36,245 nt of DNA from a virus. A model generated the notes under the pieces. The model was not told the origin of the DNA. It searched no databases and saw only the letters and a list, made by a program, of their open reading frames with translations. Positions 1-36,245 of this stretch are shown piece by piece; the first letter of the stretch is position 1, and each line of letters begins with the position of its first letter. The position numbers and the translations under genes are program-made. The stretch spans positions 1-36,245 of the IMG/VR virus record IMGVR_UViG_3300037502_001522. One strand, 5' to 3'.

Positions 1-337
1 CCGTGTTTGCGGTCATTTCAATTGTGATGAACACAGCCGTGTTGCACGACATTAAAAACATTGCATTAGAGATTATCACAATGGAAAGCCGAGTGCTTCA
101 AGCGTTTGTGTGCTTTTCATTAAGTGCTGTGCTTGCAACGTTGCCGATTACTATTTATTCATGGTATAAATCGATAAAGGGATGAGCGCACGTAAACAAC
201 AGACCGCAGTTTAATGGTTTGCTGATAAAATAAATGACATAATTTTTGATGGATTGAGAGAGCGTGTTGAATTATTAAAAAATCAAGCCAAGGCAATAGA
301 GAAGGAGCAGATTAAGGATGCGTATGAACAAGGCGAA
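1..337. repeat. Left copy of a near-terminal repeat
   Basis: Positions 1-127 match 35924-36050 exactly; the first mismatch is T128 versus C36051. Homology then continues imperfectly through the end of the small membrane gene and the start of the next gene, and the last 21 bases of the window (36225-36245) match 317-337. The two copies differ by 15 bp in length. This fits a circular or circularly permuted genome whose closing locus exists as two alleles, or a genuine tandem duplication. An exact run of 127 bases starting at base 1 is what a de Bruijn assembly at k=127 leaves at a branch point. Confidence 0.85.
3..185 (+). CDS. Small two-helix membrane protein, 5'-truncated copy
   Basis: The window cuts the gene; nucleotides 1-2 are the end of an earlier codon, so no start is visible. 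The 60 residues are nearly identical to residues 13-72 of the complete gene at 35890-36108, differing near the C terminus (ITIYSWYK here, ITLFTWYK there). There are two hydrophobic segments separated by a short polar stretch and a basic C terminus, as in small phage holins, but no holin family is recognised with certainty. The stop overlaps the next ATG (ATGA). It is probably the allelic or duplicated version of the gene at the other end of the window. Confidence 0.75.
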   Translation: MFAVISIVMNTAVLHDIKNIALEIITMESRVLQAFVCFSLSAVLATLPITIYSWYKSIKG

Positions 338-427
338 AGTGATGGCTATAAACAATTTATAATTAACATTGACAAAAGATATGAGTCATTTGAACAATAC
401 TACAAAGAAACCTATGAGCGCAACTAA
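182..427 (+). pseudogene. Broken copy of a small KQTAV...EQI-type phage protein
   Basis: The frame opens at ATG 182, overlapping the upstream stop, and meets TAA at 212-214 exactly where related copies have a codon before Trp (QTAV-stop-W). After the stop it stays open for 70 codons to TAA 425-427, with the family signature EKEQIKDAYEQGE. Relatives are at 414-608 and 36105-36245. No in-frame ATG follows the stop, so it should not give a full protein unless the stop is suppressed. Joining 36245 to position 338 would rebuild an intact gene, so this may be a defective allele rather than a separate locus. Confidence 0.7.
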
Positions 428-608
428 AAAACAGACCGCAGTACAATGGTTGGTAGAGAAATTAATGAAAGGTGATTTTGTAAACAATCCCGATGAATTA
501 ATTGAAAGAGCCAATGCAATGCATGAGGAGCAGATATGCACCGCCTACCTCGCTGGTGATTGCCAAAATATGTTACCACACGAATATTTTAAAGAAACCT
601 ATGATTGA
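414..608 (+). CDS. Small hypothetical protein of the KQTAVxWL family
   Basis: A 64-aa soluble, charged protein. I chose ATG 414 rather than 369 because residues from here align with its paralogues (MSATKKQTAVQWLVEKL). The context is AAACCTATG, as at other starts in this phage. The N-terminal KQTAVxWL and central E-x-E-Q-I segments are typical of a short ORF common in Bacteroidetes phages; its function is not known to me. It overlaps the pseudogene upstream by 14 bp and the DUF5675 gene downstream by 8 bp, so it is probably translationally coupled within the lysis-side operon. Confidence 0.75.
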   Translation: MSATKKQTAVQWLVEKLMKGDFVNNPDELIERANAMHEEQICTAYLAGDCQNMLPHEYFKETYD

Positions 609-1032
609 AGCAACATTAACCCGCATCCCGCAGCGCACGCAAACGCTTGGCAAACTGATTGTAAAGCAAAACAACGCAGTAATATTCGATTGTGACACGA
701 TTGAACTGCCGTGGCTGAACAACCAACCGCAAATATCCTGCATACCTATTGGCACTTATAACGTTGTTTACAGAGAAAGTGCAAAATATCCAAGGCATTA
801 TCACATTCAAAACGTACCTAATCGCAGTTGGATATTAATTCATCAAGCCAACTATGTAGGCAGTAAGAACCCATCCACACGCAAAGCAGACCTATTAGGG
901 TGCATCGGTGTTGGTCGTGGCTATGCTGACCTTAACGGTGATGGCATCGTAGAACTAACACGCTCAAATGCAACGCTAAAACAAATGCTTGCGGTTATTG
1001 GTACTAACTCTTTTAGATTGACAATACTATGA
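601..1032 (+). CDS. DUF5675 family protein
   Basis: 143 aa from ATG 601, in the AAACCTATG context. A longer frame from 502 runs through the previous gene and is not credible. The layout is typical of DUF5675: N-terminal TLTRIPQRTQTLGKL, then the core IPIGTYNVVY, HIQNVPNRSWILIHQ and GCIGVG, resembling a small all-beta domain with a conserved IH and G-C motif. The family is common in phages and often sits next to holin genes. A link to lysis or cell-wall metabolism is an inference from position, since the activity is not established. Its stop overlaps the next start (ATGA). Confidence 0.75.
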   Translation: MIEATLTRIPQRTQTLGKLIVKQNNAVIFDCDTIELPWLNNQPQISCIPIGTYNVVYRESAKYPRHYHIQNVPNRSWILIHQANYVGSKNPSTRKADLLGCIGVGRGYADLNGDGIVELTRSNATLKQMLAVIGTNSFRLTIL

Positions 1033-1205
1033 TAAAAGGCAAACGCTACAATTACTCTGGCAAGGTCATAACCTACTTGCGATTGATAAACATACCCATT
1101 GCAGGCCGTTTAATGCCCCACATGGAATTCGCAGCCGAAAGCGGTAATAAGTTCACAATGACTATTAAGGAGTTTGAGAGGTTGAAATTACAGGAAGTGA
1201 TATGA
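1029..1205 (+). CDS. Small basic hypothetical protein (58 aa)
   Basis: Opens at ATG 1029, overlapping the DUF5675 stop as ATGA, and closes with TGA 1203-1205, overlapping the next ATG at 1202. The protein starts MIKGKRYNYSGKVITYLRL and is basic with no clear membrane segment. I do not recognise a family. The four-base overlaps on both sides argue that it is a real gene in a tightly coupled operon. Confidence 0.65.
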   Translation: MIKGKRYNYSGKVITYLRLINIPIAGRLMPHMEFAAESGNKFTMTIKEFERLKLQEVI

Positions 1206-1405
1206 GCGAAGCCGTGAACCATCCAAAGCACTACGGAGGCGAGGGCAATCCGTTTGAAGTGATTAAAATAATCAATCACTACGACCTTAATTTTGAGTTG
1301 GCGAATGTTATAAAATATGTGTTGAGGGCCGACAAAAAAGGCAACCGAAAACAAGACCTACAAAAAGCATTGTGGTATTTAACGCACGAAATAAACAAGC
1401 AATGA
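1202..1405 (+). CDS. DUF3310 family small phage protein
   Basis: 67 aa. The sequence NHPKHYGGEGNPFEVIKII, then NVIKYVLRADKKGNRKQDLQKALWYL, matches DUF3310, a short domain widespread in phages and often labelled a nucleotide kinase-like protein. The family signature is an N-terminal NHPxHY and a helical AxxYxxRxxxKG segment; both are visible. The enzymatic role is unproven. It overlaps both neighbours by four bases. Confidence 0.8.
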   Translation: MSEAVNHPKHYGGEGNPFEVIKIINHYDLNFELANVIKYVLRADKKGNRKQDLQKALWYLTHEINKQ

Positions 1406-1659
1406 AAATACTCGACTCTTTCAAAAACATCAAGGGCAACTACTCCGCTCGTAAACTATCGGCATTCGTAGCCGTTGCAACATCAATATACATTACCGCT
1501 CGATTAATACCCGCAGCCGCTCAAATAGAAGCACTTTATGCGTGGCTTATTTTCGCTGCGGTTTGTATGGGGATAGTAACCGTTGAGCAGATAGTTAACT
1601 TACGCAATAACACACCCGAACCAAAGATAGACCGAAGAGAGGAGGGTGCAGGATGTTAG
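1402..1659 (+). CDS. Two-helix membrane protein, holin-like
   Basis: 85 aa from ATG 1402, which overlaps the previous stop; the longer frame from 1372 lies within DUF3310. A charged N terminus (KILDSFKNIKGNYSARK) precedes two hydrophobic helices at about residues 20-40 and 45-65 and a polar, acidic and basic tail. Size, two helices and the lysis-cluster position suggest a holin or holin-associated protein; that role is inferred. The tail codes GGAGG near 1640-1645, a rare good ribosome-binding site for the next gene. Confidence 0.6.
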   Translation: MKILDSFKNIKGNYSARKLSAFVAVATSIYITARLIPAAAQIEALYAWLIFAAVCMGIVTVEQIVNLRNNTPEPKIDRREEGAGC

Positions 1660-2075
1660 TTTGCAATCCACGTATAATGACCTTTAAGTTTACCGTACCC
1701 GATATGATGCCGAGCGAGGGCATTCAAAAGATTGCGGGGTTCAGTCGTGGGCATCATAAAATCAATTCGGTTAGAATAGGCATCAACCGAAGCGAAGACA
1801 CAAGCACCTGCCGATTGTTTCTATACACATACCTTAACGGCAAGCAAATAAGCAAGTACATTTGTGAAGTGCAAGTGGGCGAACTTTGTCACGTAACGCT
1901 CAAAATGAGCCGTTACGAATACTATTGCATAGTGAACGAAACAGCGCAAGGGTTTACATTTCCGAGCCGAAGAACGTTGCCTATTGGCTATACATTAGGG
2001 TCGTATGCAGAACAAGACCATACCGGGGCGCGAGTGCCGTTTGATGTTGAGGTTAAAAATATTATTGTAGTATGA
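1653..2075 (+). CDS. Conserved beta-rich phage hypothetical protein
   Basis: 140 aa, soluble and beta-rich, with the pattern FKFTVP...IQKIAGFSRGHHKINSVRIGI...CRLFLYTYLNGK. This resembles a family I associate with Bacteroidetes phages whose role is unknown. ATG 1653 follows a GGAGGGTG motif at the proper spacing, one of few Shine-Dalgarno-like sites here, and overlaps the upstream gene by 7 bp. The stop overlaps the next ATG. The lysis-cluster position suggests a cell-envelope role, without direct evidence. Confidence 0.6.
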   Translation: MLVCNPRIMTFKFTVPDMMPSEGIQKIAGFSRGHHKINSVRIGINRSEDTSTCRLFLYTYLNGKQISKYICEVQVGELCHVTLKMSRYEYYCIVNETAQGFTFPSRRTLPIGYTLGSYAEQDHTGARVPFDVEVKNIIVV

Positions 2076-2512
2076 GAATTTACCTGCAATTAGCCGCATT
2101 GTTGTTGGTATTAATAGCAATGACTTATCGAACCTGCCACAGAACGAACGTAGAGCCGTTTAATGTCGGTCATAACATCGATAGCTTGCTCGCCCAAACC
2201 GAAGTGCTGCGGGAACGTGCAAGAATAGCCGAGAGTCGAAGCCGTGTACGTGATACCGTGTATGTTACAAGGGTAAAGTACATTCGCACCATTGCACCTG
2301 CCGAGTGTGATACATTTATTCAGTTGGTTGTTGCCGAGTGTGATACCATTATCCAAATCAAAGAAGTTGAGATTGCGGTTAAAGATAGCGTAATTGTTGC
2401 CGACTCAACGCTCATAGTAGCTCAACATAAAGAGATACGCAAACAGCGCAGGCACAAGCGCATTGCGGTATTAGGGGCGGTAATGATATTTATTTTGTCG
2501 GTGTTAAATTAA
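2072..2512 (+). CDS. Spanin-like membrane protein
   Basis: 146 aa. An N-terminal hydrophobic segment (about residues 5-17) is followed by a long hydrophilic helical region with paired CDTFIQL / CDTIIQI motifs near residues 79-94 and a second hydrophobic segment near 129-144. The build recalls Rz-type i-spanins (membrane anchor plus coiled coil) but with a C-terminal segment as well. It is the last gene before a strong hairpin terminator, as expected for the end of a lysis operon. The spanin role is an inference from architecture and position; no family match is certain. Confidence 0.5.
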   Translation: MRIYLQLAALLLVLIAMTYRTCHRTNVEPFNVGHNIDSLLAQTEVLRERARIAESRSRVRDTVYVTRVKYIRTIAPAECDTFIQLVVAECDTIIQIKEVEIAVKDSVIVADSTLIVAQHKEIRKQRRHKRIAVLGAVMIFILSVLN

Positions 2513-2524
2513 TTACTATATTTG
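2494..2524 (+). promoter_or_regulatory. Bacteroidetes-type promoter ahead of a terminator
   Basis: TTTG at 2494-2497, a 19-bp spacer and TATATTTG at 2517-2524 match the -33 TTTG / -7 TAnnTTTG consensus exactly. Transcription should start near 2530. The first feature downstream is the hairpin terminator at 2561-2587, so the likely product is a very short RNA, unless readthrough carries on to the gene at 2671. Confidence 0.6.
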
Positions 2525-2560
2525 ACCACGTTTTCATAGGCGTTAAATTTGTTTTAAAGG

Positions 2561-2587
2561 GCAGTTCAGAAATGAGCTGCTTTTTTT
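2561..2587 (+). terminator. Intrinsic terminator with GAAA tetraloop
   Basis: An 8-bp stem, GCAGTTCA (2561-2568) with TGAGCTGC (2573-2580), including one G-U pair, closes a GAAA loop and is followed by seven T residues (2581-2587). It sits 49 bp after the spanin-like gene and would end the lysis operon. It would also end any RNA from the promoter at 2494-2524. Confidence 0.85.
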
Positions 2588-2614
2588 GTTTTAACAAATT
2601 TTAACAAAATAAAG

Positions 2615-2645
2615 TTTGCAGATATGAAAAATAGGTTGATATTTG
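2615..2645 (+). promoter_or_regulatory. Promoter for the 2671-3279 operon
   Basis: TTTG at 2615-2618, a 19-bp spacer and GATATTTG at 2638-2645 (one mismatch to TAnnTTTG). The expected start is near 2651, giving a leader of about 20 nt before ATG 2671. Confidence 0.55.
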
Positions 2646-2670
2646 TGCCAACAAATTAAAAAACAAACCT

Positions 2671-3009
2671 ATGAAAAGCACATTTGAAAAAACAGAATTT
2701 AACACAGATTTCGACCACACAACGCCTATCGTTACTATGATGAATGAAATGGGATATACAAATGTAAAAGTTGAAACCTGCTTAACTAATGGTCTTTCTC
2801 ACTATGTTAGATTAAACGTTGAAGTGTTAAATGAGGGCAAATGTTGGGCAGATATGTTTATTTATGACGGAAAAACAGACATCACCATACGTATCAGCGA
2901 CCATGTTTCTGGACTTGAAAAAAATTGCGGGGGCGTTTGCGGAAACAAAATGACAATGTTCGCTTTCAAAGAATTAATTGAAACAGGAGCAATAAAATCA
3001 ACAAATTAA
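2671..3009 (+). CDS. Hypothetical protein (112 aa), early operon
   Basis: Begins at ATG 2671 in the context AAACCTATG, just after a promoter and terminator pair, so it heads a separate, probably early, transcript. The protein is acidic, soluble and contains a cysteine pair region (ISDHVSGLEKNCGGVCGNK). No family is recognised. Neighbours downstream are a 27-aa membrane peptide and a small basic protein, a composition typical of host-takeover genes. Confidence 0.7.
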   Translation: MKSTFEKTEFNTDFDHTTPIVTMMNEMGYTNVKVETCLTNGLSHYVRLNVEVLNEGKCWADMFIYDGKTDITIRISDHVSGLEKNCGGVCGNKMTMFAFKELIETGAIKSTN

Positions 3010-3025
3010 AACAAAACAAATAACT

Positions 3026-3109
3026 ATGGCAACAATACTCCTACTAATCTTCACAACAGCAACGCTCACTTGGGCAGCAACATCACAACGTAATAACGCA
3101 AAGAAATGA
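3026..3109 (+). CDS. 27-aa membrane peptide
   Basis: Reads MATILLLIFTTATLTW and then a short polar tail ending NAKK. A single hydrophobic helix fills most of it. Its TGA (3107-3109) overlaps the next ATG (3106), which supports translation. The function is unknown; tiny membrane peptides of this type occur in phage early and lysis regions. Confidence 0.5.
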   Translation: MATILLLIFTTATLTWAATSQRNNAKK

Positions 3110-3279
3110 CCAGACCACACTCCGACAGAAACCAAGGGCGCAAATTAGAGCCAAAATCCGTTCGCATACGCATACCCGAAATGTACCGTGACCACATCCG
3201 AGCAGAAATAAAACGGCTTAAAGCGACACCCGAATACAAGGCGGTTATGAAGCGGATAAATGATGAGGATGGGGATTGA
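3106..3279 (+). CDS. Small basic hypothetical protein (57 aa)
   Basis: Starts MTRPHSDRNQGRKLEPKSVR and is rich in Arg and Lys, with the predicted helix MYRDHIRAEIKRLKATPEYK. ATGA overlap with the peptide upstream argues for a phage backbone gene. Its TGA stop (3277-3279) lies within the left R box of the first attC-like site (TGAAC), so the cassette array begins directly at its 3' end. It could also be the gene of a first cassette, but I found no matching cassette start upstream. A nucleic-acid-binding role is possible from charge alone. Confidence 0.6.
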   Translation: MTRPHSDRNQGRKLEPKSVRIRIPEMYRDHIRAEIKRLKATPEYKAVMKRINDEDGD

Positions 3280-3353
3280 ACGTTTTGCAGCTATACGCAG
3301 TTGTGTGTCGGCTTTGTGCGGTGGGAAAATTGCGTATAGCTGCTGTTATAAGC
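3278..3353 (+). repeat. attC-like site 1
   Basis: Left arm GAAC-GTTTT-GCAGCTATACGCA (to 3299); right arm TGCGTATAGCTGC (3331-3343)-T-GTTATAAGC (3345-3353). The 13-bp L arms pair perfectly, AAC pairs with GTT, and the spacers are 5 and 1 nt, as in asymmetric attC sites. The loop is 31 nt. Unlike the other sites, its left box (TTGAAC) has no complementary cassette start upstream, so this may be the junction with phage DNA. Confidence 0.75.
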
Positions 3354-3393
3354 TGGGCGGTTTAATTAGTAAAAACTTAAATAGAACGATAAA

Positions 3394-3561
3394 ATGAAAA
3401 TAGAAACTCGAATAAAAACAGGAAAATTAAAAGGTTGGACAATTCGTAAATCAAAGCACGGTTGGTATGACCTATATTCTAATGGTGGAATAAGCCAAAC
3501 ACAAGGCAAACACACGCTTGAAGAAATTAAAGAAATTGTCAAATCGAAGCAGTCAAGTTAG
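3394..3561 (+). CDS. Cassette 2 orphan protein (55 aa)
   Basis: MKIETRIKTGKLKGWTIRKS onward, with aromatic residues (HGWYDLYSN) and a C-terminal helix EEIKEIVKSK; the overall look is a small beta-hairpin-helix protein. No family is recognised. It begins 41 bp after the cassette boundary and stops 4 bp before attC site 2, the classic cassette spacing. There is no recognisable promoter inside the cassette, so expression probably depends on readthrough. Confidence 0.65.
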   Translation: MKIETRIKTGKLKGWTIRKSKHGWYDLYSNGGISQTQGKHTLEEIKEIVKSKQSS

Positions 3562-3565
3562 CCTT

Positions 3566-3647
3566 GCTTATAACGTGATGCAGATTTGCGAATTGGCTGT
3601 ATACACAAAGTACTTGTCAGCCATTTTGCAAATGTGCTGTTATAAGC
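3566..3647 (+). repeat. attC-like site 2
   Basis: GCTTATAAC (3566-3574), spacer GTGAT, GCA-G-ATTTGC (3580-3589) and TGGCTG (3594-3599) pair with CAGCCA (3618-3623), GCAAAT-G-TGC (3628-3637), spacer T and GTTATAAGC (3639-3647). The outer nine bases are perfectly complementary. G83/G34-type mismatches inside the arm correspond to the extrahelical bases that orient strand choice in known attC sites. The loop is 18 nt. Confidence 0.85.
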
Positions 3648-3655
3648 TGCCAAAA

Positions 3656-4132
3656 CTATTTTGTCTTATTATGTTTAACTGTATTTTTTGTCAATGAGTC
3701 TATTTTAAATTCAAGTTCACTAATTTTTATGTCTTTTATGTTTAATTGGTTAGATACATATATTCCACAAATTCCTATTGCTAAAATACTAATGGCATTA
3801 AGTATAGCAGCTGTTGTCTTAGCAATTGTCCAAATTGTTTGTCTTGTTTGGATTTTGGTTTCATACATAAAACCACCACGTTCTAAAAAAAGTCGTCCAT
3901 GAATAGTAATATAATACGTCTTAGTATTAGTATTGTCGCCATTTACTTTTGTAAGATAATTGAAGTTCGTCAATTTGTCGTCACACAATTTTTCAAGAAT
4001 CATGTACAATTCTTTATTAGTAAATGTGTCGTTAAATTTACGTTTAATTTGAAGATGTGTTTCAGGAAATTGCTCGTCATTGTCGAGATACATCAAAACT
4101 TTGTCAAGTTGTTTTGCAGCAGATTTATTCAT
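3656..4132 (-). CDS. Cassette 3: winged-helix-like plus membrane-anchor protein
   Basis: 158 aa, and the only convincing minus-strand gene in the window. Residues 1-88 look like a winged-helix fold (ETHLQIKRKFNDTFTNKELYMIL, then TKTYYITIHGRLFLERGGF). Residues about 103-125 form one transmembrane helix, and 133-150 a short coiled coil. Similar wHTH-membrane orphans are common in Bacteroidetes genomes; their role is unknown to me. The ATG complement (4130-4132) lies 22 bp inside attC site 3 and the stop lies 16 bp from the cassette start, so it fills its cassette in reverse. Reverse cassettes carrying their own promoter are often toxin-antitoxin or defence genes, but no such family is recognisable. 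Confidence 0.7.
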   Translation of the reverse strand: MNKSAAKQLDKVLMYLDNDEQFPETHLQIKRKFNDTFTNKELYMILEKLCDDKLTNFNYLTKVNGDNTNTKTYYITIHGRLFLERGGFMYETKIQTRQTIWTIAKTTAAILNAISILAIGICGIYVSNQLNIKDIKISELEFKIDSLTKNTVKHNKTK

Positions 4133-4153
4133 GATTCGTGTGTCAAATTGGTT

Positions 4154-4289
4154 GCTTATAACGTTTTGCAGCTACCAGAAGGGCGGGATTTTAACCACAA
4201 AATAAACTTAGAAAGATGAATGATAATTTAACCACAAATGTTTCTAACGAAGCAGAAAGCCCCGCCTTTTTGGTAGGTGCTGTTAGCGG
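4154..4289 (+). repeat. attC-like site 3
   Basis: Left: GCTTATAAC (4154-4162), GTTTT, GCAG-CTACCAGAAGGGCGGG (to 4187). Right: CCCGCC (4261-4266), TTTTTGGTAG and GTGCT-GTTAGCGG (4282-4289). The 16-nt arms pair throughout apart from a G-U pair and single offsets. The 73-nt loop holds ATG 4216 and the sequence AATTTAACCAC (4225-4235), also found in sites 4 and 5. Confidence 0.8.
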
Positions 4290-4455
4290 ACAGTTGCCGA
4301 CTAACGAAGAAATAGATTTAATAATTGAGCAGGATTTGCCATTTAGCGAAGAATATCAGAAATGCTCTGAAAAGGAAAAGGCACTTATGTTAGCGGCAAC
4401 GAAAGCTGGAGCAAAGTGGTTTCGTTATTCGCTGATTGAAGGCAATTTCCGCTAA
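4216..4455 (+). CDS. Cassette 4 orphan protein starting inside attC site 3
   Basis: 79 aa. ATG 4216 is in the loop of attC site 3; residues 1-22 (MNDNLTTNVSNEAESPAFLV and on) are coded by the attC of the upstream cassette, and only from Val-Ser-Gly-Gln onward by cassette 4 itself. Cassette 4 has no ATG near its 5' end (the first internal Met is at about residue 59), so the upstream attC seems to supply the start. The cassette part, QLPTNEEIDLIIEQ then EKEKALMLAATKAGAKWFRY, is acidic-helical with no family recognised. TAA 4453-4455 lies in the R'' box of attC site 4. Confidence 0.6.
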   Translation: MNDNLTTNVSNEAESPAFLVGAVSGQLPTNEEIDLIIEQDLPFSEEYQKCSEKEKALMLAATKAGAKWFRYSLIEGNFR

Positions 4456-4583
4456 CGTGTTTTCGCTTTGCGTTCGTGCGGTTTTCGGAGCACGGAACTG
4501 TCAACCTGCACTGATGCCAAATAGAAGCACTACACTTGAATTAACCACGTCTGCCCGCATGACGCAAAACGAATGTTGGCAGC
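4451..4583 (+). repeat. attC-like site 4
   Basis: GCTAAC (4451-4456), then TTCGCTTTGCGTTCGTGCGG (4462-4481), pairs with CCGCAT-GACGCAAAACGAA (4555-4573) and GTTGGCAGC (4575-4583). The outer boxes differ (GCTAAC versus GTTGGC) because the right box belongs to the next cassette; the boxes match once each cassette is considered as a circle. The 73-nt loop contains ATG 4514 and GAATTAACCACG. Confidence 0.75.
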
Positions 4584-4615
4584 TGGCCTTTAATAAGTCA
4601 CAAATTAAAATTTAA
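4514..4615 (+). CDS. Short reading frame in attC loop 4 (possible leader peptide)
   Basis: 33 codons from ATG 4514 in the attC loop through the right arm into the leader of cassette 5, ending at TAA 4613-4615, six bases before the cassette 5 start at 4622. It includes LELTTSARMTQNECWQLAF. The Leu-Thr-Thr triplet is in the same frame as in the starts at 4216 and 4957. Translation could bring ribosomes to the start of cassette 5. Translation is inferred only from the shared ATG and LTT arrangement. Confidence 0.35.
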   Translation: MPNRSTTLELTTSARMTQNECWQLAFNKSQIKI

Positions 4616-4621
4616 ATACAA

Positions 4622-4885
4622 ATGGAAGAACAGGAATTAGTCCTTGAACAAGGCAAAATCTATTACCTTGACTATGGTAATAACACTCAAATTGTTGGTC
4701 GATATAAAGAAAGCGATACGTGTAACCACTTCTTTTATGACTTACTCCATTACTGGAATGGTTACGAAAGTTTTAGACACACAAATCAACATTGTGTAAA
4801 AAGTGGTATTGAAAACATACGCAGGGCTTCAAAGTCTGAAATTCACAATTTAGTCAAACATGAAATTGACAACGATTGTATTTAG
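4622..4885 (+). CDS. Cassette 5 orphan protein (87 aa)
   Basis: An acidic, aromatic-rich small protein: MEEQELVLEQGKIYYLDYGN then IVGRYKESDTCNHFFYDLLHYW. The first half looks like a small SH3-like beta barrel (a sequence such as GKIYYLDYGNNTQIVGRYK), although I cannot assign a family. It starts 46 bp after the cassette boundary and ends 4 bp before attC site 5. It has its own ATG, unlike cassette 4. Confidence 0.65.
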   Translation: MEEQELVLEQGKIYYLDYGNNTQIVGRYKESDTCNHFFYDLLHYWNGYESFRHTNQHCVKSGIENIRRASKSEIHNLVKHEIDNDCI

Positions 4886-4889
4886 GCTT

Positions 4890-5026
4890 GCTGCCAACGG
4901 ATTGGGGCTTTGCGAAGGGCAAGGCATAGAATTACAAATGTTCAAAATTAGTACAAATGATAGATAGAATTACAAATGCTCAATTAACCACCGAAGCCTT
5001 GCCTTTTGCAAAACCCTTGTTAGCAG
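4890..5026 (+). repeat. attC-like site 5
   Basis: GCTGCCAAC (4890-4898), then GGGGCTTTGCGAAGGGCAAGGC (4904-4925), pairs with GCCTTGCCTTTTGCAAAACCC (4996-5016) and GTTAGCAG (5019-5026). The 70-nt loop has ATG 4957 and CAATTAACCACC (4981-4992). The left box is complementary to the start of cassette 5 (TTGGCAGC, 4576-4583). Confidence 0.8.
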
Positions 5027-5859
5027 ATGTGCCTTTGGTTGTATCTTTTTCTGGTGGTAGAACATCAGCATTTATGGCAAGAGCATTACAATTACGATAT
5101 GAAGGTAAAAGAGATTTGATTTTCATATTTGCGAATACAGGCAAAGAAAGAATTGAAACACTTGATTTTATAAATGAGTGTGAAACTCGTTGGAATTTAA
5201 ATTGCGTTTGGCTGGAATATGATTTAGTTGAAGATAAAAGCACATTCAAAATTGTAGATTATAATTCAGCTTCAAGAAATGGCGAACCATTTGAAAAAAT
5301 GATTTCTAAATATGGACTGCCAAATAAAGCATTTCCACATTGCACAAGGGAACTGAAACGCCAAACCATAACAAGATATTTAAGAACCATTGGTTTGAAT
5401 AATGGCAAATATGAAACTGCAATAGGTATAAGAATTGACGAAGCACATCGTATTAATTGGCAAAATGCAAAACGAGATAGATTTATTTACCCACTTGCAA
5501 CGGATTTCAGAGCCACAAAAGACTTTATCAGAACTTGGTGGGATAGGCAGGATTTTGATTTGCAGTTAAAAGATTACGAGGGCAATTGCGATATGTGCTG
5601 GAAAAAATCAGAACGCAAATTGCTAACAATGATTTTAGAAAAACCACACTTAATTGAGTGGTGGAATGAAATGGAAATTAAATATGGTCAAGGCGAATTT
5701 TCATTTTTCAGAAAAAATAAAACAGCCATTGACCTAATAGAATTATCAAAACAAAAATTCAGAAAAGCAAATGACGAACACGAAGCAAATAAACAGCAAG
5801 AAAAACTATTCGATTATGATTTGGACATTGAATACGATTGTTTCTGCAAGTCATCATAG
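4957..5859 (+). CDS. Cassette 6: PAPS-reductase/ATP-pyrophosphatase family protein
   Basis: 300 aa as drawn. The P-loop-like PP motif SGGRTSA is at residues 32-38; IFANTGKE follows at 57-64; FPHCTRELK has C129, and GNCDMCWKK has C211 and C214. These are landmarks of the phage-type phosphoadenosine phosphosulfate reductase/N-type ATP-pyrophosphatase family; the substrate is unknown and could be sulfur transfer or nucleotide/DNA modification. ATG 4957 is inside the attC 5 loop, so residues 1-22 come from the upstream attC. The core domain normally starts a few residues before SGG, so GTG 5029 is an alternative start. The gene fills cassette 6 and is followed by a half attC. Confidence 0.8.
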   Translation: MIDRITNAQLTTEALPFAKPLLADVPLVVSFSGGRTSAFMARALQLRYEGKRDLIFIFANTGKERIETLDFINECETRWNLNCVWLEYDLVEDKSTFKIVDYNSASRNGEPFEKMISKYGLPNKAFPHCTRELKRQTITRYLRTIGLNNGKYETAIGIRIDEAHRINWQNAKRDRFIYPLATDFRATKDFIRTWWDRQDFDLQLKDYEGNCDMCWKKSERKLLTMILEKPHLIEWWNEMEIKYGQGEFSFFRKNKTAIDLIELSKQKFRKANDEHEANKQQEKLFDYDLDIEYDCFCKSS

Positions 5860-5876
5860 GGTGTCGTTTGGCATTT

Positions 5877-5910
5877 CTGCTAACTCCCCGCTACCCGCTA
5901 AATTATATCG
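5877..5910 (+). repeat. Half attC site at the array's right end
   Basis: CTGCTAAC (5877-5884) is complementary to the start of cassette 6 (GTTAGCAG, 5019-5026), so it is the R'' box of that cassette's attC. It continues TCCCCGCTACCCGC, but I find no matching right arm (expected GCGGGTAGCG) before the phage gene at 5941. The site seems truncated where phage DNA resumes. Confidence 0.6.
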
Positions 5911-5940
5911 CATACACAACAAACTAAACCCCAAATACCT

Positions 5941-6135
5941 ATGAACCTACTAAAAGAAATTCGCGCTCAATTCAGCGCAAAGGAATGGATGCAGGCAATA
6001 TTCTGTCACATCCCAACGGCCAATGCACCACGTATTAATGGCGGTGCGAAACTAACCCAACCTCGCAGATGCAACAACTTTAACGAGTTGCATACGAACC
6101 TAATCCAATGGAGAAAGGAGGTGGCAAATGGCTAA
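5941..6135 (+). CDS. Hypothetical protein (64 aa)
   Basis: ATG 5941 in the context AATACCTATG, the start context shared by other phage genes, which marks the return to phage backbone after the cassette array. The protein is basic with LLKEIRAQFSAKEWMQAIF and a C-terminal helix; no family is recognised. It overlaps the next gene by 8 bp. The end of the gene contains GGAGAAAGGAGGTGG, a good Shine-Dalgarno-like stretch for ATG 6128. Confidence 0.65.
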   Translation: MNLLKEIRAQFSAKEWMQAIFCHIPTANAPRINGGAKLTQPRRCNNFNELHTNLIQWRKEVANG

Positions 6136-6466
6136 AATAAGAAAAACCAACCGAGTGATAACCGATGCCTACAAAGATAGCATCCGACCTGCGCACATAA
6201 CAGACAGAGATTGGTCGATGTGGTTGGAATATAACAAGGGGTTGCATTACGCTGAAATTGCAATGATACATCGCTTATCACCTGTGCAAGTAAGGGAAGT
6301 TATCGATGGCATCATTATGAAACTAAAAAACAACGCTGTCGGCCTGTACAATGATGATTTCACAACGGCACACGAAGCGTTTAGGTTTCGGGAGCGCATA
6401 AGGAACAATGTGCGTTTAGCCGAAGCAAGTGGCATGGCGGTGGTTAATATTATGAGTGAGGTTTAA
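6128..6466 (+). CDS. Putative helix-turn-helix DNA-binding protein
   Basis: 112 aa, basic. Residues about 32-66 (DWSMWLEYNKGLHYAEIAMI, then HRLSPVQVREVIDGIIMK) read as a helix-turn-helix with 'YAEIA' as first helix and 'PVQVREVIDGI' as recognition helix, similar to sigma-70 region 4 or terminase-small-subunit HTH units. The first residues are basic. It is at the head of the replication module, so a regulator is likely; this is an inference from pattern only. The start is supported by the GGAGG motif and the 8-bp overlap. Confidence 0.55.
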   Translation: MAKIRKTNRVITDAYKDSIRPAHITDRDWSMWLEYNKGLHYAEIAMIHRLSPVQVREVIDGIIMKLKNNAVGLYNDDFTTAHEAFRFRERIRNNVRLAEASGMAVVNIMSEV

Positions 6467-6480
6467 CAACTTTTAACATT

Positions 6481-6507
6481 TTTGTATTGATATTTACCCC
6501 ATATTTG
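6481..6507 (+). promoter_or_regulatory. Possible weak promoter before 6552
   Basis: TTTG at 6481-6484 and CATATTTG at 6500-6507 with a 15-bp spacer: a poor -7 (one mismatch) and short spacing. It lies in the only gap (6467-6551) before a run of overlapping genes. The gap also ends with CCCCTAACCCCCTAACCT, directly before ATG. Confidence 0.3.
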
Positions 6508-6551
6508 CATCACTAAAACAAACGAAAAACTAACCCCTAACCCCCTAACCT

Positions 6552-6749
6552 ATGAGCAAACAAATCACAAAAACCGTTGAAACACTAATCACGTATGCAA
6601 CACAAGACAAATCAATGTCCATCGAAGTTGATGGCTTAACTACCTACTTTCGGATTGATGGCGAAATCGAAGCATCGTGGCCGACCGAAGCAAACGAATT
6701 TATTATGAACGTACTAAACCGACATTGCAATGAGCAAAATATCGCTTAA
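6552..6749 (+). CDS. Hypothetical protein (65 aa)
   Basis: A small acidic protein, MSKQITKTVETLITYATQDK then SIEVDGLTTYFRIDGEIEASWPTEANEFIMNVL. The ATG is in the AACCTATG context. It overlaps the next gene by 20 bp. No family is recognised. Compact alpha-beta predicted structure; the role is unknown, in the early/replication operon. Confidence 0.6.
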   Translation: MSKQITKTVETLITYATQDKSMSIEVDGLTTYFRIDGEIEASWPTEANEFIMNVLNRHCNEQNIA

Positions 6750-7002
6750 TGATTACAACAAGGCATTATTAATCTGCCAACAATACCGGGCGCAGATAGA
6801 TAGCGAAATCGGGCGCACACCATTGCGCTCGTTTATCGAATACAACAAGCACAGAATGAGCAGAAGATTAATCAATATCTTATACAAGGCCGTTGAAAAC
6901 GGACACGAAAACGTTGAAGAATTAACCGAGCGTGAACTCATGCGCATTAATATGTGCGGAGTTAAAACTATTGTTGAATTTAATAACTTAATAAACTCAT
7001 GA
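6730..7002 (+). CDS. Small protein with alpha-CTD-like helix-hairpin-helix domain
   Basis: 90 aa. Residues 42-89 (SRRLINILYKAVENGHENVE, then ELTERELMRINMCGVKTIVEF) follow the RNA polymerase alpha C-terminal domain and HhH pattern: 'S-R-x-N-x-L', 'v-e-L-x-x-L-l-r-i-x-x-x-G-x-k-t-i-x-E'. Such a domain binds UP-element DNA or activators in the host enzyme. The N-terminal 40 residues are helical and basic. It could modulate transcription or act in replication as a DNA-binding adaptor. Overlaps of 20 and 4 bp with its neighbours support the frame. Confidence 0.55.
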   Translation: MSKISLNDYNKALLICQQYRAQIDSEIGRTPLRSFIEYNKHRMSRRLINILYKAVENGHENVEELTERELMRINMCGVKTIVEFNNLINS

Positions 7003-7268
7003 AAGAAATTATAATCAAATTCAACAGATACAATGAAATCATTGAATTGTCCGATGATGCCGAGTCGTTACCGTGGTACATATTAAATCCGATATGTGAG
7101 CATTTTAATTACAATGACATCAATATCACCTACGATGCCGTTCCAAAGCATTATAGCAACCCAAATGGCGAGGAGTGGACTGAACACGAATACAAGCAGA
7201 CATCACCCGACTTCGATGCACTACCAGAGGCACTACTAACAGAAATACTAATCAATCTAAACAACTAA
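6999..7268 (+). CDS. Hypothetical acidic protein (89 aa)
   Basis: Acidic and soluble, starting MKEIIIKFNRYNEIIELSDD and later HYSNPNGEEWTEHEYKQTSP. No family is recognised. The ATGA overlap with the gene upstream, and 6 bp to the next gene, place it in the same operon as the DUF3127 protein. Confidence 0.6.
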   Translation: MKEIIIKFNRYNEIIELSDDAESLPWYILNPICEHFNYNDINITYDAVPKHYSNPNGEEWTEHEYKQTSPDFDALPEALLTEILINLNN

Positions 7269-7274
7269 AACCAA

Positions 7275-7598
7275 ATGAACACAATCACAGGTACAATTAG
7301 AGAAATCTACAACACCCAACAAGTAAACGACAACTTCGCCAAGCGTGAAATGGTTGTCACCGTTGCCGATAAATATCCGCAACACATCACAATTCAATTC
7401 ACGCAGGACAAATGCACGATGCTTGACAAGTACATGGTGGGCGACAACGTAACCGTATGCTACAACCTACGAGGCAAGCAATACCAAGGCAAGGATGGCA
7501 GCGTTAAGTATTTCAACTCGATTGAGGGATGGAAAATTGACCGCACAGAGAATGTGCCGTTAGATGCCAAAGGATTGAGTGTTGATGATTTATTTTAA
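7275..7598 (+). CDS. DUF3127 protein, OB-fold/SSB-like
   Basis: 107 aa. The family pattern is clear: ITGTIREIYNTQQVNDNFAK, REMVVTVADKYPQHITIQF, YMVGDNVTVCYNLRGKQY, DGSVKYFNSIEGWKI, and an acidic C-terminal tail ending in VDDLF. DUF3127 proteins are small OB-fold proteins of Bacteroidetes and their phages; the acidic aromatic tip resembles that of bacterial single-stranded DNA-binding proteins, so a phage SSB role is likely. It lies directly upstream of a RecT-like protein, fitting a recombination and replication unit. Confidence 0.75.
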   Translation: MNTITGTIREIYNTQQVNDNFAKREMVVTVADKYPQHITIQFTQDKCTMLDKYMVGDNVTVCYNLRGKQYQGKDGSVKYFNSIEGWKIDRTENVPLDAKGLSVDDLF

Positions 7599-7633
7599 AC
7601 TAATACTAACCCCCAATAAACAAACAAAAACCT

Positions 7634-8323
7634 ATGGAAAACAAGACCCAAACAATGCAGGTTGCAGCGGTGCAACAACTACCAATTAACGAGTTAATGA
7701 ATATGGCCAAGGCATTTGCCGAAAGCGGAATGTTTCCCGATACCAAGTCGGCAGCGCAAGCCATCGTTAAAATTCAAGCAGGCCAAGAAATCGGAATACC
7801 TCCATTTGCTGCTATGACAGGCATTCACATCATCCAAGGCAAGCCAACAATAGGAGCAGGCCTTATTGCATCACGTGTCAAAGGTAGCGGCAAGTATGAT
7901 TACAGAGTGATTGAAGCTACTGAAAAGATTTGCACCATTGACTTCTACCAAGGTGTTGAGAAAATCGGCACATCAACATTCACAATCGAAGATGCCAAAA
8001 AAGCACTTACCAAAAACATCGACAAGTTTCCAAAAAATATGCTATTTGCACGCGCAATAAGCAACGGTGTGAAGTGGTATTGCCCCGATGTATTTAGCGG
8101 GCCTGTGTACGTACCAGAAGAAATGACTGCCATTACCGTGGATGCCGAAGCAGTTGAGGTAAGCAACATCGATGAGTTAACTGCAATGATTAACGCTTGC
8201 CAAAGCATTGAAGAGTTAACAAATGCTTGGAAGTCGCTATCAAAGGCAGAAAAGGCAAACGATACGCTCATCAATGCTGCCAAAGAAATGAAATCAAAAC
8301 TAACCCCTAAAACTGCTGAATAA
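7634..8323 (+). CDS. RecT-like single-strand annealing protein (putative)
   Basis: 229 aa. Residues about 20-80 contain MAKAFAESGMFPDTKSAAQA, IVKIQAGQEIGIPPFAAMTG and IHIIQGKPTIGAGLIASRVK; further on FTIEDAKKALTKN...FPKNMLFARAIS and YVPEEM. This is the conserved layout of a phage family usually annotated as RecT-like recombinase. The C-terminal 60 residues are helical. Its position between an SSB-like protein and Gp157 supports recombination, but the fold assignment rests on remembered family patterns. ATG 7634 is in the AAACCTATG context; the stop overlaps the next ATG (TAATG). Confidence 0.6.
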   Translation: MENKTQTMQVAAVQQLPINELMNMAKAFAESGMFPDTKSAAQAIVKIQAGQEIGIPPFAAMTGIHIIQGKPTIGAGLIASRVKGSGKYDYRVIEATEKICTIDFYQGVEKIGTSTFTIEDAKKALTKNIDKFPKNMLFARAISNGVKWYCPDVFSGPVYVPEEMTAITVDAEAVEVSNIDELTAMINACQSIEELTNAWKSLSKAEKANDTLINAAKEMKSKLTPKTAE

Positions 8324-8817
8324 TGAAAGTAACGTTGTATCAAATAGAGCAGAACTACCTGCAAATTGCTGAACAACTAATCGATAACGGGGGTGAAACA
8401 TCCCCCGAAATCGAACAAAGTTTGGCCATCACCGAGGAGCAACTGCAAAACAAATCTGTTGCTTATTCATTCGTGATTAAAGAAATGGATGGCGAGGTTG
8501 AAATCATTGAAAACGAAATCAAACGTTTGCAAGCAATGAAAAAAGCACGCGAGAATGCATCGCAAAGGTTGAAAGACAACATCAAGAACGCAATGGACTT
8601 GTTCAACATCGATGAGATCAAAACACCATTGGTTAAAATCAACTTTCGCAAATCAAAAGCGGTTGAGGTTGATGATGTAAACAAGCTATCTGCCCCTTAT
8701 AAAGTTGTTAAGGTAACGGAACAAGCCGATAAGGCAGCAATCAAAAGCGCGTTAGAAAGCGGCCTTGAAATACCTGGGTGCAGAATTATTGAGAACAGGA
8801 ACTTGCAGATAAGGTAA
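8323..8817 (+). CDS. Siphovirus Gp157-family protein
   Basis: 164 aa. It has the family's layout: LYQIEQNYLQIAEQLIDNGG, a long coiled coil (EEQLQNKSVAYSFVIKEMDG, EIKRLQAMKKARENASQRLK) and a beta C-terminal half (INFRKSKAVEVDD..APYKVVKV..AAIKSALESGLEIPGCRI). Gp157 proteins accompany phage recombinases and replication proteins; in Streptococcus phage Sfi21 it was linked to phage resistance. The molecular function is unknown. It overlaps the RecT-like gene by one base. Confidence 0.85.
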   Translation: MKVTLYQIEQNYLQIAEQLIDNGGETSPEIEQSLAITEEQLQNKSVAYSFVIKEMDGEVEIIENEIKRLQAMKKARENASQRLKDNIKNAMDLFNIDEIKTPLVKINFRKSKAVEVDDVNKLSAPYKVVKVTEQADKAAIKSALESGLEIPGCRIIENRNLQIR

Positions 8818-8833
8818 ATATTTATTAAGTTTG
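8802..8833 (+). promoter_or_regulatory. Promoter at the end of the Gp157 gene
   Basis: CTTG at 8802-8805, a 20-bp spacer and TAAGTTTG at 8826-8833 (a full match to TAnnTTTG). Transcription should begin near 8840, at the 5' edge of the structured RNA described next. The -33 part lies inside the end of the Gp157 reading frame. Confidence 0.6.
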
Positions 8834-8839
8834 CACCGT

Positions 8840-8928
8840 AGAGTTGCGCCTACAAAAATAAAAATATTACTAACGGCCTTTGTCGAGTAGGGAAGCGCAA
8901 CCCCGAAAGACAAGGCCTTATTTTTTTT
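8840..8928 (+). ncRNA. Structured leader or small RNA with pseudoknot topology and U-tract
   Basis: Downstream of the promoter, four segments can pair: A GTTGCGC (8843-8849) with A' GCGCAAC (8895-8901), and B GGCCTTTGTC (8875-8884) with B' GACAAGGCC (8909-8917, one bulged T). The order A-B-A'-B' is an H-type pseudoknot or a pair of mutually exclusive helices. Loop 1 (8850-8874) is A-rich. B-B' is followed by a T-run (8921-8928), an intrinsic terminator, and ATG 8931 starts three bases later. It may be a terminated sRNA of about 90 nt or an attenuator controlling the primase-helicase. No known riboswitch class is recognised. Confidence 0.5.
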
Positions 8929-8930
8929 AT

Positions 8931-11051
8931 ATGATATCAATTTTTAAATCAGCCAAAAGCACGCAATCCGAAAAAAATATTGAAATAGATGCTTACTTTG
9001 ATGGCATACAAAATGGCCTGTGGCAAGATGAGGTGTTGAACTATCGTGCTGGGCGCACACAAAAAGAGTTGACTACTTGCGTGACAATTTCGGGAGCGTT
9101 TACGCAAAGAAAAGCCGACAAACTTCTTCAGCATTCGGGGTTCATTTGTTTGGATATTGATGCCAAGGACCAAATTGCATCAATCGACATTGAGCGGATA
9201 AAAGCAGACATTTATGTGTATGCCGTGCATCGTTCACTTTCGGGAAATGGCTTTGCCGTTTTTGTGCGTATAGATGGCGAGCGACACCTTGATGCCTATT
9301 TAGGTTTGGAGCATCATTTTATGTTAAACTATTCGATTGTTCTTGATAAAAGTTGCAAGGACACAAGCCGACTGCGTTTCGTTTCGTATGACCCCGACAT
9401 TTACATCAACAAGAAAGCAAAAACGTTTAAAACCTATTTAAAGAAAAAAGACAAGCCAAAACCGAAACCTGTTGTGGTTAAAACTGACTTTGATGAAATG
9501 GTGGTCAAAGCAGCACCTATGAATTTGTTTGATGAATATGCCGACTACATTCGCCTTGCATTCGCCTTGGCAACGGAATTTAGCGAAAGCGGTCGCAGGT
9601 ATTTTCATTCGCTTTGCCAAGCATCACCGAAATACAACGAGAGGCAAGCAGAGCGTGATTATAACATTGCTTTGACACGAAGCCAAACAGGTGTTTCTAT
9701 TGCATCAGTTTATTATATCTTTAAGCAGGCAGGAATTCAAACAACATCGGAAAGAACCGAGAAAATTAAGTCAATAGTAAAGTTAGCCGACAACCCAAAA
9801 GAGGCACTTGAAAAGTTGAATATACCTTTAACCGATGCCGAGCCGTTTATTGTCACAAATGAGCAACGTGGCGAGCCGACAGAGATTGACCAAATTGTTG
9901 AATTGATAAAATTGAATAGCGTAAAATTTAACGAGATTACACGCAACTTTGAATTTAATGGCGAGGAAATGACCGACCGGGTACTTGCAAATTTTTACAC
10001 AAAAGTTTGGCAAAAAATTGATGATGGCATAAGCAAGGATAAGATATTTACCTTGATACAAAACAGGGATAATTCGATAAGCTACAACCCCATTCGTGAT
10101 TGGTTTGAGAAAAATAGCCATCTGCAAACCGACAACGAATTTGAGAAGTTAAAGAGGTGCTTCAAGATTGAGCAGTTAATCTATGAGAATGATGGGGTGT
10201 ACAACTTTGACCAATACCTCGACATTTATCTTAAAAAATGGTTGCTTGGCTTGATTGGGTCGGCATACGGCACTTATTCTTTGATGATTTTGGTCATTGC
10301 TGGGGAGCAAGGTATCAAAAAAACTGAATTTTTTAGGAACCTATTGCCGAAAGACCTGCGCAAATTTTACGCTGAAAGCAATTTGGATGAGGGCAAGGAC
10401 TCGGAGATTTTAATGACTAAAAAATGGTTGATTGTGGATGATGAGTTTGGCGGTAAGTCCAAGAAAGATGCCACGAAATTGAAACGATTGAGCAGTCAGC
10501 AAACATTTAGCATTCGGATGCCATACGGTAGAGTGTCGGAGGACTTGATGAGGTTGGCCGTGCTGGGTGGAACTTCAAACGATGCCGAGGTAATCAATGA
10601 CCCAACTGGCAACAGGCGCATCATCCCAATAAATTTAATTAGCTTTGATTTTGATGCTTACTTGGCCATTGATAAGGATAAACTTTTTATCGAACTTTAC
10701 AACGAATGGAAATCGGATAAAGAAGCGTGGTTTTTAACCAAGATACAGATTGAATATCTCAATAAAGCTAACGAGAAAAATATTGAAGTGATGGGAGAGG
10801 TTGAAGTCATAAATAAGTATTTGACTCCCGACCCGATTTCCAAAATGACCAACACCGATATCGTACTTGAAATACAAAAATTGCACCCAAGTTTCAAAAC
10901 GAACTCAAAACGAATGGGGCAGGCATTGAAAAAATGTGGGTATGAGCAGCACATTTTAAAGGTCGGGTCAAAGGTAATTAGGGCATACGAAGTGAAAATC
11001 AAAGGAAGTGTAACCTCGTATTACATTGAAAATCAAGAATATATTAACTAA
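8931..11051 (+). CDS. VirE/BT4734-type primase-helicase
   Basis: 706 aa from ATG 8931; the frame is open further upstream, but there it crosses the structured RNA, and the domain starts at MISIFKS. Residues about 1-170 match the BT4734-like N-terminal domain (SGAFTQRKADKLLQHSGFIC, LDID near 74-77, HRSLSGNGFAVFVRI), a primase-type catalytic region. A linker with a primase-C-terminal-like segment follows. Residues about 420-610 are a VirE-type SF3-like ATPase: Walker A GEQGIKKTEFF (458-468), Walker B WLIVDDEF (499-506) and a TGNRRIIPI motif. It is probably the replicative primase-helicase; no polymerase gene accompanies it. Confidence 0.85.
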   Translation: MISIFKSAKSTQSEKNIEIDAYFDGIQNGLWQDEVLNYRAGRTQKELTTCVTISGAFTQRKADKLLQHSGFICLDIDAKDQIASIDIERIKADIYVYAVHRSLSGNGFAVFVRIDGERHLDAYLGLEHHFMLNYSIVLDKSCKDTSRLRFVSYDPDIYINKKAKTFKTYLKKKDKPKPKPVVVKTDFDEMVVKAAPMNLFDEYADYIRLAFALATEFSESGRRYFHSLCQASPKYNERQAERDYNIALTRSQTGVSIASVYYIFKQAGIQTTSERTEKIKSIVKLADNPKEALEKLNIPLTDAEPFIVTNEQRGEPTEIDQIVELIKLNSVKFNEITRNFEFNGEEMTDRVLANFYTKVWQKIDDGISKDKIFTLIQNRDNSISYNPIRDWFEKNSHLQTDNEFEKLKRCFKIEQLIYENDGVYNFDQYLDIYLKKWLLGLIGSAYGTYSLMILVIAGEQGIKKTEFFRNLLPKDLRKFYAESNLDEGKDSEILMTKKWLIVDDEFGGKSKKDATKLKRLSSQQTFSIRMPYGRVSEDLMRLAVLGGTSNDAEVINDPTGNRRIIPINLISFDFDAYLAIDKDKLFIELYNEWKSDKEAWFLTKIQIEYLNKANEKNIEVMGEVEVINKYLTPDPISKMTNTDIVLEIQKLHPSFKTNSKRMGQALKKCGYEQHILKVGSKVIRAYEVKIKGSVTSYYIENQEYIN

Positions 11052-11053
11052 AA

Positions 11054-11249
11054 GTTACACATTTACACGTTACACATCATTTTTAAAATGTCCTATACAA
11101 TAAATATAATATGTGTGCGTGCGTGCGTGTGCGTGTGTGTGTGTGTATGTATAGGTCTGTAAATATGTGTAACATCTGTAACCTGTAACCAAACCACACA
11201 AAAGCATTGATATCATTGAGTTTTTAAAATTTACACATCGGTAACACAT
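11054..11249 (+). repeat. Iteron-like TTACACAT repeats (candidate origin)
   Basis: In the 199-bp gap between the primase-helicase and the SF2 helicase, GTTACACAT occurs at 11054-11062 and 11069-11077 (15-bp period, with TTACACGT at 11063-11070). Its reverse complement ATGTGTAAC is at 11165-11173, TTACACAT again at 11231-11238, and CTGTAAC twice in tandem at 11176-11189. Iterons in both orientations between two replication genes, with AT-rich DNA, suggest a replication origin or an operator for the helicase gene. No promoter matches the consensus here. Confidence 0.5.
11109..11153 (+). repeat. Alternating purine-pyrimidine (GT/GC) tract, 45 bp
   Basis: From 11109 to 11153 every step alternates purine and pyrimidine, mostly GT with four GC steps. 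Such tracts can adopt left-handed Z-DNA under negative supercoiling and are prone to slippage in length. It sits within the iteron-like region. On the minus strand it makes a spurious reading frame of His-Thr-His-Ala repeats. Confidence 0.8.
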
Positions 11250-11250
11250 T

Positions 11251-12741
11251 ATGTTAAGAGAATACCAAAAAAAAGCAATTACGTTAATTGAGAGCAACCA
11301 AAACAAGAATGTTGCACTCCAAATGCCAACAGGAAGTGGAAAGACCTACACATTTTGCGAGGTTGCTAAAAGGCACTATGCTGAAAACATCACAAGCGTG
11401 CTTATTTTAGTGCACAGGCAAGAACTATTACAACAAGCTAAAGAAAGTTTAGGAGAGCGTTGTTTTTTAATTGAGGCAGGCATTAAGTCAATACCCGGTG
11501 ATTATGCTTATTATGTGGGGATGGTTGAAACGGTGAACAGGCGGTTGAAAATAATGCCTAAATTTGGTTTGGTCATTATTGATGAGTGCCACATCGGTAA
11601 TTTTAAAAAGATGCCATTTTTTGAGCAAGAACATTGCAAAGTATTAGGTGTTACTGCGACTCCCATTGCTGAACATCCATTGGCTAACTATTACGCTGAA
11701 TTATTGCAACCTGTGACCATTACTGATTTGATTAATGATAATTACTTATTGAATTGTGATGCCTATGGTTTTGCGAGTGATTTGGTTGGTGCGCAAAAAT
11801 TTAAGGTCAAGGGCGGTGATTTTGATGAAGCACAAATGGAGGAGTTTTATTCAAGCGAGAAAATGGTTGCAAATGTGATTGAAAGTTATTGGAAATTATC
11901 GGCAGGCAAAAAAACGCTGATATTTAACGTTAATCTAAAACACAATGATGCCGTTTACTATGCCTTACTTTCTGAAGGATTGAACGTGTATAAGTTAACA
12001 GGCGAAACAGAAAAAAAAGAACGTGCCGAGATATTGCAGAAATTTAAATTGGAACGTGATGCTATCATCTGCAATGTAGGTGTGTTGACCGCTGGATTTG
12101 ATGAGCCAAGTATTGAAACGGTAATACTTAACAGAGCCACCAAGTCATTGTCATTATACTTGCAAATGATTGGCCGAGGGTCACGGTTGCACACAGATAA
12201 GGATAAATTTACCGTGATTGATTTGGGCAAAAACACCATAAGACATGGACAATACACAGATTATTTTGATTGGCAAACATATTTTAGAAAAGGCACTAAA
12301 AAAGAAAATTCAAGTGCAGGAATGTCACCTGTTAAAGAGTGTCCAAATTGTGGTCATTTGCAACACACAAGAAAAGTGCAATGTGAGAATTGCGGACATG
12401 ATTTTGAGCAAGAAAGAAAAGCACAAGAAGCAGAAGAAAAGATACAACAACTCGTTAAACTAACAAGAGAAAAACCAATGAATATACCAACAGAACACCT
12501 ATTCCAATTAGCCGAGGAGCGCAGTTGGAAACCTTACGCAGTATTGCACAAAATTTGCGACCATATTATTCAATATGAATTCAAACATTTGCCTATCACT
12601 AACCACGAACATTCAGTTAAGATGGCGGGGGAACAGTTGTCTATTTGGTGCAAGAAGTACAAGAAACAAAATAATAAATGGCATCAAGATTTTGTTGTAA
12701 ATTTGCTCAATGAAAAACGAAAAAAAGTTATCGGAGGATAA
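11251..12741 (+). CDS. Superfamily 2 DNA/RNA helicase with zinc ribbon
   Basis: 496 aa. Motifs in order: Q-like LREYQKKAI (2-10), Walker A PTGSGKT (26-32), LVHRQELL (53-60), DECH box (111-114), TAT (135-137), GETEKKERAEIL (251-262), TAGFDEPSIE (280-289) and motif VI QMIGRGSRLH (305-314). A zinc ribbon C364-x2-C367...C378-x2-C381 follows, then a helical tail. This is the common phage DEAD/DEAH (SSL2/RadD-like) helicase, presumably involved in replication or recombination. It overlaps the VRR-NUC gene by 32 bp, suggesting co-function. Confidence 0.9.
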   Translation: MLREYQKKAITLIESNQNKNVALQMPTGSGKTYTFCEVAKRHYAENITSVLILVHRQELLQQAKESLGERCFLIEAGIKSIPGDYAYYVGMVETVNRRLKIMPKFGLVIIDECHIGNFKKMPFFEQEHCKVLGVTATPIAEHPLANYYAELLQPVTITDLINDNYLLNCDAYGFASDLVGAQKFKVKGGDFDEAQMEEFYSSEKMVANVIESYWKLSAGKKTLIFNVNLKHNDAVYYALLSEGLNVYKLTGETEKKERAEILQKFKLERDAIICNVGVLTAGFDEPSIETVILNRATKSLSLYLQMIGRGSRLHTDKDKFTVIDLGKNTIRHGQYTDYFDWQTYFRKGTKKENSSAGMSPVKECPNCGHLQHTRKVQCENCGHDFEQERKAQEAEEKIQQLVKLTREKPMNIPTEHLFQLAEERSWKPYAVLHKICDHIIQYEFKHLPITNHEHSVKMAGEQLSIWCKKYKKQNNKWHQDFVVNLLNEKRKKVIGG

Positions 12742-13057
12742 AATACAAAGTGATTGTTACGTTTGGTTTCATAACACCTACCCCAATATGCGTGGGTTAC
12801 TGTGCTATAACCTAAACAACAGCAAAAACAAAATTGATGGTGCAAGAAATAAGGCAAAGGGATTGGTAGCGGGTAGAAGTGATATGGTGCTTTACTATCA
12901 ATCAAAAGCGTACATGATTGAGTTTAAAACTGAAGATGGTGTGCAATCAGCAGGGCAACGTGAATGGGAGTTGCTAATTTGCAATCAAGGTTTTGAATAT
13001 CACATCATCCGTTCGATTACCGAGTTTCAAACACTGATATTTGCAATTCTAAATTAA
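12710..13057 (+). CDS. VRR-NUC domain nuclease
   Basis: 115 aa. The signature is complete: EDKIQSDCYVWFHNTYPNMR (Glu and Gln near the N terminus), NLNNSKNKIDGARNKAKGLV, AGRSDMVLYY (catalytic Asp in G-R-S-D), MIEFKTEDGVQSAGQREW (E-x-K and Q), and YHIIRSITEF at the end. VRR-NUC nucleases cut branched or flapped DNA; the phage versions are freestanding. The start overlaps the helicase end by 32 bp. Confidence 0.85.
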   Translation: MKNEKKLSEDKIQSDCYVWFHNTYPNMRGLLCYNLNNSKNKIDGARNKAKGLVAGRSDMVLYYQSKAYMIEFKTEDGVQSAGQREWELLICNQGFEYHIIRSITEFQTLIFAILN

Positions 13058-13069
13058 TTTGTATCTTTG
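13040..13069 (+). promoter_or_regulatory. Promoter for the packaging and virion genes
   Basis: TTTG at 13040-13043, an 18-bp spacer and TATCTTTG at 13062-13069 (full -7 match). Expected start near 13076, giving a leader of only about 10 nt before ATG 13085. It separates the replication module from the packaging module and is a good candidate for a late promoter. Confidence 0.6.
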
Positions 13070-13084
13070 TGAAAATTTATTATC

Positions 13085-13228
13085 ATGCCACTAAAACAAG
13101 GTTATTCACCAAAAACCATCGGTAAGAACATCAAAACCGAAATGAAAGCAGGCAAACCGTATAAGCAAGCGGTTGCAATATCAATGTCAGTTGCTAAAAC
13201 TGCAAAGAAAGCAGCTAAAAAGAAGTAA
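13085..13228 (+). CDS. Small Lys-rich phage protein (47 aa)
   Basis: MPLKQGYSPKTIGKNIKTEM, followed by KAGKPYKQAVAISMSV and a Lys-Ala tail. This short basic ORF recurs in many phages near packaging genes with a nearly constant N terminus; the function is unknown, presumably nucleic-acid binding. It follows the 13040-13069 promoter directly. Confidence 0.75.
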   Translation: MPLKQGYSPKTIGKNIKTEMKAGKPYKQAVAISMSVAKTAKKAAKKK

Positions 13229-13229
13229 C

Positions 13230-13460
13230 ATGGCTGATAAGAAATTCAAGAAAAAGGTTGGTGACAAGGTCATTACCTTTGGCGCAAAAGGATATTCAAT
13301 TGCACCCGGCACTGATAAAGGTGATAGATATTGCGCACGTTCGGCTAAAATTCCCAAATGCGACAATCCACCATGCCCGAATGATTTAAGCAGAAAAGCA
13401 TGGGGATGTGTTGGTGATAAGAGTTATAAAAGTAAAGCGGTTAAGTTTAAGAGGGCGTGA
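13230..13460 (+). CDS. Small Cys-rich basic protein (76 aa)
   Basis: ATG 13230 comes one base after the previous stop; a longer frame from 13173 would overlap the gene upstream. Sequence MADKKFKKKVGDKVITFGAK, then cysteine-rich YCARSAKIPKCDNPPCPNDL and AWGCVGDK. Four to five cysteines suggest a small metal-binding domain. I know similar short proteins beside the 47-aa protein in Bacteroidetes phages but no function. Confidence 0.7.
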   Translation: MADKKFKKKVGDKVITFGAKGYSIAPGTDKGDRYCARSAKIPKCDNPPCPNDLSRKAWGCVGDKSYKSKAVKFKRA

Positions 13461-13520
13461 TTGAAAAAACATATATAAGTATAACCAAGCACACAAAGTG
13501 CGTTGTAATGCGTTAAAACA

Positions 13521-13784
13521 ATGCCAAAAGGAGCAAAATACGGAGGCGGTAGCCGAAAAGGCAAACCAAATGCCACAACAATGCAAGCAAAAGAAATGAT
13601 TAATGCTGCCATTGATGGTCAATTAGTTCATTTTAACAGCACAATGGATGAGATAAGGACTGATAACCCTGTTGATTGGGCAAAGATACTTGTGTCTATG
13701 TTTAAGTTTGTGATGCCTGTTAAAACTGATATTACAGGCGAGGTTAAAATGTCAACCATCCGCATCATCCGCGATGGAGAATGA
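13521..13784 (+). CDS. Putative terminase small subunit (TerS)
   Basis: 87 aa with basic N terminus MPKGAKYGGGSRKGKPNATT, then a helical segment AKEMINAAIDGQLVHFNSTM and DWAKILVSMFKFVMPVK. The basic G-G-G-S-R-K-G-K-P head is typical of a group of phage proteins encoded directly before TerL. It overlaps TerL by 11 bp. The call depends mostly on position. Confidence 0.6.
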   Translation: MPKGAKYGGGSRKGKPNATTMQAKEMINAAIDGQLVHFNSTMDEIRTDNPVDWAKILVSMFKFVMPVKTDITGEVKMSTIRIIRDGE

Positions 13785-15015
13785 AATTGAAATCAAATTA
13801 AAACGGTTACACGATAAGCAGAAGCACATTCTCACGACTGCAAAGCGTTTCAATGTGCTTAAATGTGGCCGCAGGTTTGGCAAGAGTACCATGGCCGAAG
13901 AGTTAATAATCAATCCTGCACTTGATGGTTTCCCAGTAGCTTACTATGCTCCAACGTATAAAGACCTCAATGACTTTTGGATAAAGATTAAAGAGATAGT
14001 TTACCCTATTATCAAGAATAAAGATGAGCAAGTAAAGCAGATACGACTGATTACAGGCGGCATCATTGATATGTGGTCGCTTGATGATGGCAATAGTGGC
14101 AGGGGCAGGAAGTACAAGCGAGTAGTTATTGATGAGTGTGAGAAAGCAAGCAAGTTAGAGTTAGCATGGCAAGGTGTGATTAGGGCAACGTTAACCGATT
14201 ACATTGGGGATTGTTGGTTTCTTTCAACACCTGCATTCGGCAACACATACTTTAAGGAGTTGAGCAAGAAGTATATTGATGACACGTATGATATTTGGCA
14301 GTCATGGACATTCACAACGTACGATAACCCACATATGAACAAGGCAGAGATTGACCAAGCCGCAGCCACGATGGATGAAATGTACTTCCGATGCGAGTAC
14401 CTTGCCGAGGATGTTACACTTGGCCGAATGTTATGGGCGTATGCTTACGATAAAGAGAAGCACGTGAAGCCAGTGGAGTTGAATTATAAGTTACCGATAA
14501 TATTATCATTTGACTTTAACCGTAACCCGATATGTTGCTCCGTGTTGCAGGTTGATTTACCGAGTACAATAATGGTGAAAGAAACAATAAAGCTACCTAA
14601 TAGCGACATTTACGAACTTTGCGATGTTATTAAATCAAAGTATGGCAATGCCTTGTTTCAAGTTACCGGTGATGCGAGTGGTAAATCATCAAGCGCATTG
14701 GTGCAAGATAACCTCAACTATTATATTGTTATTAAGAACAAGTTAGGGTTAGGCAATAATCAAATCATGATACCAACTGTTAACCCGCGATTGGATGAAA
14801 ACAGGATGCTTGTAAATTCGATATTATCACGTGGCAATGTGTTACTTGACCCAATTGGAACAAAGGGGTTGCAATTTGATTTAGAAAACGTATCAGTGTT
14901 GGCCGATGGCACGATAAAGAAAACAGACCGAAACGATCCAACACAACAGGCCGATGCGCTTGATACTTTTCGATATGCCTGCAATGTTTTTCTAAAAAGT
15001 TTCATAATGCAATAA
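13774..15015 (+). CDS. Terminase large subunit (TerL)
   Basis: 413 aa. The ATPase has Walker A CGRRFGKST (31-39), Walker B VVIDE (117-121) and coupling motif STPAF (151-155). The nuclease half has LSFDFNRNP (Asp 247), VTGDASG (Asp 300) and a final acidic cluster QADALDTFRY near residue 395. This is a complete RNase-H-type packaging nuclease. The packaging type is not evident; with no clear cos ends and repeats at the window ends that differ, headful packaging is possible. Confidence 0.92.
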   Translation: MENEIEIKLKRLHDKQKHILTTAKRFNVLKCGRRFGKSTMAEELIINPALDGFPVAYYAPTYKDLNDFWIKIKEIVYPIIKNKDEQVKQIRLITGGIIDMWSLDDGNSGRGRKYKRVVIDECEKASKLELAWQGVIRATLTDYIGDCWFLSTPAFGNTYFKELSKKYIDDTYDIWQSWTFTTYDNPHMNKAEIDQAAATMDEMYFRCEYLAEDVTLGRMLWAYAYDKEKHVKPVELNYKLPIILSFDFNRNPICCSVLQVDLPSTIMVKETIKLPNSDIYELCDVIKSKYGNALFQVTGDASGKSSSALVQDNLNYYIVIKNKLGLGNNQIMIPTVNPRLDENRMLVNSILSRGNVLLDPIGTKGLQFDLENVSVLADGTIKKTDRNDPTQQADALDTFRYACNVFLKSFIMQ

Positions 15016-15022
15016 AAATTAA

Positions 15023-15030
15023 TACATTTG
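15023..15030 (+). promoter_or_regulatory. -7 element (TACATTTG) just before a GTG start
   Basis: TACATTTG fits TAnnTTTG, but the -33 position reads TTTC, so the promoter is only partly supported. If used, transcription would begin within a few bases of GTG 15036, giving a nearly leaderless message. Confidence 0.3.
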
Positions 15031-15035
15031 CAATC

Positions 15036-15632
15036 GTGTATTCAGTAATCATACCAACATTATGGCGCAGCACGCGAACGCTGCGATTGATTAGCGACCT
15101 TGTTCAATGCAGTCGTGTTGGCGAAGTGATTATTATTGACAACAACAACGGTCAAATAACAGAGGGTGGCAAGGTTAAAATCATAAGCAATGGGCAAAAC
15201 AATTACGTTAATCCGAGTTGGAATATGGGAGTATACGCTTCTACCTATCCATTTATCGCGCTTTGCAACGATGATATCAATTTCAATGCCAGCAAGATGT
15301 TTGAATTAGAACCCGATTACGGAGATATATTCGGCATTGGAACATCGTGTTACGATACAGAAATCGAATTGGACTATGCAACGGTTACGCATACGCACAC
15401 GCGTAATCATGGATGGGGATGCTTAATGTTGATGCGCAATGAAGATTATCCACCCATCCCGAATGAATTACGTGTTAGTTACGGTGATGATTGGTTGTTT
15501 AAGAAGCTACCAAACCGTTACAACATCAATGGAGTAAGGGTTAATACCGAAATGAGTACAACATCACGCGAAGCAGAGTTTATTGCAATAGCTGAACAAG
15601 ATAGCAAGATATGGCACACGCTGAACAAATAG
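15036..15632 (+). CDS. Glycosyltransferase, GT2-like (GT-A fold)
   Basis: 198 aa from GTG 15036. N terminus YSVIIPTLWRS with DNNN near 35-38 and NDD at 78-80 (the metal-binding acidic motif) are typical of family 2. The length is short compared with usual GT2 (about 230-300 aa). The gene overlaps the methyltransferase by 22 bp. The pair may modify a virion protein or nucleotides in phage DNA; the substrate cannot be read from sequence. Confidence 0.75.
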   Translation: MYSVIIPTLWRSTRTLRLISDLVQCSRVGEVIIIDNNNGQITEGGKVKIISNGQNNYVNPSWNMGVYASTYPFIALCNDDINFNASKMFELEPDYGDIFGIGTSCYDTEIELDYATVTHTHTRNHGWGCLMLMRNEDYPPIPNELRVSYGDDWLFKKLPNRYNINGVRVNTEMSTTSREAEFIAIAEQDSKIWHTLNK

Positions 15633-16135
15633 AATGGTGTAACCTCGTTAAGGTTGCTCATCCCGAACATTTCCATGGTGTAACCGTGTTGGATATCGGC
15701 TCACTTGATATTAACGGCAACAACCGTTATCTGTTTGAGCAATGCGATTACACAGGCATTGATATTGGCGAGGGTGCGAATGTTGATGTTGTTTGCAGTG
15801 GCCATGAGTATAAGACCAAGACCAAGTTCGATGTTGTGATTTCAACTGAGTGCTTTGAACACGATAAACATTGGGTTGATACGATACACAATGCGATACG
15901 ATTATTGAAGAAAGGTGGCATGTTTATATTCACCTGCGCAACAGAGGGCAGACCCGAACACGGAACGAAGCGCACATCGCCAAAGGATAGTCCATTCACA
16001 ACTGATTACTACAAGAACCTAACCGAAGCCGATATAAGAGCAGAGGTTGACATTGATAAGATATTCACGCAATACAAGTTTAAGGCACGCACCACGTTCC
16101 CGCAAGATTTGTATTTTTATGGCATCAAAAAATGA
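15611..16135 (+). CDS. SAM-dependent methyltransferase (type 11)
   Basis: 174 aa. Motif I VLDIGSLDINGNNR (27-40), an acidic TGIDIGEGANVDV (48-60), FDVVISTECFEHD (70s-80s) and IRLLKKGGMFIFTCAT give the class I methyltransferase order of methyltransferase type 11. It is coupled with the GT2-like gene upstream and overlaps the next gene by four bases. A role in modifying sugars or capsid glycans, together with the glycosyltransferase, is an inference from this pair. Confidence 0.8.
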   Translation: MAHAEQIEWCNLVKVAHPEHFHGVTVLDIGSLDINGNNRYLFEQCDYTGIDIGEGANVDVVCSGHEYKTKTKFDVVISTECFEHDKHWVDTIHNAIRLLKKGGMFIFTCATEGRPEHGTKRTSPKDSPFTTDYYKNLTEADIRAEVDIDKIFTQYKFKARTTFPQDLYFYGIKK

Positions 16136-16491
16136 TTTGTTCAACACATTACACGCAATCAGTAAGCGGTTGCGTAACTGACCTAAACTTTTCAATACCT
16201 GGCATCACATCGGATAACGATTGGACTGTTCGATTTACTTTTCAATCGGGCGCAGCAATTCAGCAACCGCTTGTTTTAAATGCCTACACTAATGACTTTA
16301 CTATTAGCAATGATAACTATTGGCATATTGGCACAGGTGAGGTGGTGTTTGAGTTTTTCCAAGACAGCAACAACTGCACACCGTTTGAGTTTACGCATTG
16401 TGATAAGACATACAACGGTATCAATATAAACTTTACAAACATTCAAACAGATGATGACTATGTCAATATTCCATGTACTTGCGCTGAATAG
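16132..16491 (+). CDS. Hypothetical virion-associated protein (119 aa)
   Basis: Beta-rich, cysteine-containing and acidic: MICSTHYTQSVSGCVTDLNF then ending VNIPCTCAE. The Cys-Thr-Cys end and the polar beta pattern resemble the tail-tube-like proteins further right (MAYYPSxC...), but it cannot be assigned. It overlaps the methyltransferase (ATGA) and the membrane protein downstream. Confidence 0.55.
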   Translation: MICSTHYTQSVSGCVTDLNFSIPGITSDNDWTVRFTFQSGAAIQQPLVLNAYTNDFTISNDNYWHIGTGEVVFEFFQDSNNCTPFEFTHCDKTYNGININFTNIQTDDDYVNIPCTCAE

Positions 16492-16747
16492 CTTAATAAT
16501 CATGGGCATTCATGTGTTGACACGACACGGTATGCTATTGCAACCATTCGTTAATGATGATTGGAATGAGTATATTCGCAAACCATTGTATGACTGCCCA
16601 CCTTGTATGGCTTCGGTTTGGGGCATATTGGGTTGGTTATACTTCACTCCCGAATTAAACATCATTCTATACTTACTTGCTTTATGCGGACTTAACGGTT
16701 TGCTATCAGCGATATTCTATTTAACATGGGAACACACGAACGAATAA
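16451..16747 (+). CDS. Membrane protein with KPLYDCPPCMASVWG motif
   Basis: Up to 98 aa; ATG 16451, 16454 and 16460 are all possible. Two or three hydrophobic helices (SIFHVLALNSLIIMGIHV, ASVWGILGWLYF, NIILYLLALCGLNGLLSAIF). The KPLYDCPPCMASVWG segment, with a C-P-P-C pair, is seen in small DUF1360-like membrane proteins. Role unknown. It overlaps genes on both sides. Confidence 0.55.
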   Translation: MMTMSIFHVLALNSLIIMGIHVLTRHGMLLQPFVNDDWNEYIRKPLYDCPPCMASVWGILGWLYFTPELNIILYLLALCGLNGLLSAIFYLTWEHTNE

Positions 16748-16902
16748 TTGCTGCAGGTTGGCAATTTAAGCGCGAAAGTTGTGGCTGTGGTGGTGCTGAA
16801 AAGAAGCGCACATACATAAAAGGCAGCGACCAACTAATTTACTATACACGAACCAAAAAAATAACCGTAAACAATGTTATCAAAGATATTCAAGAAATCT
16901 AA
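16726..16902 (+). CDS. Small Cys-Gly-rich protein (58 aa)
   Basis: MGTHERIIAAGWQFKRESCG, then CGGAEKKRTYIKG and a basic tail. ATG 16726 lies within the end of the membrane gene and the stop within the start of the tail-chaperone gene (29-bp overlap). The C-G-C-G-G motif recurs in short Bacteroidetes phage proteins; the function is unknown. Confidence 0.55.
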   Translation: MGTHERIIAAGWQFKRESCGCGGAEKKRTYIKGSDQLIYYTRTKKITVNNVIKDIQEI

Positions 16903-17461
16903 ACCAACGTACAAAGCCGATTACGCATTGGAGTTTGCCTTTAATTGTGGCGGCATTGATTACTTTGAGTTTGTCGATAAAAACAACCTACCTTACGAGC
17001 GTGGATTGGAAGCATTGACATTCTACCAAGAAATGCAGAATGGTGTTACAAATGATTACTTAAAGGCGTACAATGCAAAGATGAACCAATTGCTATCCGA
17101 TCCAAAGAAAATCAATGTGAATGAAATTGCGAAGCTACAAGGGCGGTTTGAGGAACGTTGTAATTACATTGTGAGCAAGGATATTATCTACAAAGTTGCT
17201 TCGGTTGCCTTTGTTGATAAGAATGAACCATTGACACGTTATGATTACAAGTTGAACGAGAAGAAGATTGCAAATTGGAAGGAAAATGCTGGAGATAGTT
17301 TTTTTTTGTCAATGCCAGTAAAGAAGTTAATACCGTTTTTGATGAAATCAGGCGACACTTCCCTGATGTATTTGAACATCGTGGAAAAAATAGACCAGAT
17401 ACAACGGGACATTCTTTCATTGCAGACGTTAGAGATGGAATTGCAAGCCGAGAAAGATTGA
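16874..17461 (+). CDS. Tail assembly chaperone, G-like (frame 0)
   Basis: 195 aa, helical, with YKADYALEFAFNCGGIDYFE and, near residues 113-150, KVASVAFVDKNEPLTRYDYK and FFLSMPVKKLIPFL. This matches a conserved Bacteroidetes-phage protein preceding the tape measure gene. Its position (two frames ending just before the tape measure) and a slippery T9 run near codon 143 make it the counterpart of lambda gpG. The frame-0 product continues to TGA 17461. Confidence 0.7.
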   Translation: MLSKIFKKSKPTYKADYALEFAFNCGGIDYFEFVDKNNLPYERGLEALTFYQEMQNGVTNDYLKAYNAKMNQLLSDPKKINVNEIAKLQGRFEERCNYIVSKDIIYKVASVAFVDKNEPLTRYDYKLNEKKIANWKENAGDSFFLSMPVKKLIPFLMKSGDTSLMYLNIVEKIDQIQRDILSLQTLEMELQAEKD

Positions 17462-17586
17462 AGCTAACCGTGTTAAAATATTTACCCGCTAATTATCCGA
17501 TAAATTTATTATCTTTGTACGATTTCTTTTTCTTTGCTAATGAAGCGAAGAAGACACCACCTAAACCACAACAAAACAAACGTTAG
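17299..17586 (+). CDS. Frameshift extension of the tail chaperone (GT-like)
   Basis: After TAG at 17296-17298 the -1 frame is open for 95 codons to TAG 17584-17586, with no ATG anywhere in it. It encodes a protein-like sequence (SKEVNTVFDEIRRHFPDVFE, SFIADVRDGIASRERLKLTV, and a Pro/Lys-rich end). Made by a -1 slip on the T run, it would give a fused protein of about 237 aa. Its stop overlaps the tape measure start as TAGTG. This is the arrangement of gpG/gpGT in siphoviruses. Confidence 0.65.
   Translation, partial: FFFVNASKEVNTVFDEIRRHFPDVFEHRGKNRPDTTGHSFIADVRDGIASRERLKLTVLKYLPANYPINLLSLYDFFFFANEAKKTPPKPQQNKR
17302..17308 (+). promoter_or_regulatory. Slippery heptamer TTTTTTG for -1 frameshift
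   Basis: Nine T's (17299-17307) then G. In frame 0 the codons are AGT TTT TTT TTG; the T TTT TTG heptamer at 17302-17308 fits X XXY YYZ. A slip of -1 puts the ribosome at GTC 17308 in the frame of the 17299-17586 extension. A homopolymer sequencing or assembly error would give the same look and must be excluded. Confidence 0.55.
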
Positions 17587-19964
17587 TGGAAAATATAATA
17601 ATAAAGTTTGTAGCCGATACATCGGGTCTTGAACCTGCGATTAAGCAGTTAGAATTAATTGGCAAGATAAGCAAAGAAGATGCTGCTGCGTTTAATGCTA
17701 TTAATGCTGAACAAAAAGAGTTTATTCAAAACCTAAATAAGTCAACAACCGAAATGGGCAAGTTGTCTAATCAAGTTGATGATTTGATGACTGAAATTCA
17801 AGGGGGTGTTTTAGAAGATTTTGCTGACCATTTATCCGATGTAACCAAAGAAACCAAAGAAGCAGGCAATGGTTTTAAATCAATGAAAGCCGAATTGCGT
17901 GAATTAAAAGCACAGATTGCGAGTGGTACATTGGGCGAAAAGGAATTACGAGAAGCCACAAAAAGAGCGGCAGAATTAACTGATGAACTTGGTGATGTTA
18001 GTGATAAGGTAAAAGCATTGGCAAGCGACACAAAACGAATTGATGCAGTAGTAACAGCATTTAAAGGAATAGCCGCAGCCGCATCAGTTGCCGCAGGTGC
18101 ATCGGCTTTGTTTGGAAGAGAGAATGAAAAACTAAATCAAACATTAGCCAAGGCGCAAGGTGCAATGGCTTTATTACAAGGTGTTCAAGAATTGGCAAAC
18201 ATAGCCACGACAGAGGGAGCATTAAAAACAATGGTATTAGATGGGGCGCAAAAAACTGCTGCTGTAAGTGCCAGAGTGATGGGAACAAGTATAGCAGGAG
18301 CAACAGCGGTTGCAACAGCAGGATTAAGTTTATTAGTTGCAGGATTAGTTTCACTTGTAATTTATCTAAATGACACAAGTGATGATGTAGAGGAGTTTAA
18401 CAAAACCATAGCAAATATAGGAAAAGATGAGGGCAGTCTTGAAAATGCACGTACAAGGATTGAATTAATACGTAAAGGTTTAACAGATGAAGCCAAATTA
18501 CGATTAGATGCAGTAAATGCAAGAAATAAAGCATTGCTTCAATTTCAAACAGAATTTAGAAAAGACATAAAGGCAATTGATGATGCATTTAATAAATTAG
18601 AAAGTGCTGATAAAATAAGAGAAAATGGCAAGTATTTAAGAGAGCGTAAAAAAATAATAGACCAATTCAATAAAGATAGTATTCTTGTAGAAAAAACATA
18701 TCAAGATGAATTAGCACAAATTGATAAGGAAGTTGCAGAAGCTAAACAAAAAACAGCAAAAGAAACAAGTGGTAAAATTGTAGAAAACAAAAAAAAGGAA
18801 ACACAAGATTTAATTAATGAACAAAAAAGAGCATTACGTGAGGAAATTGCAGCAAATCAATTGGCATTAGAGTCTGCAACTTCCATTGATGAAAAAGCAT
18901 TTTATTATAAAAAAATAACCGAACTTAAAAAAGACCAAGTGAGGTTAACCGAGGATTTAACGGATAGCGAATTGATATTAAGATTGGAGCAATTCGATAA
19001 AGAATATGAAGCATTTGTAAAATTGTTAGTGGATAAAAAATATGCCCAAGATGGATATTACGATGCAGATTTAGAAGCGTGGGCAGCAAATGAGCAAGCA
19101 AAGATTGATGCAGCTAAGGCCGCAGCCGCAAAACAAGCTGAAGAAGATAAGAAAAAGAAGAAAAAAGCATTTGAAGATGGCGCAGAACTCACACAATTTA
19201 CCATTGACCAAGCACGTGTTGTTGCCGACACGGTATTCACCATCATGCAACAAAACAGGCAAGCTATATTCGATGCTGACATGGCGAAACTTGAAGAAGC
19301 GCGTGAGCGTGAACTTGACAATAAAAACTTAACAGAGTCGCAACGTGCGCAGATTGAAAAGCGTTATAAATTAGAAGAAGCACGATTAAAGCAACAAGCG
19401 TGGAAGCAACAAAAGGATGCTGATTTAGCGCAAGCAGTTATCAATGGTGCGCTTGCCATAAGTAGAGCATGGACATTAGGTTTACCTGCTGCCATCCCTG
19501 CATCAATAGCCGCAGGTGTTGCTACGGCTGCTCAAATAGCCGTGATAGCGAACACTAAACCGCCAAAGTTTGCCGATGGTACTGAATTTTTAATTGGTGC
19601 CGGAACAGGTCGCAGCGATAATAACCTTGCATACCTATCACATGGTGAGCGTGTCGTTCCTGCTTCGGTCAATAGTGATTATTATCCTGCATTGTCAGCC
19701 ATCCATAACAGAGAAGTTGAACCAACGTTTGCAAACAACATACTAACGGCATTGGCCAATGGAACATTCGACCTTGCAGCGCAATATCATCAAGGCCAAA
19801 GCAAAGGCAAATCAACCTTTGATGTTGAAAAACTTGGCAAAGTATTGGAAAAGCACAAGACAAATGTGAACATAAACATTGATGAGAATGGCTTTAACAA
19901 ATATGTTGAGAAGTCGAACAGCAGGACAGAGTTTAGAAACGCTAAATTGAGAATAAAAGCATGA
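17586..19964 (+). CDS. Tape measure protein
   Basis: 792 aa from GTG 17586, which overlaps the stop of the frameshift extension. Long helical coiled coils (residues 30-140 and 330-600), alanine-rich hydrophobic stretches near 155-180 and 235-265 (GATAVATAGLSLLVAGLVSL), and a glycine-rich C terminus after KPPKFADGTEFLIGAGTGRS are typical. Length suggests a tail of roughly 110-120 nm using 1.5 Å per residue. A TATCTTTG -7-like sequence lies at 17510-17517 without a -33 partner. Confidence 0.85.
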   Translation: MENIIIKFVADTSGLEPAIKQLELIGKISKEDAAAFNAINAEQKEFIQNLNKSTTEMGKLSNQVDDLMTEIQGGVLEDFADHLSDVTKETKEAGNGFKSMKAELRELKAQIASGTLGEKELREATKRAAELTDELGDVSDKVKALASDTKRIDAVVTAFKGIAAAASVAAGASALFGRENEKLNQTLAKAQGAMALLQGVQELANIATTEGALKTMVLDGAQKTAAVSARVMGTSIAGATAVATAGLSLLVAGLVSLVIYLNDTSDDVEEFNKTIANIGKDEGSLENARTRIELIRKGLTDEAKLRLDAVNARNKALLQFQTEFRKDIKAIDDAFNKLESADKIRENGKYLRERKKIIDQFNKDSILVEKTYQDELAQIDKEVAEAKQKTAKETSGKIVENKKKETQDLINEQKRALREEIAANQLALESATSIDEKAFYYKKITELKKDQVRLTEDLTDSELILRLEQFDKEYEAFVKLLVDKKYAQDGYYDADLEAWAANEQAKIDAAKAAAAKQAEEDKKKKKKAFEDGAELTQFTIDQARVVADTVFTIMQQNRQAIFDADMAKLEEARERELDNKNLTESQRAQIEKRYKLEEARLKQQAWKQQKDADLAQAVINGALAISRAWTLGLPAAIPASIAAGVATAAQIAVIANTKPPKFADGTEFLIGAGTGRSDNNLAYLSHGERVVPASVNSDYYPALSAIHNREVEPTFANNILTALANGTFDLAAQYHQGQSKGKSTFDVEKLGKVLEKHKTNVNINIDENGFNKYVEKSNSRTEFRNAKLRIKA

Positions 19965-22159
19965 TATGGCAATTTAGTTTAGTAGATATTAATAACATTG
20001 CGGTTGTTGTTGATGAGCCGGTAGGGTGGGATGGCATAGCTTGTAACTTTACACGTAACCTAACACATCACGGGATATTCACAAATGTAACAACCAACTC
20101 ATTTGAATGGGTAGAGGATGCTTACGATTTACTACTTGCCGAGTATCAAATGAATGGTGCAAATGGTTCAATGGACTTATTGATTGAATATCAATGTGCA
20201 GAGGGCGATACATTAACAACATATTTTAGGGGCAAATTTGACTTTAACACTTTTGAAAGACAGTGTTTAGATTATTGCTTTATTAAATGCGATGTAACGG
20301 CCACAAAATGCACAGATATATTCTTATCACGTATGGGGCAGGATGTGAACGTACAAAGCACGCAAAACTTTGATGGTGATGCAATAGCACCAATGACATT
20401 CACTACCTTAAACATTGAGGGGCAGGATATATTTGTGCAGAATAAAGCGGATAACGACAATGGAGATAACTTTGTTGGATTAACACTTGACACTTCGGGA
20501 ATAACAGGAACACGATATTATGATATACCTATATTGTTGCCAAACAATCCGATAATTGAGTTTGGAGATTGGAACGTTAACAATATTAGTCCATCAATTG
20601 TGGCAAAGAATGAGGGAATAGATAATATAGAATTCCCCATGAGTGGCAGTGATTTTAGTCAGTATTTTAATTTTATTTACTTGTATCAACCTGCCGTTGA
20701 TGATTGTGTTTCAAACATTGATTACACATGGCGAACAAAGGGCAATTTCAATATTACACCTAATTACAACGGCTTTATTGAAATTACTTTAAGAGCTATA
20801 CAAGTAAACCCATTTACCGGCCCTGCAATAAGTTTAGGAACAGTAATAATTGCCACAGGTGTTGCTTTAACCAATGGCGTTCAAACAACTATTGCCTTTG
20901 ATGAAACAAATTCATCATCATTTACAAATGGCACTCCATTTGATTTTGTTGCATTTTACTTTCATTTAGAGATATTAAAAACAACAGCATCAGCACTTGA
21001 CCAAAATGTAATAAGCATTGACTACGATAGTGGCAGTGTAAATTACTTCAACATGGAAGCCAATAGTGCTTGTGGTGAAACAACAACCGACTCCGTATCA
21101 TTGCCCGATTTATTAGAGTGGCTACCAACTGCATACTATTCATCGGAATGTCCACAGTTGCAAATTGAAAGTGAATTGCGTGATTGTTTGGCGCGTTACT
21201 CAATAACAAAAGGTTCGTTTTTACGGAATGTAACCGAGCCAAGCGTGCCACAATTGTTTACAAGTTTTGAGTTTATGTTTGACAATTGCCGTAAGATATT
21301 TAACATCGGATGGGGGTTTGATAACAATGAAACCGAATTATTGATTGGCAACATTAATGATTTTTACCTTGGTTCAGTTGTGGCTGATGTTGGATTGGTA
21401 AACAAGGCCACATTCACAACGGCAAAGGATTTGATTTATGGCACAATAACAATAGGTTATAACAAGTGGGAAGCAGAAGAGTACAACGGCCTTGATGAAA
21501 CGAATACCGAGCGACAATATCGCAGGAATATCAACAGCAATCCATCGGAACTTGACTTAATGGCCGACATCATCAGCGCAGGATATACCATTGAGGTAAC
21601 ACGCAGGAAGAACCAAGCGGAAACAGGTACGAGTGATTGGCGTTATGATGATGATTTGTTTATCATCAATACTTTTGAAGATGAGGGGCAACTATACGCT
21701 TATAGAGGTGTTGACCTTTCGCCTGCATTTGTTTATTCGCCTGCAACACGTATGAACTTTGCGCTCACACCTGTGCGTAACTTGATGAGGTGGTTTCGTA
21801 CATTGGCAGCACCAACTCCCGATGTTACAAATGAGTCGTTAAAGTTTACAAGTGGCACAGGTAACTTTAAAGCAGGCGGTCAAATGACTACTTCATGCCC
21901 GGTTGAAATTCAACAGATATTTGAGAATAGCATAATAAACAGCACATTGTTTCAAAGCAGTTATAAACCCATTTGGAAAACAATATATGCGACATTTGAT
22001 GCACCGCTAACAATGGTGCAGTTTGAAGCGATAAAAACAAACGTATACGGTGCTATCCGCTTCCGTTGTGGGAATGATTTATACCTTGGCAACATTGTAA
22101 CATTGAGCCACGAACCGAATACCGGGTTAGCATCCTTTAAATTACTATTGAGAAGATAA
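19961..22159 (+). CDS. Distal tail / tail-tip structural protein
   Basis: 732 aa, beta-rich with many Asp, Asn and Thr. N terminus MIWQFSLVDINNIAVVVDEP then DGIACNFTRNLTHHGIFTNV, a layout I know from large tail-tip proteins encoded after the tape measure in Bacteroidetes phages. It overlaps the tape measure by 4 bp and the next gene by 1 bp. The role as distal tail or baseplate hub is inferred from position and size. Confidence 0.65.
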   Translation: MIWQFSLVDINNIAVVVDEPVGWDGIACNFTRNLTHHGIFTNVTTNSFEWVEDAYDLLLAEYQMNGANGSMDLLIEYQCAEGDTLTTYFRGKFDFNTFERQCLDYCFIKCDVTATKCTDIFLSRMGQDVNVQSTQNFDGDAIAPMTFTTLNIEGQDIFVQNKADNDNGDNFVGLTLDTSGITGTRYYDIPILLPNNPIIEFGDWNVNNISPSIVAKNEGIDNIEFPMSGSDFSQYFNFIYLYQPAVDDCVSNIDYTWRTKGNFNITPNYNGFIEITLRAIQVNPFTGPAISLGTVIIATGVALTNGVQTTIAFDETNSSSFTNGTPFDFVAFYFHLEILKTTASALDQNVISIDYDSGSVNYFNMEANSACGETTTDSVSLPDLLEWLPTAYYSSECPQLQIESELRDCLARYSITKGSFLRNVTEPSVPQLFTSFEFMFDNCRKIFNIGWGFDNNETELLIGNINDFYLGSVVADVGLVNKATFTTAKDLIYGTITIGYNKWEAEEYNGLDETNTERQYRRNINSNPSELDLMADIISAGYTIEVTRRKNQAETGTSDWRYDDDLFIINTFEDEGQLYAYRGVDLSPAFVYSPATRMNFALTPVRNLMRWFRTLAAPTPDVTNESLKFTSGTGNFKAGGQMTTSCPVEIQQIFENSIINSTLFQSSYKPIWKTIYATFDAPLTMVQFEAIKTNVYGAIRFRCGNDLYLGNIVTLSHEPNTGLASFKLLLRR

Positions 22160-23052
22160 TGGCTACTATAACTAATATAAGTAATAGCTTCGTAACGTGG
22201 TACAATTTTGCAACCGAAAGCGGAAGAAGTGAGTATGTTACCGACACCATATGTGGTATTCAAAAAGATTTTTGTTTGCCTATTTACGATGTTTATGACT
22301 TGTCATTTCAAGTGCAAGTGACAACGAATGTCGATTTATTAGACCCTGCAAACTTACCGCCAATATATCGCAATGACCCTGTTCCACCGCCATTTGTAGT
22401 ACCACTCACAGGAGTGATTGCAAAGGTTAATCTTGTTGGTACTAACACCTATAATATTTGGTTTACTTTTTTTGCATCGAACTTGCTTGATGGCTTATTC
22501 GATGGTGACTGCTTTACTTTGTCGATTGTATTTGATGACTCATCAAATTTCGTTTCAAATCAATGCTTTAAAAAAATTGCAGATAAATGTTTAACTACAC
22601 GTGTTACTTACTTCAATAACGAGAATGCATTTGGCTTTGATTATCGCGTTGCAGTTATACAAATCAATCCACCACCTGCACCGCCTTTGATACTACCCAC
22701 CATCAACGCAGTCCGCTTGCCGTTCTACCTCAAAGAACCAATCATTAGTAGCGACAAGAACGTGTATGTGCGTAGTGATGGCAGCCGTAAATTATTATCG
22801 GCAAGGTTGTCGAAGAAGTACAAGGCATTAGTCGACCACGTGCCCGAAGAAGTGCATCAAAATTTAGTTGTTGCGCTTAACCACGATGAGGTTACATTTT
22901 ATCCCGACAACATCACAAACGGCATTCGTGTACGTTTTGAGGATGAGTACAATAATAATTTTCCCGAAGTGATGCAAAATGTGTCAATTTGGTCAGCAGA
23001 TTTCACTATCTTTGAAACTCCATTTAATAACTTCAATTCAAACTGCTCATAA
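22159..23052 (+). CDS. Tail-tip associated protein (297 aa)
   Basis: Beta-rich, with a Pro-rich linker near residue 75 (PVPPPFVVPL) and near 175 (NPPPAPPLILP) dividing two or three domains. The C-terminal part (YVRSDGSRKLLSARLSKKYK) includes a compact domain with E-V-T-F-Y-P-D. The position right after the tail-tip protein supports a tail-tip or tail-fibre-connector role. No named family is recognised. Confidence 0.55.
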   Translation: MATITNISNSFVTWYNFATESGRSEYVTDTICGIQKDFCLPIYDVYDLSFQVQVTTNVDLLDPANLPPIYRNDPVPPPFVVPLTGVIAKVNLVGTNTYNIWFTFFASNLLDGLFDGDCFTLSIVFDDSSNFVSNQCFKKIADKCLTTRVTYFNNENAFGFDYRVAVIQINPPPAPPLILPTINAVRLPFYLKEPIISSDKNVYVRSDGSRKLLSARLSKKYKALVDHVPEEVHQNLVVALNHDEVTFYPDNITNGIRVRFEDEYNNNFPEVMQNVSIWSADFTIFETPFNNFNSNCS

Positions 23053-23925
23053 ATGACAACAGGCATCTTAATAATCGCAGTTGGGGCAAAGGGTTACGGA
23101 CAATTAGCAGGTTCATTGGCGGCTTCATTACGTGCCAATAATGTTACATTGCCTATTTGTTTAGCCCATCAACCCGAAACTATTACACGTTTGAATGAAC
23201 AGTATTTAGATTTATTTACAGACTTCGTTTTGATTGATGATAAACACATTACACTTAACGATAATACCGAGTGTTATATCAAAGCAAAGGCATATATGGA
23301 TGAATTAACACCGTATGATTATACGTTGTTTATGGATGCCGATATGTTAGCTTTAAACAATGGTTCAATCAATAATGTTATTGATAGTTTAAATGGTGTT
23401 GATTTTGCAATAAAAAACAGTGGCTTTACCACCTTTGATAGTGATACATTGAATGCTGATAGTAAGCAATGGGCAAATATCTTTGAAGTGCGTGATAAAT
23501 TTGGATTTACAAATGAAAAGATTTGGAACGTACATAGTGAGTTTATCTTTTGGAAAAAAGGCCATCCAGTGTTTGCAAAATGGATTGAAAACTTTAACAA
23601 TATACGTGTTGAAAATATTGAATTTGGCGGTTGCATCCCCGATGAATTGCCGTTATGGATTGCCATGTGTCAGTTAGGTGTTGAACCTCATATTGCCAAT
23701 TGGCATCCATCATATTGGCCAATGGATAGCAGAAAAATGAAACGGTTAAAGGACATGAAAGAAGAGGGATATTGTGCTATTAGTATTGGTGGCAATAATA
23801 TTCATCAAGTGCAACGTGAGGCCTATGATTTATTGATTTCTTTATATGCAAAAATGCTTAATTTGCGATACCCCTTTAAAGCACAACCTAAAAAAAAATG
23901 GGTTGCAAATAGAACACATTACTAA
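23053..23925 (+). CDS. Glycosyltransferase with DxD motif (GT8-like)
   Basis: 290 aa beginning one base after the upstream stop. TGILIIAVGAKGYGQLAGSL, then FMDADMLAL with DAD at 95-97, WNVHSEFIFWK and GGCIPDELPLW fit a GT-A glycosyltransferase of the GT8 type. It is inserted between tail-tip and portal genes. Two glycosyltransferases in the virion module suggest decoration of capsid or tail proteins. The acceptor is unknown. Confidence 0.75.
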   Translation: MTTGILIIAVGAKGYGQLAGSLAASLRANNVTLPICLAHQPETITRLNEQYLDLFTDFVLIDDKHITLNDNTECYIKAKAYMDELTPYDYTLFMDADMLALNNGSINNVIDSLNGVDFAIKNSGFTTFDSDTLNADSKQWANIFEVRDKFGFTNEKIWNVHSEFIFWKKGHPVFAKWIENFNNIRVENIEFGGCIPDELPLWIAMCQLGVEPHIANWHPSYWPMDSRKMKRLKDMKEEGYCAISIGGNNIHQVQREAYDLLISLYAKMLNLRYPFKAQPKKKWVANRTHY

Positions 23926-25637
23926 TGGACAAAAAATTTGCCATAATCAATGCCGAGATAGTATCGGAAATTATACGTAAACCACACATTGAAGCCGAAG
24001 AGTATGAGAATTTTCTATACTACTCCGACAACGAATATCCTCACAAACTTATTGATGAGAATAGGCCAAACGAACACAATATCGTAAAGGAATATCGCAA
24101 GAAAACATATCAACCTGTGTTTAGCGAAGTGTTTGACCGTGTGTTGAACTCATTGAACAAGATACAACGTGCCGATGGTTTCATGCTGAAATTCCCTGAC
24201 CAGAGTGAATTTAGCAAGATAAGTGCCGATGAAAAACTTGATGTTTATTTGACTAAAAACTTTACAGCATCAAAATCATTATTCAATTGGGCATTTCAAG
24301 TAGGGTTAAAACAAGCAGTAATTGATGTTAATGGTGTTGTAATTGTATGGAATGAGGAAGAGGTAATCGAAACAGAATATACAAAGCCACAAGCGTTTAT
24401 AATTAATTCCGACCGCATCATATACAGTTACGAAAACAATGCTATTGTTTACAAAGATGATGATGACCGCAATGTTTATTATTCGATTGATAAAGTATCA
24501 TGGAATAAATACAAACGTGATTACAAGTCAAACAAGTGGGTTATGGTTGAGCAATACTTTCATAACCTTGGATTGTTTCCCGGCTTTACCATTGGCGGCA
24601 TAGTTGAAGAAGAAGAAGAATTAGGCCGCGAATATCAATCAGTATTTCGTGCAATGTTGCCGTGGCTAAACGTGGCCACAATTGAGTTTAGTGATTTGCG
24701 TGCTGAAATTACGCAGCACATACATTCAACTGTTTGGATATATCAAGACCAACAATGTCCAACCTGCAACGGTAACGGATGGCTTAACAGGGATAATGAG
24801 AAAGTGCCATGTACGAATGGCGAGTGTAAAGGCGGTCAAATACCGTTATCGCCTTATGAAACATTGCGCGTAAGACCTGCTAAAACAACAATGGGTGAAG
24901 TGCCTGCACCAACCCCACCAATGGGTTACATTCAAAAGCAACCCGAGATAGCAGAGTTGCAAGATAGGCGCATCAATGAAATGCGTTATCGTGCGTTGGC
25001 AGCAGTAAACATGCAGTTTTTGGAGTCAACACCAACGGCTCAAAGCGGTGTTGCAAAGGCATACGATAGGGATGAAACTAACAACACATTTTATTCAGTT
25101 GCCACTAATTTAGGGTTAATGATGGAGCGCATTAGCTTCCTTGTTGCCAAATGGCGTTATGGTTTGCTTTATGCCGATGCTGATTTACAAAGAATGTGTC
25201 CTGTTTGCATCGTTCCCAATACGTTCGATGTTTTGGGTTCACAAACTATTGTTGATGAAATTAAGAGCGCAAAGGATAGCACATTGAACGATGCTGTGTT
25301 AAGTGAAATGGAGTTAGAATTTATTAAAAAGCGTTTCCCGAACGACATCGAAATGCAGAATAAACTTCGTGCTGCCTTTGAACTTGACCCTGCGAGTGGT
25401 AAGACAGAGGAGCAGAAAGCACTATTGGTAAGCAATAGATTGATGAGCAAGGTTGATGCTGTGATTAGCACTTACATATTTGACTTTGTTGACCGTGCCA
25501 TTGCCGAAAACAAGGACTTTATCAATCTAACTAAATCACAGAAGTATGCGATATTGGAGCAATACGCAACTGAAAAGATTAGGAATATTGAAGCAAAAGA
25601 TAAATTAATTGAAAGCATATTAGGTGTCAGCGAGTAA
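23925..25637 (+). CDS. Portal protein with zinc-finger-like insertion
   Basis: 570 aa, the right size for a portal. N-terminal helices, a central beta-rich domain, and the stem-like region VFRAMLPWLNVATIEFSDLR (240-259) fit SPP1-gp6/HK97-type portals. A CPTCNGNG...CTNGEC insertion (C278, C281, C296, C301) looks like a DnaJ-type zinc knuckle, unusual for portals but frequent in Bacteroidetes phage homologues as I recall. It begins on the last base of the glycosyltransferase stop and overlaps the head-morphogenesis gene by 14 bp. Confidence 0.75.
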   Translation: MDKKFAIINAEIVSEIIRKPHIEAEEYENFLYYSDNEYPHKLIDENRPNEHNIVKEYRKKTYQPVFSEVFDRVLNSLNKIQRADGFMLKFPDQSEFSKISADEKLDVYLTKNFTASKSLFNWAFQVGLKQAVIDVNGVVIVWNEEEVIETEYTKPQAFIINSDRIIYSYENNAIVYKDDDDRNVYYSIDKVSWNKYKRDYKSNKWVMVEQYFHNLGLFPGFTIGGIVEEEEELGREYQSVFRAMLPWLNVATIEFSDLRAEITQHIHSTVWIYQDQQCPTCNGNGWLNRDNEKVPCTNGECKGGQIPLSPYETLRVRPAKTTMGEVPAPTPPMGYIQKQPEIAELQDRRINEMRYRALAAVNMQFLESTPTAQSGVAKAYDRDETNNTFYSVATNLGLMMERISFLVAKWRYGLLYADADLQRMCPVCIVPNTFDVLGSQTIVDEIKSAKDSTLNDAVLSEMELEFIKKRFPNDIEMQNKLRAAFELDPASGKTEEQKALLVSNRLMSKVDAVISTYIFDFVDRAIAENKDFINLTKSQKYAILEQYATEKIRNIEAKDKLIESILGVSE

Positions 25638-26535
25638 AGACATACAAAAGGTACTTGATGCAGTTGATAATGGTTTGATTGACTTCAATGAAGCTATCCC
25701 TGCCATTCAAGAGCAGATTTACAGGCGGTTGTTGAGGTTTCAAAAGGAGTTAATCGTACAAGGCGATACCATTACCAATTCAGCAAGGAATATCAAACTG
25801 TTATCCGACCTCAAGACTGATATGGAAAGCATTATACTTGATGACACTGATTATCTTGAAAGCGTTACTAAATTAGGCAAGTTGTATGAAAAGGTTGATA
25901 CGTTAAACAATAATTACTTTAAGGCATTAGAAAAGAAATTCAAACCGCCAAAGGTATTAGAAGCTATCCGCAAACAATCGGTTACGCTTATGGTTGAAAG
26001 CATGACCGAAAGCGGGTTAAACACATCACTCATTACTCCGATACGTGAAATGATTATGACTTACACAACAACGGGTGGAAGCTACTCAAAGATGACAAAG
26101 GAGTTAAACAACTTCATCAATGGCACTCCAGAAATCGATGGCGCATTGGTTAAGTACACAAAGCAGATTGCAACCGATTCAATCAATCAATACACGGCAA
26201 CGGTAAACAGCGTTATATCATCGGACTTGGGATGGGAGTGGTATAGATATGTAGGCAGTAACATAAAGACAACACGCACGTTTTGTAAGGCATTGACACA
26301 AAAACAATACTATCACATAAGCGAATTGCCAAAGATTATCAAGGGCAACTTTGAAGAATTTAAGGCAATGAAAGGACAGATATACGACAGAACAGGATTG
26401 CCAGAGGGCATGTATGAGGACACAAACACAAGCAACTTCCCTGTTTACCGTGGTGGTTACAATTGCGGACATCAAGCATACCCAATACCAACAAGTTTAG
26501 TACCAAAGAACATTATCAATCAATTAAATAAATAA
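25624..26535 (+). CDS. Phage head morphogenesis protein (Mu gpF-like)
   Basis: 303 aa from GTG 25624. The C-terminal part TRTFCKALTQKQYYHISELP, then FPVYRGGYNCGHQAYPI, is the minor capsid/MuF type, with conserved R-T-F-C and N-C-x-H residues. The N-terminal half is helical. It sits directly after the portal, as expected for a protein ejected or bound inside the head. Confidence 0.8.
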   Translation: MSASKDIQKVLDAVDNGLIDFNEAIPAIQEQIYRRLLRFQKELIVQGDTITNSARNIKLLSDLKTDMESIILDDTDYLESVTKLGKLYEKVDTLNNNYFKALEKKFKPPKVLEAIRKQSVTLMVESMTESGLNTSLITPIREMIMTYTTTGGSYSKMTKELNNFINGTPEIDGALVKYTKQIATDSINQYTATVNSVISSDLGWEWYRYVGSNIKTTRTFCKALTQKQYYHISELPKIIKGNFEEFKAMKGQIYDRTGLPEGMYEDTNTSNFPVYRGGYNCGHQAYPIPTSLVPKNIINQLNK

Positions 26536-26538
26536 ACA

Positions 26539-26892
26539 ATGGAAACAAATCCGACACAAACAAAGAAGTACAAGTTACTATTAATTACTGATGCAAGGGG
26601 CAACAAAAAGCACGTGCCATCAAATCCATCAAACAAAAGTTTTTATGCTGCTTACAAATCAACTTTGAGCAAAGATAAGCGTGAAAAGTACACGATTGAA
26701 GAAGTTGAACTAACAGTTGATGAAGCGGCCGAGATTGGAGTTGCAGAAGCACATGCCGAGAAGTACCCTGTGGTCCGCAAAGGTCAACAAGCGCAGCAGT
26801 CGAATGACATCGTTGCAATGTTGTTAAAACAAAATCAAGAACTTGCCGAAAGATTGGCAGTTATTGAAGCTAAAAAAGGAGGAGCCAAGTAA
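26539..26892 (+). CDS. Hypothetical head-region protein (117 aa)
   Basis: Lys/Glu-rich, starting METNPTQTKKYKLLLITDAR then EVELTVDEAAEIGVAEAHAE, with a coiled-coil C terminus (LKQNQELAERLAVIEAK). Located between head morphogenesis and the scaffold-like gene, it could be a capsid-assembly accessory protein. No family is recognised. Confidence 0.6.
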   Translation: METNPTQTKKYKLLLITDARGNKKHVPSNPSNKSFYAAYKSTLSKDKREKYTIEEVELTVDEAAEIGVAEAHAEKYPVVRKGQQAQQSNDIVAMLLKQNQELAERLAVIEAKKGGAK

Positions 26893-26951
26893 TGCCAAAA
26901 GGAACAAAACCAACTAAACCACGTGGCGGGTGCTGCGGTGGAAGTCGTTAA
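26892..26951 (+). CDS. 19-residue Gly/Cys mini-ORF
   Basis: MPKGTKPTKPRGGCCGGSR. Its ATG overlaps the previous stop as TAATG. Very short basic Gly-Cys-Cys-Gly peptides after the capsid accessory gene recur in Bacteroidetes phages as I recall. Too short for a firm call; conservation in other phages would decide. Confidence 0.4.
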   Translation: MPKGTKPTKPRGGCCGGSR

Positions 26952-26976
26952 TTAATCATTTAAAAAACATAACAAC

Positions 26977-27825
26977 ATGGCATTATTAGCTGAAATATTA
27001 GAACAATTGTTGCCGAAAATCGGCATCGCACAAGGCACTGATGAGTTTAATTTAATCGTGCAAAACAAGGGAGTAGCGTTTGAAGTACCCGATAAGGTAA
27101 AGGAAGCACTACCAACATTGCTTACAATTGAAGAAGCAAAACACAATCCAACATTAAAAGCGCATTATTATGGTAACGCCCTTGACCCATTCAACAAAAA
27201 AGTTGAAACGTGGCTAAAAGACAACGGTGTTAGTGAGGATGATGCAAGGGCAATAAGCGAAAACAAAAACACATTTGAAAAGATTGAAAGGGCAATCGCA
27301 GCCATAGCAGCTACGAAGCCACAAACAAAGTCAAATGATGCTGAATTAAAGCAGAAGATTAATGAACTTAACCAAATGCTATCACAACAACAACGTGAGC
27401 GTGATGAAGCGGTTAATAGCGTGCGTAATGAGTATGAGCAGAGGTTTACTGAACAAGAAATTGATGCGATTATCGGTTCAAAATCATTGCCCGGTCAATT
27501 CGATGCAGAGGTTGAACGTAGGATTGCACGTGAATTTTTAAACAAAAAGCTATCCGAAAAAAATGCAACCGTAAAAAGAATTGAAGGAAAATTAAAATTA
27601 GTTGCAAAAGATGATGAAAAAATGTTTATCTTTGACAACGGAAAGGAACTCGACCTTGACACTCTCACAAACATGGCCTTGGCCGACAATAAGTTTATAA
27701 AAGTAAATGGCGCAGGAAGTCAAGCACAACCGAAGCCGACATCAGGTGGTCAAACACCAAAACTTAACAACGCTGCCAACTCCGCAATGGCTGACATAGA
27801 GAAAGCACTTGACGGCTTTAAGTAG
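26977..27825 (+). CDS. Capsid scaffolding-like protein
   Basis: 282 aa. N-terminal globular part, a helix-coil middle (DAELKQKINELNQMLSQQQR, ERDEAVNSVRNEYEQRF), and the domain DDEKMFIFDNGKELDLDTLT near 210-230, then a low-complexity Gln/Gly/Pro tail ending in a short basic helix. Central coiled coil and position just before the major capsid gene are typical of scaffolding proteins. No protease signature is seen. Confidence 0.65.
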   Translation: MALLAEILEQLLPKIGIAQGTDEFNLIVQNKGVAFEVPDKVKEALPTLLTIEEAKHNPTLKAHYYGNALDPFNKKVETWLKDNGVSEDDARAISENKNTFEKIERAIAAIAATKPQTKSNDAELKQKINELNQMLSQQQRERDEAVNSVRNEYEQRFTEQEIDAIIGSKSLPGQFDAEVERRIAREFLNKKLSEKNATVKRIEGKLKLVAKDDEKMFIFDNGKELDLDTLTNMALADNKFIKVNGAGSQAQPKPTSGGQTPKLNNAANSAMADIEKALDGFK

Positions 27826-27849
27826 CAGCAATAAAAACAATAATTTACA

Positions 27850-28962
27850 ATGGCTTTAGGATATTGTCCCGCAATGCTTATGCACATGAAATTTGTGATA
27901 GGCGAAAACGCTCCCGAGCATAAAGTTACTCCGAGCGGTTTATTACGTGCTACCTTGGAAAAAGGCGCACAAGCAACCCCAATTCAAGACGCTTTGTCTT
28001 TGGCAAACACAGCAGGCCACATTAAGGACCTGCGCTTGAAGTATTACAACAGAACCGTTCCTGCTCAAATGTCAACAAGCGACAACTGCGATGTTGATTT
28101 AGTACAGGCATACGATGAAGTTACCATCGACACAACTTCAATTGTGAAGTTTGGTTTGCACTTTGATGATGCTACAATTGCACGTTACTGCGATGAAGCA
28201 TCTGCAACCGTTCAAATCGGTTCAGCACCAACACCATTTATGCAAGAACACCTTGCAGGGTTAATGGCCGCAATGAATGGATTTGTTGGTAAAATCGACC
28301 AAACTTTGTTAGGTCAAGTAGTATGGGGAACTAATGCCGTAACAGGCAACAACTCTTCTGTTACCGTTAACTTTAACGATGACAACACCATTAACTTATT
28401 TAACGAGGGATGGACAAAGGTGCTATCCGATTATGCCGTTAACGAGGGAATGGGTAAGCCAATCGTAATTGGTAGCGGACTTGTAAATAGCGCAATGATA
28501 CAAGCAGCAAACGGTGCAATGACACAGTATGCTCAATTGAACAACAACGCTGCCGCAGGTAACATTGAGTGGTATCATGATCTTTATGCTGCATCATCAT
28601 GGGGTTCAAATCAATTCGGAGTATTCCAACCAGGTACTTTCGGACTTGTTGAACTTGACCGTTACAGAGGTTTCCGTGCAAAGAAATTAGGCACATCAAC
28701 TTTCTGGAACATGGCTGTTCCTTTGAACTTGCCGGGTGCTGATGGCATGTTAGGTATGCTTAACATCGACTTCCAATTAAAAGAAATCGATTGCCCACAA
28801 GAAACAACCGTTGGTTACGAAGAAACTACGCTTGGCGCAGGTTACTCATTAATTATGAGCAAACGCTTTGCTTTGTGGCAAGTACCATCGGATGCTTACC
28901 AATCAACTGACCGTTTAACAGGTAACAATGGGTCTTTACGTTACACCGCAACTAACTTATAA
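27850..28962 (+). CDS. Major capsid protein
   Basis: 370 aa. Compact alpha-beta composition, with KFGLHFDDATIARYCDEASA, a domain around MNGFVGKIDQTLLGQVVWGT and a C-terminal beta part ending GNNGSLRYTATNL. Size, location after the scaffold and the well-biased coding sequence (frequent 'preferred' codons compared with neighbours) point to the HK97-fold major capsid protein, in a Bacteroidetes-phage type not recognised by a named family. Confidence 0.75.
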   Translation: MALGYCPAMLMHMKFVIGENAPEHKVTPSGLLRATLEKGAQATPIQDALSLANTAGHIKDLRLKYYNRTVPAQMSTSDNCDVDLVQAYDEVTIDTTSIVKFGLHFDDATIARYCDEASATVQIGSAPTPFMQEHLAGLMAAMNGFVGKIDQTLLGQVVWGTNAVTGNNSSVTVNFNDDNTINLFNEGWTKVLSDYAVNEGMGKPIVIGSGLVNSAMIQAANGAMTQYAQLNNNAAAGNIEWYHDLYAASSWGSNQFGVFQPGTFGLVELDRYRGFRAKKLGTSTFWNMAVPLNLPGADGMLGMLNIDFQLKEIDCPQETTVGYEETTLGAGYSLIMSKRFALWQVPSDAYQSTDRLTGNNGSLRYTATNL

Positions 28963-28966
28963 TTGA

Positions 28967-29977
28967 ATGAGTTGCTTTGATGGAATTGTAAAACTTAAGG
29001 GTTGCTCAATTACAGAAGTGCCGCAGGCTGTTTATTCTTTGAACAGCCTGCCCGGCATTTCATTAAAATCATTTGAGCAAGTAGCGAATAGTGAGCAAGT
29101 AAATTATATTGGCGTATGGAATGCCATCAATGAGCGTGCCGAAGCACGTATTAAAAACCAAATCATTTCTGCAATGTCAACACGTTATGATATTAAACGT
29201 GTGCGTAGAACGGTATCGGTTACAGGCACTCCCGAAACGAATGCCATAAGTGATGATGTTTACAAGGGCATATTGTTTATGCAAGCATGGTCATTGAATG
29301 AGAATTGGGTTATTAGTCCATTTCAAACATTGCAAGTTGATAGAATATCATTTTACAAATCGGCCACAAACACGGCCACAACTGTTGATATTGAATTTAT
29401 CAACTACTTAACAAAGGAAGTATTATTCACAAAGACCTTAACAATGGCTGACTTGTCATTGGGTTGGAATGAAATCACTATATTAAAAGAATTTAATTGC
29501 GCTTTGCTTGGTATTGCGTTCACAGACACGGATATCAATGGAGTAAGCTACTTGACAACGGATGTCAATGCTAACTTTCAATCATGTTTTTATGATTGCT
29601 ATGGGTTAGATGAATGCGGTTACATTTACGGCTTTGCAGAAAGCAACGGCAATTACGTTCAAAACAACACCATTAATAGTTTACGTGCAACGGTAACACT
29701 CGGTTGCTCATATAACGCTGCTGTATGCAACAATAGACTATTATTTGCCGAAGCATATTGGTATCTATTAGGCATTGAATTTTTAGAAGAACGACTTTAC
29801 TCCGAGCGCGTGAACTTTTATACATCAATCAAACGTGAAGAAGCCAAGGAGTTAATCAATCTTTATAATGTACGTTATGAGGAAGCATTGAAGAACGCAT
29901 TAGGTGGCTTAAAGTTTGAGTGTGATGCGTGTTTGGAGTGCAACAGTTTAGTGCAAGTATTTAGTCAAATACCTTAA
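28967..29977 (+). CDS. Head-tail connector or virion protein (336 aa)
   Basis: MSCFDGIVKLKGCSITEVPQ, then a beta domain around residue 110-190, and the helical C terminus YWYLLGIEFLEERLYSERVN. Cysteines cluster at C-F-Y-D-C-Y-G-L-D-E-C-G and C-D-A-C-L-E-C. Position between capsid and neck genes supports a connector role. No family is recognised. Confidence 0.55.
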   Translation: MSCFDGIVKLKGCSITEVPQAVYSLNSLPGISLKSFEQVANSEQVNYIGVWNAINERAEARIKNQIISAMSTRYDIKRVRRTVSVTGTPETNAISDDVYKGILFMQAWSLNENWVISPFQTLQVDRISFYKSATNTATTVDIEFINYLTKEVLFTKTLTMADLSLGWNEITILKEFNCALLGIAFTDTDINGVSYLTTDVNANFQSCFYDCYGLDECGYIYGFAESNGNYVQNNTINSLRATVTLGCSYNAAVCNNRLLFAEAYWYLLGIEFLEERLYSERVNFYTSIKREEAKELINLYNVRYEEALKNALGGLKFECDACLECNSLVQVFSQIP

Positions 29978-30429
29978 TGGAGATAACAAGCAACATACCA
30001 TTCGTAATTGGCACGATATTATCAAAGTTTCGTGAGTTGGATAACCCCGAAACAATATCACGTGCTGCTGCATTGGCTGTATTGCCCGAGTTAAGAAATC
30101 GCATACATGTTGAGGGATTGAACAGCAAGGGTGCAAAGATTGGCACTTATTCAAATTCATACATGCAAGTGCGTGAGCGTTACAATAGAACTGCCGATAA
30201 GAATGTTGTGGCATCATTGACACGTCAACTTGAAAACAATTACACATTGAAAGCGACTGAAAACGGTTACACAATTGATAATTTAGGCAACACAATAGAA
30301 GGAGATACTAAAACAAAAACAGATTATTTAGAAGAAAAATATGGCGATATTTGGTTGCTTACCGAAAAGGAGCAAGAGATAACACGTATAGTGGCAGAAG
30401 AAACTGCAATAGCATTGATAAAATCATAA
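29977..30429 (+). CDS. Neck / tail-completion protein (HK97 gp10-like)
   Basis: 150 aa with RAAALAVLPELRNRIHVEGL, SKGAKIGTYSNSYMQVRERY and a C-terminal helix EQEITRIVAEETAIALIK. The central 'R-I-H-x-E-G-x-x-S-x-G-x-x-I-G-x-Y-S' motif is characteristic of virion morphogenesis/HK97 gp10-type neck proteins in Bacteroidetes phages. It overlaps both neighbours by one base (TAATG). Confidence 0.7.
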   Translation: MEITSNIPFVIGTILSKFRELDNPETISRAAALAVLPELRNRIHVEGLNSKGAKIGTYSNSYMQVRERYNRTADKNVVASLTRQLENNYTLKATENGYTIDNLGNTIEGDTKTKTDYLEEKYGDIWLLTEKEQEITRIVAEETAIALIKS

Positions 30430-30980
30430 TGAATAATAAAGCAATCATAACCGAAATTGATAAGGCACTTGTTGCAGCTATTCAAATTGAGAATAGAAAG
30501 GCATTCGGCATGGCTGACTTTTATTATGATGGCGATAAAAAATACCCTGGCATTATCGATGGCGAAAACATCATAAATCCATTCTTACAAGACCAATTTA
30601 AAATCAGTTGGTATCATAGAACCTCATCAAGTAGCTTCAATGCAATGGAGTTTGATTACGGTAACAAAATGGACAAGGTAGAGGAAACAACACCTGTTCA
30701 ATTAATAATATTCACACGTGCATTAATCAACTTTGAAACAATCAAAGACTGGTTTGTATCCGCGCTTCCAAGTGTAATGAGTAAAGCAATATGTGAGAGT
30801 TTGCAGATATTCGGTTGCACTATCGAGGTAACAAGTACAGAGATGAACAGCAATGTTGTATTCAAAGAAGAATGCACGGATGCCCAAGTGAGAGTTGGGG
30901 GTCAATATGGACTGATTGCAGTCCGATACACAATCAAATCAACATATCGTAGAGGTTGTCAAACTTTTTGCGATTGTTAA
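30429..30980 (+). CDS. Tail terminator-like protein (183 aa)
   Basis: Chosen start ATG 30429 overlaps the previous stop; the longer frame from 30351 lies in the neck gene. MNNKAIITEIDKALVAAIQI, PVQLIIFTRALINFETIKDW and a C-terminal beta strand RYTIKSTYRRGCQTFC. Location right after the neck protein and before the tail tube suggests the tail terminator/joining protein. Weak in sequence, moderate in context. Confidence 0.5.
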   Translation: MNNKAIITEIDKALVAAIQIENRKAFGMADFYYDGDKKYPGIIDGENIINPFLQDQFKISWYHRTSSSSFNAMEFDYGNKMDKVEETTPVQLIIFTRALINFETIKDWFVSALPSVMSKAICESLQIFGCTIEVTSTEMNSNVVFKEECTDAQVRVGGQYGLIAVRYTIKSTYRRGCQTFCDC

Positions 30981-30999
30981 AACTAAAAATTAATTAACT

Positions 31000-31542
31000 A
31001 TGGCTTACTATCCATCAGGTTGCGATACAAGCATCGCAGACCATATATGCGGAACGTGTGGCGTTGAATTATCGCGCGTTCGTTCGGTTGCATTCGTTAA
31101 TAAGCAATACTATCCAACATTGATAACAGACCTTGAGGATGTTGCATTGTGGAATGCCGGTATTGCTTCGGGCGATATTTACATTTACCCAGAGGTTCAA
31201 GGCGAATTCGATGGTGGAACACCAAACATGGGGCAAGGGTATGGCGATACAGAGGAGCAGCTAAACAGCTACACTTTTATGTTGACATTCAAAGACCCTA
31301 ACTATGTTGGTAATCAACCACACGCAAACACGATTAAGAACACACGCAACTTTCACGTAGCGTTTAGAAGCGAAACCGTGCTTGCAATCAGTGATGAACC
31401 TTGCACTATTGTGCCTAAAAACCCAATCGCAAATGATTTGAAATTGGAGCGTACATGGGATTACGAAGTTAAGTGGACAAGCGAAAACTTCCCTGCTGAA
31501 GTTGACTCACCATCAAGTGTGTTTACTTGTTATGTTCCCTAA
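31000..31542 (+). CDS. Tail tube-like protein A
   Basis: 180 aa: MAYYPSGCDTSIADHICGTC, VELSRVRSVAFVNKQYYP, then FMLTFKDPNYVGNQPHANTI and NTRNFHVAFRSETVLAI. The paralogue at 31591-32184 shares the N-terminal MAYYPSxC, the GRVRxVA segment, the YxDPxYxGN motif and the SRNxxxAFxxET motif. A major tail protein is likely from position (after neck and terminator) and size. Cysteines in the first 22 residues are conserved in type. Confidence 0.65.
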   Translation: MAYYPSGCDTSIADHICGTCGVELSRVRSVAFVNKQYYPTLITDLEDVALWNAGIASGDIYIYPEVQGEFDGGTPNMGQGYGDTEEQLNSYTFMLTFKDPNYVGNQPHANTIKNTRNFHVAFRSETVLAISDEPCTIVPKNPIANDLKLERTWDYEVKWTSENFPAEVDSPSSVFTCYVP

Positions 31543-31547
31543 CTAAC

Positions 31548-31576
31548 ATGATTGAAACCCCGTAAGGTTTCATCAT
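31548..31576 (+). other. Hairpin between the two tail-tube genes
   Basis: ATGA-T-TGAAACC (31548-31559) pairs with GGTTTCA-TCAT (31566-31576) around a 6-nt loop (CCGTAA), 11 bp with one bulged T. No T-run follows (TAATTTAAC), so this is not a good intrinsic terminator; it could stabilise or process mRNA, setting the ratio of the two proteins. Confidence 0.5.
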
Positions 31577-31590
31577 TAATTTAACAAACA

Positions 31591-32184
31591 ATGGCATACT
31601 ATCCAAGTAACTGCAACGAAATACCAACGCATCAATCATGCACATGCGAGGCCGAAATGGGGCGCGTGCGTGGTGTTGCTTTGATACACAAATCATTTTA
31701 TAATCAAGTTGCAATTGACCCAGAAAATCCTGTTGTTTGGCAGGCGGGTGTCAACTTGGGCATGATTGTGTTGTTGCCCGAAACCAATGGCGAATACAAT
31801 GCCGATCCGATAAATGGCCGTGGATTTGGGTATAGTGAAGAAACACTTGTGGCTTTGAAGCATGTTGTAACCTATCAAGACCCTGACTTTTATGGCAATA
31901 TAAATCATTATAATGCGATAAATGGCAGTAGAAATTACTACATGGCATTTACCACAGAAACATTAGTACATTTAGCACAAAGACCTTGTAATTTAACGGT
32001 TAATATGCCGATAAAAAACAGTTTAAAAGATGATATTTTGTACACAATAACGGCATCATGGACACATGATTTGATGCCAGAACAATATTTGAAACCCGAT
32101 AATGTGTTTGTTTGCAACATCAGCACAAATGTTTACGGTGCTTCATTTGACAATAGCTTTGATGACTCATTTGATATTCCTTAA
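31591..32184 (+). CDS. Tail tube-like protein B (paralogue of A)
   Basis: 197 aa: MAYYPSNCNEIPTHQSCTCE, MGRVRGVALIHKSFYNQVAI, GYSEETLVALKHVVTYQDPD and SRNYYMAFTTETLVHLAQRP. Clear similarity to protein A along the whole length. It has an extra C-terminal tail, FDNSFDDSFDIP, a short tandem repeat of N/D-S-F-D. Two tube paralogues could be a major and a minor tube protein or a tube and a terminal decoration. Confidence 0.65.
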   Translation: MAYYPSNCNEIPTHQSCTCEAEMGRVRGVALIHKSFYNQVAIDPENPVVWQAGVNLGMIVLLPETNGEYNADPINGRGFGYSEETLVALKHVVTYQDPDFYGNINHYNAINGSRNYYMAFTTETLVHLAQRPCNLTVNMPIKNSLKDDILYTITASWTHDLMPEQYLKPDNVFVCNISTNVYGASFDNSFDDSFDIP

Positions 32185-32186
32185 TT

Positions 32187-33905
32187 ATGGCGCAAAAGAA
32201 CAGGGCGCAAATGCTCATAGATATTACAAGTAACATTTTCAATAATGTTATTAATTATATCACAGGCCAAAACGCGCAGGATAGATTTGTAAACCTACTT
32301 GATTCATCACCGAATATTATATCCGATAAAGACCAAGCGAATGGTTATGTTGGACTTGATGGCAACGGTGCAATGTTTTCCTCTTATTACAACGAGAATA
32401 TATCACGTGCTGATTTGGTTACTTTGTTGACCACTAACACCGCAATTGGGTACAAATTATATCAAGTAAACGATGCCGTTGGTGCTACTAAAATATTGTT
32501 AGTAATTGCCGATAGTAACATCACACTTTACCCATTTGCCATTGACTTGACAACGGCCGAGATTGGTACATACAACATCAACACAGACACGTTCACGGTG
32601 TTGGCAGGTAGTGGGAATGCTTCGATAATAAGCACAACCGTAACAGGTTTGCAAGGGTTACAAACCACCTCATCGTTAAGCACTACAACATTGTACAACG
32701 TGACAGATGCGGTAGGCAACACACTTATTTTGCAAGTGTATGCCATAGCTAATAATACTAATGTTGTGTATGCAATCGATGTGGCTTCGGGTACAATAGG
32801 CACTTACAACATCACAACCGATACATTTACCGCTACAACTTCCACCCCCGACCTGCAACAAGTAACGGATGTTGGATTTACAACAAATAATAGGTTATTA
32901 TCGGATGATGGGGCGGGGAATTATACTGAAGTAGGCAACGGTTATGTATTAATAGCAACAGGCAACACTGGTGATGTGCAAATTAATGCATCGCAAGTTA
33001 CCGCAAGTTATACCGCACAACTACCCGACAAGGCAACAAGTCCGCAAACCTTTGCGATGTTGAGTGATTTGACAGGGTTGGGCGGCATCACAAAATCAAC
33101 CGCAGCGGGTACGGACACGTACACAACAACAATAGTAGGTGTTACAGGGTATGTTGATGGGGATACTTACTTAATAAGATTTACAAACGGCAACACAACA
33201 GGCGCAACGCTGAATATTAACGATGGGACTTCGTTCCTTGGCGCAAAAACACTATACAGAAATAACGATGGCGCAATAATAGGCGGTGACATTTGGGCGG
33301 GTGCTGAAATGCTTTGCGTTTTTAACTCGTTTTTAAACGGGTTTCAATGTATCGGTACAAGTCCGAATAGCTTGTTTGCGTATGTTGTAAACGCTGACTC
33401 GGTGACAATAAATAGAGGTCAACCTGTGTATGCTTTTGGTAGTACAGGCAACAGAATGAGCGTTAAGTTGGCAAACAACCAAAGTGATTTAACATCTGCT
33501 CAAACTTACGGCTTGGTATTTTCAACATCAATAGCAGCAGGACAAAAAGGTATCATCATTATTCAAGGTGTTTTGGATGGGTTAAATTTGGGCGGTACAT
33601 GGGCAGATGGCGACCCTGTTTATTTAGGAGCATCAGCAGGCGCAATAACCAAAACAAAGCCATACGCACCTGACCATTTAGTGTATTTGGGAGTTGTTGA
33701 ACGTGCAAACGCTGGCAACGGAATAATGTATGTTAGGGTTCAAAACGGCTACGAATTACAGGAATTGCACAACGTATCAGCGCAAACACCTGCCGATGGT
33801 GACACGCTTATTTACAATTCAACAAACGGATTGTGGGAGGCAAATTTTAACGAGGAATTACAATTAGTATTAACCGCATCTTTTAGATTTTTAACAGGAA
33901 ATTAA
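32187..33905 (+). CDS. Tail fibre / receptor-binding protein
   Basis: 572 aa, Thr/Asn/Gly-rich and beta-repetitive. Residues about 89-138 and 168-217 are an internal repeat (YxLYxVxDAVGxTxILxV... IDxxxxxIGTYNIxTDTFT). The C-terminal half (GQPVYAFGSTGNRMSVKLAN, DGDPVYLGASAGAITKTKP, LVYLGVVERANAGNGIMYVR) resembles the fibre domain that ends many Bacteroidetes phage tail fibres. Probably binds the host surface. Confidence 0.75.
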   Translation: MAQKNRAQMLIDITSNIFNNVINYITGQNAQDRFVNLLDSSPNIISDKDQANGYVGLDGNGAMFSSYYNENISRADLVTLLTTNTAIGYKLYQVNDAVGATKILLVIADSNITLYPFAIDLTTAEIGTYNINTDTFTVLAGSGNASIISTTVTGLQGLQTTSSLSTTTLYNVTDAVGNTLILQVYAIANNTNVVYAIDVASGTIGTYNITTDTFTATTSTPDLQQVTDVGFTTNNRLLSDDGAGNYTEVGNGYVLIATGNTGDVQINASQVTASYTAQLPDKATSPQTFAMLSDLTGLGGITKSTAAGTDTYTTTIVGVTGYVDGDTYLIRFTNGNTTGATLNINDGTSFLGAKTLYRNNDGAIIGGDIWAGAEMLCVFNSFLNGFQCIGTSPNSLFAYVVNADSVTINRGQPVYAFGSTGNRMSVKLANNQSDLTSAQTYGLVFSTSIAAGQKGIIIIQGVLDGLNLGGTWADGDPVYLGASAGAITKTKPYAPDHLVYLGVVERANAGNGIMYVRVQNGYELQELHNVSAQTPADGDTLIYNSTNGLWEANFNEELQLVLTASFRFLTGN

Positions 33906-33907
33906 TT

Positions 33908-34357
33908 ATGGGACTTAACAACAATCAAATACCGGTGTATGGTATCACACCGAAAACATCAGTTGGTACGATAGCCACAGGAACAACCCAAGGCACATTA
34001 GGAACAACAACCAACGCAGCAACCGTAGCAACAGCAGGCGCAAACGGTTGCATTATTGACGCGCTTGTAGCAAGTACAACATCATCAGCAGCAATAAATT
34101 TATTTGTGTCAATAGTTGATAGTGCAGGCACAGGGGTAAGACCATTGGGTATTGTTGCCGTTCCTGCGAATAGCGGTAACACATCGGGAAATTTAGCAGT
34201 CGATGTAATTAACGCAGCCGTATTAGTAGGTATGACCGTTGACCAAAACGGCAAGCGTATTATTAGATTAGGTGCAAACGAAACCTTGCGTGTAGCAATG
34301 GCAGGCGCAACACTTACAGGCATCGTTTACGTATCAGCACAATTTACTGACTTGTAG
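33908..34357 (+). CDS. Ala/Thr/Gly-rich virion protein (149 aa)
   Basis: A beta-sandwich-like protein: MGLNNNQIPVYGITPKTSVG, ASTTSSAAINLFVSIVDSAG and NGKRIIRLGANETLRVAM. It lies two bases after the fibre and overlaps the next gene by one base. Perhaps a fibre tip or head/tail decoration. No family is recognised. Confidence 0.55.
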   Translation: MGLNNNQIPVYGITPKTSVGTIATGTTQGTLGTTTNAATVATAGANGCIIDALVASTTSSAAINLFVSIVDSAGTGVRPLGIVAVPANSGNTSGNLAVDVINAAVLVGMTVDQNGKRIIRLGANETLRVAMAGATLTGIVYVSAQFTDL

Positions 34358-35208
34358 TGATTAAGACATCCGTAAATACAGGTGTGATGTCGAGCGGCAA
34401 GGTCGGTGTCAATCGTGGTGTGTTTATTTGTAAGAATATTTACAACCGCTATTCCGACCTTGATGCCAAGCAGTTTATGTACGCAAGTGGCATCAGCAAC
34501 AATCAAATCAAAGATGCTATTTACCGCTTGTGCATAGACCTTAAAATGGCGGGCATATTCACTAAATGCACGGCTATCTACCCATTCGTAGGTGGCACGG
34601 CAACAACACATAGGTTTAACTTGCGTGACCCTCGTGACCTTAACGCAGCTTTTAGGTTGCAGTTTTTTGGTGGCGGCACGCACTCGGCAAATGGCTATCA
34701 ACCTAACGGAACAAACGGTTATGCAGATACGTTTTTAGTGCCAAGCACATCTCAATCACTTAACTCAAATGGAATGGGTTGTTATATTGGTACTAATTTA
34801 AGTGAATTACAAAGTGAACCTGTTAATATGGGTGCATTTAATTCAGTTACACAAGCAAGCAGTATGGCTGTAAATAATACTGTTTTTGGAGGTCGTATGA
34901 ATGGAACATCATTAAGCGTTGCAAATACAGACAAAAGAGGTTTTTATTCAGCACAAAAAACATCAGCAACACAAACTGATTTTTACAAAAATGGAGTATC
35001 GGTTGTAGGTGGTAATAGTGGAGGAACTTTATCTGGGTTCAGTATTTATTTAGGCACATTAAACTTATCGGGTTCGCCATATTCATTAGCTTACGTAAGA
35101 AATGATTTTAGATTTGCTTTTATTTCAAGCGGACTAACTGCGTTTGAAAATTTAAATTTATACACTATCGTAAATAATTTCCAAGTAACGTTAAATCGAA
35201 ATGTTTAA
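34357..35208 (+). CDS. LamG/concanavalin-like tail protein (283 aa)
   Basis: Starts at GTG 34357 (TAGTG overlap). Residues 1-110 contain FTKCTAIYPFVGGTATTHRF, then a polar beta-rich region with YADTFLVPSTSQSLNSNGMG, and a C terminus TLSGFSIYLGTLNLSGSPYS resembling LamG-like carbohydrate-binding domains found at tail tips. It likely contributes to host-surface attachment. Confidence 0.6.
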   Translation: MIKTSVNTGVMSSGKVGVNRGVFICKNIYNRYSDLDAKQFMYASGISNNQIKDAIYRLCIDLKMAGIFTKCTAIYPFVGGTATTHRFNLRDPRDLNAAFRLQFFGGGTHSANGYQPNGTNGYADTFLVPSTSQSLNSNGMGCYIGTNLSELQSEPVNMGAFNSVTQASSMAVNNTVFGGRMNGTSLSVANTDKRGFYSAQKTSATQTDFYKNGVSVVGGNSGGTLSGFSIYLGTLNLSGSPYSLAYVRNDFRFAFISSGLTAFENLNLYTIVNNFQVTLNRNV

Positions 35209-35452
35209 ACTATCCGAAATATCACGTGAGCAGCACACGCAGTTTGTTGGGTTACTAACCGACAAAGAAAAAGATGCGTTAATAGGTCAACTATTTGCGC
35301 CCGATTGCTATTTCAATCCGTTGCAAGATGCCGACAATAATTGGTTTATTTCAGTTGAAGAAATCGACCTATGCGTTAACGATGAATTTATGTGGGTGAA
35401 AGACCTGACATTAATACCCTACAATCCTAAAATAGAAGAAACACTTATATGA
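35201..35452 (+). CDS. Hypothetical protein (83 aa)
   Basis: Acidic: MFKLSEISREQHTQFVGLLT, with FISVEEIDLCVNDEFMWVKD. It overlaps the LamG-like gene by 8 bp and the holin-like gene by 4 bp, so it is translated with them. A tail-fibre-associated or chaperone role is possible; no family is recognised. Confidence 0.6.
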   Translation: MFKLSEISREQHTQFVGLLTDKEKDALIGQLFAPDCYFNPLQDADNNWFISVEEIDLCVNDEFMWVKDLTLIPYNPKIEETLI

Positions 35453-35727
35453 ACCACGACATAGCGCAAGCGCACAGCACGATTACTGATTTATTTGGCG
35501 GAACTATATTAGGTGCTATACTGCAAGTGATGATAGGCACTACTACTTTATTTGTTGAACTTTATACAAGCGGAGTTGATATGGACGAATTTACTAAGTG
35601 GGCAATAAAAATAGGTTCGTTAATCGTGGTTATACTTGGTATTGTTAACGGTTGGCTTGCGTACAAGAAGAACAAGATTGAGTTACAAAGATTGGAGAAT
35701 GAGCAACGAGCTAATAGCAATCGTTAA
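35449..35727 (+). CDS. Holin-like membrane protein
   Basis: 92 aa. Two hydrophobic helices (GTILGAILQVMIGTTTLFVE, and WAIKIGSLIVVILGIVNGWL) and a charged, Lys/Glu/Arg tail (KKNKIELQRLENEQRANSNR), in the manner of class II holins. Position after virion genes and before the DUF5675 operon (across the ends) supports a lysis role. It overlaps the next gene by 29 bp. Confidence 0.6.
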   Translation: MNHDIAQAHSTITDLFGGTILGAILQVMIGTTTLFVELYTSGVDMDEFTKWAIKIGSLIVVILGIVNGWLAYKKNKIELQRLENEQRANSNR

Positions 35728-35848
35728 GCCATTCATTGCGGTTATCATTGTAGCCGTTGCCTTTGTAATCGTTATGCGAGCCGAGTATCGAAAGGCAGTA
35801 AAAACGGTGCTTGGGGCGGTGTTGGTTTGGTTAGGTTTGCGAGATTGA
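35699..35848 (+). CDS. Small single-helix membrane protein (49 aa)
   Basis: From ATG 35699: MSNELIAIVKPFIAVIIVAV, then AFVIVMRAEYRKAVKTVLGA and VLVWLGLRD. One clear transmembrane helix at residues 6-26, and a weakly hydrophobic C terminus. A longer frame from 35636 would read through the holin-like gene and is not credible. Possibly an antiholin or second holin subunit. Confidence 0.55.
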   Translation: MSNELIAIVKPFIAVIIVAVAFVIVMRAEYRKAVKTVLGAVLVWLGLRD

Positions 35849-35866
35849 ATTTAATTACTATCTTTG
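35836..35866 (+). promoter_or_regulatory. Promoter for the lysis-end operon
   Basis: TTTG at 35836-35839, a 19-bp spacer and TATCTTTG at 35859-35866, a full match to both consensus boxes. Transcription would start near 35873, giving a leader of about 17 nt (with AAAACCTATG) to ATG 35890. On a circular genome this transcript would run into the lysis genes 414-2512 and end at the terminator at 2561-2587. Confidence 0.7.
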
Positions 35867-35889
35867 CGGCAAACTAAAACAAAAAACCT

Positions 35890-36108
35890 ATGAGCCGAAA
35901 CCAAAGAAAATTATTTGAAGCGACCGTGTTTGCGGTCATTTCAATTGTGATGAACACAGCCGTGTTGCACGACATTAAAAACATTGCATTAGAGATTATC
36001 ACAATGGAAAGCCGAGTGCTTCAAGCGTTTGTGTGCTTTTCATTAAGTGCCGTGCTTGCTACGTTGCCGATTACATTATTCACTTGGTATAAAAGTATAA
36101 AGGGATGA
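35890..36108 (+). CDS. Small two-helix membrane protein (complete copy)
   Basis: 72 aa: MSRNQRKLFEATVFAVISIV then MNTAVLHDIKNIALEI and a second helix VLQAFVCFSLSAVLATLPIT. Two transmembrane helices (about residues 10-28 and 46-66) and a basic C terminus. The truncated copy at 3-185 matches it almost exactly. Holin-like by build; the family is not certain. ATGA overlap with the next gene. Confidence 0.7.
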   Translation: MSRNQRKLFEATVFAVISIVMNTAVLHDIKNIALEIITMESRVLQAFVCFSLSAVLATLPITLFTWYKSIKG

Positions 36109-36245
36109 AACAAACAGCAGTTGAGTGGTTAGTTAATGAACTTGAAAATCATCACGTTTTTCACGATATTAAAAATACAGTTGCATTTCAACAAGCCAAA
36201 GCAATGGAAAGGGAGCAGATAGTTGATGCGTATGAACAAGGCGAA
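35924..36245. repeat. Right copy of the near-terminal repeat
   Basis: The first 127 bases equal positions 1-127; divergence then rises, with about half of residues identical in the following small gene, and the last 21 bases equal 317-337. See the left copy. If it replaces 1-337, the circular length would be 35,908 bp. Confidence 0.85.
36105..36245 (+). CDS. Small KQTAVxWL-family protein, 3'-truncated by the window
   Basis: 47 codons: MKQTAVEWLVNELENHHVFH then DIKNTVAFQQAKAMEREQIV and DAYEQGE. The same family as 182-427 (broken) and 414-608. Read on into position 338 it would give SDGYKQFIINIDKRYESFEQ and end at 427 as one intact protein, supporting circular closure through the right-hand copy. 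ATGA overlap with the membrane gene upstream. Confidence 0.65.
   Translation, partial: MKQTAVEWLVNELENHHVFHDIKNTVAFQQAKAMEREQIVDAYEQGE

Follow-up and report, generated by a model that had tools for sequence, protein, structure and literature searches.

The locus described here raises the question of whether a phage genome can hold an integron-type cassette array and, if so, how its cassettes move when the phage carries no integrase. The window analysed is a single virus record of 36,245 bases (IMGVR_UViG_3300037502_001522) and codes for phage proteins including a terminase, portal, tape-measure, primase/helicase and a RecT-like protein (7634–8320). A reading made from the letters alone had proposed that five palindromes with attC anatomy separate cassette genes over 3278–5884, with neither intI nor attI present. 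Follow-up analysis indicated that the stretch is very probably an integron-type cassette array in a Bacteroidota phage without a recombinase of its own, with an unusual gene orientation and a probable attI-like end, both of which that reading had missed.

Hairpin sites and cassette units of the window

A strict scan for the pattern AAC, 5 nt, 3 bp, one free position, stem, 1 nt and GTT revealed five sites on the + strand of the window (3279–5021), and the same scan found none on the − strand. When 100 first-order Markov shuffles of the window were scanned in the same way, 0.36 sites per strand were expected by chance with a maximum of 2; shuffle scores never exceeded 13.8, while four of the five real sites scored about 14 or more. 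All five were predicted to fold as hairpins, and the + strand fold was the more stable in four of them. The palindromes are therefore real, and the proposed anatomy could also be confirmed. Each site consists of AAC, a 5-nt spacer, 3 bp, one often mismatched position, a long stem, a loop, 1 nt and GTT. The position following the 3 bp was mismatched in some sites (S2, S3) and paired in others, and loop length differed widely from site to site. The stems covary, with 95% of positions paired and a covariation score of 0.806 against 0.184 in shuffles. The window produced no match to an Rfam family and nothing from ARAGORN. A home-made covariance model, R1, matched S1 and S2 at E values below 1e-11, both sites being part of its training set; since R1 at default filters misses the window sites with long loops, sites were counted with the scripted scan.

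The hairpins split the stretch into five units (A–E), the last of which ends at 5884. To the left of the array lies a phage backbone gene (57 aa, 3106–3279, + strand), the stop of which overlaps the left border; the same gene and flank were present in three related phages, L007, L044 and L051. Unit A is opened by S1 (3279–3347) and holds a 55-aa gene (3394–3561, +; phrog_22927) with a homologue in Cellulophaga phage phi4:1. S2 (3572–3641) opens unit B, whose 158-aa gene (3656–4132, −) belongs to no family. The 79-aa gene of unit C (4216–4455, +) starts within the loop of S3 (4160–4284), and unit D, opened by S4 (4454–4577), contains an 87-aa gene of no family (4622–4885, +). The start codon of the gene in unit E likewise lies in the loop of its site, S5 (4896–5021). 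This gene (4957–5859, +; phrog_424) encodes a 300-aa PAPS-reductase-like protein, which also showed a weak match (2.3e-11) to SspD of a DNA-phosphorothioation defence system. Unit E is closed by a terminal half-site, CTGCTAAC (GCTAAC; 5876–5884, +), with no hairpin after it.

As had been proposed, the gene stops of the array fall at the next palindrome, more exactly at the next AAC. The division of the stretch into five units stood, but its end at 5884 is only a half-site and the unit is not a gene followed by a hairpin. The left border of the array is a full hairpin and the right border is AAC only. Because genes C and E start in the loops of S3 and S5, the unit is a hairpin, a gene and an AAC, with the break on the AAC side of the hairpin. 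In all five units, the 12 bases starting at the GTT after the hairpin pair at 10 of 12 positions with the closing 12 bases of the unit (ending in AAC), but their pairing with the 12 bases that precede this hairpin reaches only 5–9 of 12. This match of outer boxes within a unit is the trace expected from a circular cassette.

The S3 hairpin has a 97.7% identical counterpart in phages L086 and L092. The S1 hairpin was found at 97% identity in an unrelated phage, L048 (4935–5010), where it heads a different gene. Simple cassette movement does not explain this sharing; judging by the L048 copy, hairpins and genes can apparently be recombined with each other as well.

Movement of units and the right end of the array

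L007 and L044, found through their helicase, share the left flank (beginning GGGGATTGA) and the right flank (ending CCCGCTACCCGCTAA) with the window and hold other cassettes between them. L051 is 98.6% identical to the window over 3013–4456 and contains units A–C, with unit C as the last cassette before the flank. It passes from CCGCTAAC straight to the right flank, so that exactly units D and E (4457–5884, +) are missing. A comparison with relatives lacking the array had been suggested at the outset; it provided the loss of D and E in L051 and different or shorter arrays at the same locus, but a completely empty phage site was not present among the fetched relatives. Comparison of cultured Flavobacterium phages (Lillamyvirus and Muminvirus) further revealed that sister phages about 99.9% identical beside the break differ by whole units, each cut at AAC. 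These differences amounted to about 439 bp between snork and sniff, about 1181 bp between hemulen and stinky, and about 412 bp, representing one new cassette, between mumin and filifjonk. Only a few bases were shared at the break points of these insertions and deletions. Whole-unit mobility, with entry at the attI-like end, could thus be observed in natural comparisons of both the sister phages and L051.

In filifjonk, the cassette was added exactly at the constant right end, between AAC and TACAATATTACATG, a place without a hairpin. Since a cassette entered at this hairpin-less end of the array, the right end is considered attI-like, and on the sequences compared it probably behaves as an attI-like insertion point. 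The claim that no attI is present is therefore probably wrong. In the window the attI-like sequence occupies 5882–5905 and reads TAGCGGGTAGCGGGGA followed by GTT on the − strand. A similar sequence stands at the same place beside different cassettes in L007, L044 and L051, while other phages have AAC followed by TAC[CT]CGCTA in common at their right ends. On the − strand, the junction is TA-GTT in relatives and GA-GTT in the window.

The absence of an integrase, in comparison, was borne out: neither IntI nor any PF00589 (tyrosine) recombinase could be detected in the 36 kb of the window. The locus has five AAC/GTT hairpin sites separating cassettes, where at least two define a cluster of attC sites lacking an integron-integrase (CALIN), and no integrase in the array. 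It is not a complete integron with intI, attI and attC together, as the window has no recombinase although an attI-like end is present.

Recombinases and gene orientation in phage and chromosomal arrays

One 18-base site arm occurred in 15 genome contigs, mostly of Bacteroidota, and in 25 viral contigs. An ungapped CTTATAACGTTTTGCAGC search gave matches in genome contigs, while the gapped hairpin pattern gave none in them. Pedobacter glucosidilyticus is one of six genomes (L112–L117) in which an attI-like A-GTT junction comes after a tyrosine recombinase, the genes that follow point away from the recombinase, and sites of the type seen in the phage array lie further along. The covariance model matched in 28 of 149 Bacteroidia genomes, and four more regions (L134, L139, L140 and L143) of the 20 fetched had a recombinase near the array. 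Together with the movement of units in sister phages, this adjacency of the chromosomal site type to recombinases upholds the reading of the window as a cassette array without an integrase. A large chromosomal array, with about 25 such sites over more than 25 kb, was noted in one Bacteroidia genome (L132–L133; G170:C1). A Chryseobacterium plasmid (NZ_CP041688; L154) carries the same recombinase type, followed by genes and one site in canonical orientation.

The chromosomal recombinases are XerA/IntI-like and scored 203–224 bits against NF040815, the model of site-specific tyrosine recombinase/integron integrase (XerA-like), whose cut-off is 220. Against TIGR02249, recombinases by related arrays scored 188–217 bits and did not reach the cut-off of 265. 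The IntI-specific additional domain between the catalytic motifs is absent (about 43 residues fewer than in IntI4, 2a3v), and many chromosomal recombinases carry a long extra N-terminal part. In the recombinase tree, host XerC/D-like proteins formed a supported group, while the deeper branches and IntI1 had no supported position.

Several phages carry a recombinase of their own. In L093/L084, L047/L049 and L050, a recombinase of the same broad type (264–277 aa) directly adjoins the attI end of an array with inverted genes, and these proteins scored 164–198 bits against NF040815. Chaperonin-like and clamp-loader-like proteins are also encoded in L093, as judged from sequence alone, and these two would fit a large tailed phage.

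Relative to the gene strand, chromosomal sites are the mirror image of phage sites. A chromosomal site reads AAC, 1 nt, stem, 5 nt and GTT on the gene strand and the phage site is the reverse, so that phage genes are antisense to their sites. This was counted over units with a clear longest ORF, units with identical 60 bases after the hairpin being counted once. In phages, 31 of the 32 clear units were antisense, and 11 of these 31 genes start inside the hairpin. The only sense unit is that of gene B of the window, its one cassette gene in the chromosomal orientation; the other four are inverted. Chromosomes gave 4 antisense and 49 sense units (1 and 13 in the first set, plus 3 and 36). Fisher's test gave a p value of about 1e-17, or 1.9e-9 with the first set of chromosomal loci only; these values are only indicative, since some contigs are related. 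Two antisense units were present on a contig of 9.4 kb (L129; G051:C12) that was assigned to a bacterial genome bin and may be phage DNA. As phage genes run opposite to chromosomal ones relative to the sites, the result suggests that phages keep their own cassette pool. The typical rule that a cassette gene has the same direction as its attC, although not strictly required, does not hold in the window, and the locus is thus not a plain attC array. The integron reading consequently stood as to the array and its mobility, but it had overlooked the antisense genes.

Competing explanations, proposed mechanism and relation to known integrons

Cassette exchange could be due to homologous recombination between similar hairpins, helped by a RecT-like annealing protein and without any site-specific recombinase. 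The window does code for such a protein, some hairpins are common to several phages, and the S1 hairpin heads different genes. Nevertheless, the few bases shared at break points and the conserved right flank, which faces many unrelated cassettes, speak against such exchange, and it is unlikely for mumin and filifjonk because the cassette joined a right end without a hairpin; overall this explanation is considered improbable. A little less likely still is that the phage serves as a passive vehicle for canonical cassettes from a host chromosomal integron. The common site family and the chromosomal orientation of unit B agree with it, but the inversion of nearly all phage cassettes shows that they were not sampled at random from chromosomal arrays.

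That the hairpins serve simply as terminators or regulatory RNA elements between early genes of the phage, with no movement at all, is very unlikely. They do lie between short genes, several overlap start codons, and a role as RNA leader is possible in principle, though without an Rfam family match. However, they stand before and reach into genes rather than after them, the outer boxes agree inside each unit, phages more than 99.9% identical have gained or lost complete units at AAC, and the same site type occurs in arrays behind chromosomal recombinases. Spread of the units by a hairpin-dependent HUH element (IS200/IS605-like) would explain strand-specific hairpins beside genes; it can hardly be credited, as a tyrosine recombinase repeatedly adjoins the arrays, the AAC/GTT boxes are paired and the units form tandem arrays.

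For the integron-type array, the following mechanism is proposed, in which the recombining enzyme, the choice of strand and the cause of the inversion are inferred. On the + strand, a cassette would consist of hairpin site, gene and closing AAC. A XerA/IntI-like tyrosine recombinase, provided by the host cell or by another phage infecting it, would act on folded single-stranded sites and join cassettes at the AAC/GTT box, and new cassettes would enter at the attI-like right end. The + strand, with its better fold at most sites, would be the recombining strand. Read on the − strand, the locus would have the normal integron layout, with attI followed by cassettes that each end in attC. Within this layout the genes would be inverted and could be expressed by phage transcription towards attI; inverted cassettes would be the expressible ones and hence be kept, and in several of them the site loop would supply the start codon. 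Taken together, the data moderately favour an integron economy run by Bacteroidota phages themselves, with a phage attI, XerA/IntI-like recombinases that some phage lineages encode themselves, and an antisense cassette class often starting in the attC hairpin, in which the site may double as a 5' leader and expression may come from a phage transcript towards attI. Against the reading as an integron-type array stands that the recombinases lack the insertion defining IntI and fall below the TIGR02249 cut-off.

Integrase-less attC clusters in phages are already known. Qi et al. (2023; PMC9892861) reported CALINs in phages including Polaribacter phage P12002L, a site of which was recombined by IntI1 in E. 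coli. Like the present array, these clusters contain attC-like sites with cassettes, lie in virulent phages, among them a Bacteroidota phage, and have no integrase within them. P12002L has sites resembling those of the window, but equivalence is uncertain because they scored poorly against the covariance model made here. The main text of the report describes the typical gene/site orientation or 'divergent directions', and differs from the present results in describing no systematic inversion, loop start codons, phage attI or turnover of units between sister phages. Compared with class 1 and chromosomal integrons, which comprise IntI, attI and attC, the phage arrays share the attI-like end, tandem cassettes, AAC/GTT hairpin sites and insertion at the attI end. 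They differ in genes antisense to attC, very unequal spacers (5 nt and 1 nt) and a recombinase without the IntI-specific insertion; several of the recombinases lie below the NF040815 cut-off. Integrons have been reported from Bacteroidota (PMC8618304). In the literature outside subscription papers, nothing on inverted cassettes or Bacteroidota integrons was closer than Qi et al. (2023), and no earlier link of NF040815 recombinases to phage cassettes was found. The inverted cassette class, the phage attI and the phage-borne recombinases therefore appear to be new.

In integrons, the strand selectivity of attC recombination is regarded as what sets the orientation of a cassette, allowing its gene to be expressed from the promoter at attI (PMC11023631). 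The phages described here break this rule systematically yet keep moving cassettes, and the rule can thus be tested with natural counter-examples. The arrays may also provide a mechanism by which phages of Bacteroidota rapidly replace DNA methyltransferases and small accessory genes; on Flavobacterium LMO6, a difference in methyltransferase has been connected with differences in plating (PMC7077304). Furthermore, some phage 'integrases' regarded as evidence that a phage is temperate (PMC8776804) may be cassette recombinases.

In the cultured Polaribacter/Cellulophaga phages Leef_1 (L149), Freya_10 (L150) and Ingeline_1 (L152), a run of small genes precedes an integrase that is similar to the cassette recombinases and has been interpreted in publications as a mark of lysogeny. 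Putative hairpins beside the integrases of Leef_1 and Freya_10 could be seen by eye only and were not called by the strict scan. The integrase of Danklef_1 (L151) is annotated as a short fragment.
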